53,219 bases of DNA, taken from IMG/VR virus record IMGVR_UViG_3300023109_001857, positions 1-53,219 of that record; one strand, written 5' to 3'. Below are positions 1 to 53,219 of this stretch, one piece after another. How positions within the stretch are numbered: position 1 is the stretch's first letter; each line of letters opens with the position of its first letter. The position numbers were made by a program, and so were the translations under genes. The DNA comes from a virus. The notes below the pieces were generated by a model. It was given only the letters and a program-made list of their open reading frames with translations. It was not told where the DNA came from and made no database searches.

Positions 1-1335
1 GTTAAAGACATACGCACAGTACAAATTCCTGCGCTTAAAGAACGTGAGCTTACAATGCTGGGCAAGATTGACGAAGTGCGTCAAACTGAATCCCCTATCA
101 TTACTACAGCAAGAGATGAAATACAACGCCTACGTGAAAGTGCTGAACAACAAGTAGCACAGAGCCAAACACTAATTGAAAGACTACGTAGCCAACTAGG
201 CGACAAAGACAATGCACAACAATTAGAAGCAGACATCGACGAACAACAGATACGTGTTAGGAATGCCAACACAGAAATTGACACACTCACAGAAGAACGC
301 ATTGCACTAGAAGCAGAATACCGCAAACTAGAAGCAGAAGTAGGACCTATCAAATACATTGCTGAATTTGTATACGGTGAAAACGCAGACAACAATATGC
401 TTGAAGAAGCTGTACGTTGGGTAATTATGATTATTATCTTTGTGTTTGATCCACTAGCAGTCTTACTATTAATAGCCGCACAATATACCTTTGACTTCAA
501 TCGGAAGCGCAAAGATGACAACGGTGAGCGTCTTCGGCTCGAGAGAGAAGAATACGAACGAGCAAGAGCACAACGTATAATTGACAACCCTGTTTTTAAT
601 ATTGACACTCCTGCGCCATCTGCGGAACAAAAGGAAGAACTAAACGATGACGGAGACAACACCGGATCACAGCCAAAAGTTGAAGGACTTGATGGGGAAC
701 CTGCCATTGGAGCCGGAGAATCTAGAGGAACCATTGCCGACGGAATGGCTATGGCCAAAGAAGACGACAGTGGAGAAGTACTACCAGTCCAAGGAGAAGT
801 AAATGAACGAGTGGATCAAACTACAGACAGCGATATACAAGATGGTGATGTGGAACATAATGAACGAGATCGAGAAGCCGATGATGCGGAAAGTCTATCA
901 AGACGGAGCGATGTGGAATCTACAGAAGAACAAGTTCCTGACAGTGACCAAACCCAAGAAGGAACTAGTACCGAGCAGGACACCAGAGGAAGTACTGGAG
1001 AGATACCGGACACCGCAAACAGGATCTTCTATCCAGAAGAAATAGAACAACCTAAAAAAAAAGTAAAATTAAAGTCACAGGAAGAATTAAACCTAGACGC
1101 TGATTACGAAGCAAAAGAAAAAGATGATGCTTGGGTAACTGCTCGTGCTATATGGGAAACAAACAATCCAGACCAAGACAGAGACGCTTGGAAGAACGCA
1201 TATTCAAAGAGCGAAATAGATTCACTTCCTTGGGAAATTACTACAGATGCCGATAACTATAATATACAAGAAGGTTATCAGCAGAATGCAGAACAGAGCG
1301 AAAATACACTTTTTAACAAACTATCCAAAAAATAG
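1..1335 (+). CDS. 5′-truncated coiled-coil membrane protein
   Basis: The frame is open from the first base of the window, so the gene probably begins upstream; the first internal ATG is at 55. From that ATG, residues 1-100 are a charged heptad-like coiled coil, followed near 118-146 by a strongly hydrophobic segment (VRWVIMIIIFVFDPLAVLLL). A charged region and a long acidic, Gln/Thr-rich tail of about 200 residues follow. The layout suggests a membrane-anchored phage protein with a soluble tail. Similar coiled-coil plus membrane proteins occur in marine T4-like phages without assigned function. The acidic tail looks low-complexity and probably disordered. No catalytic motif is seen. Confidence 0.7.
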   Translation, partial: VKDIRTVQIPALKERELTMLGKIDEVRQTESPIITTARDEIQRLRESAEQQVAQSQTLIERLRSQLGDKDNAQQLEADIDEQQIRVRNANTEIDTLTEERIALEAEYRKLEAEVGPIKYIAEFVYGENADNNMLEEAVRWVIMIIIFVFDPLAVLLLIAAQYTFDFNRKRKDDNGERLRLEREEYERARAQRIIDNPVFNIDTPAPSAEQKEELNDDGDNTGSQPKVEGLDGEPAIGAGESRGTIADGMAMAKEDDSGEVLPVQGEVNERVDQTTDSDIQDGDVEHNERDREADDAESLSRRSDVESTEEQVPDSDQTQEGTSTEQDTRGSTGEIPDTANRIFYPEEIEQPKKKVKLKSQEELNLDADYEAKEKDDAWVTARAIWETNNPDQDRDAWKNAYSKSEIDSLPWEITTDADNYNIQEGYQQNAEQSENTLFNKLSKK

Positions 1336-1342
1336 GTTTTAA

Positions 1343-1759
1343 TTGAAAAAAATTAATATAGTTACGCCGCCGGATATGTTATTCAATGACAGTTTTCAAC
1401 TGTTATTATTGTATCCTAGCAAACAAATACAAGATGAACTCCAAGATAAATTTCTAGCTAGCATCGACGCTGATGTTAATGTGTATGTATACGACAAGCC
1501 TACACAAGTTGAAGAAGAAATTAACTGGATGTTAAATGTATTCAAACAATGCGACATTGCAATAATTGATGTTGACAATACATCAACATGGTGCCGAGAC
1601 CTTTCTAGCTATATGATAGCTAAAAACAAAACTTATTGGTTGACAAACAGCCAAAATTCAGTGTATAATAGTTTAAGTAATAACAAAGTTTATAACTTAG
1701 ACTTTTTATCTAATATAGGAGATAATTTTGAGAATGAGACACAACAACAAAGCACCTGA
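1343..1759 (+). CDS. hypothetical protein, small α/β fold
   Basis: This 138-residue frame probably starts at TTG 1343, eight bases after the previous stop, with a weak AGGTTT upstream; no ATG lies near the N-terminus. The predicted pattern is β (INIVTPPD, FQLLLLYPS) then a helix and a second β (CDIAIIDVDN), which resembles a small Rossmann-like or nucleoside deoxyribosyltransferase-like fold, but no catalytic motif is convincing. Its end overlaps the bS21-like gene by 32 bases, so translation of the two may be coupled. I do not recognise a function. Confidence 0.6.
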   Translation: MKKINIVTPPDMLFNDSFQLLLLYPSKQIQDELQDKFLASIDADVNVYVYDKPTQVEEEINWMLNVFKQCDIAIIDVDNTSTWCRDLSSYMIAKNKTYWLTNSQNSVYNSLSNNKVYNLDFLSNIGDNFENETQQQST

Positions 1760-2006
1760 ACAAAAAGGACTAACTGTTCAAGTTCGTAATGGTGATTTTG
1801 CATTTGCATTACGTAAATTTAAGAAGAAAGTAGCTGAAGACGGCGTACTGCAACAATTGCGTGAGCGTGAGTTTTATACAAAACCTAGCGAAAAACGTGC
1901 CAAAGCAAAAAAAGCAGGAATTGCTAGATGGAAGAAAAAACAAGCACTTAGTGATGAATTTGCACCAGCATCACCAAGAACAAATAAAAAAACTAAGAAA
2001 AGGTAG
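1728..2006 (+). CDS. rpsU: ribosomal protein bS21 homologue
   Basis: The 92-residue protein carries the bS21 core: VQVRNGDFAFALRKFKKKV, then LREREFYTKPSEKR and a Lys-rich tail (AKKAGIARWKKK). In bacteria bS21 binds the 30S platform next to the anti-Shine-Dalgarno end of 16S rRNA and influences start-site selection. bS21 is the ribosomal protein most often found in phage genomes, where it may replace the host copy on ribosomes. Start choice: AGGAG at 1717-1721 is 6 nt from TTG 1728 but 12 nt from ATG 1734, so TTG fits better, though ATG is possible. The extra basic tail (TNKKTKKR) is unusual in length. Confidence 0.85.
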   Translation: MRMRHNNKAPEQKGLTVQVRNGDFAFALRKFKKKVAEDGVLQQLREREFYTKPSEKRAKAKKAGIARWKKKQALSDEFAPASPRTNKKTKKR

Positions 2007-2012
2007 TATGAA

Positions 2013-3143
2013 ATGCGCATCGATCAAGATGTTAAGTTAGATTATAAAGATGTTCTTATACGTCCTAAACGTAGCACTCTCAAAAGTCGTAAACAAGTAA
2101 GACTTGAACGCAGATTTCAATTTAGAAACTATGCTACTGAGATAGCTGAAAATGAAGAACACTATTACGGTGTTCCTATTATGGCTTCTAACATGGATGG
2201 TGTTGGTACATTTGAAATGGCAGACGCATTAGCACAACAAGGGATCTTTACATGTCTTGTTAAAACATATACCGATAATGAACTAATTGAGTTCTTTAAT
2301 ACAGATGACTATCTACGCACTAATAATGTAGCAATGAGCATTGGTACTAGTGAAGAAGATTTTGACAAATTACAAAATGTAATGGAAATGGCTGACGGCA
2401 ATCTAAAATACATATGTATGGACATTGCTAACGGATATTCAGAACATTTTGCACATCATGTTAAAAAAGTACGATCTGTATTTCCACATATTGTAATTAT
2501 AGCAGGTAACGTAGTTACCGGAGAAATGACGGAGGAACTTATTCTTGCTGGAGCTGATATTGTTAAAGTGGGCATTGGCCCTGGGAGTGTATGCACTACT
2601 CGTATACAGACTGGTGTGGGTTATCCTCAACTCTCCGCAGTTATCGAATGTGCGGACGCTGCCCATGGTCTTGGAGGTCATATCATTGCTGATGGCGGCT
2701 GCACTTGTCCTGGTGATGTCGCAAAAGCATTTGCCGCCGGTGCCGATTTTGTGATGTTAGGTGGAATGCTTGCTGGACACGACGAAGGCGGCGGTGAAGT
2801 AATTACCAAACACTTTGAAAACGGCGAAGCTACATTATTATCTAATGGTACTTATGTGCCACACTTTGAACAAAAACAGTTTGTGCAATTCTACGGTATG
2901 AGTAGTGATGCAGCAAACACAAAACATTTTGGTGGACTAAAAGACTATCGTTCATCAGAAGGCAGGGAAGTTCTAGTACCGTACAGGGGCTCTGTTGGTA
3001 TAACCATACAAGATTTAACCGGCGGTATTAGATCTACCTGTACATACGCAGGCGCTTTGAAGCTAAAGCAACTAAGCAAATGCACAACCTTTGTTCGTTG
3101 TACTCAGCAATTTAACGCTGTGTATGCATCGAGCAATAAATAA
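2013..3143 (+). CDS. guaC: GMP reductase
   Basis: 376 residues of the IMPDH/GMPR (βα)8 family. The active-site loop reads [11 protein letters not shown] with catalytic Cys194 and Thr196, followed by [11 protein letters not shown] and phosphate-binding IADGGC and [11 protein letters not shown]. There is no CBS domain insert, and the N-terminus ([15 protein letters not shown]) is of the GMP reductase type rather than IMPDH. The enzyme converts GMP to IMP with NADPH, releasing ammonia, so it can redirect guanine nucleotides toward adenine nucleotides during infection. It starts at ATG 2013, 6 nt after the bS21 gene, suggesting co-transcription. The chain is slightly longer than the usual ~345 residues, with an extra C-terminal piece. 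Confidence 0.9.
3136..3142 (+). promoter_or_regulatory. late-type promoter box for groES-groEL
   Basis: ATAAATA, inside the last codons of guaC, matches the T4 late -10 consensus TATAAATA in 7 of 8 positions. It lies 58 bp before the groES start, just before a hairpin shared with the hsp20 leader. Confidence 0.55.
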
Positions 3144-3145
3144 AC

Positions 3146-3188
3146 TTGAGATGCTGAAAAGGTCTCAAATTAAAAAAATCTTGCTTAA
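3146..3188 (+). promoter_or_regulatory. 5′ leader hairpin and conserved linker of groES mRNA
   Basis: TTGAGA (3146-3151) pairs with TCTCAA (3163-3168). The loop contains CT-GAAA-AG, a two-pair stem with a GNRA tetraloop. It is followed by ATCTTGCTTAA directly before the AAGGAG ribosome binding site. The same layout, with compensatory base changes, is present in front of hsp20 (5136-5177). There is no U-tract, so it is not a terminator. Confidence 0.6.
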
Positions 3189-3200
3189 AAGGAGAAAAAT

Positions 3201-5115
<1,915 letters not shown>

Positions 5116-5125
5116 ATAATCGGTG

Positions 5126-5132
5126 ATAAATA
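5126..5132 (+). promoter_or_regulatory. late-type promoter box for hsp20
   Basis: GATAAATAG, eleven bases after the groEL stop, with ATAAATA matching the T4-like late box. It is directly followed by the hairpin that resembles the groES leader. Confidence 0.55.
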
Positions 5133-5135
5133 GTT

Positions 5136-5177
5136 ATGTGATGCCGAAAGGGTCACATAACTTAATCTTGCTTAATA
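5136..5177 (+). promoter_or_regulatory. 5′ leader hairpin and conserved linker of hsp20 mRNA
   Basis: ATGTGA (5136-5141) pairs with TCACAT (5153-5158); the DNA stem extends to GTTATGTGA/TCACATAAC. The loop contains CC-GAAA-GG. Then comes ATCTTGCTTAA just before AAAGGAG. Compared with the groES leader, two outer pairs and one inner pair differ in a compensatory way, which supports a conserved RNA structure. Confidence 0.6.
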
Positions 5178-5189
5178 AAGGAGAAAATA

Positions 5190-5657
5190 ATGACAAGACT
5201 AGACACACTAAACCTACCTCAGTTCCATAAAGCTACTATTGGCTTTGACAGACTGTTTAACGAACTTGAGTTTGTAAACAGATCAAACACAAATGGACAA
5301 GGTTATCCCCCATATAACATAGCCCAGATAAACGAAGACGAGTTTATGATCTCAGTCGCTGTTGCTGGCTTTGGTATGGACAATCTTGAGATTACCAAAG
5401 ACGGTAATCAATTAAAGATTGAAGGAACTGCTCCTAAAGGAGATGAAGAAGTCAACTACCTACACAAAGGCATTGGCGGACGCAATTTCCGTAGAGAGTT
5501 CACACTTGCTGAACATGTAGATGTAGCGAACGCAGGCTTAGAATTAGGCATGCTGAACATTCATCTAGTGCGAGAAGTACCAGAAGCACTAAAGCCTAAG
5601 AAAATCGCTATTAACGATTTCTCAGGTGCAGTACACGAAGCAATTGACAGCGAATAA
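5190..5657 (+). CDS. hsp20: small heat-shock protein (Hsp20/α-crystallin type)
   Basis: 155 residues with an α-crystallin domain: YNIAQINEDEFMISVAVAGFGMDNLEIT, then LKIEGT and the late-strand region FRREFTLAEHVDVANAGLELGMLNIHLVREVP, followed by KPKKIAIN, which stands in for the IXI anchoring motif. It is like the IbpA/IbpB class (N-terminus LPQFHKATIGFDRLFN). Small heat-shock proteins bind unfolding proteins without ATP and hand them to folding machines. Hsp20 genes are known in T4-like marine phages. It lies directly after groEL but has its own box and leader, and ends in a hairpin terminator. Confidence 0.93.
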   Translation: MTRLDTLNLPQFHKATIGFDRLFNELEFVNRSNTNGQGYPPYNIAQINEDEFMISVAVAGFGMDNLEITKDGNQLKIEGTAPKGDEEVNYLHKGIGGRNFRREFTLAEHVDVANAGLELGMLNIHLVREVPEALKPKKIAINDFSGAVHEAIDSE

Positions 5658-5663
5658 GCAGTC

Positions 5664-5692
5664 GGGGGAGTGAAATATCTCCCCCATTTTAT
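5664..5692 (+). terminator. Rho-independent terminator after hsp20
   Basis: GGGGGAG (5664-5670) pairs with CTCCCCC (5679-5685) across an 8-nt loop and is followed by ATTTTATT. It separates the chaperone genes from the clpS-bilin gene group. Confidence 0.75.
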
Positions 5693-5704
5693 TAGGAGCA
5701 ATAA

Positions 5705-6013
5705 ATGACTACTGAATGTGACATCAATATCGATGAAAAAATTAAACTTGATATAGTCGAACCAAAAGATTATAATGTAATCATGCTTAATGACGATGCT
5801 ACTCCAATGGAGTGGGTTATGGGCGTATTAAAAGAAATATTTAAACACAGTGACACAGCGTCAGAATCACTCACAATGACTATTCATAATGAAGGGTCTG
5901 CTGTAGTAGGTACTTATAAGTACGAGATAGCAGAACAAAAGAGTGTCGAAGCTGTTAATGCAAGTCGCAATCACGGGTTCCCTCTGCAATTGAAAGTCGA
6001 AGAGGCAGAATGA
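5705..6013 (+). CDS. clpS: ClpS-like N-degron adaptor
   Basis: 102 residues with the ClpS core: VIMLNDDATPMEWVMGVLKEIF, TIHNEGSAVVGTYKYEIAEQKSVEAV and HGFPLQLKVEE. The Asn-Asp-Asp, Thr, Met and His residues that form the N-degron pocket in bacterial ClpS are all present. In bacteria ClpS delivers proteins with destabilising N-terminal residues to ClpAP. The N-terminal extension (~22 residues) is of the length needed to engage ClpA. The phage also encodes ClpP (25157-25774), but no ClpA/ClpX is seen in this window. The stop overlaps the heme oxygenase start (ATGA), so the two are translationally coupled. Confidence 0.92.
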   Translation: MTTECDINIDEKIKLDIVEPKDYNVIMLNDDATPMEWVMGVLKEIFKHSDTASESLTMTIHNEGSAVVGTYKYEIAEQKSVEAVNASRNHGFPLQLKVEEAE

Positions 6014-6567
6014 GCAATTTAAAAGAATTAACTTGGGAACATCATAAAAATGCAGAGCGTCAAGCATTTGTAAAAGAGATGTTTGCAAAAGAACCACAAA
6101 TATCTAAAGAAAGATACGCATGTTATCTTTTTAATCAGCATCCACAATATAACATGTTAGAAATGCTGAGTATGATGCATGGTCTATTTGACGGCATGCC
6201 TGAACTGCGCAGAGCCCCTGCAATACACGAAGACTATCAAGAAATGTGGGGAGAAGCAAATCCTAATCAACCTCCACTAATGCCAGTAGTAAAAGAATAC
6301 ATGGATCATTTAATGTCAATACAAGATGATGCTGACAAACTTATGGCACATGTGTATGTAAGACACATGGGAGATCTAAGTGGCGGACAAATGATTGCGA
6401 AACGTGTTCCAGGCGAAGGACGCATGTACAAGTTTGACAAAAGCCATGATGAACTCAAAGAACTAGTACGTGCAAGACTAAATGACAGTATGGCAGACGA
6501 AGCAAAACTATGTTTTGACTTTGCAACTAAGATGTTTGTACAATTAGGAGAATCTAAAAATGATTAG
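6010..6567 (+). CDS. ho1: heme oxygenase
   Basis: 185 residues, all-helical heme oxygenase family. The proximal heme ligand is probably His12 in HHKNAE (H-x-x-A-E context), and the distal-helix signature GDLSGGQM occupies residues 121-128. The enzyme opens heme to biliverdin, CO and Fe2+ using reducing equivalents. The chain is shorter than cyanobacterial HO1 (~240 residues), as in other phage forms. It overlaps clpS by 4 nt and the nitrilase gene by 8 nt, and a bilin reductase lies two genes on, so biliverdin is very likely passed on to a bilin product rather than being only an iron-release step. Confidence 0.93.
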   Translation: MSNLKELTWEHHKNAERQAFVKEMFAKEPQISKERYACYLFNQHPQYNMLEMLSMMHGLFDGMPELRRAPAIHEDYQEMWGEANPNQPPLMPVVKEYMDHLMSIQDDADKLMAHVYVRHMGDLSGGQMIAKRVPGEGRMYKFDKSHDELKELVRARLNDSMADEAKLCFDFATKMFVQLGESKND

Positions 6568-7357
6568 AATTGGCGGAGCTCAGATACCAGTAACTAAAAA
6601 TATAAATCTTAATGTAGAACAACTTAAGAAAGCAATTGACTGGGCATCAGAAAACAAAGTAGACTATTTGCTTACTCCCGAAGGTGCTCTAAGTGGATAT
6701 ATGAATTCATATGATTTCTTAAAAGAAAATGATTTAGAAATCATAACAAGAAGTTTAATTCAATATGCAGCCGAACGTAATATAGGTATGGCATTAGGTA
6801 CAGAATATATAGAACGTGTAGGATTTGGAGAAGTAAAACGCAGTCAGATTCGTTACTACAATGAAACTGGAGTGGAGTTAGGTTTTTACAACAAACAAAT
6901 GACAATACCAGGAGAACAATCTTATCCTGGTGATGGTCCTACTTTAATTGATATTGAAAATTGGAATTCTACAGGACGAAGCGAATTTAAAATAGGATCA
7001 TTTATTTGTAACGATGCCTGGGGCCAACGTGATAACCAACAAATTATAATCAACGATCTATTTTATTACGAATCTCAAAATACAAACGTACTTTTTCATG
7101 CAAGTAACGGATTCAGAGGACCAGATGCTGGCACAGAACAAGACAATGTAAATTTAAGATTATTTTCTGACATGCATTTATGGATGATGTCTAGGTATCA
7201 TATGCCAATAGTAACTGTTGATAATTGTTATACGTTAAACGGAGAGTTTTATGATGGTCCTACTAGTAGTACTAGCGGAGTTATACACAACGGTGAATGG
7301 TTGGTAAAAGCAGCGCCAACAGGAACAGATTATTTTTATCACGACTTTAACTTTTAG
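6560..7357 (+). CDS. carbon-nitrogen hydrolase (nitrilase fold), copy 1
   Basis: 265 residues with the Glu-Lys-Cys triad of the nitrilase superfamily: Glu41 in LLTPEGALSGY, Lys112 in YNKQMTIPGE and Cys150 in SFICNDAWG. These enzymes cleave or form amide/nitrile C-N bonds; the substrate cannot be told from sequence. The gene sits between heme oxygenase and bilin reductase (8-nt overlap upstream, 7-nt gap downstream), so it may act in the same pathway or merely share the operon. A paralogue lies at 15720-16607 with the same motifs. Confidence 0.85.
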   Translation: MIRIGGAQIPVTKNINLNVEQLKKAIDWASENKVDYLLTPEGALSGYMNSYDFLKENDLEIITRSLIQYAAERNIGMALGTEYIERVGFGEVKRSQIRYYNETGVELGFYNKQMTIPGEQSYPGDGPTLIDIENWNSTGRSEFKIGSFICNDAWGQRDNQQIIINDLFYYESQNTNVLFHASNGFRGPDAGTEQDNVNLRLFSDMHLWMMSRYHMPIVTVDNCYTLNGEFYDGPTSSTSGVIHNGEWLVKAAPTGTDYFYHDFNF

Positions 7358-7364
7358 GTGAACA

Positions 7365-8051
7365 ATGAGTATTATTTGGGATAGACTAATAGAATGCAAA
7401 GATGAAATTATTAATATCTTTAACGCAAGTGCAACAGAGTTTGAAGAACCAGGGCTTGACCATTTTAATAATGATCTCTGGGTTAATCGCGTTTGGCGCA
7501 ATGATGATGTTAGGCGGGCTCACATTGATGTTGTAGATGCACGTGACTCTAAAGGCTTGTGGATGATGCACGTATGCGTGTTTCCTGTGCTTAACAATGA
7601 TGGTCCTATTTACGGCTTTGATGTTATCGCGGGCAAAAACAAAATGACAGGTGCATTCCACGACTTCTCAGCAAGTAGTGACCCTGACCATCCTATGATT
7701 GAAGGATACAAAGAAGCAGTTGCGGACTTTATTCCTAAAAAACAACGACAGCTACCAGAGTGGGCAACTAACATCTTTACAGATAAAATGCTTGCCGCAG
7801 GCAATGTAAACACAATAGAAGAAGCAGTTGCTATTATTGAACTTGCACAAGATAATCTACGTGCATACTTTGACGAGATCGGCGAGTTTACTGGATGCGG
7901 CGACCGCGACTTAGTAACAGCATCGCAAAACTATTACTGTCATAATCAGCAACAAAATCCACATACTCCGCGCACTATGAAAAGTCTTGGACTAGATGAA
8001 GCAGACGTAGACAAGTTCTGCACAGACATGTTGTTTCCTAAAATCGTATAA
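7365..8051 (+). CDS. pcyX: ferredoxin-dependent bilin reductase, PcyX/PcyA-like
   Basis: 228 residues. Family features are RAHIDVVDAR, LWMMHVCVFP, GFDVIAG, TGAFHDFS, and the C-terminal YYCHNQQQNPHTPRTMKSLG...CTDMLFP. Aligning by eye with PcyA, His69 and Asp86 match PcyA His88 and Asp105, while PcyA Glu76 is replaced by Asp55. Published work on marine phage metagenomes describes non-cyanophage PcyX enzymes, related to PcyA but making phycoerythrobilin from biliverdin, next to a heme oxygenase gene. This gene fits that group by size, context and residues, but the product is inferred. GGTGAACA precedes the ATG; ferredoxin would come from the host or elsewhere in the genome. Confidence 0.88.
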   Translation: MSIIWDRLIECKDEIINIFNASATEFEEPGLDHFNNDLWVNRVWRNDDVRRAHIDVVDARDSKGLWMMHVCVFPVLNNDGPIYGFDVIAGKNKMTGAFHDFSASSDPDHPMIEGYKEAVADFIPKKQRQLPEWATNIFTDKMLAAGNVNTIEEAVAIIELAQDNLRAYFDEIGEFTGCGDRDLVTASQNYYCHNQQQNPHTPRTMKSLGLDEADVDKFCTDMLFPKIV

Positions 8052-8054
8052 ATA
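8047..8054 (+). promoter_or_regulatory. late-type promoter box
   Basis: TATAAATA, a full match to the T4 late -10 consensus, overlaps the last codons of the bilin reductase gene and lies 23 bp before the next start. Confidence 0.6.
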
Positions 8055-8077
8055 TTAAAAAGAAATAGGAAAAAAAC

Positions 8078-9475
8078 ATGCGCTATACCGAAATCTTAGT
8101 CGAACGAGGACTCAACGCCAATGATCTTGTCAAGCATGGCGATGATCGTTTAAACTTGCTATTACAAAAAATTTCTAACGGAAATGATTTTGTACGTAGA
8201 GGTAATGCAGGCACTGTAAAAATTGCCCCAGATGAAGTAGACAAAATTGAAACTGCTATACGTTCAGGAAACACTAGAACTTTAAAATTTTTATCAACTG
8301 AAGGTGAAACACTTTCATTGTCTAAATTAGAAAAAACTGGCGAGTTTGGTTCAACAGGAGAAGACGAAGCCGGCGAACGTAAAATGGCTAACAGAGGCAA
8401 TACCATGGAAGGTGTGCTTGGTGCTGCTACAATTGCAAGACTATCGGCTCGCCCAGGTAAAGACATTACAGTAGATGATATCAAAACAGTTGTTAACAAC
8501 TTTTCGTCTAAAAAAGCACCTGACCTAACTACAAAATCAGGCGGCGGTTCGATTGTATTTCCAGCTGTTGCTAACGACATTACAGACAATTTTAAACTTA
8601 CTGTTAAACTTCCTACAAAAAATTATATTGATTTTGTAGACTGGCAGTTTATGGTAGACGATGCAGAAATGTACGGATACATCAATAGTTGTCTTAACTA
8701 TGTAAACGATGCAACTATTGTAGACAGATTTGCAAAATTCTTTGAAAATAATAATCGACCTGATACTGTACACGTTATTGCAGACGGAGTTTCTGATATG
8801 ACAGGTCGAAAAACTGACATTTTTATGGTTTATATAGATGAAAACGGCAAAGAGAAAGAACAACGATTTGATCTAAGTTTAAAAGCAGGAACAACACCAC
8901 AATTTGGTCAGGCAGCAGCCGGTGGTACGAAAGATTCCAGTAAAAAAAGTGCAAAGGGCGAATACGGTTGGAATGCATACAAACAAATATTTGGAGACTT
9001 TGGAGTAGATGTATCTACAATAGGTAATGAATATCTGGGTGCAGAATCACTGAGAGATGCTGTAGTGGCAGTGTATACAAAAGCTGGCAATGAATTTCAT
9101 AAACAGCTTGCTGGTTCTGATGATGATGCAGAGAAGGTATGGCTAAAGCAGTTTGTAAACAATATTAAAGAACATGGCACATATAACAATCCCAAAGTAC
9201 AGTTAGCACAGTTTGAAAAGAACAGGTATTACGTATTAGATTTTCAGAGACTAGATAGATTGTTGGATAAAGATATACTTGATCTCGATGTAAAAATGAC
9301 AGTTAGCAAACCTCGAGATGGCGGACCAGGTTGGCCTAGTCTTATATTTTATAACAAACAAAATCCAAAAGAAGTTCTTGTGCGTATAAGATCAAAATAT
9401 GGTGCAGACAAGATGAACAATCTTATAGAAAAAGGTTCGTTACTTAAAAAGTTAACTAAAGTCCGCGGAAATTAA
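8078..9475 (+). CDS. hypothetical protein with possible PD-(D/E)XK-like motif
   Basis: 465 residues, no family recognised with certainty. A helix TMEGVLGAATIARL (Glu111) precedes KTDIFMVYIDENG (Asp247) and FDLSLKAGTTPQFGQA (Lys269). The order Glu...Asp...Ser-Leu-Lys resembles PD-(D/E)XK nucleases in which the central acidic residue is followed by x-x-Lys, and SLKxG is seen in several phage and restriction enzymes of that fold. This is inference. The late-type box suggests expression with virion proteins. AGGAAAA lies 8 nt before ATG 8078. Confidence 0.65.
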   Translation: MRYTEILVERGLNANDLVKHGDDRLNLLLQKISNGNDFVRRGNAGTVKIAPDEVDKIETAIRSGNTRTLKFLSTEGETLSLSKLEKTGEFGSTGEDEAGERKMANRGNTMEGVLGAATIARLSARPGKDITVDDIKTVVNNFSSKKAPDLTTKSGGGSIVFPAVANDITDNFKLTVKLPTKNYIDFVDWQFMVDDAEMYGYINSCLNYVNDATIVDRFAKFFENNNRPDTVHVIADGVSDMTGRKTDIFMVYIDENGKEKEQRFDLSLKAGTTPQFGQAAAGGTKDSSKKSAKGEYGWNAYKQIFGDFGVDVSTIGNEYLGAESLRDAVVAVYTKAGNEFHKQLAGSDDDAEKVWLKQFVNNIKEHGTYNNPKVQLAQFEKNRYYVLDFQRLDRLLDKDILDLDVKMTVSKPRDGGPGWPSLIFYNKQNPKEVLVRIRSKYGADKMNNLIEKGSLLKKLTKVRGN

Positions 9476-9486
9476 CAGCTAAATCG

Positions 9487-9518
9487 ATAAATACTAGAGT
9501 AGAGTGTGAGGGCACTCT
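9487..9518 (+). promoter_or_regulatory. late-type box and 5′ hairpin
   Basis: CGATAAATACT contains the late box (9487-9493). Eight bases later AGAGTG (9501-9506) pairs with CACTCT (9513-9518). The hairpin would sit at the 5′ end of the mRNA, as in the groES and hsp20 leaders, but its loop sequence differs. Confidence 0.5.
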
Positions 9519-9541
9519 CTATCATATTAGAAAGGGCAAGT

Positions 9542-10024
9542 ATGATAGATCCGGTATCCGCCATTGGTTTGGCAGCAGCCGCGTATCGCGGAATTAAGTC
9601 AGCAATAGACACAGGAAAAGAACTGCACGATATGGCAGGCACACTATCGCAGTGGGCCGGCGCAATGAGTGATTTAGACTTTTCACACAAACAAGCACAA
9701 AATCCACCAATGTTCAAGAAACTGTTTGGCTCAAGTCAAATAGAGCAAAACGCTCTAGAAATTTGGGGACACAAACAAAAAGCAAAAGAGATGCGCGAAG
9801 AAATGAAAACGCATATCAGCTTTTATTATGGCCCTTCAGCTTGGGATGAAATTGTACGCATTGAAGGTGATATGCGGAAGAAACGTGCGGCAGAAGTTTA
9901 TGCAGCCGAAGAACGCAAACAAGCAATCATAGAATGGATAGTTGGGTTGACTATAGCAGTAGTAGGTGTAGCTGTATTAGCTTTTGTTTTTTGGTTAATA
10001 GGTGTAGGAACAGGGAAATGGTAA
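9542..10024 (+). CDS. putative virion-associated membrane protein
   Basis: 160 residues from ATG 9542 (AAAGGG upstream); an in-frame GTG at 9506 lies inside the leader hairpin and is less likely. The N-terminus MIDPVSAIGLAAAAYRGIKSAIDTGKEL is Ala-rich and helical, the middle is charged and helical (KQKAKEMREEMK...KRAAEVYAAEERKQ), and residues ~130-156 form one transmembrane helix (IVGLTIAVVGVAVLAFVFWLIGVG). Proteins starting MIDPxxAIGLA are recurrent in marine T4-like phages. The late-type promoter fits a structural or lysis-related role; none is proven. Confidence 0.75.
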   Translation: MIDPVSAIGLAAAAYRGIKSAIDTGKELHDMAGTLSQWAGAMSDLDFSHKQAQNPPMFKKLFGSSQIEQNALEIWGHKQKAKEMREEMKTHISFYYGPSAWDEIVRIEGDMRKKRAAEVYAAEERKQAIIEWIVGLTIAVVGVAVLAFVFWLIGVGTGKW

Positions 10025-10025
10025 T

Positions 10026-10196
10026 ATGTGGTTATTAATATGGTTTGTATTTGTACCTGATCAAGGCGTAAGGTATCATCATTTGAATACTTACACAGCT
10101 GAAACGCTATGTACAGTTAACTTAAAAAAAGCATCAGTTATGGTAAATGACAAATCTGAAACAATAGAATGCGTTTTTGTAGATATTAAACAGTAA
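10026..10196 (+). CDS. small hypothetical protein
   Basis: 56 residues starting at ATG 10026, one base after the preceding stop. It begins with a short hydrophobic strand (MWLLIWFVFVP) and has two cysteines (TLCTVNL, IECVFVD), a pattern common to small phage proteins with a short β-structure. It overlaps the end of the oppositely oriented Fis-like gene by 11 bp. Function unknown. Confidence 0.55.
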   Translation: MWLLIWFVFVPDQGVRYHHLNTYTAETLCTVNLKKASVMVNDKSETIECVFVDIKQ

Positions 10197-10428
10197 AAAT
10201 ATTTAACTTCTTGCATTTAGCAATTAATGTAGTGCGCTTAATACCTAAGCGTTCACTTGCTTTTGTTTGATTACCATTATGCTCTATTAATGCTTCTTTT
10301 ATCTTATCAATAATAAAATCATCGACATCAGTATCTAAACAGTAGTCTTCTGGTACAGGCAATGCTTCTGTCCAGGTGTCAAACATTTCAAAAAATGTTT
10401 CTTGTTCTTCAATTAATTGTGCGTTCAT
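10186..10428 (-). CDS. Fis-family HTH regulator
   Basis: 80 residues. The C-terminal part, IDKIKEALIEHNGNQTKASERLGIKRTTLIAKCKKL, is the Fis/NtrC-type helix-turn-helix (HTH_8), typical of Fis and of NtrC-type activator C-termini. The N-terminus is acidic and unassigned. It is encoded against the direction of its neighbours. The start codon lies 5 nt after TATAAATA on the minus strand, leaving no room for a ribosome binding site, so the mRNA may be leaderless. It could be a DNA-binding regulator or architectural protein. Confidence 0.8.
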   Translation of the reverse strand: MNAQLIEEQETFFEMFDTWTEALPVPEDYCLDTDVDDFIIDKIKEALIEHNGNQTKASERLGIKRTTLIAKCKKLNIFTV

Positions 10429-10433
10429 AAAAC

Positions 10434-10441
10434 TATTTATA
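10434..10441 (-). promoter_or_regulatory. late-type promoter box, minus strand
   Basis: TATAAATA on the minus strand ends 5 nt before the ATG of the Fis-like gene. Confidence 0.55.
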
Positions 10442-10478
10442 CACAGTTAACTGGTGTTAAAATTTTAACATCTAATCG

Positions 10479-10485
10479 ATAAATA
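10479..10485 (+). promoter_or_regulatory. late-type promoter box
   Basis: CGATAAATACT, the same extended form as at 9487 and 43319, 40 bp before the Asn-rich protein gene. Confidence 0.55.
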
Positions 10486-10525
10486 CTGATGTAAGATGCG
10501 AATGTTTCCAAAGGTAAGAGGGTAA

Positions 10526-11710
10526 ATGAAAAATATATTTAAGACAGTTCTAGTGTTAGGTTTGCTGATGCCCGCAATTTCAATTGCGCAGGTAGCAAAC
10601 GATGCTGACGGTAATTTTGATGAAACAAGTTACGTAGAAACAGACAGCACAACCAACAGCACCAGTACTGTGAATAGTACTAATGCAAATACCAATACGA
10701 ATAACAATACCAGTACTAGTACAAATACCAACACAAACAATAACACCAACACAAATGCCAATACGAATAACAATACTACCGTATATACTGGAACCAATAC
10801 AAATACAAACAACAACACTAATGTTAATACTAGTACCAATACCAATACAAACACCAATACAAACAACAACATTATTAGTGGCGGCACTACAAACACCAAC
10901 AATAACGTATTAAGTGGCGGCACTACAAACACCAACACCAATAACAATACAAATACCAACAACAGTACAGTAAACAGCACTAGTAACAATACCAATACAA
11001 ATAACAACACTAGCACGTCTACGAATACAAACAACAATGTAATGAGTGGCGGAACAAACAATACCAATACCAATACAAATAACAACACAAGCAACAGTAC
11101 AGTAGACCAAACTGTGAACAGCACTAGCAATAGTACTGTAGACCAAACTGTGAACAGTACTAGTAATAATACAAACACCAATACTAATACAAACACCAAC
11201 AACAACACAAACAACAATAATACTACAGTTGATAGCACTAGTCAAAACGAGAACACTAACAATAATAACAATAACAGCACTATCACTCAGAAAGTAATTG
11301 CACCACCTCCTAGTGCTATTGCTCCTACAGTTAATGCAGGTGGCAATGACACTTGTACAACCAGCGTAAGTGGTGCAGTGCAAACACAAATTGTAGGTAT
11401 CGCAGGCGGCACACATGTAAGAGATATGAATTGCGAAAGATTAAAACTTAGCAAGACATTGTATAACATGGGTATGAAGGTTGCAGCAGTTAGTCTACTC
11501 TGTCAAGACGAACGTGTTTATCGTTCAATGGAAATGGCAGGAACACCTTGCCCATTCGATGGCAGCATCGGCGCAGAAGCAAAAGACAAATGGGCAGCTA
11601 ATCCAGAAATGCAACCTGTAGCAGTACAGGCTGAGGAGGACAAAGAACGTGCAACTAACAATATGCTCAAGGGTGCTGGCGGCGCTCTGCTTCTTCTTTT
11701 ATTGCTGTAA
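10526..11710 (+). CDS. secreted Asn/Thr-repeat protein
   Basis: 394 residues. A signal peptide (MKNIFKTVLVLGLLMPAISIAQ) is followed from about residue 40 to 255 by Asn/Thr/Ser repeats such as NTNTNNNTST and inserts ISGGTTNTNNN and VDQTVNSTSN. The C-terminal ~120 residues are a Cys-containing domain (CTTSVSGAVQ, RDMNCERLKLS, SLLCQDERVY, GTPCPFDG) and a hydrophobic end (GGALLLLLLL). The repeat pattern suggests a β-solenoid or disordered stalk at the cell or virion surface. Late-type box and neighbours point to late expression. Function unknown. Confidence 0.8.
   Translation: MKNIFKTVLVLGLLMPAISIAQVANDADGNFDETSYVETDSTTNSTSTVNSTNANTNTNNNTSTSTNTNTNNNTNTNANTNNNTTVYTGTNTNTNNNTNVNTSTNTNTNTNTNNNIISGGTTNTNNNVLSGGTTNTNTNNNTNTNNSTVNSTSNNTNTNNNTSTSTNTNNNVMSGGTNNTNTNTNNNTSNSTVDQTVNSTSNSTVDQTVNSTSNNTNTNTNTNTNNNTNNNNTTVDSTSQNENTNNNNNNSTITQKVIAPPPSAIAPTVNAGGNDTCTTSVSGAVQTQIVGIAGGTHVRDMNCERLKLSKTLYNMGMKVAAVSLLCQDERVYRSMEMAGTPCPFDGSIGAEAKDKWAANPEMQPVAVQAEEDKERATNNMLKGAGGALLLLLLL
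10660..11285 (+). repeat. low-complexity AAC/ACA-rich coding repeat
   Basis: Degenerate tandem triplets (AAY, ACN, AGY) encode the Asn/Thr/Ser stretch. Units such as AGTGGCGGCACTACAAACAC and GTAGACCAAACTGTGAACAG recur as near-identical copies, suggesting expansion by slippage or unequal recombination. Confidence 0.85.
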
Positions 11711-14700
11711 TACAGCATTAGCAAATCCTACTCCAGCAGAAAATTGTGCTGTAACAACTTTCACAGGCACCGGCAGCGGCTCAGCAATGATACAAAACCG
11801 CGACGGCAGAAAATATCAAAACACAGAAACTGATACATTAGAATGTACAACACTTGATCTAGACGGCAATGTGGGATATATTATTGATCGAACCATGGGC
11901 TATGATGAAACTGGTGCTCCTGTAGCAGTATATTCTGAAACAGATGGTTCTTATACTTTTGCACAAAATACTATAACCAACAAAATTATATCATCTACTC
12001 TTGCTATCAACGAAGCACTACAACAAGCTGGCGTTGGTATACAGTTTAGAGGATGGGGCTACGAATGGGAAGTTAAGAAGCCTGATGCTACTAGTAGTTT
12101 AAAACTTTCAGTTAAAATAATTGGACCAAGCAACAATGGCGGGATATCAGGATATGGTGAAAACGTAATATACAGTGCAGAATACGATTACGCTAACCAA
12201 TCATTTGCAGATTGGACATCGTTTGATGTAGATCATCCACCACCAGGATTCTTTACAGTTGAAGATGATTGGTATGTAGAAATGTCTATGGAAGGCAACG
12301 GCCAAGGTAGTGGTGTGCGTGGAATGAAAATGACATTTGCGTATGCAATTAGAGAAGGCGCAGATCCGTTTGATCCTAACTACGACTATGGCTCAGGACA
12401 GGCATTTACAGACGCATGTAATGCAGATCCAATGTACGATACACAATGCCCAGGATATCAAGAAGCATACACACAGCAACAATGTTCAGCAGATGCGCTG
12501 TATGACCCTAGTTGTAGCGGATACGAAGCTGCCTACTACGATCAACAATGTTCACAAGATGCGTTGTATGACAGTGGCTGTCAAGGATATGAAGCAGCAT
12601 ACACAGCACAGCAATGTGACACAGATCAATCATATGATTCTAGTTGTCCTTACTACAATCAGTCACAAGCTAAATCAACAACCCCAGGCATGAATGTAAG
12701 CGGACAGGGCAGTGATTATATATTCATCTTTAGAGGAAACAATCCAGAAGTATTTGCAACACTACAAGCAAACTTAGATAATATGATGGGCTGGATGTGG
12801 GAATGTACAAGCGGCGATGACTGTGGCGACAATCAAGTCGGATATATCAAAGACGCAGTACAGCAAGGAGATGATTACATATTCTTGTATACAGAAGACA
12901 TAGACGGTAATGTAATAATTCCACAAAGCGGCAAGTGGTATGAGTTTATTGAAATAGATACAGCATGTTCAGCAGATGGCACTTACACACAAAGATGTAC
13001 TGGCTATGAAGACACAATAGCAGAACAACAGTTTGAAGATGACTGTAATGCAAATCCACAAAGTGACATGATGTGTCCCGGTTACACTGAGCCAAAGTAC
13101 GAAGAAGACTATGAAGACTATGACGGACAAGACGATGGCAGCTACGATGGCAGCTATGATGGACAGTTTGATCCTAACATGCCATTTGATCCTAACATGC
13201 CATTTGATGGAGACCTAACAGGACTTGACATACAAGCAACAACAGGTATTGATATACAAGCATCGACAGGTATTGATCTAGAAGCGTCAACAGGTATTGA
13301 CCAAGAACTAGCAACTGGTATTGATGATTCAGCAGCAAGAGGTGAAATAGAAGTTGACATGCAAGGTGTGTTAGACTTAATGGGACCAGATGAGAATGGT
13401 GACCCGTTTGACTTAGAAGGATTTGAAAAAGGTCCAACAGATATGCCAAGTGAAGAAGATATTGCTAGAGAGCAAGCAGAGTTTGAACAGTTTTTTGAAG
13501 AGACAGATAGTTTTGGCGGAGCGGGTTTATCAGACTTCCAAAATGAAGCGTTCCCTGATGCATTTGAAGAACTTCCTATACCTGATGCATTTGAAGAAAT
13601 GCCAACAGAAGATATATTTGCCGAGCGTCCACTAGACATACTTGAACCGCTCAGTGAAGAAAAGTTTGAAGCAATACCAGAATTACTTGAAGAAGCATTT
13701 GAAGAAGCAGTTGAAGAACAAATGATAGCCGAAGAACTGGCAGTTGAAGAACAAATGATAGCCGAAGAAATGGCTGTAAAAGAAGCCGAGATTAGAGAAG
13801 AACTAGCAGAAGCTATTGAAGAAGAATTATCTGAAGCAGTTGAAGAACTTGCACCAGTTGAAGAACTAGCAGCCACTGAAGAAGTTGCTGGACCTAGTAC
13901 TACACCAAATGCTCCAAGAACTAGCAAAACAACTAGTGTTCAAAGACGTGCATTAGATATTGCATCTGAAGCAACTACGGCAGCAGAAAACACAGCAAGT
14001 TCACAAGCGTCATCTAGTGCATCATCTAGTACTGACATGGGTAGTAGTAGCGGCGATGATGGTAGTGCAAACAACAGCGGCAATAGCGGCAGCAGCAATG
14101 ACGGAAGCGGCAACAGCAGTAGCAACAGTGGCAGTGATATGGGAATGGGCAACAACAGCAACAGTGGTAGTGATATGGGAACAGGCAATTCCGACAGCAG
14201 TTCTTCAGGGCAAGTAGACTACAGTGGTAACAGCAATACAGGTAGTAGTAACACAGGCGGATTTAGCAGCCAAAACTTTAACTCTGCAACAGGGCAACCT
14301 GCACTACAGTCGGGTGATGCAGGCATAGGTGCAATGACTGGTGGCAACGATACACAGTTATTAGCAAGCCAAGGATTAAGCACACAAGAACTAACCGGCG
14401 AAGTACCAGATTTAGGCTCATCAACAATATCTTACACATTTGGAAATATAGATGCTACAGTAGCAAATGAAATATCAAGTATAATTGTAGCAGAAATAAA
14501 TCAGTTGATAATAGATATAACCAAACGTACATTAGAAGAAGCAAATGAAATGGGCGAACCTTTGGATGAAGTAAGTGAAGAAGAACTAGAGGCACAACAA
14601 AAACTAGAAGACGATCTAGTACAAAAGGCAATAGACGGTGATACATCAGAAGATGCAACATCGGCACTATTAGGGTACAACCCTAATTTTAGAGAGTACG

Positions 14701-14855
14701 TACAACCACAGATGAAAGTACAAGCACAATGGTACACATCAGATGGTATATACGAACTACAACAGAATTATGATAACCCGTCATCGAGGTTCTTTAGTGG
14801 AGCAAGTGACGAAACGCATCGCAAAATGGTGCGTCAGCAGTATGAGGAGAATTAA
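11649..14855 (+). CDS. large secreted multi-repeat protein
   Basis: 1,068 residues from GTG 11649, with GAGGAGG 9 nt upstream. A signal peptide (LAALCFFFYCCNTALA) is encoded in the 62 bp that overlap the end of the previous gene in another frame. Residues ~235-345 hold four Cys repeats of the form C-x-x-D-x-x-Y-D-x-x-C-x-G-Y, with degenerate copies near 440-490. Then come (F/M)DPNMPFDP, TGID(I/L)xAS repeats, a Glu-rich helical region, a Ser/Gly/Asn-rich linker (~780-870) and a helical C-terminus. This looks like a surface or virion fibre-like protein. Paired Cys repeats suggest disulphides formed in the periplasm. Function unknown. Confidence 0.8.
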   Translation: MQLTICSRVLAALCFFFYCCNTALANPTPAENCAVTTFTGTGSGSAMIQNRDGRKYQNTETDTLECTTLDLDGNVGYIIDRTMGYDETGAPVAVYSETDGSYTFAQNTITNKIISSTLAINEALQQAGVGIQFRGWGYEWEVKKPDATSSLKLSVKIIGPSNNGGISGYGENVIYSAEYDYANQSFADWTSFDVDHPPPGFFTVEDDWYVEMSMEGNGQGSGVRGMKMTFAYAIREGADPFDPNYDYGSGQAFTDACNADPMYDTQCPGYQEAYTQQQCSADALYDPSCSGYEAAYYDQQCSQDALYDSGCQGYEAAYTAQQCDTDQSYDSSCPYYNQSQAKSTTPGMNVSGQGSDYIFIFRGNNPEVFATLQANLDNMMGWMWECTSGDDCGDNQVGYIKDAVQQGDDYIFLYTEDIDGNVIIPQSGKWYEFIEIDTACSADGTYTQRCTGYEDTIAEQQFEDDCNANPQSDMMCPGYTEPKYEEDYEDYDGQDDGSYDGSYDGQFDPNMPFDPNMPFDGDLTGLDIQATTGIDIQASTGIDLEASTGIDQELATGIDDSAARGEIEVDMQGVLDLMGPDENGDPFDLEGFEKGPTDMPSEEDIAREQAEFEQFFEETDSFGGAGLSDFQNEAFPDAFEELPIPDAFEEMPTEDIFAERPLDILEPLSEEKFEAIPELLEEAFEEAVEEQMIAEELAVEEQMIAEEMAVKEAEIREELAEAIEEELSEAVEELAPVEELAATEEVAGPSTTPNAPRTSKTTSVQRRALDIASEATTAAENTASSQASSSASSSTDMGSSSGDDGSANNSGNSGSSNDGSGNSSSNSGSDMGMGNNSNSGSDMGTGNSDSSSSGQVDYSGNSNTGSSNTGGFSSQNFNSATGQPALQSGDAGIGAMTGGNDTQLLASQGLSTQELTGEVPDLGSSTISYTFGNIDATVANEISSIIVAEINQLIIDITKRTLEEANEMGEPLDEVSEEELEAQQKLEDDLVQKAIDGDTSEDATSALLGYNPNFREYVQPQMKVQAQWYTSDGIYELQQNYDNPSSRFFSGASDETHRKMVRQQYEEN

Positions 14856-15404
14856 ATGGCTGAAGTAGAAGTAGGTGGCGTTAAGTTCACCGGGGGCAAG
14901 ATGTTTGCTGTAATAACTGCACTTAGTACACTAGGTGGAGTAGCATGGGGAGGCTTTGAGTTCTATAACGATTATAGAAATATGAAAGCACAAATACAAG
15001 AATACGTTGCCCCAGACCTTAGTGGTATGCAAGAAGAAATAAGCGTGTTAACAGAACGCCTTGCAGCGGCAGAATCAAACATAGATACTAAATTAAAAGC
15101 AACTGATGAATCAGTAATTGCAGCATTAGATTATACAAGAGATATTAAGATTGATCTCAAAGCTGATGTGCAAACAATCGAAGTACAAGTAGACAGAGTT
15201 GAACAGACTGTTAAGGATACACAAGACAGCATTGATGCTACACTACGTGAAGTTGAAATTGTTAGTCGTGAAAGTGAAAAAGATACTAGAGATCGCATGC
15301 GTGAAACTGAAGAACGTATTGAAGCTGCTATGGATAAACTCGAAACTAAACTAAAACAGCAAGTTGAAGAAGCATTAGATAATCCCCTAAACGATATGAA
15401 ATAA
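14856..15404 (+). CDS. membrane-anchored coiled-coil protein
   Basis: 182 residues starting one base after the preceding stop. One transmembrane helix at ~15-34 (MFAVITALSTLGGVAWGGFEF) is followed by a long coiled coil from about residue 55 to the end (heptads in TERLAAAESNIDTKL, VDRVEQTVKDTQDSID, RMRETEERIEAAMDKLETKLKQQVEEAL). It probably works with the two secreted proteins encoded upstream, as the three genes are packed in one transcription unit. Function unknown; spanin-like or virion scaffold roles are possible but unsupported. Confidence 0.75.
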   Translation: MAEVEVGGVKFTGGKMFAVITALSTLGGVAWGGFEFYNDYRNMKAQIQEYVAPDLSGMQEEISVLTERLAAAESNIDTKLKATDESVIAALDYTRDIKIDLKADVQTIEVQVDRVEQTVKDTQDSIDATLREVEIVSRESEKDTRDRMRETEERIEAAMDKLETKLKQQVEEALDNPLNDMK

Positions 15405-15407
15405 AAG

Positions 15408-15436
15408 TAGACAAATATATCAAACTGTGTTATAGT
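15408..15436 (+). promoter_or_regulatory. σ70-type promoter
   Basis: TAGACA, 17 bp, TATAGT, followed by AACAATTAGGGAG, a leader also found at other σ70-type promoters here. Confidence 0.65.
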
Positions 15437-15462
15437 ATAACATAACAATTAGGGAGATAGAT

Positions 15463-15531
15463 ATGACTACATTTGAAAAGATTGAATTTGTTGTCGGTTT
15501 ATCGTGTTTAGGACTTCTCCTATCACTTTAA
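15463..15531 (+). CDS. 22-residue hydrophobic peptide
   Basis: MTTFEKIEFVVGLSCLGLLLSL, with AGGGAG 8 nt before ATG 15463 and a σ70-type promoter just upstream. The C-terminal half could be a short membrane helix. The good ribosome binding site and dedicated promoter argue that it is translated. Function unknown. Confidence 0.5.
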   Translation: MTTFEKIEFVVGLSCLGLLLSL

Positions 15532-15547
15532 AAGAATAATAACAAAC

Positions 15548-15655
15548 TTGGTTTGTTTGCTATACTTCTATGCAATAGAAGAAGATCTAGAGCTATGTAG
15601 ACTAAAGAAGCGTGGTGAACAAACCTCTGTTATTGAAATAGAAATAGAACTTTAA
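15548..15655 (+). CDS. possible 35-residue peptide
   Basis: An open frame with possible TTG starts at 15548 or 15557 and no clear ribosome binding site. It encodes a hydrophobic start (LVCLLYFYA) and a charged tail (IEEDLELCRLKKRGEQTS). The composition is protein-like and fills the gap between two promoters, but the start is uncertain. Confidence 0.3.
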   Translation: MVCLLYFYAIEEDLELCRLKKRGEQTSVIEIEIEL

Positions 15656-15660
15656 TTAGG

Positions 15661-15689
15661 TTGACAAGCTTGGTAGTTGATGCTATTAT
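15661..15689 (+). promoter_or_regulatory. σ70-type promoter
   Basis: TTGACA, 17 bp, TATTAT with TGC directly before the -10, 31 bp upstream of the second nitrilase gene. Confidence 0.75.
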
Positions 15690-15719
15690 AAGTATATCAT
15701 GAATTACTAGGAGTATCAT

Positions 15720-16607
15720 ATGTCAAATATAAGATTTGCAGGCGCCCAGCTTCCTGCATCTGACAATCTAGATAAAAATGTCCAAGACATTAAAGATGCT
15801 ATAACATGGGCACATCAAAATAATGTTGACTATTTGTTAACTCCCGAAGGTAGTCTTTCTGGATATTTTCCAGGATTTGATACTTATAATGGTAGATCAG
15901 TAGAAGATCTGTATGCTGCTGAAAAACAAGTTGTCGAGTTTGCAACCAAAAACTCTGTTGGATTGTGCTTAGGAACAATGTGGTGTGAAGATGACTCTAG
16001 GTTTACAGAGGGCTATCGCAAAGAGAATCAAATTAGATTCTACTCAAACATTGGTAAATTTTTAGGAAGTACAAATAAGACGTATGTTATACCAGAGTAT
16101 GATCAAACAGTAATTTCAGAAGAACTTAACATTATTGACATGGATTACGACACACAAGGTTTCTATGCAGCTGGATTAATTTGCAATGACTTTTGGGGAG
16201 GGCCACTAAGCAGTAAAAAATCACTGCCAGTTTATGTCACAGAAGAACGCAATGCGCAAGTTATATTTCATGCAACCAACGGTTTTAAAGGAGAACTTCC
16301 TAACTATGATAAAATTACTGATGCATGGCACGAAGGCAATTTGCGTATGATGAGTTTCGTAACCAGTGTGCCTATTATCACCGTGGACAGTTGTTACAAA
16401 ATGAATGGCAAAGAATACGATGGTAAAACCAGTAGTCAAAGCGGAATTTTATCAAACGGTATTTGGAAAGTAAAAGCTCCTAGACATGGAATTCAGTACT
16501 TTTATTATGATTTTGATATAAATCAAATAATTAACTTTGGTTTCGAAGAACACCCAGACCAAACAATATTAGACTCTAACCCTCTTATAAAAGGATCAAT
16601 AGCATGA
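15720..16607 (+). CDS. carbon-nitrogen hydrolase (nitrilase fold), copy 2
   Basis: 295 residues with the catalytic triad Glu43 (LLTPEGSLSGY), Lys120 (STNKTYVIPEY) and Cys155 (GLICNDFWG). It shares many blocks with the protein at 6560-7357 (VDYLLTPEG, VIFHATNGFKG versus VLFHASNGFRG, ITVDSCYKMNG versus VTVDNCYTLNG, DGKTSSQSGI versus DGPTSSTSGV), so the two are paralogues. Substrate unknown. It has its own σ70-type promoter, unlike copy 1. The stop overlaps the next start (ATGA). Confidence 0.85.
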   Translation: MSNIRFAGAQLPASDNLDKNVQDIKDAITWAHQNNVDYLLTPEGSLSGYFPGFDTYNGRSVEDLYAAEKQVVEFATKNSVGLCLGTMWCEDDSRFTEGYRKENQIRFYSNIGKFLGSTNKTYVIPEYDQTVISEELNIIDMDYDTQGFYAAGLICNDFWGGPLSSKKSLPVYVTEERNAQVIFHATNGFKGELPNYDKITDAWHEGNLRMMSFVTSVPIITVDSCYKMNGKEYDGKTSSQSGILSNGIWKVKAPRHGIQYFYYDFDINQIINFGFEEHPDQTILDSNPLIKGSIA

Positions 16608-17338
16608 GCAATTATTCATCAGAAGAAAATCAAGAACTAGTAGAAACACTCAAAGGCCCACGTTTCTATAATATCCAACTAAACGGATACGGCGGCGAAA
16701 GTGCGTACATGAGTATTAGCAAGGAAGCACACGACTTTTGGCATCCTATTTGTGAAGAACATGGCGACTATGATTTAACTACCTACATGAACAGTGATGG
16801 CGAAGAAGAAGACGAGTGGGAAAACATCGAAAGTGTGCCGCCGGAAGCACAGTTCTTGCATGATCCAGATCACGACAACTACAAGCGTCCTTGGTATGAG
16901 TCGCACACAGAGTTTGAACACTCATATGGTGTTGAATGGGGTAGTGCATACGTAGTAGTAGACGAAGTTGATTCAATGGAGTACAGTGCAGGTCATGTTG
17001 CTAGTGTTATCGAAGGTGAGAACTTGCAAGACATGTTAAACGAACTTGATGAAGCAAGTGGTTATGAACTTGAACCAGTTGTCATGGGTTGTGAAGACGA
17101 AGCACCAGAAGGTACAGACTATATTGCACAGTTATACTCGAGCGAAAAAGGACAGTTCTTTGATGGCGTTATTGAAACTGTAGGCGAGTTTGATCCAAAG
17201 AAATTAAAAGTCTATACTACAGAATACATGAACGGTGAAGACACTGTTACATCAATTGAGTACGATGGAGTTGAAATTGATAACAATGGTGGAGATACTA
17301 ACGGAAAAGGTTACTCTGCGAGTGTTTGGAAGTGTTAA
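16604..17338 (+). CDS. hypothetical acidic protein
   Basis: 244 residues, acidic, with no recognised motif. It contains FYNIQLNGYGGESAYMSISKEAHDFW near the N-terminus and a C-terminus ending in SASVWKC. It is coupled to the nitrilase gene by a 4-bp overlap. The last 41 bp overlap the convergent minus-strand gene. Possibly a structural or regulatory phage protein; no function proposed. Confidence 0.7.
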   Translation: MSNYSSEENQELVETLKGPRFYNIQLNGYGGESAYMSISKEAHDFWHPICEEHGDYDLTTYMNSDGEEEDEWENIESVPPEAQFLHDPDHDNYKRPWYESHTEFEHSYGVEWGSAYVVVDEVDSMEYSAGHVASVIEGENLQDMLNELDEASGYELEPVVMGCEDEAPEGTDYIAQLYSSEKGQFFDGVIETVGEFDPKKLKVYTTEYMNGEDTVTSIEYDGVEIDNNGGDTNGKGYSASVWKC

Positions 17339-17720
17339 CAGTAACTTCTATAAAACTACTTAAAAAATTAAAATGCCTAGAAAGTACAGGAAATAGATCA
17401 CTGTTCATATCGCTCGCCATTTCGTAAGAAGTAGAACCAATATCTTGATAGTATCTACGACTGAGTCCTTTGCGAGTACCCATAGTAGGAAATACACCTG
17501 CCACAAACAGACAAGTATCTCCAAGCTCTTTTGCTTCAGTGGTTGTTTTAATTGTTAGGAAAGATTCTGCAAATGTTTCAGGAAGAAAATCAGTTTTGTC
17601 AACATAGCTGGCTAGCAACATGACTACATATGCTTCAATTGGTTCAGGCAAATCGTATCCGTGTGTTATGGATGTCTCTTTTACAACATCAAATAACGCT
17701 AAGGTATATGCATCATTCAT
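17298..17720 (-). CDS. conserved hypothetical protein, minus strand
   Basis: 140 residues from the ATG at 17720. The core LGDTCLFVAGVFP...GLSRRYYQDIGSTSYEMAS and FPVLSRHFNFLSSFIEV resembles a family of bacterial conserved hypothetical proteins with GD-x-LF-x-(S/A)G-x-FP and YY-x-D-x-G-x-x-(A/S)Y motifs, which supports it being real. The start lies 5 nt after ATAAATA, the same leaderless-type spacing as the Fis-like gene. Function unknown. Confidence 0.75.
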   Translation of the reverse strand: MNDAYTLALFDVVKETSITHGYDLPEPIEAYVVMLLASYVDKTDFLPETFAESFLTIKTTTEAKELGDTCLFVAGVFPTMGTRKGLSRRYYQDIGSTSYEMASDMNSDLFPVLSRHFNFLSSFIEVTVNTSKHSQSNLFR

Positions 17721-17725
17721 ATATA

Positions 17726-17732
17726 TATTTAT
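17726..17732 (-). promoter_or_regulatory. late-type promoter box, minus strand
   Basis: ATAAATA on the minus strand (within ACATAAATATATATATG), 5 nt from the start codon of the conserved hypothetical gene. Confidence 0.5.
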
Positions 17733-17744
17733 GTAAGGAATATT

Positions 17745-18539
17745 ATGACAGCGCAAAGATTATTTACAGTAGGATGCTCGTTAACAAGATACCATTGGCC
17801 GACTTGGGCAGACATACTTGGGCAAAGTTACGAAAAATTTGAAAATTGGGGTAATCGCGGAGCGGGCAACAAACAAATATTTGAAAGATTTTCTGAATTA
17901 GTTGTTAAAAACAAATTAACAACAAATGATACTATCATTGTTCAATGGACAAATTATCATAGATTTGATCAGCACCAATGGGACAATACTCTTACTGAAA
18001 GTTGGTTTCCAGCAGGGCATGTGTTCCAAGAAAGCAGAAACGATCCAAGAAGTATGGCTATTCGCAATATGTGGAATGAACAAAGTTATATCATGCACAC
18101 TTGGAACTACATTCATGCTGCTGTTGGAATAGCTAATACAGTTGATGCAAAAGTATTATTTGTATTTGGCGATGACCTAAGATTAGATTTAGACAATCAA
18201 GACTTTAGTTGTTATAAAAAAATAATAGATGATACATATTTTGTAGAACAGGATTTATTTAATTGGACTTGTAAAAACTTTGATAATCGATTATCATTTT
18301 ATAACGCCGACCCTAATAATAATGTTAATACCAAAACACTTGATTATCATCCTACACCAATAATGTATTACAATTGGTTAAATAGATTTATTGGACCAAA
18401 ACTTAATATTAATATAGATGTTGAGTTTGCAAATAAAATGCAAACAGCAGTAGAAAGTATTGATGATTATGATAAAATTGGAACTGTAATAAATCAAATA
18501 GGTTACGACACAAACAAACATTGGAAAAGAGGTTATTAG
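17745..18539 (+). CDS. SGNH-hydrolase-like protein
   Basis: 264 residues. SGNH/GDSL features are block I VGCSLTRYHWPTW with candidate Ser12, NWGNRGAGNKQIFE (oxyanion Gly/Asn block), TIIVQWTNYHRFD, and the C-terminal DYHPTP with Asp200 and His202. Such proteins act as esterases or acyl hydrolases on lipids or glycans, and phage homologues often sit near surface-modification genes. The nucleophile context GCSLT departs slightly from the usual GDS/GCS-F-T. AAGGAAT precedes the ATG by 4 nt. Confidence 0.7.
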   Translation: MTAQRLFTVGCSLTRYHWPTWADILGQSYEKFENWGNRGAGNKQIFERFSELVVKNKLTTNDTIIVQWTNYHRFDQHQWDNTLTESWFPAGHVFQESRNDPRSMAIRNMWNEQSYIMHTWNYIHAAVGIANTVDAKVLFVFGDDLRLDLDNQDFSCYKKIIDDTYFVEQDLFNWTCKNFDNRLSFYNADPNNNVNTKTLDYHPTPIMYYNWLNRFIGPKLNINIDVEFANKMQTAVESIDDYDKIGTVINQIGYDTNKHWKRGY

Positions 18540-18541
18540 AC

Positions 18542-18730
18542 ATGAGCAAAGTGATTACATATAAAGTAGAAGATATTTTTGAAGACATTGAGGGCGATGA
18601 CAAAAATGTACTAATGAATATTCCTCCCGAAGTAAGTGAACGTATGGGTTGGGAACCAGGAGATGTTCTCAAAATTACTGTTGAAAATGGAGTAATATCA
18701 ATTGCTAAAAAGGTTGACACCGAAGACTAG
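18542..18730 (+). CDS. AbrB/MazE-type DNA-binding protein
   Basis: 62 residues. The swapped-hairpin β-barrel signature is clear: VLMNIPPEVSERMGWEPGDVLKITVENGVISIAKK. This family contains AbrB regulators and MazE-like antitoxins, acting as dimers on DNA. No toxin gene is adjacent; the next gene has its own promoter whose -35 lies inside this one. ATG 18542 is chosen over an in-frame upstream codon because it gives the expected length. It could be a transcriptional regulator of phage or host genes. Confidence 0.82.
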   Translation: MSKVITYKVEDIFEDIEGDDKNVLMNIPPEVSERMGWEPGDVLKITVENGVISIAKKVDTED

Positions 18731-18742
18731 ATGTAGTATAAT
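18714..18742 (+). promoter_or_regulatory. σ70-type promoter
   Basis: TTGACA, 17 bp, TATAAT: a consensus promoter overlapping the end of the AbrB-like gene. Confidence 0.8.
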
Positions 18743-18773
18743 AGTAGCTCATTCACACAAATAAGGAAGGACT

Positions 18774-19166
18774 ATGTTAAACAACTCAGCAGTAGAATAT
18801 TGGAGCAAACAACCTACAGATCAACCATGGTTACTAAATGGCTTTACAGGAACATTTGCTTACTCAGATCACCGTAAAATTCCTGAAGGAATACTAGAAT
18901 TTTTGCTCGAATACTTTTACAAACGTTTGGGCGATGCACGTAAGCATCATATCAAATCAATAGAACTTGACGAGATCAATGCACTTATGAACGATGTATG
19001 GGATGGGCCCGGCAGTATGTTTAAAATAGCTAAAATGACACAAGATATGCGTATGTCAAGACTAGATATAGTAATAGATGACGCAAAAGACCCACTAAAA
19101 GGCTACGATACACCTACAATTGAGTCAGATTTGGGCGCAAATGTGGTTGACAAGCTGGAAAAATAG
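18774..19166 (+). CDS. hypothetical protein
   Basis: 130 residues, mixed helical, with ARKHHIKSIELDEINALMNDVW and DMRMSRLDIVIDD. AAGGAAGG lies 6 nt before ATG 18774. A consensus σ70-type promoter drives it and another promoter lies in its 3′ end. No family recognised. Confidence 0.7.
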   Translation: MLNNSAVEYWSKQPTDQPWLLNGFTGTFAYSDHRKIPEGILEFLLEYFYKRLGDARKHHIKSIELDEINALMNDVWDGPGSMFKIAKMTQDMRMSRLDIVIDDAKDPLKGYDTPTIESDLGANVVDKLEK

Positions 19167-19175
19167 TGCTATAAT
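19147..19175 (+). promoter_or_regulatory. σ70-type promoter
   Basis: TTGACA, 17 bp, TATAAT, with TGC before the -10. The leader contains CAATTAGGGCA, similar to other class 1 leaders. Confidence 0.8.
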
Positions 19176-19207
19176 ATATACATATTAAGGCAATTAGGGC
19201 AGACAGC

Positions 19208-19645
19208 ATGACTATTAGAATTACTGGCGGTACTAAAACACAAAAGAAGCATGTAAGAAGCATGGTTAAGTTTTGTATTAAAACACTTATGCCTCGTATG
19301 TACACTCTTGATATTACTGTTAACCTAACTACGCCCAAAGGCGCTATGGGTTACTGTTTAGAGTTAGATAACAAACGAGAGTTTGAAATCGAAGCTGATC
19401 GAAGGTTGCGTTTGCGTAAATTGTTAGAAACTATTGCACACGAAATGGTGCATGTCAAACAGTATGCTCGTAGAGAGTTGCACCCTGTAAACGATACATG
19501 GTGCGGCAAAACTTATAATCCTAAAAAAGTAAGCTACTGGGATCTTCCTTGGGAGATAGAAGCACACGGACGTGAAGTAGGATTGTTTATCCGCTGGGCA
19601 GAACAACAAAAACTTGGACATATGAAGTGGACACAAGATGCCTAA
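19208..19645 (+). CDS. SprT-like zinc metalloprotease-domain protein
   Basis: 145 residues. HEMVH (78-82) in ETIAHEMVHVKQYARRELHP is the zinc-binding HExxH helix; the following YNPKKVSYWDLPWEIEAHGRE may give the third ligand. SprT/Spartan proteins are DNA-linked proteases in eukaryotes; the phage role is unknown but could be removal of proteins from DNA. The gene overlaps the SWIM-finger gene by 8 bp, so the two are likely made together. Confidence 0.8.
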   Translation: MTIRITGGTKTQKKHVRSMVKFCIKTLMPRMYTLDITVNLTTPKGAMGYCLELDNKREFEIEADRRLRLRKLLETIAHEMVHVKQYARRELHPVNDTWCGKTYNPKKVSYWDLPWEIEAHGREVGLFIRWAEQQKLGHMKWTQDA

Positions 19646-19895
19646 ACATACACAAAAATTCTTTAAGCCAACTGACTTGTTTGACTTTAAAACACACTGG
19701 GCAGTAGGACTTGAATATCCTATCGAAGGCAGCAAGGGTAATAGTTACACAGTTACTATTGCTGACAAAGGCTTTACTTGTGACTGCCCTGGATTTACAT
19801 TCCGCGGCAAGTGCAAGCACACAGAAGGAGTAGCACAGAAGTGGAGAGACATTTTTTCAGATGATTTTGAAGAAAAGTTCTTGACATCTGCCTAA
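19638..19895 (+). CDS. SWIM zinc-finger protein
   Basis: 85 residues with CDC-x9-CKH (TCDCPGFTFRGKCKH), matching the SWIM motif C-x-C-x(n)-C-x-H. SWIM fingers bind nucleic acid or protein partners and occur in Swi2/Snf2 enzymes and recombination accessory proteins. The preceding strand VTIADKG is also typical. Overlap with the SprT-like gene suggests that the two proteins may act together, for example by targeting the protease. Confidence 0.8.
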   Translation: MPKHTQKFFKPTDLFDFKTHWAVGLEYPIEGSKGNSYTVTIADKGFTCDCPGFTFRGKCKHTEGVAQKWRDIFSDDFEEKFLTSA

Positions 19896-19909
19896 AACAA
19901 TGCTATATT
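19881..19909 (+). promoter_or_regulatory. σ70-type promoter
   Basis: TTGACA, 17 bp, TATATT with TGC before the -10, located in the end of the SWIM gene. The ~70-nt leader contains a small hairpin GGAC-GAGTAT-GTCC. Confidence 0.75.
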
Positions 19910-19979
19910 AGTATAGTAAGCAATAAAGTTTACAACTTAAAAAACCCAGGACGAGTATGTCCGCATAAAGGAAACTAAG

Positions 19980-21140
19980 ATGAACAACCACGCACAAAAG
20001 ATTAACGACCTCTATGATGTATCAGAGAGCAACTTCGTAACACTGCAAGAACGCTTGGAAAAAGCAATTGCAAAATCCCCACAATTTAAAGCACAGCTAG
20101 AAGCAGTGGTAGACGAGTTCCGTCGTCGCAACTGTATGCCGCCTTGCGAACGTGGTTGGACACAATTTACAGATATTAAACTATGTACAGCAATTCAAGT
20201 TAGCATGGATTGTATCTTAATTGACGAGACCATGCAACGTGAACTTAACATGCGTCACATACTAAAAATCCTATCATACTTTAGCGAAAGCATGGTAATG
20301 GCAGTACAGGTATACGAAGATCCATCGCGCCCAGGAAAGTACATTGCATGGGATGGCCAACATACTAGTATTGCACTGTTTATTATTCTTACCTTAGTAT
20401 TTGGCGAACGTGTAGCAAAGGCAATGGTTCCTGTTGTTGTATATAGCTCACATCAGAAACTAGAAATTCGCAGAAACTTTATTTTGCTGAACGGTGATGC
20501 AAAAGAAAGCCTAGACTTTATCGACACATACAAGCAGATGGTATACGGTGTTAAGGTTGACGGATCAACAGATCAAGAATGGTTGGACACTGCACTAAAG
20601 AACGATTACTTTAAAGCAGCAGGTCTATTTGCTACTAATTCAAAGTTTGGTGATGAAGATGAACCAGGTGCGTTTACATTGTTGGCTGACACGCTGATGA
20701 GCAAAAGCCTCAAGACACGCAAGCACCCAGAAGTAACACGTATGTTTGCAGAATATTGGGCATACCTAAACGAAGAGCGTCCAGTACGTGCTAAAGAAGC
20801 AAGACAGTTGTACGAGTACTTTAACTTGTGCTATGAGCAAGGCATTACTGTAGACAAGCAGTACTTGCTGGAAATGGTAGCATTTACCAAAGAGTACTTT
20901 GAAGCTAACTTTGGTGAAAATGGCAGTTTCTGGGCCAAAGTAAAGATGAGCTACACTCGGTGGTATGCTCATGCTAACCCAGATAGCTATCAAGAGTTTG
21001 GACTTAAAGGGTTCAGCACAGAGATGCGCACAGGTATTCCTTTCTTAATTGCACAAATGAAAGCAAGCACAAACTTGAAAACTCCTGTGTATACGCCTAA
21101 CAATGGTTATACAGTTACCAAGCAGGACTTGTGGAAATGA
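19980..21140 (+). CDS. ParB/DGQHR-like protein
   Basis: 386 residues. The region VMAVQVYEDPSRPGKYIAWDGQHTSIALFI matches the ParB-N/Srx-like fold, in which D-G-Q-H replaces the usual D-G-x-H/E-R, and RRNFILLNGDAKESLDFIDTYKQ follows. Members include DGQHR-type proteins linked with DNA modification or nuclease functions. The C-terminal half is helical. GGAAAC precedes ATG 19980. The HNH gene is coupled by a 4-bp overlap, hinting at joint DNA processing, but the reaction is unknown. Confidence 0.7.
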   Translation: MNNHAQKINDLYDVSESNFVTLQERLEKAIAKSPQFKAQLEAVVDEFRRRNCMPPCERGWTQFTDIKLCTAIQVSMDCILIDETMQRELNMRHILKILSYFSESMVMAVQVYEDPSRPGKYIAWDGQHTSIALFIILTLVFGERVAKAMVPVVVYSSHQKLEIRRNFILLNGDAKESLDFIDTYKQMVYGVKVDGSTDQEWLDTALKNDYFKAAGLFATNSKFGDEDEPGAFTLLADTLMSKSLKTRKHPEVTRMFAEYWAYLNEERPVRAKEARQLYEYFNLCYEQGITVDKQYLLEMVAFTKEYFEANFGENGSFWAKVKMSYTRWYAHANPDSYQEFGLKGFSTEMRTGIPFLIAQMKASTNLKTPVYTPNNGYTVTKQDLWK

Positions 21141-21598
21141 AAACTTTACGAGATCCACGCAGCGATAAGCTAAAGAGCAATGCGATACTAAAGGAGCAGC
21201 ATCGCGCTGCTCCAACTTGTATGCTAGAAGATTGCTGTAATACAATCAGCATCTATGATGGCCCAGGCAGCAATATACTGTGTAGAGAACATCAACTTGA
21301 ATGCAGCGAATATGGCGGAATGGGCAAACCTGAACGTCCACACACGTTCTACCGAGGTTGGGAATGTACCAATTGCGGATATGATCCTCGCACTGACGAA
21401 GTACGTTTTGGCCATGTTGAAGATCCGTTTATTAGAAACAGAGCAATGCGAGGTGTAATGCACGGAGACCATATTCATTTAAAAAGCCAAGGCGGAAAAG
21501 ACACACAAGATAATATCAATACGTTGTGTGTGTTGTGTCACATGGCCAAGACATACATTGAAGGGGATTTCAAAGGTAATAAAGGAGCTGGACAATGA
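21137..21598 (+). CDS. HNH endonuclease
   Basis: 153 residues. The core HGDHIHLKSQGGKDTQDNINTLCVLCHMAKTY has the ββα-metal features: DH at the first His position, N-x-L, and C-x-x-C-H for structural zinc. Two more Cys pairs (CMLEDCC, CTNCG) give an N-terminal zinc-binding region. It may be a free-standing homing-type or packaging-related nuclease. ATG 21137 overlaps the stop of the ParB-like gene. Confidence 0.85.
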   Translation: MKTLRDPRSDKLKSNAILKEQHRAAPTCMLEDCCNTISIYDGPGSNILCREHQLECSEYGGMGKPERPHTFYRGWECTNCGYDPRTDEVRFGHVEDPFIRNRAMRGVMHGDHIHLKSQGGKDTQDNINTLCVLCHMAKTYIEGDFKGNKGAGQ

Positions 21599-21774
21599 CA
21601 GCGAAATGGGTTAAGATCAAGTTAGACAAAGGACGGGTGAGAGAGGTTACAGAAACTCTAATGGACATCCGAGAAGTTTTAGCTGTAGTGTATGCGCAAG
21701 ATGACTTCAAAGGTCTAGTCAACCGAGACGAGCTCGCGTCAGCTCTAGTCATGGCCTACAAACAAAAAGGTTGA
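21595..21774 (+). CDS. small hypothetical protein
   Basis: 59 residues, beginning MTAKWVKIKLDKGRVREVTE, with AGGAG 7 nt before ATG 21595 and a 4-bp overlap with the HNH gene. Charged and probably α/β; no recognised family. Its last codons contain the -35 box of the next promoter. Confidence 0.65.
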   Translation: MTAKWVKIKLDKGRVREVTETLMDIREVLAVVYAQDDFKGLVNRDELASALVMAYKQKG

Positions 21775-21798
21775 CAACTGCTGTAAACATGCTATAAT
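21771..21798 (+). promoter_or_regulatory. σ70-type promoter with shared leader
   Basis: TTGACA, 16 bp, TATAAT with TGC before the -10. The 24 bases from the -10 onward are identical to those at 28972-28995. Confidence 0.8.
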
Positions 21799-21834
21799 AG
21801 TTATATTAATTAGGCAAACACACAGAGGCAAACA

Positions 21835-22569
21835 ATGTTCACAGAAGTTAAAAATGGCTATGTAAACAAAGATGCAGTTCCACTTAAAACTGTATCAATT
21901 ACTGAAGCACTAGCTGTAGCATATGCGGCATATCGCATCAACAATAACACTTATACCAAAGACACTCGCCGTTTTAGTTGCGAAGAAAACAAGACACAGT
22001 TTGACAACAAAAGTCTTGTGCGCTATTACTGGGAAAGCAAGCAAGACTCACAGTATCTTCCAGAAGACTTTGAAATGTTTGAACCTACAGAAGCAGACTA
22101 TGCTAGCGTAGAACAAGCTCGCAAATGGATGAAGCGTTATGTGATGCTTGGCTTAGGCGAACTAGACGGCTTCAAAGCTGATATGATTCGAGAACTGTCG
22201 CAAGACGAAGTTAGGGTTACGTCTGTGGGGCGCATTGCATTTGCTCCAGAGTTTATCAAACGTGATATGCACGAGACAAGTCTTACAAAAACTATCCGTA
22301 TCGAGTATCGTGACAGTCGTCATATTAATCCTGTTGGTGCAACTGTAGAAGGTATAATCGAGATACTGGACAAGCGTTACAGTAACCAGTGGGAGAGCTA
22401 TAACTACATAGGTGTAATCGAAGGCAACCTAGTTAGTTTTATGAATAAATATGAACACGAAGTAGGCACTCGCAAGCGTATTAAAGCGAAAGTAAAGTCA
22501 CATACAAAAAATCGTATGTTCAGCGCAGATGAAACACGTCTTAACTACGTAAAATTATATAAGGTATAA
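21835..22569 (+). CDS. hypothetical protein
   Basis: 244 residues. Helical N-terminal half (ITEALAVAYAAYRINNNTYTKDTRRFSCEENK) and a β-rich middle (TKTIRIEYRDSRHINPVGATVEGIIEIL, YIGVIEGNLVSFM) that could be an OB-like or SH3-like fold; the end is basic (RKRIKAKVKSHTKNR). A nucleic-acid-binding role is possible. It is driven by a consensus promoter. No family assigned. Confidence 0.65.
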   Translation: MFTEVKNGYVNKDAVPLKTVSITEALAVAYAAYRINNNTYTKDTRRFSCEENKTQFDNKSLVRYYWESKQDSQYLPEDFEMFEPTEADYASVEQARKWMKRYVMLGLGELDGFKADMIRELSQDEVRVTSVGRIAFAPEFIKRDMHETSLTKTIRIEYRDSRHINPVGATVEGIIEILDKRYSNQWESYNYIGVIEGNLVSFMNKYEHEVGTRKRIKAKVKSHTKNRMFSADETRLNYVKLYKV

Positions 22570-22581
22570 GGAGAGAGCATA

Positions 22582-22749
22582 ATGGGTAGTGATTTAGAAT
22601 TAGCTTGGTATGCACTACAACCTTTGCTTATAGCTGGATTTACAATAGGTGTAGTATTAGCAGTAGTATTTGGGGCAATTAGATTAGGCTGGAAATTTGC
22701 GCCTTATATAGTTTTATTTGCTTTTTTAGTTTGGGTTTTTGGAGGATAA
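22582..22749 (+). CDS. small membrane protein
   Basis: 55 residues with two transmembrane segments (PLLIAGFTIGVVLAVVFGAI and FAPYIVLFAFLVWVFG). AAGGAGAG lies 8 nt before ATG 22582. First of three tiny membrane-protein genes in a row. Function unknown. Confidence 0.65.
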   Translation: MGSDLELAWYALQPLLIAGFTIGVVLAVVFGAIRLGWKFAPYIVLFAFLVWVFGG

Positions 22750-22750
22750 A

Positions 22751-22951
22751 ATGTTTACAGAGAACTTAATGTGGTTATTCGGAGCGTACCTAGCAGGCAC
22801 TGTTGCAACATACTTTTTGTTTCTTAAACAAAACTTTAAAAATGCAACTGAAGCAACAATTGATGCATTAATTGATAAAGGCTTTTTACGTCATAAAAAG
22901 CTAGACGATGGTGAGATTGAAATCTTAAAATGGAATGCCAACGATGACTGA
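22751..22951 (+). CDS. small membrane-anchored protein
   Basis: 66 residues from ATG 22751, with GGAGG 5 nt upstream inside the end of the previous gene. One N-terminal membrane helix (LMWLFGAYLAGTVATYFLFL), then a soluble tail (EATIDALIDKGFLRHKKLDDGEIEILKW). Function unknown. Confidence 0.65.
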   Translation: MFTENLMWLFGAYLAGTVATYFLFLKQNFKNATEATIDALIDKGFLRHKKLDDGEIEILKWNANDD

Positions 22952-23042
22952 AGATGAACATGATGAAGGTAAAGCAATCTTTGGAATTATAACACTCATT
23001 TTAATTCCTATTTGTTTGATCATTTATTCGTTAATTCAATGA
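22944..23042 (+). CDS. 32-residue membrane peptide
   Basis: MTEDEHDEGKAIF followed by one membrane helix (GIITLILIPICLIIYSLI). It overlaps the preceding gene by 8 bp and the PP-loop gene by 4 bp (ATGA), so translation is coupled on both sides. Function unknown. Confidence 0.6.
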   Translation: MTEDEHDEGKAIFGIITLILIPICLIIYSLIQ

Positions 23043-23647
23043 TTAAATTACAAGGTAAAGTGCCACGCAAAATTTATATTGCGTGTAGCGGCGGAGTTGA
23101 CAGTATGGCAGCAGTTGACTTCTTATCTAGGAATCATGATGTATTTGTATTACACTTCAATCACGGAACACCGCACGGCTTTGAAGCAATGCAATTTGTT
23201 GAACAATGGTGTGCAAAGAAAGATATTGGATTCTTAACCAATGTTACAACAACCACAAGAGAAAAACGAACAAATGAAAGCCAAGAAGAATACTGGCGCG
23301 ATGTACGTTATGATTGGTTAGAACGCTGTACTGAAAGAGAAATTGTCACAGGACATCATTTAGATGACTGTGTGGAAACATGGGTATGGAGCAGTATGCA
23401 TGGCACAGGAAAGATTGTTCCTTACAGTCGTAATGACAGAGTGTATCGTCCATTTCGTCTTACTCGCAAACGTGACCTAGAACTTTGGGCAAGCTTAAAC
23501 AATGTTCCATATATTGAGGATGGCAGCAACAAAGATACACGATATACACGTAATTATATTAGACACACTATGATGCCTAATGTACTAAAAGTAAACCCAG
23601 GTATCTACAAAACCATTGCAAAAAAAGTAAGGGAAGATGTAAGTTGA
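23039..23647 (+). CDS. TilS-like PP-loop ATPase
   Basis: 202 residues. The PP-loop SGGVDS (17-22) sits in IYIACSGGVDSMAAVDFL, followed by the LHFNHG block, REIVTGHHLDDCVETW, and RPFRLTRKRDLELWA...ARN-like DTRYTRNYIRHTMMPN. This matches the N-terminal catalytic domain of tRNA(Ile)-lysidine synthetase, which modifies C34 of tRNA-Ile(CAU). The substrate-binding C-terminal domains of bacterial TilS (~430 residues) are missing. No tRNA-Ile is present in this window, so the target may be a host or distant phage tRNA, or something else. ATG 23039 overlaps the previous stop. Confidence 0.8.
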   Translation: MIKLQGKVPRKIYIACSGGVDSMAAVDFLSRNHDVFVLHFNHGTPHGFEAMQFVEQWCAKKDIGFLTNVTTTTREKRTNESQEEYWRDVRYDWLERCTEREIVTGHHLDDCVETWVWSSMHGTGKIVPYSRNDRVYRPFRLTRKRDLELWASLNNVPYIEDGSNKDTRYTRNYIRHTMMPNVLKVNPGIYKTIAKKVREDVS

Positions 23648-23721
23648 TGGTAAATACTATTACTATAGACGTATTTAAGATCCAAGACGGAGAGTTTGTA
23701 CAATACGAATACTCCGAGTAA
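23647..23721 (+). CDS. 24-residue peptide
   Basis: MVNTITIDVFKIQDGEFVQYEYSE begins inside the stop of the PP-loop gene (TGATGG). Coupled translation is likely; no motif seen. Confidence 0.45.
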   Translation: MVNTITIDVFKIQDGEFVQYEYSE

Positions 23722-23748
23722 AGCAATTATTACAACTAGGAGAATACC

Positions 23749-23952
23749 ATGAGTCATAAACAATTAGAATTTAAAGAAGCCTTAGATACAACTGACTACG
23801 GGTTAATTGTAGGGAAACACGGAGAACTTAAAGGAATTTGGGTTCCTGAAGGGAGACAAGATGCGGATATTCCATATGCAATTGTAAGTTTATGTATTGC
23901 AAAATTTGGTATTGATCCAAACGGGCACGGCGAATCGGCAGTACTTCAGTAA
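23749..23952 (+). CDS. small hypothetical protein
   Basis: 67 residues with a compact β-like pattern (DYGLIVGKHGELKGIWVPEG) and helix (IPYAIVSLCIAKFG). TAGGAG lies 8 nt before the ATG. Not recognised. Confidence 0.65.
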   Translation: MSHKQLEFKEALDTTDYGLIVGKHGELKGIWVPEGRQDADIPYAIVSLCIAKFGIDPNGHGESAVLQ

Positions 23953-24215
23953 TGGTTAAGCAGGAAGATGTGGACTTTTTAGTAGACTTAGCAATGGAGT
24001 GTGAACTTTCTGATCCTATTGATTGGGGCATGCTTCACATTACAGAAAAGCAAGCTTATCAAATGATGGCTTCGCAACTACTAGAACAATTTGGTAATGT
24101 TAATAAAGAAGACCTAATGCCAGTTATTTTAGCAACTGCAACCAAACTGTTGGTTGAAAACTTGGTTCTTAACTTGCAACTCAAAGGTGCAGAAAACGTA
24201 TTAAAAGGCGTTTAA
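23952..24215 (+). CDS. small helical hypothetical protein
   Basis: 87 residues, almost wholly helical (KQAYQMMASQLLEQFG, LMPVILATATKLLVENLVLNLQLK), starting on the last base of the previous stop. It resembles other small phage proteins of unknown role. Confidence 0.65.
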   Translation: MVKQEDVDFLVDLAMECELSDPIDWGMLHITEKQAYQMMASQLLEQFGNVNKEDLMPVILATATKLLVENLVLNLQLKGAENVLKGV

Positions 24216-24878
24216 ATGTTGGACTTTCCATTATCACTTGCTATATATCGAGATAGTAATTCTCAAATAGTAACTACTGCTAAATTAGGTACTAGGACTT
24301 TACAAGGTATTACTAGCCTAACATACCAGCAGCATATAGATTTAGTGGAAGACTCCTTATATCTTTTAATAAGGCATCCTTTTGAAAGGTATGTTAGTGG
24401 TCTAATAACTCATAGGCACTTTTCTATGCTTAACGCATTATTAGGTCCTCAGGAAGATAGTCGTTTTTCAGATCATGTATTGTATGATCAGCTTACAAAT
24501 CTTTTAATATTAGAAAACACTGATTATTGGAACTATTTTATTGAAAAATACGTTGTTCATAATTTTGGAAACTTTGTGGGACTAAACGATGTGCATACTT
24601 CTAATTGGCTAGTTCAACTTGATACCGCAATAGATTTCAAAGTGGTTCATTTAAAGCAGTTAGACAATTTAATAACACATTTAGGACATTTGCCTATTGA
24701 AAAAAGAAATGTAAGCAATCAGAAGATTACAGATGCTGTTACAACAGCAATATTAGACAACAAGCACTTTAAAGAAACGCTATTAAGATATCTAAAACCT
24801 GAAATTAACGTTTACAGAACACTTAAAAACAAAATGGAATTTAATTGGAAATATCCAAAAGATATTATTGACATATAG
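24216..24878 (+). CDS. sulfotransferase-like protein
   Basis: 220 residues. The 5′-phosphosulfate loop appears as TTAKLGTRTLQ (Lys23, Thr26, Arg27) and the 3′-phosphate motif as LIRHPFERYVSGL (Arg53, Arg58, Ser61), the two PAPS-binding signatures of the P-loop-like sulfotransferase fold. Such enzymes add sulfate to glycans or lipids; phage versions may modify surface sugars. It starts directly after the previous stop. Its 3′ end contains the next -35 box. Confidence 0.75.
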   Translation: MLDFPLSLAIYRDSNSQIVTTAKLGTRTLQGITSLTYQQHIDLVEDSLYLLIRHPFERYVSGLITHRHFSMLNALLGPQEDSRFSDHVLYDQLTNLLILENTDYWNYFIEKYVVHNFGNFVGLNDVHTSNWLVQLDTAIDFKVVHLKQLDNLITHLGHLPIEKRNVSNQKITDAVTTAILDNKHFKETLLRYLKPEINVYRTLKNKMEFNWKYPKDIIDI

Positions 24879-24896
24879 TAAAAAGTTTGCTATAAT
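24868..24896 (+). promoter_or_regulatory. σ70-type promoter
   Basis: TTGACA, 17 bp, TATAAT with TGC before the -10, driving the small gene and clpP. Confidence 0.8.
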
Positions 24897-24927
24897 AAGT
24901 TAAATTAATAACAAACTTGAGGTAGAT

Positions 24928-25155
24928 ATGGATAGTTATTACGGCAAGACAGCAATATTAACCAACACTCGCAACGAACAAGAAGTCGAGTGCGAAGTTG
25001 ACAATGTTAGAGTTAACGAATCATTAGATGCATTTGTTGCCAACAACAAGATACACATGCGTTGGAATGGTAAAGTATATGTGGGCAATGCTCATGGTAT
25101 GGAATTTACCACCCTTGGTCCAGTAGAATTTAACACAAAAAAAGGAAGATATTAA
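24928..25155 (+). CDS. small hypothetical protein
   Basis: 75 residues, β-rich ([26 protein letters not shown]), possibly SH3-like. TGAGGTAG precedes the ATG. It lies in a promoter-led unit with clpP, one base apart. Confidence 0.65.
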
Positions 25156-25156
25156 T

Positions 25157-25774
25157 ATGCCACTAGTACCTATGGTAGTAGAACAAACTGCGGGCGGCGA
25201 ACGCTCATACGATATATACAGTCGTTTGATGAAGGACCGTATTATCATGTTAAACGGTCCAGTAGAAGACAATATGGCTAACTTGATTGTAGCACAAATG
25301 TTGTTCTTAGAAAGTGAAGAACCTGGCAAGGATATTAACTTGTACATCAATAGTCCAGGTGGCGCTGTAACAGCAGGATTGGCTATCTATGACACCATGC
25401 AGTACATCAAATGCGATGTGCGTACAATCGTAATGGGTCAAGCATGTAGTATGGGCTCGTTCCTAGCACAAGCAGGCACAGCAGGCAAGCGTGTGGTGTT
25501 GCCAGAAAGTCGCACAATGATTCATAGAGTGTCAAGTGGCACACGCGGCACCAGCGGCAGCGTACACGTACAAGAGCTACAGTTTGAAGATGCTCAACGT
25601 GCATTTGAAGAGTCAAAGAAAGTCAACAAGCGTCTTACAGAGCTTTATGTGCGCCATAATACAGCAGGCAAAACATACGAAGAACTGTTTGAAACTATGA
25701 AGTTTGATACATTCCTTACAGCACAAGAAGCAGTTGAGCACGGACTTGCCGACATGGTTGTAGAGAAACGATGA
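25157..25774 (+). CDS. clpP: ClpP-like protease
   Basis: 205 residues, full ClpP length. The Ser-His-Asp triad is complete: Ser98 in [10 protein letters not shown], His123 in [11 protein letters not shown], Asp184 in [26 protein letters not shown] and [11 protein letters not shown] are also typical. ClpP forms a 14-mer proteolytic chamber working with ClpA or ClpX unfoldases. The phage also encodes the ClpS adaptor (5705-6013) but no unfoldase is seen here, so it would have to use host or elsewhere-encoded ATPases. Driven by a consensus σ70-type promoter, hence probably early or middle expression, while ClpS lies in the chaperone/bilin region. Confidence 0.94.
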
Positions 25775-26103
25775 TGTCAGAAGTAAGTGATACAGTAGCA
25801 AATCTCAAAGGCATTCCAACTAAGCAAGATCTAAAGTTGCAACTAGAACAAAATGTAGTGGTAGTTGACTTTACTAAGTTAAACGGTGACAAACGTGTAA
25901 TGACTTGCACACTACGTGAAGATATTAAACCACCTGCAACTAAAACTGACACTATGAGTCAAAAGAAAGTTCGTGAAATATCAGACGCTGTTGTAAGTGT
26001 CTGGGATGTCAATGCCAAGGGATGGCGCAGCTTTCGTTATGATCGTATTAATGCTGTAGATATTGTTGAAGAATACGAGCAGGAATGGTACAATAAAGGT
26101 TGA
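25771..26103 (+). CDS. WYL_2/DUF2693-like small protein
   Basis: 110 residues. The core [26 protein letters not shown]...[22 protein letters not shown] matches a family of phage SH3-like proteins (DUF2693) with the hallmarks K-x-(D/N)G-x-x-R-x-M-x-C-T-L and W-R-S-F-R. It overlaps clpP by 4 bp. The biochemical role is unknown; the family is widespread in T4-like phages. Confidence 0.75.
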
Positions 26104-26128
26104 CAATACTAAATATCAGTGCTATTAT
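26100..26128 (+). promoter_or_regulatory. σ70-type promoter
   Basis: TTGACA, 17 bp, TATTAT with TGC before the -10. Confidence 0.8.
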
Positions 26129-26159
26129 ATACTAGTAAGTTAATTTTATGGAGAAGACA

Positions 26160-26675
26160 ATGAATAAATTGTTAGCAACTGTAGCAGCAATTGGAGCAAT
26201 AGGATTTGCTACCTCAGTAAGTGCAGAAGAATATGCGACAGTTACAAATGTAAAACCAAACTATCAAACCGTTCAAGTTCCGCGTTACAGAACAGATTGT
26301 CGAGTAAATCAAGTGCCTATCTATGGTACTGTACAAGGTGGTCAGGCAAGCACAGGCGATACTATTGTAGGTGCAATCATTGGCGGAGCAATTGGTAATC
26401 AAGTAGGCGGCGGCAGCGGCAAAGATGCTGCAACTGTACTAGGTGCTATTATTGGCGCAGATGTTGTAAACAAACGTGCAACTAGGCAACAACAAATTAT
26501 TGGCTATCGTGAAGAACAAACCTGTAATAATGTAACATTCTATGAAACGCAGGAAGAAATTAAAAACTACACTATTCGTTATACATGGAATAACATCACA
26601 GGAAGTACACGCACCTACAACAACTATCGTGTTGGTGACCGTATTCCTGTAGAAATTACAATACGGGCAAAATAA
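26160..26675 (+). CDS. glycine-zipper outer-membrane-type protein
   Basis: 171 residues from ATG 26160 (GGAGA 6 nt upstream; an ATG at 26148 would put the site inside the gene). The signal peptide MNKLLATVAAIGAIGFATSVSA is followed by a glycine-zipper segment VGAIIGGAIGNQVGGGSGKDAATVLGAIIGADV, as in Rickettsia 17-kDa antigen/SlyB-type proteins, and a β-rich tail (RYTWNNITGSTRTYNNYRVGDRIPVEI). There is no lipobox. It may insert in the host envelope; superinfection exclusion or lysis are possible roles, not shown. Confidence 0.8.
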   Translation: MNKLLATVAAIGAIGFATSVSAEEYATVTNVKPNYQTVQVPRYRTDCRVNQVPIYGTVQGGQASTGDTIVGAIIGGAIGNQVGGGSGKDAATVLGAIIGADVVNKRATRQQQIIGYREEQTCNNVTFYETQEEIKNYTIRYTWNNITGSTRTYNNYRVGDRIPVEITIRAK

Positions 26676-26676
26676 G

Positions 26677-26892
26677 ATGAGTGATGATTTTAACAAACGA
26701 TTCGATGGCATGGTGTTCAACACAAGTTGGACACAGCCATACTTGCCAACCAGCTACAATCCTTTCTATCAGCCCAGTCCAGAACATGCGGCTACTGAAG
26801 AAATGATTCGTATCAATGCAGTAGACAAAATTGTCGACAGTATGGATTCTTATCCAGACGCTGACGCTATCATAAAAAAGATAAAAGGATAG
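26677..26892 (+). CDS. small hypothetical protein
   Basis: 71 residues, Pro/Tyr-rich first half (TSWTQPYLPTSYNPFYQPSPEH) and helical second half. It follows the glycine-zipper gene after one base. Not recognised. Confidence 0.6.
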   Translation: MSDDFNKRFDGMVFNTSWTQPYLPTSYNPFYQPSPEHAATEEMIRINAVDKIVDSMDSYPDADAIIKKIKG

Positions 26893-26896
26893 ATTA

Positions 26897-27478
26897 TTGT
26901 TTAATTACTGTGCTATAGATAATCTCGCGGCACCAAAAATGGCTCTTGGCATTGAAAATCGAGTAATGACAGGAGCCCATTGGGAATATATAGAATCTAC
27001 CGTAGATACTTCTAGCTTTGACAAAGGCGACAGTAATATTATAAACTCGCAACAATTTGTACATTTAATATATGGCGATAACGGTCCATGTAGTATGTTG
27101 TATGGAGAAGTTGTTAATCCTATTTTATGGAGTTTACAAGACAAGACTGGATTAGAAATAACAAGTTTACAACGTGTTAAAGCAAATCTATTAACTCCTA
27201 ATGGTTCTACTGTTGATAATTACAATCCGCCACACATAGATATTAATAAGCAGGAATATTTAAGTATGGTGTATTATGTCAACGACAGTGATGGTGATAC
27301 AAGAATCTTCGATGACAACATGACAATGTTACATTCTAATACTCCAGCACAAGGCAATGCTATTATATTTCCAAGTAATAGATTCCATTGTAGTAGCAAC
27401 CCTATACAATCAAATGTGCGGTGTATCATAAATTTTGTGTTTACTGTGAAGGATATATCAGTTTTAAGCAAGAATTAA
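26897..27478 (+). CDS. 2-oxoglutarate/Fe(II) oxygenase
   Basis: 193 residues. Double-stranded β-helix with His113 and Asp115 (PPHIDINKQEYLSMVYYVND), His164 (FPSNRFHCSSNP) and the 2OG-binding Arg175 (SNVRCIINFVF). Such phage oxygenases may hydroxylate nucleic acid bases, proteins or sugars; the substrate is unknown. The probable start is TTG 26897, with AAGGAT upstream. It directly precedes the tRNA cluster, and no strong promoter is visible between them, so tRNA-Ser may be co-transcribed with it. Confidence 0.8.
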   Translation: MFNYCAIDNLAAPKMALGIENRVMTGAHWEYIESTVDTSSFDKGDSNIINSQQFVHLIYGDNGPCSMLYGEVVNPILWSLQDKTGLEITSLQRVKANLLTPNGSTVDNYNPPHIDINKQEYLSMVYYVNDSDGDTRIFDDNMTMLHSNTPAQGNAIIFPSNRFHCSSNPIQSNVRCIINFVFTVKDISVLSKN

Positions 27479-27484
27479 ACATTT

Positions 27485-27572
27485 GGAGAGGTGGCTGAGT
27501 GGCCGAAAGCAGCGGATTACTAATCCGCCGAACCGAAAGGTTCCCAGGGTTCGAATCCCTGTCTCTCTGCCA
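27485..27572 (+). tRNA. tRNA-Ser, anticodon ACU
   Basis: 88 nt, class II, CCA encoded. Acceptor GGAGAGG with TCTCTCT, long variable arm GAACC-GAAA-GGTTC, T-arm CAGGG/CCCTG. The anticodon loop is TTACTAA, giving ACU where bacterial tRNA-Ser normally has GCU. It should read AGU best. Confidence 0.93.
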
Positions 27573-27579
27573 AAGACGT

Positions 27580-27743
27580 GTTGAGGTTGCTCCTCGACTA
27601 GTATGGGTTAGCAAGTCCCATATGATAAGAAGTGATGTCGCAATCACAACAAAAGGCTCGATGCAAGTATGCCGGCAGTGTATGTCGTTAGTGCGAAGGG
27701 GCGGAGCAGGCATAGTCTGCGTTGAAACCGTTAGCACGTACAC
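27580..27743 (+). ncRNA. candidate structured RNA between tRNA-Ser and tRNA-Gly
   Basis: No convincing protein is encoded. Three hairpins follow each other: GTTGAGG/CCTCGAC (27580-27598), GTATGGG/CCCATAT (27601-27623) and GTGAT/ATCAC (27632-27647). Further pairing is possible: TATGCC (27668-27673) with GGCATA (27709-27714), and GTGTATG (27678-27684) with CGTACAC (27737-27743), which would form a pseudoknot. GTTAG recurs three times. T4 carries two stable RNAs of unknown role (C and D) in its tRNA cluster, so a similar RNA is plausible. Confidence 0.45.
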
Positions 27744-27752
27744 AAACTAATT

Positions 27753-27826
27753 GCGGGTGTTGTGTAATGGTAAGACCTTAGCCTTCCAAGCTAATGATAG
27801 GGGTTCGATTCCCCTCACCCGCTCCA
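27753..27826 (+). tRNA. tRNA-Gly, anticodon UCC
   Basis: 74 nt with encoded CCA. Acceptor GCGGGTG/CACCCGC, anticodon loop CTTCCAA (UCC, reads GGA), T-loop TTCGATT. Confidence 0.95.
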
Positions 27827-27856
27827 TAACAACAAGTAACATGAAAGGTTACAATA

Positions 27857-28096
27857 ATGGGTCGAGTCTTTATTGAAGAAGCAATGGATGTTACAGGCAT
27901 CAATCGAACTGACTTAGTTGCAGTATGTGCTTATCTAAAACGTTCAGGGCAAGCATCAAGTGCAGCAGATGCACTTCGTTTGCTTGAAACTGGAACTATT
28001 GATAAACACATTATCGAAGAACAAATGATTAACTCTTTTATGGTTGAGAAGACTGACACTCCAAAAGTTGAGGAAGAAGAAGACTCTATAGAATAA
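27857..28096 (+). CDS. hypothetical protein within the tRNA cluster
   Basis: 79 residues, helical start (GRVFIEEAMDVTGINRTDLVAVCAYLKRSG) and an acidic tail (KVEEEEDSIE). A weak AAAGG lies 12 nt upstream. It sits between tRNA-Gly and a tiny zinc-ribbon gene. Not recognised. Confidence 0.6.
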   Translation: MGRVFIEEAMDVTGINRTDLVAVCAYLKRSGQASSAADALRLLETGTIDKHIIEEQMINSFMVEKTDTPKVEEEEDSIE

Positions 28097-28103
28097 GTAC
28101 TGT

Positions 28104-28181
28104 ATGATAAACAAATGTCCTGAATGTAAATTTGAATTGGATCATAATGATTTTTGTCCAATTTGTAGAGTAAAAAGATAA
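28104..28181 (+). CDS. 25-residue zinc-ribbon peptide
   Basis: MINKCPECKFELDHNDFCPICRVKR has two C-x-x-C knuckles (CPEC, CPIC), enough for one zinc site. It ends one base before tRNA-Thr. The knuckle pattern supports translation although no good ribosome binding site is visible. Function unknown. Confidence 0.55.
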   Translation: MINKCPECKFELDHNDFCPICRVKR

Positions 28182-28182
28182 T

Positions 28183-28258
28183 GCCGCAATAGCTCAGTTG
28201 GTAGAGCAACTGATTTGTAATCAGTAGGTCCCGGGTTCAAATCCTGGTTGCGGCACCA
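28183..28258 (+). tRNA. tRNA-Thr, anticodon UGU
   Basis: 76 nt with encoded CCA. Acceptor GCCGCAA/TTGCGGC, anticodon loop TTTGTAA (UGU, reads ACA), T-arm CCGGG/CCTGG. Confidence 0.95.
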
Positions 28259-28267
28259 TATAACAAC

Positions 28268-28361
28268 ACCTTCCAGGCTTAACATAGTTAGCTCAATACC
28301 GGAAGGTTACTTATGACCCAAGGTCACTGTACTGGTCTTGTCACCTGTATACACCTGGGTC
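28268..28361 (+). ncRNA. candidate structured RNA between tRNA-Thr and tRNA-Leu
   Basis: Two extended hairpins fill the gap. ACCTTCC (28268-28274) pairs with GGAAGGT (28301-28307), with an inner GCTTAAC/GTTAGC stem. GACCCA-GG (28315-28323, one bulge) pairs with CCTGGGTC (28354-28361). There is no open frame. It could be a separate stable RNA or a spacer shaping tRNA processing. Confidence 0.4.
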
Positions 28362-28372
28362 TTCCTAACAAT

Positions 28373-28457
28373 GCGCCTGTGGTGAAATTGGTAGACACGC
28401 TAGATTTAGGTTCTAGTGCTTTACGGCGTGGGGGTTCAAGTCCCTCCAGGCGCACCA
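28373..28457 (+). tRNA. tRNA-Leu, anticodon UAG
   Basis: 85 nt, class II, CCA encoded. Acceptor GCGCCTG/CAGGCGC, anticodon loop TTTAGGT (UAG, reads CUA), variable arm around TGCTTTACGGCG. Confidence 0.95.
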
Positions 28458-28477
28458 AATAAAAGTTAACTTAATGG

Positions 28478-28506
28478 TTGACAACAATAAATAAAGAGTG
28501 TATTAT
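28478..28506 (+). promoter_or_regulatory. σ70-type promoter overlapping a late-type box
   Basis: TTGACA (28478-28483), 17 bp, TATTAT (28501-28506). The sequence TATAAATA starts at 28504, so the same site could also serve as a late promoter. It precedes the attenuator-like leader and tRNA-Trp, -Pro and -Gln. Confidence 0.75.
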
Positions 28507-28537
28507 AAATACATAATAAGAAATAAGGAATACTAAC

Positions 28538-28606
28538 GTGTTAAGAACAGTACAACAATCGTCATCACAGAATTGGTGCCCACCAAAAGGTAGGGGTATG
28601 TCTTAA
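28538..28606 (+). CDS. 22-residue putative leader peptide
   Basis: GTG start with AAGGAA 7 nt upstream. It encodes VLRTVQQSSSQNWCPPKGRG followed by Met-Ser. It contains CAA-CAA, one UGG and CCA-CCA, exactly the codons read by the three tRNAs encoded after the terminator. Start and stop codons lie on opposite strands of stem A. No protein family fits; the codons rather than the peptide are probably what matters. Confidence 0.55.
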   Translation: MLRTVQQSSSQNWCPPKGRGMS

Positions 28607-28636
28607 CGCGACTTTGTAGAAAAGTTATATTAAGCA

Positions 28637-28672
28637 AGCCCCTAGCACTAATAATGTTAGGGGCTTTTTTTG
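28637..28672 (+). terminator. Rho-independent terminator before tRNA-Trp
   Basis: AGCCCCTA pairs with TAGGGGCT, extended by one A-T, followed by seven T. A strong terminator in front of, not after, a tRNA group. Confidence 0.85.
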
Positions 28673-28692
28673 TGGAGGAATAAAAAGTTTAA

Positions 28693-28776
28693 GTCGGGTC
28701 GGTACAGTTGGAGTGGTACACTGGTCTCCAAAACCAGGACGAGAGTCAGGGGGTTCGAATCCCTCACCCGATGCCA
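28693..28776 (+). tRNA. tRNA-Trp, anticodon CCA, with enlarged variable arm
   Basis: 84 nt with encoded CCA. Acceptor GTCGGGT/ACCCGAT (first pair G-U), anticodon loop CTCCAAA (CCA, reads UGG), T-arm GGGGG/CCCTC, discriminator G73. D-stem GTAC/GTAC. The 11-nt variable region can form GAC-GAGA-GTC, unlike the 5-nt variable loop of normal tRNA-Trp. Confidence 0.85.
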
Positions 28777-28781
28777 AATAA

Positions 28782-28858
28782 CTCGATGTAGCACAGTCTG
28801 GCAGTGCGTTCGCTTTGGGAGCGAAAGGTCGTAGGTTCGAATCCTACCATCGAGACCA
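28782..28858 (+). tRNA. tRNA-Pro, anticodon UGG
   Basis: 77 nt with encoded CCA. Acceptor CTCGATG/CATCGAG, anticodon loop TTTGGGA (UGG, reads CCA), T-arm GTAGG/CCTAC. Confidence 0.95.
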
Positions 28859-28863
28859 AGTTT

Positions 28864-28938
28864 TGGGGAGTAGCCAAGCGGTAAGGCAACAGGTTTTGAT
28901 CCTGTGTACCGAAGGTTCGAATCCTTCCTCCCCAGCCA
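28864..28938 (+). tRNA. tRNA-Gln, anticodon UUG
   Basis: 75 nt with encoded CCA. Acceptor TGGGGAG/CTCCCCA, anticodon loop TTTTGAT (UUG, reads CAA), T-arm GAAGG/CCTTC. Confidence 0.95.
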
Positions 28939-28948
28939 ATTTAAATGG

Positions 28949-28977
28949 TTGACAAACGGTACTAATTATCGTATAAT
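28949..28977 (+). promoter_or_regulatory. σ70-type promoter with shared leader
   Basis: TTGACA, 17 bp, TATAAT. The 24 bases from the -10 onward repeat those at 21793-21816. Confidence 0.8.
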
Positions 28978-29012
28978 AGTTATATTAATTAGGCACACAA
29001 GGGTACAAGGCA

Positions 29013-29534
29013 ATGACAACATTTGTAATTAGTGATACACACTTTAACCATGCGGGCATCCTTGAGTTTAAAGATTACATTGGCAAACCTGTAAGAGGTT
29101 TTGATTCTGTTCAACAGATGAACGAAGCAATGATGGACAACTGGGTAAGTGTTGTAGGTCCAAAAGATACTGTTATCCACTGTGGTGACGTTCTTTTTGG
29201 TATGGACAAAGCTGACTGGATGGCTGCAAACTTTGCAAAGTTACCTGGTAAGAAAAGGCTTGTTGTTGGTAACCACGACAACTTGAAAATACTTGCTCCG
29301 TTCTTTAAGGATATGCAGTTGTGGATTGATATGAGCGACAAAGGTTTGTTGTTTAGTCACACTCCACAGCATCCAAGTACACTTGCTGAAAGTCATAGGT
29401 TTGGTGATAAGCCGTTATTAAACGTTCACGGACACATCCACACTAACCCTTCACCAGAAGGACCATACAAGTGTGTTTGTGTTGAGCAAATCAACTACAC
29501 TCCAATTAACATTGAGGAATTAAGGATTGTATAA
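29013..29534 (+). CDS. metallophosphoesterase
   Basis: 173 residues with the calcineurin-like motifs in order: VISDTHFNH (Asp8, His10), HCGDVLFG, VVGNHDN, LLFSHTPQHP and VHGHIH. This is a dinuclear metal phosphoesterase of the small phage/bacterial type, with possible activity on nucleotides or nucleic acid ends. It is followed by a tiny basic protein gene overlapping its stop and then by DNA ligase, suggesting a nucleic-acid role. Driven by a consensus promoter. Confidence 0.88.
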   Translation: MTTFVISDTHFNHAGILEFKDYIGKPVRGFDSVQQMNEAMMDNWVSVVGPKDTVIHCGDVLFGMDKADWMAANFAKLPGKKRLVVGNHDNLKILAPFFKDMQLWIDMSDKGLLFSHTPQHPSTLAESHRFGDKPLLNVHGHIHTNPSPEGPYKCVCVEQINYTPINIEELRIV

Positions 29535-29689
29535 TGTCCAAAAGCATCAGACGTCCTCAAGCGCCCAAGCGGCGCAACTTTGAAGCAAAGGCGGTAAGGG
29601 ATCCACAAGGTCCCTTCCGTCCAAAGAAGTTCAAAGATAAAACTAAGAATAAAAGGCCCAAGCACAATAAGATAGATTGGGAAGAATAA
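29534..29689 (+). CDS. 51-residue basic protein
   Basis: Very basic (MSKSIRRPQAPKRRNFEAKA, RPKKFKDKTKNKRPKHNK), with no hydrophobic core, starting on the last base of the phosphoesterase stop. Probably binds nucleic acid. Not recognised. Confidence 0.6.
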   Translation: MSKSIRRPQAPKRRNFEAKAVRDPQGPFRPKKFKDKTKNKRPKHNKIDWEE

Positions 29690-29692
29690 TGG

Positions 29693-29721
29693 TTGACATA
29701 ATAGTATTTCGGTGCTATTAT
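29693..29721 (+). promoter_or_regulatory. σ70-type promoter
   Basis: TTGACA, 17 bp, TATTAT with TGC before the -10; the leader contains CAATTAGGCAAACA. Confidence 0.8.
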
Positions 29722-29754
29722 GTATATAACAATTAGGCAAACAAAGAGGCAAAA

Positions 29755-31062
29755 ATGAGAACACAACCGCAAGATATTATCGCACAACTAGAAGCTGACA
29801 ACAGCAAACTAGCTAAACAAGCAATCCTAAAAACAGCACACGAAGAAGGACTTCCAGAGTTTTTTGAAGGTCTAAAAATGGCCCTTGACCCACTTGTAAC
29901 ATTTGGTGTTAAGAAAGTTCCAGAGCGTTCAGACGTACTTACAGGACAAGGTCTACCGTGGGAAACATTTGTTGAACTTGCAATGAATCTTGCAGGACGT
30001 AAACTTACAGGACATGCGGCACGTGATGCAATTGAACTTGCAATGAGTGTTGCTACTACAGAACAATGGAACGGATTTTATAGACGTATCTTAATTAAAG
30101 ATTTACGTTGCGGCATGAGTGAAAAAACTGTAAACAAAGTAGTACCAGGCACTGTGCCTGTGTTTACTTGTAGCCTTGCACATGACAGTGCCAATCATGA
30201 AAAAAAGATGGTTGGCGAAAAGCAAATTGAAATTAAGCTCGATGGTGTAAGAGTTATTACTATTATACGTGGTGACAAAGTTGAGATGTTCAGTCGTAAT
30301 GGTAAACAGTTTCATAACTTTGGACATATTATTTCTGAGATTGAAGCTGTAATCAAAGACCATCCTGTACCATATCCACTTGTGTTAGATGGTGAAGTAA
30401 TGAGTGCTAACTTCCAAGATCTTATGAAGCAAGTACATCGCAAAGATGGTAAACAATCAACTGATGCTGTACTGCATTTGTTTGATACTATTCCTTTAGG
30501 ATGCTTTATGAATGGTAGCTGGGACAAGCCACAAAGCTTTAGAAGTGCAATTACCAAAGCATGGGTAGAACAGCACGAGAGCGTACTTCAGCACGTATCA
30601 GCACTGGATTGGGAAACAGTCAACTTAGACTCAAAAGAAGGGCAAGAACGCTTTGTAGAGCTGAATAAGCAAGCCGTAGACGGCGGTTATGAAGGTGTAA
30701 TGATCAAAGACGTTGATGCGCCATATGAATGCAAGCGTACACACGCTTGGCTCAAGGCAAAACCGTTTATTGAAGTAACATTGGAGGTAAAAGAAATTGA
30801 AGAAGGCACTGGTAGGAATGAAGGCCGTCTTGGTGCATTCGTTTGTGAAGGGATCGACGATGGAAAAAATATTTGCGTCAATGTGGGTAGCGGTTTTACT
30901 GATGTCCATCGCGATGATTATTGGACTCATCGTAGCAATATTATCGGCAATCTAGTGGAAGTACGTGCAGACGCTGTAACACAGAATCAAGACGGTACTT
31001 ACAGTCTACGTTTCCCACGCTTTAAAACATTCCGCGGGTTTGAAATTGGCGAAAAACTCTAA
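29755..31062 (+). CDS. 30: ATP-dependent DNA ligase (T4 gp30-like)
   Basis: 435 residues. Adenylated Lys161 lies in EIKLDGVR (motif I), followed by VEMFSRNGKQF (motif III), LVLDGEVM (motif IIIa/IV), GGYEGVMIKD and HAWLKAKPFIE (motif V), and a C-terminal OB domain. The helical N-terminal domain is like that of T4 gp30 (487 residues), somewhat shortened. It seals nicks during phage replication and recombination using ATP. It has its own consensus promoter, so expression before late genes is expected. Confidence 0.93.
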   Translation: MRTQPQDIIAQLEADNSKLAKQAILKTAHEEGLPEFFEGLKMALDPLVTFGVKKVPERSDVLTGQGLPWETFVELAMNLAGRKLTGHAARDAIELAMSVATTEQWNGFYRRILIKDLRCGMSEKTVNKVVPGTVPVFTCSLAHDSANHEKKMVGEKQIEIKLDGVRVITIIRGDKVEMFSRNGKQFHNFGHIISEIEAVIKDHPVPYPLVLDGEVMSANFQDLMKQVHRKDGKQSTDAVLHLFDTIPLGCFMNGSWDKPQSFRSAITKAWVEQHESVLQHVSALDWETVNLDSKEGQERFVELNKQAVDGGYEGVMIKDVDAPYECKRTHAWLKAKPFIEVTLEVKEIEEGTGRNEGRLGAFVCEGIDDGKNICVNVGSGFTDVHRDDYWTHRSNIIGNLVEVRADAVTQNQDGTYSLRFPRFKTFRGFEIGEKL

Positions 31063-31067
31063 ATAAG

Positions 31068-31096
31068 TTGACTTTCGGGTTATCTGGCTATATAAT
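31068..31096 (+). promoter_or_regulatory. σ70-type promoter
   Basis: TTGACT, 17 bp, TATAAT; drives the two topoisomerase genes. Confidence 0.75.
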
Positions 31097-31125
31097 ATAC
31101 TGACAACACAGAATTAAGGACTATC

Positions 31126-32916
31126 ATGACTGATAACTTCAAACTATTATCGGATAAAGAACATATCCGTAAACGTTTTTCAATGTACGGCGGCAGTCAA
31201 GTCGTACAACAAGAACAAGCGTTTATTAATGCAGAGTTTACAAAGGTAAACATCGTAAGTGGACTGCTCAAAATTATCAATGAGATTATTGATAACAGTG
31301 TAGACGAACATGTTCGTACTAAAGGTGAGTATGCTACACGCATTGATGTAGATATTGAAGCTGACGGTACTATTGTAGTAAGCGACAACGGTCGTGGTAT
31401 TCCTAGTGTAGAAATTGACACACCAGATGGTAAAGAATATCAGATGGTGAGTGCGTTTACAAGAGCTAGAGCAGGTAGTAACTTTGATGATGACAATCGT
31501 GAAAGCATTGGCATGAACGGTGTTGGCTCAATGATTACATTTGTTACATCCAGTGTGTTTGATGCTAAGAGTAGCGATGGCAAACTGCAAGTACAGATGG
31601 TAGGCAAGAACGGACAGATTGATCGAATCCGTACTAAAGAAACTGCACTCAAAGGCACAACTGTTAAGTTCCGTCCTGACTATGAATTCTTTGGTATGGA
31701 GAACATTAACGAAGCACACAGTGCAATGATTGAAGAACGTGTGCGCTCGCTTGCACTAGCATTTGATAGTGTGCGTTTCCGCTTTAATAAAAAGATTGTT
31801 AGACTAAAGTTTGCAGACTACTTTGGTGACTGTGATATTTTCCAAACAGAGAAAGCAGTGTTTGGTATTGCTAAGTCAGATGGATCGCATCAGTCGCACA
31901 GTCTAGTAAATGGACTGAGTGTAAAGAGCGGCACACACATTGACCACTTCCTATCAACTATTATGCAAGAGTTGCGTGACACACTAAAGCGCCGCAAGAA
32001 AGTAGACATTACGGCAGCACGTTTAAAGCAACACTTGCGAGTACATGCTATTGTAAACGGCTTTCCTGCACTAAAGTTTGATAGCCAGACAAAAGAACGT
32101 GTAACTAACAGTGCAGCAGAATGTCGTGAAGCAATCGGTGAGATTGACACAAAGAAGATTGTTGCCAAGTTGATGAAGAACGAAGACTTGATCAACGAGA
32201 TTTGTGCATACACTAAAATGCAAGAAGACTTGGCTGCTAAGAAAGACTTAGGTAAACTTGAAAAGTCTAAGAAAGTAAAGTCGGACAAGTACTTTGCGGC
32301 AATCGGACATCGCACAGATAGAATTTTTGTAGTAGAAGGTGATTCAGCAAGTGGTGGCTTGATCAAATGCTTGGGACGCAAAGGTAATGCGTTTTATGCA
32401 CTTAAAGGTGTTCCGCTTAATGTGCTAGAAGTATCGCATCAAAAGTTTATGGCGAACAAAGAGCTTAGTGAACTGTACACAATTATTACTACATTTCCAG
32501 AAGCAGAAATTTGTTTAGCAACTGATGCTGACGCAGATGGCATGCGTATTACAGGACTAGTATCGCTGTTTATGTACAAGTACTTTCCGGAGCACCTAAA
32601 CAACGGCAAGATGAAGATACTACGTACTCCTATTGCAATTGGTAAAAAGAACAACGAAGTAAAAGAATGGGCATATACGTTTAGTGATGTAAACAAAATT
32701 GACCACAAGCTAGACGTAAGCTACGTAAAAGGATTAGGTAGCTGGAGTGAAAAAGATTTAAGACATATCATTGACGCAGACACAATGGATGAAATGTTGC
32801 CAACAGTAAGCATTGCTGACACAGACCTATTTACAAATTGGTTTAGTAGCGGCACAATTGATTACCGCAAAGAGCAACTCCTACAGAGTGCGCCATTTGA
32901 TATTATGAAGGTATAA
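31126..32916 (+). CDS. 39: topoisomerase II large subunit (gp39-like)
   Basis: 596 residues. GHKL ATPase motifs: EIIDNSVDEH, VVSDNGRGIPS and GMNGVGSMITF. The TOPRIM domain follows with EGDSASGG and ATDADADGMRI. In T4 the equivalent region is split between gp39 and gp60; here a single chain carries both, as in several other T4-like phages. With the gp52-like subunit it forms the phage ATP-dependent topoisomerase that relieves strain at replication forks. Confidence 0.95.
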   Translation: MTDNFKLLSDKEHIRKRFSMYGGSQVVQQEQAFINAEFTKVNIVSGLLKIINEIIDNSVDEHVRTKGEYATRIDVDIEADGTIVVSDNGRGIPSVEIDTPDGKEYQMVSAFTRARAGSNFDDDNRESIGMNGVGSMITFVTSSVFDAKSSDGKLQVQMVGKNGQIDRIRTKETALKGTTVKFRPDYEFFGMENINEAHSAMIEERVRSLALAFDSVRFRFNKKIVRLKFADYFGDCDIFQTEKAVFGIAKSDGSHQSHSLVNGLSVKSGTHIDHFLSTIMQELRDTLKRRKKVDITAARLKQHLRVHAIVNGFPALKFDSQTKERVTNSAAECREAIGEIDTKKIVAKLMKNEDLINEICAYTKMQEDLAAKKDLGKLEKSKKVKSDKYFAAIGHRTDRIFVVEGDSASGGLIKCLGRKGNAFYALKGVPLNVLEVSHQKFMANKELSELYTIITTFPEAEICLATDADADGMRITGLVSLFMYKYFPEHLNNGKMKILRTPIAIGKKNNEVKEWAYTFSDVNKIDHKLDVSYVKGLGSWSEKDLRHIIDADTMDEMLPTVSIADTDLFTNWFSSGTIDYRKEQLLQSAPFDIMKV

Positions 32917-32919
32917 GAT

Positions 32920-34248
32920 ATGACAAAACAAATACCATTAGAAGGCTTTTTTAAGAACGAATACATTGACTTCTCAGTGTATGACAACGTTCGTAAACTG
33001 GCAAACTATATTGACGGACAAAAGAACGCAAGTCGTAAGATTGTACACACAGTCCTGCAACAGAACATTGACAAGTTTGTTAAAGTAAGCAACTTAGGTC
33101 CTAAGGTACAAGACTATGCACAATACTTGCATGGTAGCTTAGAAGGCACTATCGTTAACATGACTGCAAACTATGTAGGCAGCGGCAACAATGTTCCATT
33201 GCTCCAAGGTGATGGTAACTTTGGTAGTGCGTTTATTAATGATGCGGCTGCTACACGTTATATCTTTGCACGTATGAATCCAATCTTAAAGCAACTGTAC
33301 AACAAGGATGACTTTGTTAATTTAGAGCATCAGGATTTTGAAGGTGCTAAGATCGAGCCGCGCTTCTATGTACCAGTACTGCCTATGCTTGCTATCAACG
33401 GCAGTGAAGGTGTGAGTATTGGATTTGCACAAAAGATCCTTCCGCGCAAGCCTAAAGAGATTGTCAAGTGGGTAAAGCAACGTGCCGCAGGAGAGCGCAT
33501 TACTGCTAACCTTACTCCGCATTGGGAAGGTATGAGCTGTGTTGTTAACAAAGGTGAAAGCAAAGTTCAGTGGGAGATTACAGGTAGCTTTACACGCAAG
33601 ACCAAGCACCGTATAACCATTGATTCGTTGCCTATCGGATACACGCTCAAGCAATATCAATCAGTGCTAGAACGTTTGGTTGACGACAAGGTTATCAAAG
33701 ATTATGATGACTTGAGCGACAATGATGTGTTCAAGTTTGAGATCCAAGTAGATAGAGCTTTTGGTGAGCGCACAGACGAATGGATTATGACCAAGCTCAA
33801 ACTGATTAAGAAGGTTACAGAAAACTTTACTTGTATCGACGAGAACAATAAGATTGTTATTTTTAACAGTCTTAAAGAACTGCTAGAAGCGTGGTATGTA
33901 AAGCGTATAGAGTACAACGACAAGCGCAAACAGCACCTACTAGCTAGTATGCAAGAGGAAATGGATTACACAAACGCTAGGGCCAAGTTTATACAAGGCG
34001 TTGTAGACGGTGCCATAGAGCTTCGAAATGCTAAGGAAACAGCAGTCATTACACAAGCTGAAGCATATGACGCTATACTACAAGGGCGTGTTAAAGGTTT
34101 CTTAGGACTTCCCATGCGTAGTTTGACAACAGAAGAAATAGCAAAGCTCAAAGCCAAATCCAAAGCACTTAAAACACAAATTTTAGACTACAAAAAGAAA
34201 ACTTTTGAGGAAATTTTAGTAGCTGATTTGGATACTGTTGTATTTTAA
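32920..34248 (+). CDS. 52: topoisomerase II medium subunit (gp52-like)
   Basis: 442 residues, GyrA/ParC-type breakage-reunion core. The catalytic Tyr is probably Tyr114 in DAAATRYIFARM, with the preceding LLQGDGNFGSAF and N-terminal YIDGQKNASRKIV. No GyrA β-pinwheel C-terminal domain, as in T4 gp52. It starts 3 nt after the large-subunit stop. The C-terminal coiled-coil region fits the gate-closing domain. Confidence 0.94.
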   Translation: MTKQIPLEGFFKNEYIDFSVYDNVRKLANYIDGQKNASRKIVHTVLQQNIDKFVKVSNLGPKVQDYAQYLHGSLEGTIVNMTANYVGSGNNVPLLQGDGNFGSAFINDAAATRYIFARMNPILKQLYNKDDFVNLEHQDFEGAKIEPRFYVPVLPMLAINGSEGVSIGFAQKILPRKPKEIVKWVKQRAAGERITANLTPHWEGMSCVVNKGESKVQWEITGSFTRKTKHRITIDSLPIGYTLKQYQSVLERLVDDKVIKDYDDLSDNDVFKFEIQVDRAFGERTDEWIMTKLKLIKKVTENFTCIDENNKIVIFNSLKELLEAWYVKRIEYNDKRKQHLLASMQEEMDYTNARAKFIQGVVDGAIELRNAKETAVITQAEAYDAILQGRVKGFLGLPMRSLTTEEIAKLKAKSKALKTQILDYKKKTFEEILVADLDTVVF

Positions 34249-34254
34249 TAAATA
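34248..34254 (+). promoter_or_regulatory. late-type promoter box
   Basis: ATAAATA overlapping the stop of the gp52-like gene and ending 4 nt before the next ATG. Confidence 0.55.
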
Positions 34255-34258
34255 CAGT

Positions 34259-35134
34259 ATGACACAAATTAACACATCTGAACTCGACGATGCAATTCAG
34301 CAATTAGGTACTTCGCTTAGTAGCATTGTTAATAGAGCCCTTACAGTCGACGACATGCGTATGGAGTCGCTAACTTCTGTAGCATTCCAAGCAGACGATA
34401 ACGGTGTGTACGGCAAAGGCTTGCAGTGGAGAGGACAAGGTCCTACCAAACAATTAGTATATAGAGCAAATCCAGATCGCATTTGGACTGATGAAAGTAT
34501 TGATATAGGTCAAGAATCTGCTTATATGATTGGCAATACGCCTGTTTTGCGTCAAACAGAATTAGGATCTGCTGTAAGAACCAGTAGTTTGGTAACAGTA
34601 GGTACACTACAAAATTTAAGAACAAATGGCAATTTAAATATTGATGATTTTGTGTTTTACAACACAGACTCAGAAAATTTTGCTATCGGCACAGAATCAC
34701 CAAATGGTAAATTTGCAGTAGCAACATTAGATGCAGAGTTTATTATTGACACAAGTCCAGGCACTGTAAAATTAGGCACCTGGACTTCAGATGATCTAAG
34801 ACTGATCACAGATGATACTACTAGAATAGTTGTTCGTGCCAATGGACAAATTGACTTAGGCGATCCTGACGGAGCAGACACAAAGGTTACAGTTCATGGA
34901 AAACTTGGAATTGGTGTTAATAGTATTGATTCTGATGTGACACTTAGCACTAGCGGACCAGTTAAATTTGAAAACAAGAAATTTATGAATGGCACTGAGA
35001 TACCTACATCAGGAACATTTAGACAGGGTGATATTGTGTGGAACGAAAATACTATGCAATCAGGTTATGTTGGCTGGGTTTGTGTAAGATCAGGAACTCC
35101 TGGCGAATGGCGTCCATTTGGACAAATAGGATAA
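34259..35134 (+). CDS. fibre or baseplate-type structural protein, copy 1
   Basis: 291 residues from ATG 34259, with no ribosome binding site, 4 nt after the late box. It shares long blocks with the next gene: ADDNGVYGKGLQWRGQGPTK, QLVYRANPDR, SSLVTVGTLQNLRTNGNL, the small β-domain (TDDTTRIVVRANGQIDLG), VHGKLGIGVN, and the C-terminus PTSGTFRQGDIVWN...GYVGWVCVRSGTPGEWRPFGQI. The last block is common in fibre-like proteins of marine phages. Role in virion attachment is inferred. Confidence 0.75.
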   Translation: MTQINTSELDDAIQQLGTSLSSIVNRALTVDDMRMESLTSVAFQADDNGVYGKGLQWRGQGPTKQLVYRANPDRIWTDESIDIGQESAYMIGNTPVLRQTELGSAVRTSSLVTVGTLQNLRTNGNLNIDDFVFYNTDSENFAIGTESPNGKFAVATLDAEFIIDTSPGTVKLGTWTSDDLRLITDDTTRIVVRANGQIDLGDPDGADTKVTVHGKLGIGVNSIDSDVTLSTSGPVKFENKKFMNGTEIPTSGTFRQGDIVWNENTMQSGYVGWVCVRSGTPGEWRPFGQIG

Positions 35135-35138
35135 CGGC

Positions 35139-36263
35139 ATGATAGAAAATGTTAACGACACAGTCAATAAGATTAGAATAGGATTAGCACAGGTAGCAGA
35201 TGCACTGGAAACTGTAGCAACAACGCCAGCGCCAACACCCGAATTTCTTAATAATGAAATTAGTGGTGACAAAGTCCATGGCGGCGTAATAAGCAGGTTT
35301 AGTAGTATTGGTATTGAAGATACTGCTACTGAACGTGCGATACTAGTTACCGACGATGGTACTGTAATTGATAACTTAGTCACTGATCATATCAGTAGCA
35401 GTCCGACAGTGTATGGTGATTTAACTGTACAAGGATTAATTACTGCACAAAGACTTCATGTAGATGAACTAACTGCTGATGTACGCAATGAGCGTTCAAC
35501 ACCTTTGGAATTTATTGCAGATGACAACGGCATTTATGGCAAAGGATTGCAGTGGCGTGGTCACGGTCCTACCAAACAATTAGTATATAGAGCAAATCCT
35601 GACAGACTTTATTCTACAGAATCAATTGATATACAAGCCGGCGAAGGTTATTCAATTGATAACAATGTGGTACTAAGTGGCAATGAATTAGGCAGTAGTA
35701 TTAGAACAAGTAGTTTGGTAACAGTTGGAACACTACAGGACTTGCGTACAAATGGCAACTTAACCATCGACGACTTTATTATATATGACAGTGACAGTCA
35801 GCGACTGGGCTTTGGCACAGAATCACCTAATGGTAGCATCAGTATTACTAGTTTAGAATCAGAATTTGTAATCGATGTAGAAGGCGAATCAACTAAAATT
35901 GGTAACTGGACAACAGACGACTTAACTATTGTTACTGACAATACTACAAGAATTACAGTTCGTGCAAACGGCAAAGTTGAGTTTGGCAGAAGCGGAAGAT
36001 CTGATGCACAAGTTAGTGTTCATGGTAAACTAGGAGTTGGGGTTAACAACGTGTCCAACGATGTTTCAATTGCAACATCATCTGCTATACAAATAGCAGG
36101 TAAGAAAATATCAACTGGATCAGAGATCCCAACATCAGGTACTTTTAGACAAGGTGACATAGTATACAACGATAATGCAGTTGCAACAGGATATGTTGGT
36201 TGGGTGTGTGTACGAGAAGGCACTCCAGGTGAATGGAAGTCCTTTGGTCAAATTAGTTCATAA
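35139..36263 (+). CDS. fibre or baseplate-type structural protein, copy 2
   Basis: 374 residues, a paralogue of the preceding protein with an extra N-terminal domain (helix MIENVNDTVNKIRIGLAQVA, then TPEFLNNEISGDKVHGGVIS and YGDLTVQGLITAQRLHVDEL). From about residue 125 it matches copy 1 closely (ADDNGIYGKGLQWRGHGPTK, GTFRQGDIVYN, VGWVCVREGTPGEWKSFGQI). The tandem arrangement indicates duplication. Probably a tail or baseplate fibre component. Confidence 0.75.
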   Translation: MIENVNDTVNKIRIGLAQVADALETVATTPAPTPEFLNNEISGDKVHGGVISRFSSIGIEDTATERAILVTDDGTVIDNLVTDHISSSPTVYGDLTVQGLITAQRLHVDELTADVRNERSTPLEFIADDNGIYGKGLQWRGHGPTKQLVYRANPDRLYSTESIDIQAGEGYSIDNNVVLSGNELGSSIRTSSLVTVGTLQDLRTNGNLTIDDFIIYDSDSQRLGFGTESPNGSISITSLESEFVIDVEGESTKIGNWTTDDLTIVTDNTTRITVRANGKVEFGRSGRSDAQVSVHGKLGVGVNNVSNDVSIATSSAIQIAGKKISTGSEIPTSGTFRQGDIVYNDNAVATGYVGWVCVREGTPGEWKSFGQISS

Positions 36264-36293
36264 ACGTGTTACTTTAAGTAACGGCTCCTCTCC

Positions 36294-36300
36294 ATAAATA
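36294..36300 (+). promoter_or_regulatory. late-type promoter box
   Basis: ATAAATA ending 4 nt before GTG 36305, in a short gap after the fibre genes. Confidence 0.5.
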
Positions 36301-36304
36301 TACT

Positions 36305-36616
36305 GTGGACAAAGATAAGAACTATAAAATAACCCAACAAGTAGAACGATGGGACCTATATGCTAGGTTAACTCCCACTGCTTTCCTGGTGTTTGGCGCA
36401 TTGTTACTAATATTTGATATTGCTAGTCAACAAACTGTAATATATATAGGTTTAGTTGGATTTTCATTTACGGCAGTAGTATGGTGGTGGTGGGCAATTT
36501 TCACTATTAAATACCTTGTAACTACACTAAATAGAGCTAGTAAGGGATTAGAAGAAGTTACACAGGAAGTAAAATCTGTAACATCGGATTTACAGGATTT
36601 AAAAAATGACATCTAA
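36305..36616 (+). CDS. small two-helix membrane protein
   Basis: 103 residues from GTG 36305, the box-to-start distance suggesting a leaderless mRNA. Two transmembrane helices (TPTAFLVFGALLLIFDIA and VIYIGLVGFSFTAVVWWWWAIFTI) and a C-terminal amphipathic helix (LNRASKGLEEVTQEVKSVTSDLQDLK). The two-helix layout with short loop could be a holin or a membrane accessory protein; not proven. It overlaps the next gene by 11 bp. Confidence 0.65.
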   Translation: MDKDKNYKITQQVERWDLYARLTPTAFLVFGALLLIFDIASQQTVIYIGLVGFSFTAVVWWWWAIFTIKYLVTTLNRASKGLEEVTQEVKSVTSDLQDLKNDI

Positions 36617-37094
36617 AAAATATATTCTAATAAAAGCAGCTACTAATGTTATTAGCAGTTTGAGTATGGTTACGATTATATGCTTAGGTATTGCTTATAT
36701 GAGCTTTGACAATGCATTTGTATTTACAGATACAGAAATTAGCGTTACAAACAATCCAGTAACAGCAGAAAAAGACATAGAGTTCTATATGGTTGGCTCA
36801 AAGAAGTATCAGTGTAACAGCACAGCCGCATATGGCGTAGCACACGCAACAGACGGCTCGCACTCATATGAACTAGACACATTTACAAAACGCTATGTGC
36901 AAAACACAGCACCAGGTGAACGAGTAGAGAATGGTTGGCATATGGCTGTACCTGAACATATGAAAAAAGGTGGCGAGTATCGTGTTAGCATGACAGGCGA
37001 ATTTGAGTGCGTACACTTGATATTCAAAACACAAAAAGTACAAGAGTTTGATAACATCTATTTAAAAGTAGAACCGCGCATCGCCGCTAAATAA
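36606..37094 (+). CDS. membrane-anchored hypothetical protein
   Basis: 162 residues with an N-terminal membrane helix (NVISSLSMVTIICLGIAYMSF) followed by a periplasm-type β-rich domain with two Cys (KKYQCNSTAAYG and GEFECVHLIF), which could form a disulphide. It overlaps the preceding small membrane protein gene. Together they might act in the host envelope. Not recognised. Confidence 0.65.
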   Translation: MTSKKYILIKAATNVISSLSMVTIICLGIAYMSFDNAFVFTDTEISVTNNPVTAEKDIEFYMVGSKKYQCNSTAAYGVAHATDGSHSYELDTFTKRYVQNTAPGERVENGWHMAVPEHMKKGGEYRVSMTGEFECVHLIFKTQKVQEFDNIYLKVEPRIAAK

Positions 37095-37098
37095 TTTT

Positions 37099-37677
37099 AT
37101 GTTAGTAATCGGCAACGGTGAAAGTCGCACCTCTGTAAACATCAATAAATTAAACTACACTAAAATAGGATGCAATGCAATTCTTCGCGACTTCAAGGTT
37201 GACCATCTTGTATGCGTAGATCGTCCGATGCTATACGAAGCATTTAATAGTTCATATCATAAAAAAGCAGATATTTTTACCCGTCAAAATCATTGGGTAC
37301 AGTATAGACTTGAACCAAACATAAGGGCAGTTCCGAAACTACCATATGAAGGCAATCAACGTCCTGATAAAGCTATACATTGGGGGTCAGGACCATATGC
37401 TGTATTATTGGCAGCAACAATGACACAAGATGACATACATTTGCTAGGTTTTGATTTGTATGGCATAAACAACAAGGTCAACAATATATACAAAGATACA
37501 GCAAACTATGCACTTGCACAAAAGAGTCCAGTTGATCCTAGATATTGGATATACCAAATAGGCAAAGTGTTTGAATGTTTTCCCAGCACTCGCTTTATTG
37601 TACACAACGACGATTTTGAATTACCAAAAGCCTGGAATCAGTCTAATGTTTCACTTGACACGATAAGTAATTTGTAG
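37099..37677 (+). CDS. Rossmann-like hypothetical protein
   Basis: 192 residues beginning MLVIGNGESRTSVNINKLNYTKIGCNAILRDF. The GNGES loop with a following CNA is reminiscent of the GNGPS...CN motif of CST-I-type sialyltransferases and related Rossmann-like families. HWGSGPYAVLLAAT and IHLLGFDLYG follow, as in that fold. A glycosyltransferase-type or nucleotide-sugar role is possible, given the glycosyltransferase at 38773, but this is inference. Confidence 0.6.
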   Translation: MLVIGNGESRTSVNINKLNYTKIGCNAILRDFKVDHLVCVDRPMLYEAFNSSYHKKADIFTRQNHWVQYRLEPNIRAVPKLPYEGNQRPDKAIHWGSGPYAVLLAATMTQDDIHLLGFDLYGINNKVNNIYKDTANYALAQKSPVDPRYWIYQIGKVFECFPSTRFIVHNDDFELPKAWNQSNVSLDTISNL

Positions 37678-37683
37678 TATACT
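37655..37683 (+). promoter_or_regulatory. σ70-type promoter
   Basis: TTGACA, 17 bp, TATACT. Expected start of transcription near 37690 coincides with the first base of the riboswitch-like element. Confidence 0.75.
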
Positions 37684-37689
37684 ATACGT

Positions 37690-37741
37690 AAGGACTTAGC
37701 GTCAACCCTTCTAATTCTGCCGCTACATATTTAACTAGGAG
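37690..37741 (+). promoter_or_regulatory. candidate preQ1-I-like riboswitch
   Basis: AAGG (37690-37693) pairs with CCTT (37707-37710). The loop ACTTAGCGTCAAC resembles the preQ1-I loop TTCTAGCTACAC. A tail AACTAGGAG contains CTAG (37735-37738), which can pair with TTAG (37696-37699) in the loop as the H-type pseudoknot, sequestering the AGGAG ribosome binding site. The linker is longer (about 22 nt) than in the classical type and the tail is less A-rich. The gene downstream is QueD-like, in the preQ1 pathway. Confidence 0.5.
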
Positions 37742-37747
37742 AGATAT

Positions 37748-38194
37748 ATGGCATATTATAGTACTAAGCATTACGGACACAACATTGGATTATCAGCAGT
37801 TTTTAGACAGCCCAACGCAGATCATTCACATTGTCATTTGCTACACGGATATAGTTTAGCATTTACATTTACATTTGGATGCACAGAACTAGACAATAAA
37901 AATTGGGCTGTAGACTTTGGTGGACTAAAACCGCTTAAAGCATGGCTAGAAGATCATTTCGATCATAAGGTAGCAGTAGACGCAAATGACCCAGAGATGG
38001 AAACTATGCTAATGTTACAAAACTTAGGACTAGCAGAAATTAGAGTATTTGAAGGCGTGGGTGCAGAGAAATTTGCAGAACATGCATGGCGCTTTGCAGA
38101 CACACTTATACGTGAAGCAACAGACAATCGTTGCTATTGTGTGCGAGCAGAGTGTGCAGAGCATGGTGCCAACTCAGCTATATATGAAGCATAG
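37748..38194 (+). CDS. QueD/6-pyruvoyl-tetrahydropterin-synthase-like protein
   Basis: 148 residues. QueD features are HSHCHLLHGYSL (Cys29 as nucleophile candidate), WAVDFGGLKPLKAWLEDHFDHKV and the late AECAEHGANSAI. QueD makes 6-carboxy-tetrahydropterin on the way to preQ0/preQ1 for queuosine or 7-deazaguanine DNA modification. Two of the three zinc ligands of the E. coli enzyme appear changed: the second His of LHGH is Tyr35 and the His of the FxAAH strand is Phe19, so this may be a variant enzyme. It follows a preQ1-like leader. Confidence 0.8.
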   Translation: MAYYSTKHYGHNIGLSAVFRQPNADHSHCHLLHGYSLAFTFTFGCTELDNKNWAVDFGGLKPLKAWLEDHFDHKVAVDANDPEMETMLMLQNLGLAEIRVFEGVGAEKFAEHAWRFADTLIREATDNRCYCVRAECAEHGANSAIYEA

Positions 38195-38206
38195 AAAGGA
38201 AATTAG

Positions 38207-38767
38207 ATGAGAGAAGAATGGTTTTGGGAAGAAGTTAACGAAGCCCGTGCTAAAGGTGAAAGTCGTTTATGGAAAAATGCATTTCCAGAAGCTAATGTAT
38301 TGGATATGAATTGTCTAGTCGAGGTCAATCAATATCTAGCCACAGTTAGTGGAGCCAACCCTTTAGCATATCAACATCAAACAATGATGTCACCGGTACA
38401 TTGGGATGAAAGAGTAAAACCATTTTATTCAGAATTTTTATCTAATTTTGAACGACAGGGCACAGAAACAGATTGGAATAGTTTTTTCTTTTTTAGTACA
38501 TCAGACGAACATCAGTCTTTAAACTTACACGGAGACACAGAAAGTGTACTTTTAATACAAGGCTATGGCGATGTAGGCATGGTAACATATCACCAAGACA
38601 AACCAGGAAAAATAATTCATCATATGGAAACAGGCGATGCTCTTTTACTTCCTCCTTTGTATATACACAAGCCAGTGCCGATCGGGCCTAGAGTAACGTT
38701 GAGTTTAGGTGCTATACCCAAACATTATTCAGCGGGTGCGCCGCAAATGAATCCAAATAGACACTGA
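38207..38767 (+). CDS. cupin/JmjC-like putative dioxygenase
   Basis: 186 residues. A double-stranded β-helix is suggested by SLNLHGDTESVLLIQGYGDVGMVTYH (H-x-D) and METGDALLLPPLYIHKPVPIGPRVTLSLGAI (distal His). This resembles cupin-type 2OG/Fe(II) oxygenases. Substrate unknown. AAGGAAA precedes the ATG; it is in line with the QueD-like and glycosyltransferase genes. Confidence 0.65.
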   Translation: MREEWFWEEVNEARAKGESRLWKNAFPEANVLDMNCLVEVNQYLATVSGANPLAYQHQTMMSPVHWDERVKPFYSEFLSNFERQGTETDWNSFFFFSTSDEHQSLNLHGDTESVLLIQGYGDVGMVTYHQDKPGKIIHHMETGDALLLPPLYIHKPVPIGPRVTLSLGAIPKHYSAGAPQMNPNRH

Positions 38768-38772
38768 TAATT

Positions 38773-39477
38773 ATGAACTACGTTGTTTGTTTAAAATACG
38801 GAAACAAATACTCAGCGGAATATGTTAATAAACTTTACTCAATGGTAAAGCGTAACTTAACAGTTCCGTTTGAGTTTGTATGTTATACTGAAGATCCGTC
38901 TGATATAGATACCGATATTAGAGTAGAACCTATACAGATAATTCCAGGAGTTAGCGGTTGGTGGTATAAACCAATGTTTTTTAATCCTAAACTTGGATTA
39001 AAAGGTACAATATTGTTTTTTGATTTAGATGTAATAGTTTTTGACAATATAGATAATCTGTTCAGTTATGAAGCTGGAAAGTTTTGTATTATAAGAGATT
39101 TTAATAGACACGTAATAAAAAATTATAACAAGTTTAACAGCAGTATTTTTAGGTTAACTACGAATATGCATCAACATGTGTATACTGACTTTATTAAAAA
39201 TCCAAATAGTCAAATAAAACGTTTCCAAGGAGATCAAGATTGGTTACGTGCTTCTATTAAAGAAGGCACATATGCTTATTGGCCCGATGAATGGATACAA
39301 AGTTATAAATGGGAAATGCGCAGTAAACCAAAATTTGACAATGCTCCAAGAGGACAAAGAGATTTCGAAACTACTGGTGATCCTGTGATAAAGAACGAAA
39401 CAAGTGTAGCAGTATTTCACGGCGATCCTAATCCGCATAACTGCAAAGATCAGTGGGTTATTGACAATTGGTCTTGA
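38773..39477 (+). CDS. glycosyltransferase (GT8-like)
   Basis: 234 residues, GT-A-like: VVCLKYGNKYSAEYVNKLYSMV start, WWYKPMFF, the metal-binding DxD in GTILFFDLDVIVFDNID, FNSSIFRL and GDQDWL, then late Ala-Val-Phe-His-Gly-Asp with a metal-binding His as in family 8. It probably transfers a sugar to a surface or DNA-linked acceptor. It sits with other sugar/surface-type genes. No ribosome binding site better than TGATAATT is visible upstream; coupling to the previous gene is likely. Confidence 0.75.
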   Translation: MNYVVCLKYGNKYSAEYVNKLYSMVKRNLTVPFEFVCYTEDPSDIDTDIRVEPIQIIPGVSGWWYKPMFFNPKLGLKGTILFFDLDVIVFDNIDNLFSYEAGKFCIIRDFNRHVIKNYNKFNSSIFRLTTNMHQHVYTDFIKNPNSQIKRFQGDQDWLRASIKEGTYAYWPDEWIQSYKWEMRSKPKFDNAPRGQRDFETTGDPVIKNETSVAVFHGDPNPHNCKDQWVIDNWS

Positions 39478-39502
39478 CACGTATTAAGAAACGTGTTATA
39501 CT
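39474..39502 (+). promoter_or_regulatory. σ70-type promoter
   Basis: TTGACA, 17 bp, TATACT at the very end of the glycosyltransferase gene; it drives the UV endonuclease gene with a ~115-nt leader. Confidence 0.75.
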
Positions 39503-39624
39503 TGCTATACAATGGTACAAACAACTCAGGCAACATCCACACTATGCATGGTACAACTGTATCGCATGGGCGTGGTCCAACTCAGGCACACACGAACTTG
39601 ACGGTTCTTATAGGAAATTTTAAT
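39474..39624 (+). CDS. possible 49-residue protein in the UV endonuclease leader
   Basis: A frame with TTG at 39474 (also TTG 39468) reads KKRVILAIQWYKQLRQHPHY and AWYNCIAWAWSNSGTHELDG, which is protein-like. Its start coincides with the -35 box, so it could only be made from read-through transcripts, and no ribosome binding site is seen. Confidence 0.25.
39512..39588 (+). repeat. short direct repeats in the UV endonuclease leader
   Basis: ATGGTACAA occurs at 39512 and 39548; CAACTCAGGCA occurs at 39522 and 39578. The unit resembles (A/G)TGGT(A/C)CAA...CAACTCAGGCA. Role unknown. Confidence 0.5.
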
Positions 39625-40755
39625 ATGCAAGATCTTAAATTTACAACATGCGGCGATTATATGCAACAAGAAATACAACGTATTGGCTTTGCTTGCAAGT
39701 ACTTACATCCAGATCAAACACAGAAGAAGAAAGTTCTTGAAGAAATCCAACGTCCACTTACTGAAAAGTGTACAACAGTACAATGGCTAAATAGACAAAC
39801 AAAGGATGTTGCAGAACAAAGATTGTGGGACATTATGGTACACAATGCAGCAGCCGCAAAGAGGTTAGTAGAGTATGTGGGAAGCCTTCCTCCAGAACTT
39901 AGAATGGTCCGACTTGGTAGTAATCAGCTTCCTGTTTATACCCAGCGGGATTGGAGTTATTATTGGCAGCGTCCTGATGTTATTGCCTACCTCGAAAAAC
40001 ACTACGGTGCAGTCGGTGAAGCGGCAAGAGCCCTCGATGTCCGACTATCGATGCACCCAGGCCAATTTACTGTACTTGCAAGCGACAACGAAGAAATAGT
40101 AGAACGGAGCATAGAAGAATTTGAATATCACGCCACTCTCATCCGGTACATGGGTTACGGGAAACAATTCCAAGACTTTAAATGCAATGTCCATATATCG
40201 GGTCGAAAAGGTCCACAAGGCATTAGGGACGCACTTAAACGACTCTCGCCTGAAGCAAGAAACACTATTACAATCGAGAATGACGAAAACAAGTGGGGAC
40301 TCGAACACAGCCTCGAACTTGTCGACGACTGCGCACTTGTACTCGACATACACCATCACTGGTGCCGTGAAGGCGAATACATACGTCCCACCGACGATAG
40401 ATTTGCTCGCGTAATTGACAGCTGGCGTGGTGTGCGTCCTGCAATACATTATTCATACAGTCGCAACGAACACCTACCCGAAGGCTTTGCACACGACACT
40501 ATGCCCGATATGCCAGCACTACTAGAAGCAGGCTACAAGAAAGGCAAACTACGAGGACACAGCGATTACTATCCTAATCAACTTGTTAATGACTGGGCAT
40601 TGAGCTTCTTGCCTTACACAGATATTATGTGCGAGAGCAAGTGTAAGAACCTAGCAAGCATTGCGCTATATAAATACAGTACGGAGAAAAACAATGAGCA
40701 ACTATTTGAGCAACATGTACGGTCGTCAATCCAAGAACACTGCACAGCCTACTAA
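39625..40755 (+). CDS. uvsE: UV damage endonuclease (UvdE/UvsE family)
   Basis: 376 residues from ATG 39625 (AGGAA 8 nt upstream); the frame stays open back to the promoter but the family N-terminus (RIGFACKY) fits this start. TIM-barrel metal-site motifs: RLGSNQLPVYT, LSMHPGQF, HISGRKG, ITIENDE, LVLDIHHHWC and PAIHYSYSR. The enzyme nicks 5′ of UV photoproducts and starts repair independent of UvrABC. T4-like phages commonly carry a different enzyme (DenV); UVDE-type genes suit phages of sunlit water. The last 62 bp overlap the next gene. Confidence 0.92.
   Translation: MQDLKFTTCGDYMQQEIQRIGFACKYLHPDQTQKKKVLEEIQRPLTEKCTTVQWLNRQTKDVAEQRLWDIMVHNAAAAKRLVEYVGSLPPELRMVRLGSNQLPVYTQRDWSYYWQRPDVIAYLEKHYGAVGEAARALDVRLSMHPGQFTVLASDNEEIVERSIEEFEYHATLIRYMGYGKQFQDFKCNVHISGRKGPQGIRDALKRLSPEARNTITIENDENKWGLEHSLELVDDCALVLDIHHHWCREGEYIRPTDDRFARVIDSWRGVRPAIHYSYSRNEHLPEGFAHDTMPDMPALLEAGYKKGKLRGHSDYYPNQLVNDWALSFLPYTDIMCESKCKNLASIALYKYSTEKNNEQLFEQHVRSSIQEHCTAY
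40669..40676 (+). promoter_or_regulatory. late-type promoter box inside the UV endonuclease gene
   Basis: TATAAATA followed by CAGTACGGAG, 17 bp before ATG 40694. Confidence 0.6.
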
Positions 40756-40981
40756 CAAAAACCCTAATCGTGTAGCAGGTGGATTACGTGCGCAAGGCGC
40801 TGACATGTTTGAAATGTTAGGTGAAGACGGTAGCGTACAAAAGATTCCTACAGAAGCATATGTACGTTCATTGGAGGATCAGTCACGAAAGCAGCGAGCG
40901 GCTATCACTGTATTAGAGCGTAAGCTAACTCGCTGTGAAACTTCAATTGAACAATTAAAGAATGCTATTTCGCGTTCTTAG
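40694..40981 (+). CDS. small coiled-coil hypothetical protein
   Basis: 95 residues from ATG 40694 (ACGGAG 8 nt upstream). Asn/Gln-rich start (YLSNMYGRQSKNTAQPTNKN), then a C-terminal coiled coil (YVRSLEDQSRKQRAAITVLERKLTRCETSIEQLKNA). It overlaps the UV endonuclease gene by 62 bp in another frame and ends convergently with the SAP-like gene (17-bp overlap). Possibly virion-associated because of its late box. Confidence 0.65.
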   Translation: MSNYLSNMYGRQSKNTAQPTNKNPNRVAGGLRAQGADMFEMLGEDGSVQKIPTEAYVRSLEDQSRKQRAAITVLERKLTRCETSIEQLKNAISRS

Positions 40982-41249
40982 CAAGCTTCAATACTTCAGC
41001 TACTAGGTCTGCTTTTTTCTTTCTTTTGTCAATGTCTACTTTATAGTTCGCTTTAGCAAAATCTTCTAAGCCTTGTTTGGTAAGTTTTGATAAACTTGCC
41101 TTTGTTGCTTTAACAGATTTTACTTCAACTTCTACAATCTTTTCAATCTTCGGTGGTGTTACTGCTTTAGGAACAATATCAGACAATTTCTGTGCCGGTA
41201 TCGCTACGTCTTCGGCGGTAACAAATAAATTTTTAAACCATTTTATCAT
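40965..41249 (-). CDS. SAP/Rho-N-like domain protein
   Basis: 94 residues. The C-terminus SLSKLTKQGLEDFAKANYKVDIDKRKKKADLVAEVLKLAK matches the helix-extended-loop-helix of SAP/HeH and Rho N-terminal-like domains, which bind nucleic acid. The N-terminus (MIKWFKNLFV) is amphipathic and could touch the membrane. AAGGAGG lies 7 nt before the ATG, and TATAAATA 23 nt upstream on the minus strand, shared as a palindrome with the divergent gene. Confidence 0.78.
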   Translation of the reverse strand: MIKWFKNLFVTAEDVAIPAQKLSDIVPKAVTPPKIEKIVEVEVKSVKATKASLSKLTKQGLEDFAKANYKVDIDKRKKKADLVAEVLKLAKNAK

Positions 41250-41271
41250 AATTTCCTCCTTAAGGAACTAT

Positions 41272-41283
41272 TATTTATAAATA
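41272..41283. promoter_or_regulatory. palindromic bidirectional late-type promoter box
   Basis: TATTTATAAATA is a perfect palindrome, so both strands read TATAAATA-like boxes. Divergent genes start at 41249 (minus) and 41306 (plus), each with a ribosome binding site at normal distance. Confidence 0.6.
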
Positions 41284-41305
41284 TTTGTCACAAGGAGATT
41301 TAAAT

Positions 41306-41470
41306 ATGATTAAAACATGGATTAAGAAAAGATTAGAAGAAAGAACAACAATGGACGGTGCAGTATTAATTGGTGCTGGAATTGTGTTTCTTATCTTTAA
41401 ACCACTAGCAAGCATTGTTGCATACGGTGCTATTGCTTACGGAGCATGGACAATTTGGAAAGCAGAATAA
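41306..41470 (+). CDS. 54-residue membrane protein
   Basis: Starts at ATG 41306 with AAGGAG 8 nt upstream. A basic N-terminus (MIKTWIKKRLEERTT) and a long hydrophobic stretch (GAVLIGAGIVFLIFKPLASIVAYGAIAYGAWTIW), one or two membrane helices. Late box. A lysis or virion-membrane role is possible but unproven. Confidence 0.65.
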   Translation: MIKTWIKKRLEERTTMDGAVLIGAGIVFLIFKPLASIVAYGAIAYGAWTIWKAE

Positions 41471-41558
41471 TCAAGATGCAACAAATTGTAACAATCACCT
41501 GAAATAGGTTGCTTTTCTGTTGTAATATGTTTAAATATTAATTCCAGGAGAATTATAT

Positions 41559-42842
41559 ATGAAATATATTACAGCAGCATTAGCAGCTTTATTCCCACTC
41601 GTACTATCAGCACAAACATACACTAACGAAGTAGCAGCTATCATCAACGATAACTGTGTAGTATGCCATCGTGCGGGTGGTATTGGGCCAATGAGCTTTG
41701 AAACATACGAGCAAGTACGCCCTTGGGCACCATTAATATCACTTAAAGTAATGAAAAGAGAAATGCCGCCATATGCGTATGACCATGGCATTGGAATTCA
41801 AGACCTACAAGGTGATTGGCGCTTATCACAAAAAGATATAGACACAGTGGTTGAGTGGGTAGATAACGGAGCAAGTTATGGAGATCCAGACAGAGTAGTA
41901 CAGCCGGCAAATTTACGTGATCCAGAAGCATGGAACTTTGAAGGAGACTTTGGCGCACCGGATGCAATTATTGCAAGCGTAGCAATAGATATTCCTGCAA
42001 ATGGCAATGACTTGTGGCATAAGCACAATGTTCCAACAGGACTAAGTGAAGACCGTTGTATTAAAGCAGTACAAGTTAAACCACGAGGCAATGCCAAATC
42101 AGTAGTACACCATGCCAACTCAAGTATTATAACTGAGGGAGGCAGACAAGGTATGCTAACTGAGTATGCTATGGGAAAGTGGGGAGAGATAGTTCCAGAA
42201 GGAGTATGCAGAACTATCCCAGCAAACGCAGAAGTAGCATGGGACATTCATATGTTCCCCGGTGGACTTGGAGCAATGGCACCAGGATCAGTTATTCGAG
42301 ACAACGTGGTAGAGATTGGTCTTTGGTTATACACCGAAGAGGAAAGCGAACAACTGAAATACAAACAAGATTTGAGTTTGTATCGCTTAGGCGACCAGGA
42401 CGATATTACTATCCCACCACACGGCTATTACATGACACAAGGCTTCCACAGTTTTGACCATCCAGTTAGACTAGATAGTTTTCAACCACACGGACACCTG
42501 CGTATGAACGCAGCAAGTTTGGAAATATTCTATCCAGAGACAGGACGCACAGAACAGATTAGCCAAGTAAGCAATTGGAGTGCAACATGGCATCACAGTC
42601 ATTTGTACGATCCAGACGTAGCACCACTTTTACCAGCAGGAGCAGTTATTGTTCTAAAGCAATGGTATGACAACACAGCAGAAAATCCAAATAATCCAGA
42701 TCCAGATATGTGGGTAATGGGCGGTTCAAGAACAGGTGACGAAATGACTCACGCTTGGCTTGCTATTACACACTTAGACGAAGAAGGATACAATAAACTA
42801 AAAGAGGAAAGAGATGAAAAATTTAATATTGCTAGTAAGTAG
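41559..42842 (+). CDS. secreted c-heme and copper-monooxygenase-like protein
   Basis: 427 residues. Signal peptide MKYITAALAALFPLVLSAQT. A c-type heme site CVVCH (Cys33, Cys36, His37) in a small cytochrome-like domain ending MKREMPPY, followed by a domain like the ascorbate-dependent copper type II monooxygenases (PHM/DBH fold): HH at 184-185, His231 (DIHMFPGG), HGH at 311-313 and Met396 (DEMTHAW), matching the order CuH HH/H and CuM HxH/M. Bacteria carry such two-domain proteins; in a phage this is very unusual. A TTAAATA variant box lies at 41531. The lipoprotein gene overlaps its end. Confidence 0.8.
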   Translation: MKYITAALAALFPLVLSAQTYTNEVAAIINDNCVVCHRAGGIGPMSFETYEQVRPWAPLISLKVMKREMPPYAYDHGIGIQDLQGDWRLSQKDIDTVVEWVDNGASYGDPDRVVQPANLRDPEAWNFEGDFGAPDAIIASVAIDIPANGNDLWHKHNVPTGLSEDRCIKAVQVKPRGNAKSVVHHANSSIITEGGRQGMLTEYAMGKWGEIVPEGVCRTIPANAEVAWDIHMFPGGLGAMAPGSVIRDNVVEIGLWLYTEEESEQLKYKQDLSLYRLGDQDDITIPPHGYYMTQGFHSFDHPVRLDSFQPHGHLRMNAASLEIFYPETGRTEQISQVSNWSATWHHSHLYDPDVAPLLPAGAVIVLKQWYDNTAENPNNPDPDMWVMGGSRTGDEMTHAWLAITHLDEEGYNKLKEERDEKFNIASK

Positions 42843-42987
42843 TATTATTATAACAGGATGCACTAGTTCAGGTTACAATGGCCCGCATGATTTTAATTGG
42901 AACCCTGAACTAGTAGTCTGGGAGCAAAATATTAGAAACTGTAGGAGTGCGGACGTTTGTAGAGCAGAAACACTGTTTAGACGATGA
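42814..42987 (+). CDS. 57-residue lipoprotein
   Basis: MKNLILLVSSIIITGCTSSG has a lipobox (ITGC, Cys16), so the mature protein would be lipid-anchored with ~42 residues and two further Cys (RNCRSADVCRAE). AGAGGAAAG precedes the ATG; the gene overlaps the heme/copper protein gene by 29 bp, so the two are co-expressed. It could be an envelope partner, or a spanin-like or exclusion lipoprotein. Confidence 0.7.
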   Translation: MKNLILLVSSIIITGCTSSGYNGPHDFNWNPELVVWEQNIRNCRSADVCRAETLFRR

Positions 42988-42995
42988 AAGTTAAA

Positions 42996-43283
42996 CTATA
43001 GTTTACCAATAGGCGTAGAGCTACTAGCACTCATGTTCCAAACTTGTTTGCGCTCTACGCCTTTCTTTTGAGCAAAAACCTTACTATCACAGTTCTTACA
43101 TACGTGAAAGTAGTTATTGCTTAAACGCTTTGGATCCATACTACCTCTTGTGCGTTCAAACTCTGCGTCACAATTATCACACCTAAATACACAATGTGTT
43201 TGTTCACGCTTATAGGCATGTTCTTTGCCTGTTTTGCTAGTGCGCACATGCCGGGTTTGTTTTTTAAATTCTCTTATGTACAT
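42996..43283 (-). CDS. zinc-finger protein, minus strand
   Basis: 95 residues from the ATG at 43283 (in-frame starts further up exist). CDNC and CKNC (FRCDNCDAEFERTRG, FHVCKNCDSKVF) form a zinc ribbon. The N-terminus and flanks are basic. The start is 5 nt after TTAAATA, a one-base variant of the late box. Likely nucleic-acid-binding; role unknown. Confidence 0.7.
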   Translation of the reverse strand: MYIREFKKQTRHVRTSKTGKEHAYKREQTHCVFRCDNCDAEFERTRGSMDPKRLSNNYFHVCKNCDSKVFAQKKGVERKQVWNMSASSSTPIGKL

Positions 43284-43318
43284 AAGTATATTTAACATTA
43301 AGATTATAAAACGCAACG

Positions 43319-43325
43319 ATAAATA
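43319..43325 (+). promoter_or_regulatory. late-type promoter box
   Basis: CGATAAATACT, the same extended form as at 9487 and 10479, 21 bp before ATG 43347. Confidence 0.6.
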
Positions 43326-43346
43326 CTATCATAAGAAGGATCATTC

Positions 43347-43709
43347 ATGAGTATAGTTACACTAACAGACACAGCAAAAGCACAAATTGATATCATTTGC
43401 GAAGAAAATGAGTGCTATGCAGTGTCTTTAAACCTTAAAGGCGGTGGATGTGCTGGTTTTGAATACGATTGGGCTACTGTAGCAACAGAAGCAGATCTAG
43501 AAGCAAACGATATAGTTATTGACTCAAATACAGGTAAATTTGTAATCGGAACAACAGCAGTAATGTACATGATAGGTACAGAGATAAACTACAAAAAAGA
43601 TATAATGGGTGCAACTTTTGAAGTTAACAACCCTAATGCACAATCAGCGTGTGGTTGCGGCATAAGTGTAAATTTTGATATGAACAAACTGGCAACCCCA
43701 GCAATATAA
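43347..43709 (+). CDS. A-type Fe-S carrier (IscA/HesB-like)
   Basis: 120 residues. The three conserved cysteines are present: Cys35 in KGGGCAGFEY, and Cys102 and Cys104 in SACGCGISV. A-type carriers deliver or hold Fe-S clusters or iron. AAGGA precedes the ATG. The gene leads into the giant tail-fibre gene behind a late-type box, as HesB-like genes do in other marine T4-like phages, where a virion-associated use has been suggested. Confidence 0.9.
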   Translation: MSIVTLTDTAKAQIDIICEENECYAVSLNLKGGGCAGFEYDWATVATEADLEANDIVIDSNTGKFVIGTTAVMYMIGTEINYKKDIMGATFEVNNPNAQSACGCGISVNFDMNKLATPAI

Positions 43710-43723
43710 ACGGAGCAATATAA

Positions 43724-46700
43724 ATGGCAAAGCAACAAATTGATATCGGCATTGAAGGTAATGACGGCACAGGCGATAGTATTCGCGAGTCATTTCGTAA
43801 AGTAAACGAAAACTTTCAAGAACTGTATGCAGTTTTTGGTATTGGAGGACAGATATCATTTACTGATCTTAATGATACTCCTAATACTTATGAAGGCAAT
43901 GAAAATAAAGTTCCATTAGTTAAATCAGATGGTAGTGGTATTGACTTACTTGAACTTGCTTCAGATAATAGTTTAGATGGCACACCAGATACTATTGGAT
44001 TTGACTTTACTGTAGATGGTAAAGTTATTATCAAACAGCTAGTATCAAAAGTTTCAAACGATCCAGAGCCAATCTTAGGTGGTCCTATGGATGCTGCTAC
44101 ACAGCCTATTGCAAACGTAAGTGTTACACAGGCTGCTATTGATACATTTAACTCCGTTCATGGTACAAACTTAACAACAGGTGCTCTTGTTATTGACAAA
44201 GCATTTGCTGACAGAAATTATCAAGCTAAAGAAGTTGCTGGGGGCGGATTGCGTTTAGGTAACGAACCAGCAGATGAATCAAACTATATCTTCAGCACTA
44301 CAAATATTAGTTTAGGATATTTAAATATTCCAGCGCATGGTTTAACTACTGCATATAATGGTGCAGGATTTAAATTTGTTTCTTCAGGAACTGATCCGTT
44401 TGGTGTCACAACTAATGGCACTTATTATGTTAGAATAATCGACACTGACAATATTGCACTATACAATAGTGAAAGCGATGCAATTAACGCAACCGGACGT
44501 ATTGCACTAGCTGGAGGATCAGGAACATTTACAATTACTGATGCAGCATATGATGCAAACCTAGAAGGTTATTGGTTAGAAAATGTTGCTATACCACGTA
44601 AGAGTATTGTAAGACGTCAAGGCGATGACATGACAGGTGCGCTTAACTTGTTTGACCATCCAGGCGAATTATCAGGTACAGGTTTACCAAACGGTCCAGA
44701 TGATTTACAAGCAGCAACAAAATTGTATGTTGACAATGCTGCATCTGTTACAAATGTAAATTTATTTGTAAGTACATCTGGTTCAGATCAACAAACATTC
44801 ACGCCAGACGGCAAAGAAGGCAGAGCTCCAGCGTATGCCTTCCGCACTATTAACGCAGCAGCACGTAAAGCAGAAGAATTAATTATTGCTGCTCCTCCAG
44901 AGCCAGGTCCGTATATGCAGACTATGACGTATGCAACTGGTGGCAATACAGCATTAACAAATACAGTTGGAATTACAAGTCCGATTGCTGATCGTGCAAA
45001 TGCAAGAGCAATTATTGTTGCTAACAAAGAATTTATTGCTAAAGAAGTTACAGGGTATGTTGATGCAACATTCCCAGACTTTGCAGGAACATATGATTTA
45101 GAAATTTGTCAACGTGATGTTGGATTTATTCTAGACAGTGTAAGTTTAGATGCGCTACTAGGTAACAATGCTAACTATCTTTCACGTTGGGCTGGCATAC
45201 GTTACTACTCAAATGTTAGTGCGCAGAAAGCAATTGGCTCACAGCGAGTAGAAACTATTGCAGGTATTGAATATGCTAAGAGTATTGTTACACAGTATAT
45301 TTTAACAAATACACCTGTGCCTACAACATATCAAACTAGAGTACCGCAAGTAACTAATTTAGCATTACCTGATTCAAGTGCAGATGAAACAATCGGTGCA
45401 AAAATGGATATTGTTCTCGATGTTATTAACAACGGTGTTCTCGATGCTCCTCAAATTGTTGACGGACAAACAACTTATAAAATTAACATAAACAATGGCG
45501 GGCTTGGATTTATAAATCAAGCAAATCCAGAAAACACAGATATTATTCCAGGTAAAGTTGTACGTGGCAAAAACTCAGGCGCTACTGCACGTATTGTTGA
45601 TTACAAATACGAAGCAGGACCAAGAGCAGTTAGTGTTAGCGGTACTGACGAGATAGAAGTCCAGCTGTTAGAGCCAGTTGAGTTTGTTGCTGGTGAACCA
45701 TTAGAGTATGGTAACTACGTAAGAGAAACACAAATTTCAATTAGAGTTGAATCGGGCATTTACGAAGAAGATTATCCAATTCGTATTCCTGCTAACGTAA
45801 GTGTTAAAGGCGATGAATTTAGACGTTGTATTGTACGTCCAAAGAAACGTGTTTCGCAATCACGTTGGGCAAATACATTCTTCTATCGTGATGCAGAGTT
45901 TGACGGACTTGTATTAGGTAAGTCAAATATTGAAACAGTTGCATTTGATCCACAAACTGATGCATCTAGAACAGCTGGCACATATGCAGTAAGCACATGG
46001 ACTACAGATAAATTAGGTGTAGATGCAGAGTTTAGTATTGTTGTAGATGGAAATGGTACTATTACAAGTATTACTGTTACCAATAGTGGAGACCAGTTTC
46101 AACATGGTGAACGATTAACTGTTTTAGACGATCAGTTAGGTGGCGGCGGCGCTGGTAGTATTACATTTACAATTGCTAGCGTTCCAAACGGTATTGAATA
46201 TATAAACCCATTAACTGGAAAAGCCGATGGATATTTTGGTTACCATTATCTAACACAGCCTGAACTATTGAAAAATACAGGTGCTGGTTATGAGAACGTA
46301 GGTAAATGGGAAACCAATGCGCTTACACTTATCGACAACAAAGAATTTATACAAGAACAGGTTGTTAACTATATTGAAACAACATACCCTGCACTAGTTG
46401 GCTCCTATAGTAGACAAAAATGTTTTAGAGACACAGGATTAATTGTTGATGCTCTTGTAAAAGATTTACGTAATGGCGGAAACGAGTTTGCACTCGAAGC
46501 ACAAGGCGAATACTATGCAGGTGCTGTTGAAGTAGGAACAGAAGACGAAACAGTTGCAGGTATACAACACATCTATACAATGGCTAGTAAACTTATACTT
46601 GGTCAATCACCAACAACGCTTTATAATCAAGCAGGCGGTGATGCAAGTGACAGGCTGTACGCAGAAGATTTGTTTAATGGATCAGGTGAGCCTGATGCAT

Positions 46701-49700
46701 GGTCAACTGGAAAAGTTTATAGACTGGGTAATGTAGTTAAATTTACAACTGGTCTGAATGTAACCACATATTACACACCGATCAAAGAGCACACCAGTCG
46801 CACAACATTTGATGCAGCAGAAATTGCAGAATACTGGAGAGTAATCGACGGTCCATCAACTGTAATACAGAATTTGCTTAACACAGTTAAATTTGCATTC
46901 AACAGTGAGTATAATCCTCCTTTGCGCAATGATCAAATAGATGTATTTTTGATGAACGATGCAACAATTGTTCGTAACTTAACTGTACAAGGGCATGGCG
47001 GGTTTATGTGTGTGCTTGATCCTGAAGGACAGGTACTAACTAAATCACCGTATATCCAAACTGGTTCAAGTTTCTCTCAATCACTTAACACGCAAGCGTT
47101 TAGAGGTGGACTGTTTGTTGATGCGTTTGTTGGTAATTCAGCAGTACAAGTTATTGAAAAAGTAGACGGCAGTGCGTTTAGATTAAAAATTCAAAGTTTA
47201 GGTTCGCCATCTGCACCACAAGGTTTGTTTGTAAGACGTCCTGAAACACCAAGTGCATTCTATATTGACGGCAGACGTTTCCAAGTTAATGCTGTTACAG
47301 CATACGATAAGACTTTGGGCACAGCAGAACTTATTCTATCACCTAACTCAAACAGCGGCGCAGGATTTACTGGTATTACGAGTGCATTAGCAACTGGAGT
47401 CGATTTAGACTCAATTGGCACATTTGAATTTGATAGTGTAAAGTGTGCTAGAGATACTGGATACATTTTAGACGGTATTACATTTGATGTTGCACTTGGT
47501 ACGAACTATAATAGTGTATACAACGGACTTGCTTATCAAAGAGCAACAGGCTCGTATGTACAAAATAATCAACAGACACAAACTGTACAAGCCATTACAA
47601 AAGGTAAAACTGAAGTAGCAGCACTTACAGAAATAGCAGATAGTGCAACAGCACTAGCAAGATCAAATGCAGGCTTTGATGAAGTTATTGATATTATCAA
47701 TAACGGTACACAGAGTGTAAGTGAGCCAGGAGACGGTGTTGCTGATGCACTTGCTTTTCCTAGCCCAGCAACACTTCCAACAACAGACGCAGATGACGCT
47801 GCTTCAAGACTACAAAACAACAGAGCATTTTTAGCAGCTGAAGTTGTTGCATTTGTAAACAACAATACTCCTCCAGCAGGATACAATCAAACTAAATGTG
47901 CTAGAGATGTAAGATACATTGTTGATGCATTAACATATGATATTCTTTATGGTGGTAACAGTGGTACAGTAACTAACGCTATGGCATACTTAGACGGTGC
48001 AGCAGCTCAGTTACCAGAAGCACAGAGACTTGCTACAGCAGCAGCATATGATCACCTAGCAACAGTAGTTGCAGCAGTTGTTACAGACGCAACAGGTGTC
48101 GCTACTACAACTCCACAAGTAGGAAATGCAGAAGTACAAGTTACAACAGGAGACGCAGCAACAGCAACAGAAGGTAATGCACTAGATGCACTATTGCAAA
48201 TTATTGAAAATGTTGTTACAGCAGGTAACTTAAACAGCTTGCCATTAGTTGTAACCCCAGATCTAACAACACTTGCAGTGAGTGCAGAGCTAACAGATGC
48301 AGCAAATGATGTTATTTCTAATAGAGCATTAATTATTAATCGTGTTCTACAGAGCATAGACGCACCATTGCCAATCACACTACAAACAGCTGGTAACAGA
48401 AGTATACTAGGCAACGACTTTACACAAGTTAATGACTTGGGTTACGGACTAGTTGCTGCCAACGGCGCACTAAGTGAAATGGTTAGTATGTTTACGTACT
48501 ACTGTCATGCTAGTTACTATTCAAAGAATGGTGCTGAGATTAGATCACTAACGGGTTCGAGCTGTTATGGTGAATTTGGTCTAGTTGCAGAAGGCAGTGA
48601 TCCAAACGAAATTCCAGATGCAGTTGAATTGTATCAAGATATGACACAGCCAATAAAGACATTTGATGCTGAGGCTATATTATTTACTACTGGATTTTTA
48701 ACACTTACAGCTGGTGAAACTTTGACGCAAGCAAGTTCAGGTGCAACAGGAGATGTAGCAGTTGCAACAAGTCAAACTGGCGGATCAAATGTAATTTATC
48801 TAACAAATCTCGGATCAGCTTTTGATACAACAAATACTATTACTGGCAGTGTAAGTGGCGCACTAGGTGCAGACAGTGTTCCTGTTACAATTGATGGAAA
48901 CGGATATGATAATGCCAAAGAAAGTCTATTTTTGTATGCCTACGATATGCAAGATCCACCATCAAACAGATCAGAAGTTAACATATATCATCCATCTCGT
49001 CCAGCATTTGCACGTTACGAAGTTGCAAACGCAGAACTAGTACAGCACATAGTCGGCGAATATCCATTGCTTGCAGAAACAACTGATTATACTGCAACTA
49101 AAGCAAATGGTACAGCTACAGGATTTGTATTTAATTTATACAAAACAATTGATGTAGGATATACTGCAACCTTCGCAGCAGCGAATGATGGTACAAACTA
49201 CACATTAGGTGATCAGTTTGTAGTAACTGGTGACAAACTAGGTGGTGCAACGCCTGCAAACGATTGTACAGTTACAGTTGCTACTGTCGACGGTACCGGA
49301 GCAATACTTACAGTTACGGTAGCAGGCACAATTGCAGTTGAAGCAAGTACTCCAATGTACAGTGGAAAAGTTTACAAACTAAACTTTAGTACCAGTGATA
49401 CACAATTTAGTGCAAATGGTTTGTTGGAGCCAGTGCCATTTAATACTAGTGTGGTATACTATCGTAACCAAACACACATTATTAGTGATTTGGCTCGACC
49501 AGATGTATTAACAATTCGTCCAAGTACAGCACTAACATTTGATGAAAATCCAGATCAAGTTTATAGAAGTATTAGTTTCTTGACCAGCGACAGTTTAGGT
49601 GATGAGTTACCTGTTAATACATCACAAGCAGGTCTTGATAGCACTTACGACTTTATTAGACTTACTGTTGATACGGCTAAAGCACAGGAAACTCCACTAT

Positions 49701-52465
49701 CAAGCACAGGTACTACCAAAGGTAATACTGCTGGAGACGTTGTACTAGCTGTTAAAATTTGCGATACTAACGAAATCTTCAGACTTAATAACAACGCAAG
49801 AACTCCAGCAAACAATAGACCTGCTGGATGGACAGCAGCCAGCTTAACGATTGAAGCTCCGATTATTACATGGGCTGGCAAAAAGCATTATGTGTTTAAC
49901 TATCGTGGTGTTGGCGCTGGAGATGTAATTGAAGAGCCAGGTGAAGATAACGTATACGCTATTGTTGATCTAGTTGATTATGATACTATTAATCAAACAG
50001 ATGCTACTGGTATTGCTAGTACAACAGTACTAGGTTCAGAAGTTGTTACAATTAGAGCAGGTCTTAAAGCAGGAGCAACAGGAAAAGTTACAGTTAATAT
50101 TAGTACTTGTCGTGCAACAGGTCATGACTTCCTAGATATCGGTACTGGTGGATTTAATACGTCAAACTATCCAAATGTTATTTTTGGTGAACCAGGCGAG
50201 AAGAAAGAAGCCAACGAAGTTGTTGAAAAAGGCAAGGGTCGTGTGTTCTATGTAAGTACAGACCAAAATGGTATCTTTAGAGTTGGTAGATTCTTTAGTG
50301 TGGACCAAGGTACTGGTACAGTTACATTCAGTGCAAGTCTTGCACTTAGTGATGTAGACGGACTGGGCTTTAAACGTGGTGTTGTTATTACTGAATTTAG
50401 TACAGACACAGCAATGGTTGACAACGCTTCAGATACAGTACCTACAGAAAGTGCTGTACGTGGCTATGTAAATAGACGCTTAGGCTATGATGTAACAGGT
50501 GCTCCTGTTGCTAACAAACTAGGGCCAGGTGTGCTTGCTCCAAACGGTGCTGTTCCAATGACAGATGATTTGAACGCAGCAGGTAGCACAATTACTAACT
50601 TGGCAGTTCCTGTTAATGATGCTGATGCGGCTACTAAGGCATATGTCGACAGCGGACGTGGCGACCTTGACGAAATTAAAAATTTACGCAGTGTCGAATA
50701 TAATAATATTGCAGCTAACCAATTACTAGTTTCAACAGGCAAAAAGAAATTAATACTTGAGGCAGGTAGTATATTAGGCGGCGGCTTTGCAGCAGGCGAT
50801 GTAATTACAGGATCTATATCTGGAGCAACTGGTACAGTTGTTGATGTTATTGACGGACTTGTTGGCATTGAAGGCAATATTGTAGAAATTACATATGATG
50901 TACTAACTGGTGTGTTCAGTGACGGCAAGCCTGCAGATGGTCTTGCAGCTGATGTACTTACAGCACCAGGTGGAAAACAAGGTAATGTAATTGATGGTCC
51001 GGTAGATGAATGGGCCAACGGAGTTGCATCACCAACTAGTGATGTTACTATTACTGCTACTAGAACAGCAGGCGCTGGTAGAGAAGTTGAACTTAACCTA
51101 GCTGTTACAGCAGGAGCTGTTGTTAATGCAGATGTATCAGGAACAGCACAAATTGCGCAAAGTAAACTAAACATGCTTGCTGCAACTACAAGAGCGGATG
51201 CCACAGGTATTTCACAATCTGATAGAGGACTTGCAAGTTTTGACGATGCTAAATTTGAAGTTACAGATGGTTGGGTAACTGTTAAAGCAGGAAGTGTTGA
51301 CCTAGCAGACCTAGAAAATATTGCAACAGATACAGTCCTTGGACGCAGTGCAGCTGGATCAGGAGCAGTAAGTGCAATACCATTTAGTACAGTAGTTGAT
51401 GAAGGTTTAGGTTTATTAGATGCAGACTTTATTACAGAAGTACTGCCAGCAAATGATCCAGGCGAAGCACTAATTAAAACAGGTGCAGGTACATATGGCA
51501 TTAGTAACGTAACCAAAACAGGTGAAGTTAACAGTATTGTTAAAACAGATGCTAACGGCACAATCCAAGCTAACTCACTAATACTTGGCGGTGATAGCAG
51601 CTATGAAGTATTAAGTTTGGATAGCTTGACACTACAAGTAAAAACACCATCACAAGGTTTGATATTTACAGCAGTTGGCGGAACGGGCGGCGGATCACCA
51701 ACATATCCAGATATGTTGGTACAAGGTAGTGTAGGCGTTGGCGGAACTACTATTAGTGAAAGTATTCTACAAAGTACATCAAACTTTACAGGTGAAAAGG
51801 TATTAGGCGTTGATTGGATATATTCAAGCTTTATTGAAGCTCCAGGCGAAAAAGGAGCAGCGTCTACAGCTATATCAATTGGTGCTAACACTGGTAAAAC
51901 AACAGCTGGTCAAGTAGGCATTGTTACTGCTGATACAGGATCAAGTTCAAGTGTTGTACCAGCTGTGTTTAGTTCATCTGGCATGCTGCCAGATACTGAC
52001 GATACATACGATATTGGTAGTGCAACTAAAAAATATGCAAATGTTTATGCAACATTGTTCCGTGGTACTGCTACTGAATCATACTACGCTGACTTGGCAG
52101 AGAATTACTTAGCTGATGCAGAGTATGCTCCAGGAACAGTTATCGAGTTTGGCGGAGATGCAGAAGTTACACAAAGCACAACACACGGTACACATCGTGT
52201 AGCAGGAGTTGTATCTACTAATCCAGCACACTTAATGAATTCACAATGTGAAGGAGACAATGTTGTTGCAATAGCACTACAAGGGCGTGTACCTTGTAAC
52301 GTAATTGGTAAAGTTGCCAAAGGCGATATGCTGGTAGCAAGTAATGTTCCAGGATATGCAGTTGTTAACAACACTCCAGCAGTTGGCAGTGTAATCGGTA
52401 AAGCACTTGAAGCTAAACTAGACGGTGAGCGCGGCACAGTTGAAGTTGTGGTAGGTAAACACTAA
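43724..52465 (+). CDS. giant tail-fibre protein
   Basis: 2,913 residues. The N-terminal module [34 protein letters not shown] recurs in the next gene. Four copies of C-x-R-D-x-x-x-I-x-D-x-x-x-x-D lie near residues 458, 896, 1239 and 1390, each in a helical block within long β-rich regions. A segment [30 protein letters not shown] and the C-terminus [20 protein letters not shown]...[12 protein letters not shown] are typical of fibre tips of marine myoviruses. Presumed to be the long fibre that binds the host surface. CGGAG lies 10 nt before ATG 43724. Confidence 0.9.
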   Translation: [2913 protein letters not shown]

Positions 52466-52617
52466 TGGACAAGAAAGCAGTAGACAAACTAATTAAGGCT
52501 GGTGTAAAAGCCAGCAATGACACTAAAAATCCGCAGGGTAGGCAAGTTGTCCACACTGCGGGTAAACTAAGAATACAAGTAAACAAGGGAGCAGACCGTG
52601 GCCAAACAAACCGTTAA
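52465..52617 (+). CDS. 50-residue basic protein
   Basis: MDKKAVDKLIKAGVKASNDT followed by a Lys/Arg-rich end, starting on the last base of the fibre stop (TAATG). It overlaps the next fibre gene by 20 bp. Coupled translation likely; function unknown. Confidence 0.55.
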   Translation: MDKKAVDKLIKAGVKASNDTKNPQGRQVVHTAGKLRIQVNKGADRGQTNR

Positions 52618-53219
52618 TTTAGGGACTAGTGCAAACAAAGGTGACGGTGATCCGTTGCGCACAGCATTTGATAAGGTAAATGATAACTTTACAGAAGTAT
52701 ATAGTTTACTGGGTGCAGAAGGTGGAGATGTCGACGATGTCGTTGCACCAATGCTCGTACACAGTGATCACACAAACGTTACTGTAACAAGAGACGATGC
52801 TGCTAATAAAATAATTTTTAGTGTAGATCCATATGACGGAGACATTACAGGTAGTGTGTTTGGTGATGATAGTACAGTACTTGTAGATGGTGTTAACAAC
52901 ACAATACCTAAAGCAAACATTGAAGATAGTGCAAATTGGGATGCAGCATTTGGTTGGGGCAATCACACAGCTGGTGGATACGCTCCACAAACAACAACAT
53001 ATACAAAGACAGAAGTTGATTCAGCAATATCTGCTGTTTCGCTAGACGGTGATTTTACAGGCAGTGTGTTTGGTGATGATAGTACTGCACTTGTAGATGG
53101 AGTTAGCAATAAGATTGTTGGTCCAGTAGATACAGCAAGTGTAGATGCAGTAAGTTTAAGAACAAGTGCGACAAGTATAGCACTTGGTAGAGATGCAGGT
53201 AAAACTAATCAAGCAAACC
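52598..53219 (+). CDS. second fibre protein, 3′-truncated by the window
   Basis: Starts at GTG 52598 (GGGAG 7 nt upstream) and is still open at the window end. Its N-terminus VNLGTSANKGDGDPLRTAFDKVNDNFTEVYSLLG is the same module as in the giant fibre. Two DGD(I/F)TGSVFGDDSTxLVDGVxN repeats follow, with GWGNHTAGGY between. This is probably another tail-fibre protein. Confidence 0.8.
   Translation, partial: MAKQTVNLGTSANKGDGDPLRTAFDKVNDNFTEVYSLLGAEGGDVDDVVAPMLVHSDHTNVTVTRDDAANKIIFSVDPYDGDITGSVFGDDSTVLVDGVNNTIPKANIEDSANWDAAFGWGNHTAGGYAPQTTTYTKTEVDSAISAVSLDGDFTGSVFGDDSTALVDGVSNKIVGPVDTASVDAVSLRTSATSIALGRDAGKTNQAN

Follow-up and report, generated by a model that had tools for sequence, protein, structure and literature searches.

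A probable ribosome-mediated attenuator before a phage tRNA operon, with leader codons that follow the tRNA genes downstream

The stretch of DNA analysed here (the window) is a 53,219-base virus record, a fragment of a T4-like phage whose protein content includes topoisomerase II subunits, DNA ligase, endonuclease V, a head protease and GroEL, and whose topoisomerase shares 39% identity with its counterpart in Pseudotevenvirus RB43 and kin. The GroEL-type chaperonin (538 aa) is encoded by the phage at 3499-5115. Positions 27485-28938 hold seven tRNA genes as called by ARAGORN. Among them, between tRNA-Thr and tRNA-Leu, the stretch 28262-28372 carries long inverted repeats (ACCTTCC/GGAAGGT and GACCCA/TGGGTC), for which no match was found in Rfam. 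The last three of the seven genes, tRNA-Trp(CCA) (28693-28776; Rfam 40.6 bits), tRNA-Pro(UGG) (28782-28858) and tRNA-Gln(UUG) (28864-28938), are preceded by a separate unit of promoter, leader and terminator, and, since the next gene has its own promoter at 28949-28977, the controlled unit would be Trp-Pro-Gln, with tRNA-Trp as its first gene and tRNA-Gln as its last. All parts of this unit lie, as do these three genes, on the plus strand.

The unit opens with a sigma-70-type promoter, TTGACA-17-TATTAT, at 28478-28506 (11 of 12 matches), followed by a ribosome binding site, AAGGA, at 28525-28529, 8 nt before the GTG of a 22-codon frame that runs from GTG to TAA at 28538-28606 (VLRTVQQSSSQNWCPPKGRGMS). 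This frame contains CAA CAA (28553-28558), readable by tRNA-Gln(UUG), a single UGG (28574-28576), readable by tRNA-Trp(CCA), UGC (28577-28579) and CCA CCA (28580-28585), of which tRNA-Pro(UGG) reads CCA. It also contains UCA, and neither UCA nor UGC has a matching tRNA in the operon. An intrinsic terminator (stem 3:4) with a 12-pair stem at 28636-28666 and a U-run extends over 28636-28671, so that in the window, as in its relatives, a terminator stands between the leader frame and the first gene, as an attenuator requires. A sequence-only reading of this DNA had already named the promoter, ribosome site, 22-codon frame, terminator and the three tRNA genes, and each of these parts was found where that reading had placed it.

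The minimum-energy fold of the window leader consists of an outer stem (stem 1:2), whose 5' arm at 28537-28546 includes the start codon and whose 3' arm lies at 28601-28610, together with the terminator; this is the same pair of structures that had been proposed from the sequence, and its energy is -44.6 kcal/mol as against -27.9 +/- 3.1 in shuffles (z -5.3). When the fold is computed without the stretch that would be covered by a ribosome at UGG, and only up to the terminator 5' arm, an antiterminator (stem 2:3) of -23.5 kcal/mol is predicted instead, in which a 5' arm, UAGGGGU.UG.CUUAA, at 28591-28606 meets a 3' arm, UUAAG CA. GCCCCUA, at 28630-28644 through the pairs UAGGGGU:GCCCCUA, UG:CA and CUUAA:UUAAG, around an inner hairpin, GACUUU/AAAGUU, at 28610-28626 (arms 28610-28615/28621-28626). 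The pairing of TAGGGG with CCCCTA that the sequence-only reading suggested is thus present, but it is merely the tip of this longer duplex. Because the antiterminator takes one arm from each of the other two stems (the outer stem's 3' arm and the terminator's 5' arm), the three stems are mutually exclusive, as in classical attenuators. The stop codon at 28604-28606 falls within the antiterminator 5' arm, so that, from folding only, the leader has the exclusive 1:2, 2:3 and 3:4 stems and the stop codon placed to block 2:3 that are expected of an attenuator.

Relatives of the leader were gathered from virus contigs, initially as 80 loci obtained via a search with the neighbouring phosphoesterase, many of which carry the same leader, and further through four DNA-motif scans, giving in total 102 leaders with tRNA genes and 83 distinct frames. 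The contigs are uncultured fragments, some of them from the same populations, and the tRNA calls are those of ARAGORN. About 100 related loci share the promoter, frame, stems and terminator, which is more than chance would give. In these relatives TTGAC is kept upstream, the short frame retains its own ribosome site ahead of the genes (AAGGA, an ATG or GTG start, and a stop), as is required of an attenuator leader, and a terminator is present in all the related leaders listed. In all 102 leaders UGG occupies one of codons 10-13 and a Pro codon comes no more than three codons later, the order of residues being either C-W-P-P or W-C-P-P. Furthermore, tRNA-Trp is called as the first gene in 101 of the 102 loci, and in the exception, L137, an unannotated tRNA-Trp is visible in the sequence. 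The front edge of a ribosome lies about 12 nt ahead of its A-site codon, and in 78 of 84 units UGG and GGGG are 13, 16, 19 or 22 nt apart; such spacing is as expected if changes in length preserve the frame and if GGGG has to stay uncovered while a ribosome sits at UGG.

One scan used a motif that comprised only GGGG and the RNA after it, demanding neither frame nor UGG. Of its 112 examined matches, 108 carry an already collected leader frame, another (L126) has both frame and tRNA-Trp, two lie at a contig end that cuts them just before the frame, yet have tRNA-Trp downstream, and the last is unrelated sequence. The sequence-only reading had named relatives that keep the RNA and lack the frame or the codon match as an observation that would count against it, and no loss of the frame was found among these 112 matches. 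Translation of the leader frame may be inferred, though only from the conserved start and stop, the ribosome site and the in-frame codon signal described below. Beyond these contigs, no copy of the leader came up in cultured phages when three different leaders were used in distant blastn, which matched tRNA genes or AT-rich stretches instead. In phiPsa374 and C48C1, cultured phages with similar tRNAs, the gene listing of the tRNA region shows no such arrangement, intergenic DNA being outside the scope of that comparison, and prokaryote genomes gave four motif matches, none of them among the leaders with tRNAs.

Structure in the relatives was assessed by folding each sequence and by swapping partner arms between leaders. 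A consensus fold of the full alignment had yielded fragments only, because frame-keeping insertions shift the arms, and was replaced by this procedure. Across 92 distinct leaders, pairing of GGGG with the 5' arm of the terminator is seen in 91, and an outer stem of five or more pairs in 89. Both the outer stem and the terminator covary among leaders: the former has -11.8 kcal/mol with its own partner and -9.2 with swapped partners (0/2000, z -9.1), and the latter -18.1 with its own arms and -14.5 with swapped arms (0/2000, z -11.3). The excess for the antiterminator's own partner is modest (z -2.7), as its 5' arm is nearly invariant; the antiterminator region has a mean of -19.8 kcal/mol, as against -12.8 when the spacer is shuffled (0/100), the terminator standing at -18.5.

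Proof that leader codons match the tRNA genes comes from the family and not from the window alone, in which the operon lacks a tRNA for several of the leader codons. Codon tests were made on 83 units, each distinct in codons and tRNA set. AUA occurs in the leader of all 20 operons with an AUA-reading tRNA, defined by a UAU or CAU anticodon, and in 9 of the 63 without (p=1.2e-12), which bears out the expectation of the earlier reading that related phages would have test codons matching their downstream tRNAs. That the CAU tRNAs read AUA, as lysidine-modified Ile2, is an inference; UAU and CAU tRNAs are each linked to the AUA codon separately. Similarly, UCA accompanies tRNA-Ser(UGA) in 12/14 units vs 14/69 without it (p=6e-6), UGY accompanies tRNA-Cys in 46/46 vs 25/37 (p=2e-5), CAA accompanies tRNA-Gln in 8/9 vs 20/74 (p=5e-4) and UAY accompanies tRNA-Tyr in 6/6 vs 34/77 (p=0.01). 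Many tests were made, and AUA, the main one, survives any correction. Across 468 combinations of tRNA and codon the four strongest are all cognate, two of these being subsets of the first. Matches other than Trp and Pro number 209, as against 111 +/- 8.6 when tRNA sets are permuted among leaders (0/2000). The excess of cognate codons spans 40 to 10 nt before GGGG, with none at 4 or 1 nt. Individual pairs of leaders illustrate the trend: the near-identical L007 and L008 have CCA and UCA respectively, with tRNA-Ser(UGA) only in L008, and the close pair L183 and L087 have UGU and GGU, with tRNA-Cys in L183 and tRNA-Gly in L087. Two side observations concern the AUA class. The UAU-anticodon tRNA in the operons of L007, L059, L157 and L200 has a variable arm that is unusually long for an isoleucine tRNA. 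In addition, the leaders of L002 and L218 have three AUA codons and no AUA-reading tRNA was found downstream; the L218 contig ends soon after the operon, and L002 may have lost its AUA-reading tRNA gene recently.

In the other two frames the AUA, UCA, CAA, UGY and UAY links vanish (for AUA, p=0.97 and 0.91). This bears on the idea that the RNA is T-box-like, or otherwise binds a tRNA or ligand directly, with translation unneeded and the frame incidental. The leader does look like a T-box in outline, with its invariant UGG, its compact fold and its terminator and antiterminator, and T-boxes, as would the phage leader, respond to tRNA charging via termination and antitermination. However, T-boxes bind tRNA directly without translation, whereas conservation in the phage leader suggests a frame that is translated: relatives retain the ribosome site, the start, the stop and the frame, cognate triplets are enriched in frame only, and there are several codons per leader. 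Moreover, Rfam gave no T-box or other riboswitch match in the window leader even at E values up to 10. We therefore give direct binding almost no credence. Rfam has no accepted match for the leader of any kind, Thr_leader (21.8 bits of 55) and Trp_leader (19.7 of 41) falling below their gathering thresholds, which makes the leader similar in outline and not a member.

Shared ancestry was assessed on a tree built without the test codons, from the promoter side, the stretch from GGGG to the terminator, and tRNA-Trp. On this tree the presence of an AUA-reading tRNA changes 16 times. Among 11 independent pairs on supported branches, 10 are for the AUA link and 0 against (median p 0.002), and for UCA 6 are for and 0 against of 11 (median p 0.03). 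For Cys (3.2 for, 0 against of 11 pairs) and Gln (2.4 for, 0 against of 6) there are too few differing pairs, as there are for Tyr, Gly and Arg, where none goes against. On this tree the AUA link is not just ancestry, the codon having changed repeatedly and independently with the tRNA. Controls with the AGA and Asn codons gave no such trend, and gain of AUA tends to go with loss of ACA. Genes upstream of the promoter provide a further control. The tRNAs for Thr, Leu, Gln, Ala, Glu and Asn located there have no codon link to the leader; Gly(UCC) has a weak one (11/20 vs 6/31, p=0.01), glycine codons also arising from the constrained stretch before GGGG, and the CAT tRNA likewise (2/2 vs 5/43, p=0.02). 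Another view would be that a constitutive promoter and a leaky terminator set tRNA levels, or that the terminated leader is a small RNA, codon matches then reflecting a codon preference shared within each phage. The promoter would indeed give a terminated RNA of about 160 nt in any case, but this view leaves the in-frame, position-limited cognate codons and the conserved exclusive stems unexplained, and most tRNAs upstream of the promoter are without a codon match, such that it is scarcely tenable.

The fit is nevertheless imperfect. That the frame holds just a single UGG also counts against the attenuator reading. The earlier claim that the codons match the downstream tRNAs holds strongly, in frame only, for the family, yet it fails in part for Pro and Cys and, in the window, for UCA and UGC; test codons cognate to what the operon supplies, a further property of an attenuator, are therefore present with these exceptions. 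Pro codons are invariant with or without a tRNA-Pro in the operon, and Cys codons occur in 25 of the 37 operons without tRNA-Cys. The misfit may be due partly to CCC:GGGG pairing in the outer-stem fold, as modelled, and partly to sensing of host tRNAs that are not replaced. Alternatively, W-P-P or W-C-P-P could be an arrest peptide, perhaps sensing free tryptophan or EF-P in a TnaC-like manner, in which case the amino acids would matter and not the tRNA supply. Such a peptide would account for a W and then a P that are invariant at codons 10-13 even without tRNA-Pro, and Pro-Pro is known to slow ribosomes. However, the remaining residues differ freely between leaders and follow the tRNA genes (AUA, UCA, CAA, UGY, UAY), the change from C to G between L183 and L087 is in step with tRNA-Cys and tRNA-Gly, and no arrest peptide is needed, so that an arrest peptide seems improbable.

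The promoter, frame and stop are conserved, the three stems are exclusive and the codons covary in frame with the tRNA genes. We consider it highly probable that the unit is a ribosome-mediated transcription attenuator before a phage tRNA operon, by which phage tRNAs are induced upon slow codon reading; the attenuator reading first made from the window is supported in that no copy found has lost the frame and the codons track the tRNA genes, a comparative result from which the regulation is inferred. In such a model the RNA would start near 28513 and a ribosome would trail RNA polymerase on the leader frame. With charged tRNAs for the test codons plentiful, the ribosome would proceed to the stop at 28604-28606 and cover 28591-28606, whereupon no antiterminator could form, the terminator would, and the tRNAs would not be made. 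A ribosome held at a test codon (here UGG, CCA or CAA; in relatives AUA, UCA, UGY, UAY or others) would have its front edge short of GGGG, the antiterminator would precede the complete terminator, and polymerase would read into tRNA-Trp and the rest. In the absence of translation, the outer stem would form and lead to termination. The leader would thus behave as an OR-type sensor, in which a lack of just one of the tested tRNAs would suffice to turn on the whole set, with negative feedback at the tRNA level. Ribosome stalling and read-through are inferred, and all evidence is comparative or from folding, with no expression data and uncultured relatives. The signal, also by inference, is probably that host tRNAs are lost during infection or that charging is low; host tRNA loss to defence nucleases has been discussed for phage tRNAs (PMC10264068) and is one candidate. 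It is also likely, in our judgement, that the leader senses tRNA shortage through several inputs, its codons being rewritten in evolution to suit the tRNA genes under its control, allowing on-demand induction, for example upon destruction of host tRNAs by a defence nuclease or by infection.

Leader-peptide attenuation of amino-acid operons has been described and modelled (PMC1183508). The E. coli trp, his, pheA, ilv, leu and thr attenuators, like the phage leader, have a frame of test codons, 1:2, 2:3 and 3:4 stems and a stop that blocks the antiterminator. Unlike them, the phage leader would control tRNA genes, test several unrelated codons at once and have a codon set that shifts as the operon gains or loses tRNA genes. 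Genes for tRNA synthetases can also be under a leader-peptide attenuator, as are E. coli pheST. In bacilli, hisS and hisZ have such attenuators (PMC2965389); in these systems the leader peptide governs a gene for tRNA charging, with a protein product, whereas the phage unit would govern the tRNAs themselves through a multi-codon leader. Theta ribozymes (HDV-like) by phage suppressor tRNAs are another RNA element proposed to act in phage tRNA production; they are self-cleaving and not a translated leader controlling termination (PMC10879173). A genome-wide survey of attenuators makes no mention of phages (PMC2965389), and a full-text literature search, limited to open-access papers and hence not proof of absence, found no described attenuator of tRNA genes. 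To our knowledge, and within the open-access papers searched, this would be the first attenuator controlling tRNA genes, the mechanism itself being known. If the operons are indeed turned on when their own codons are decoded slowly, phage tRNAs would serve to repair a shortage during infection, the leader codons would reveal which tRNAs run short, and the leaders would be one of the rare instances in which codon choice and tRNA genes co-evolve in cis.

Between the leader terminator and tRNA-Trp, some relatives carry additional RNAs. A structured RNA of about 75 nt, absent from the window, occurs at L006:6386-6462 and also in L107, L112, L131, L169 and others; it has a 10-bp closing stem and three arms, with no match in Rfam for the L006 type. 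Its loops CUGCAA and UUGCAG are complementary, possibly forming a kissing pair, and its arms differ between L006 and L112 yet keep their pairing. A second type of RNA, TACACTC...GAGTGTA, occupies the same place in L010 and L213.
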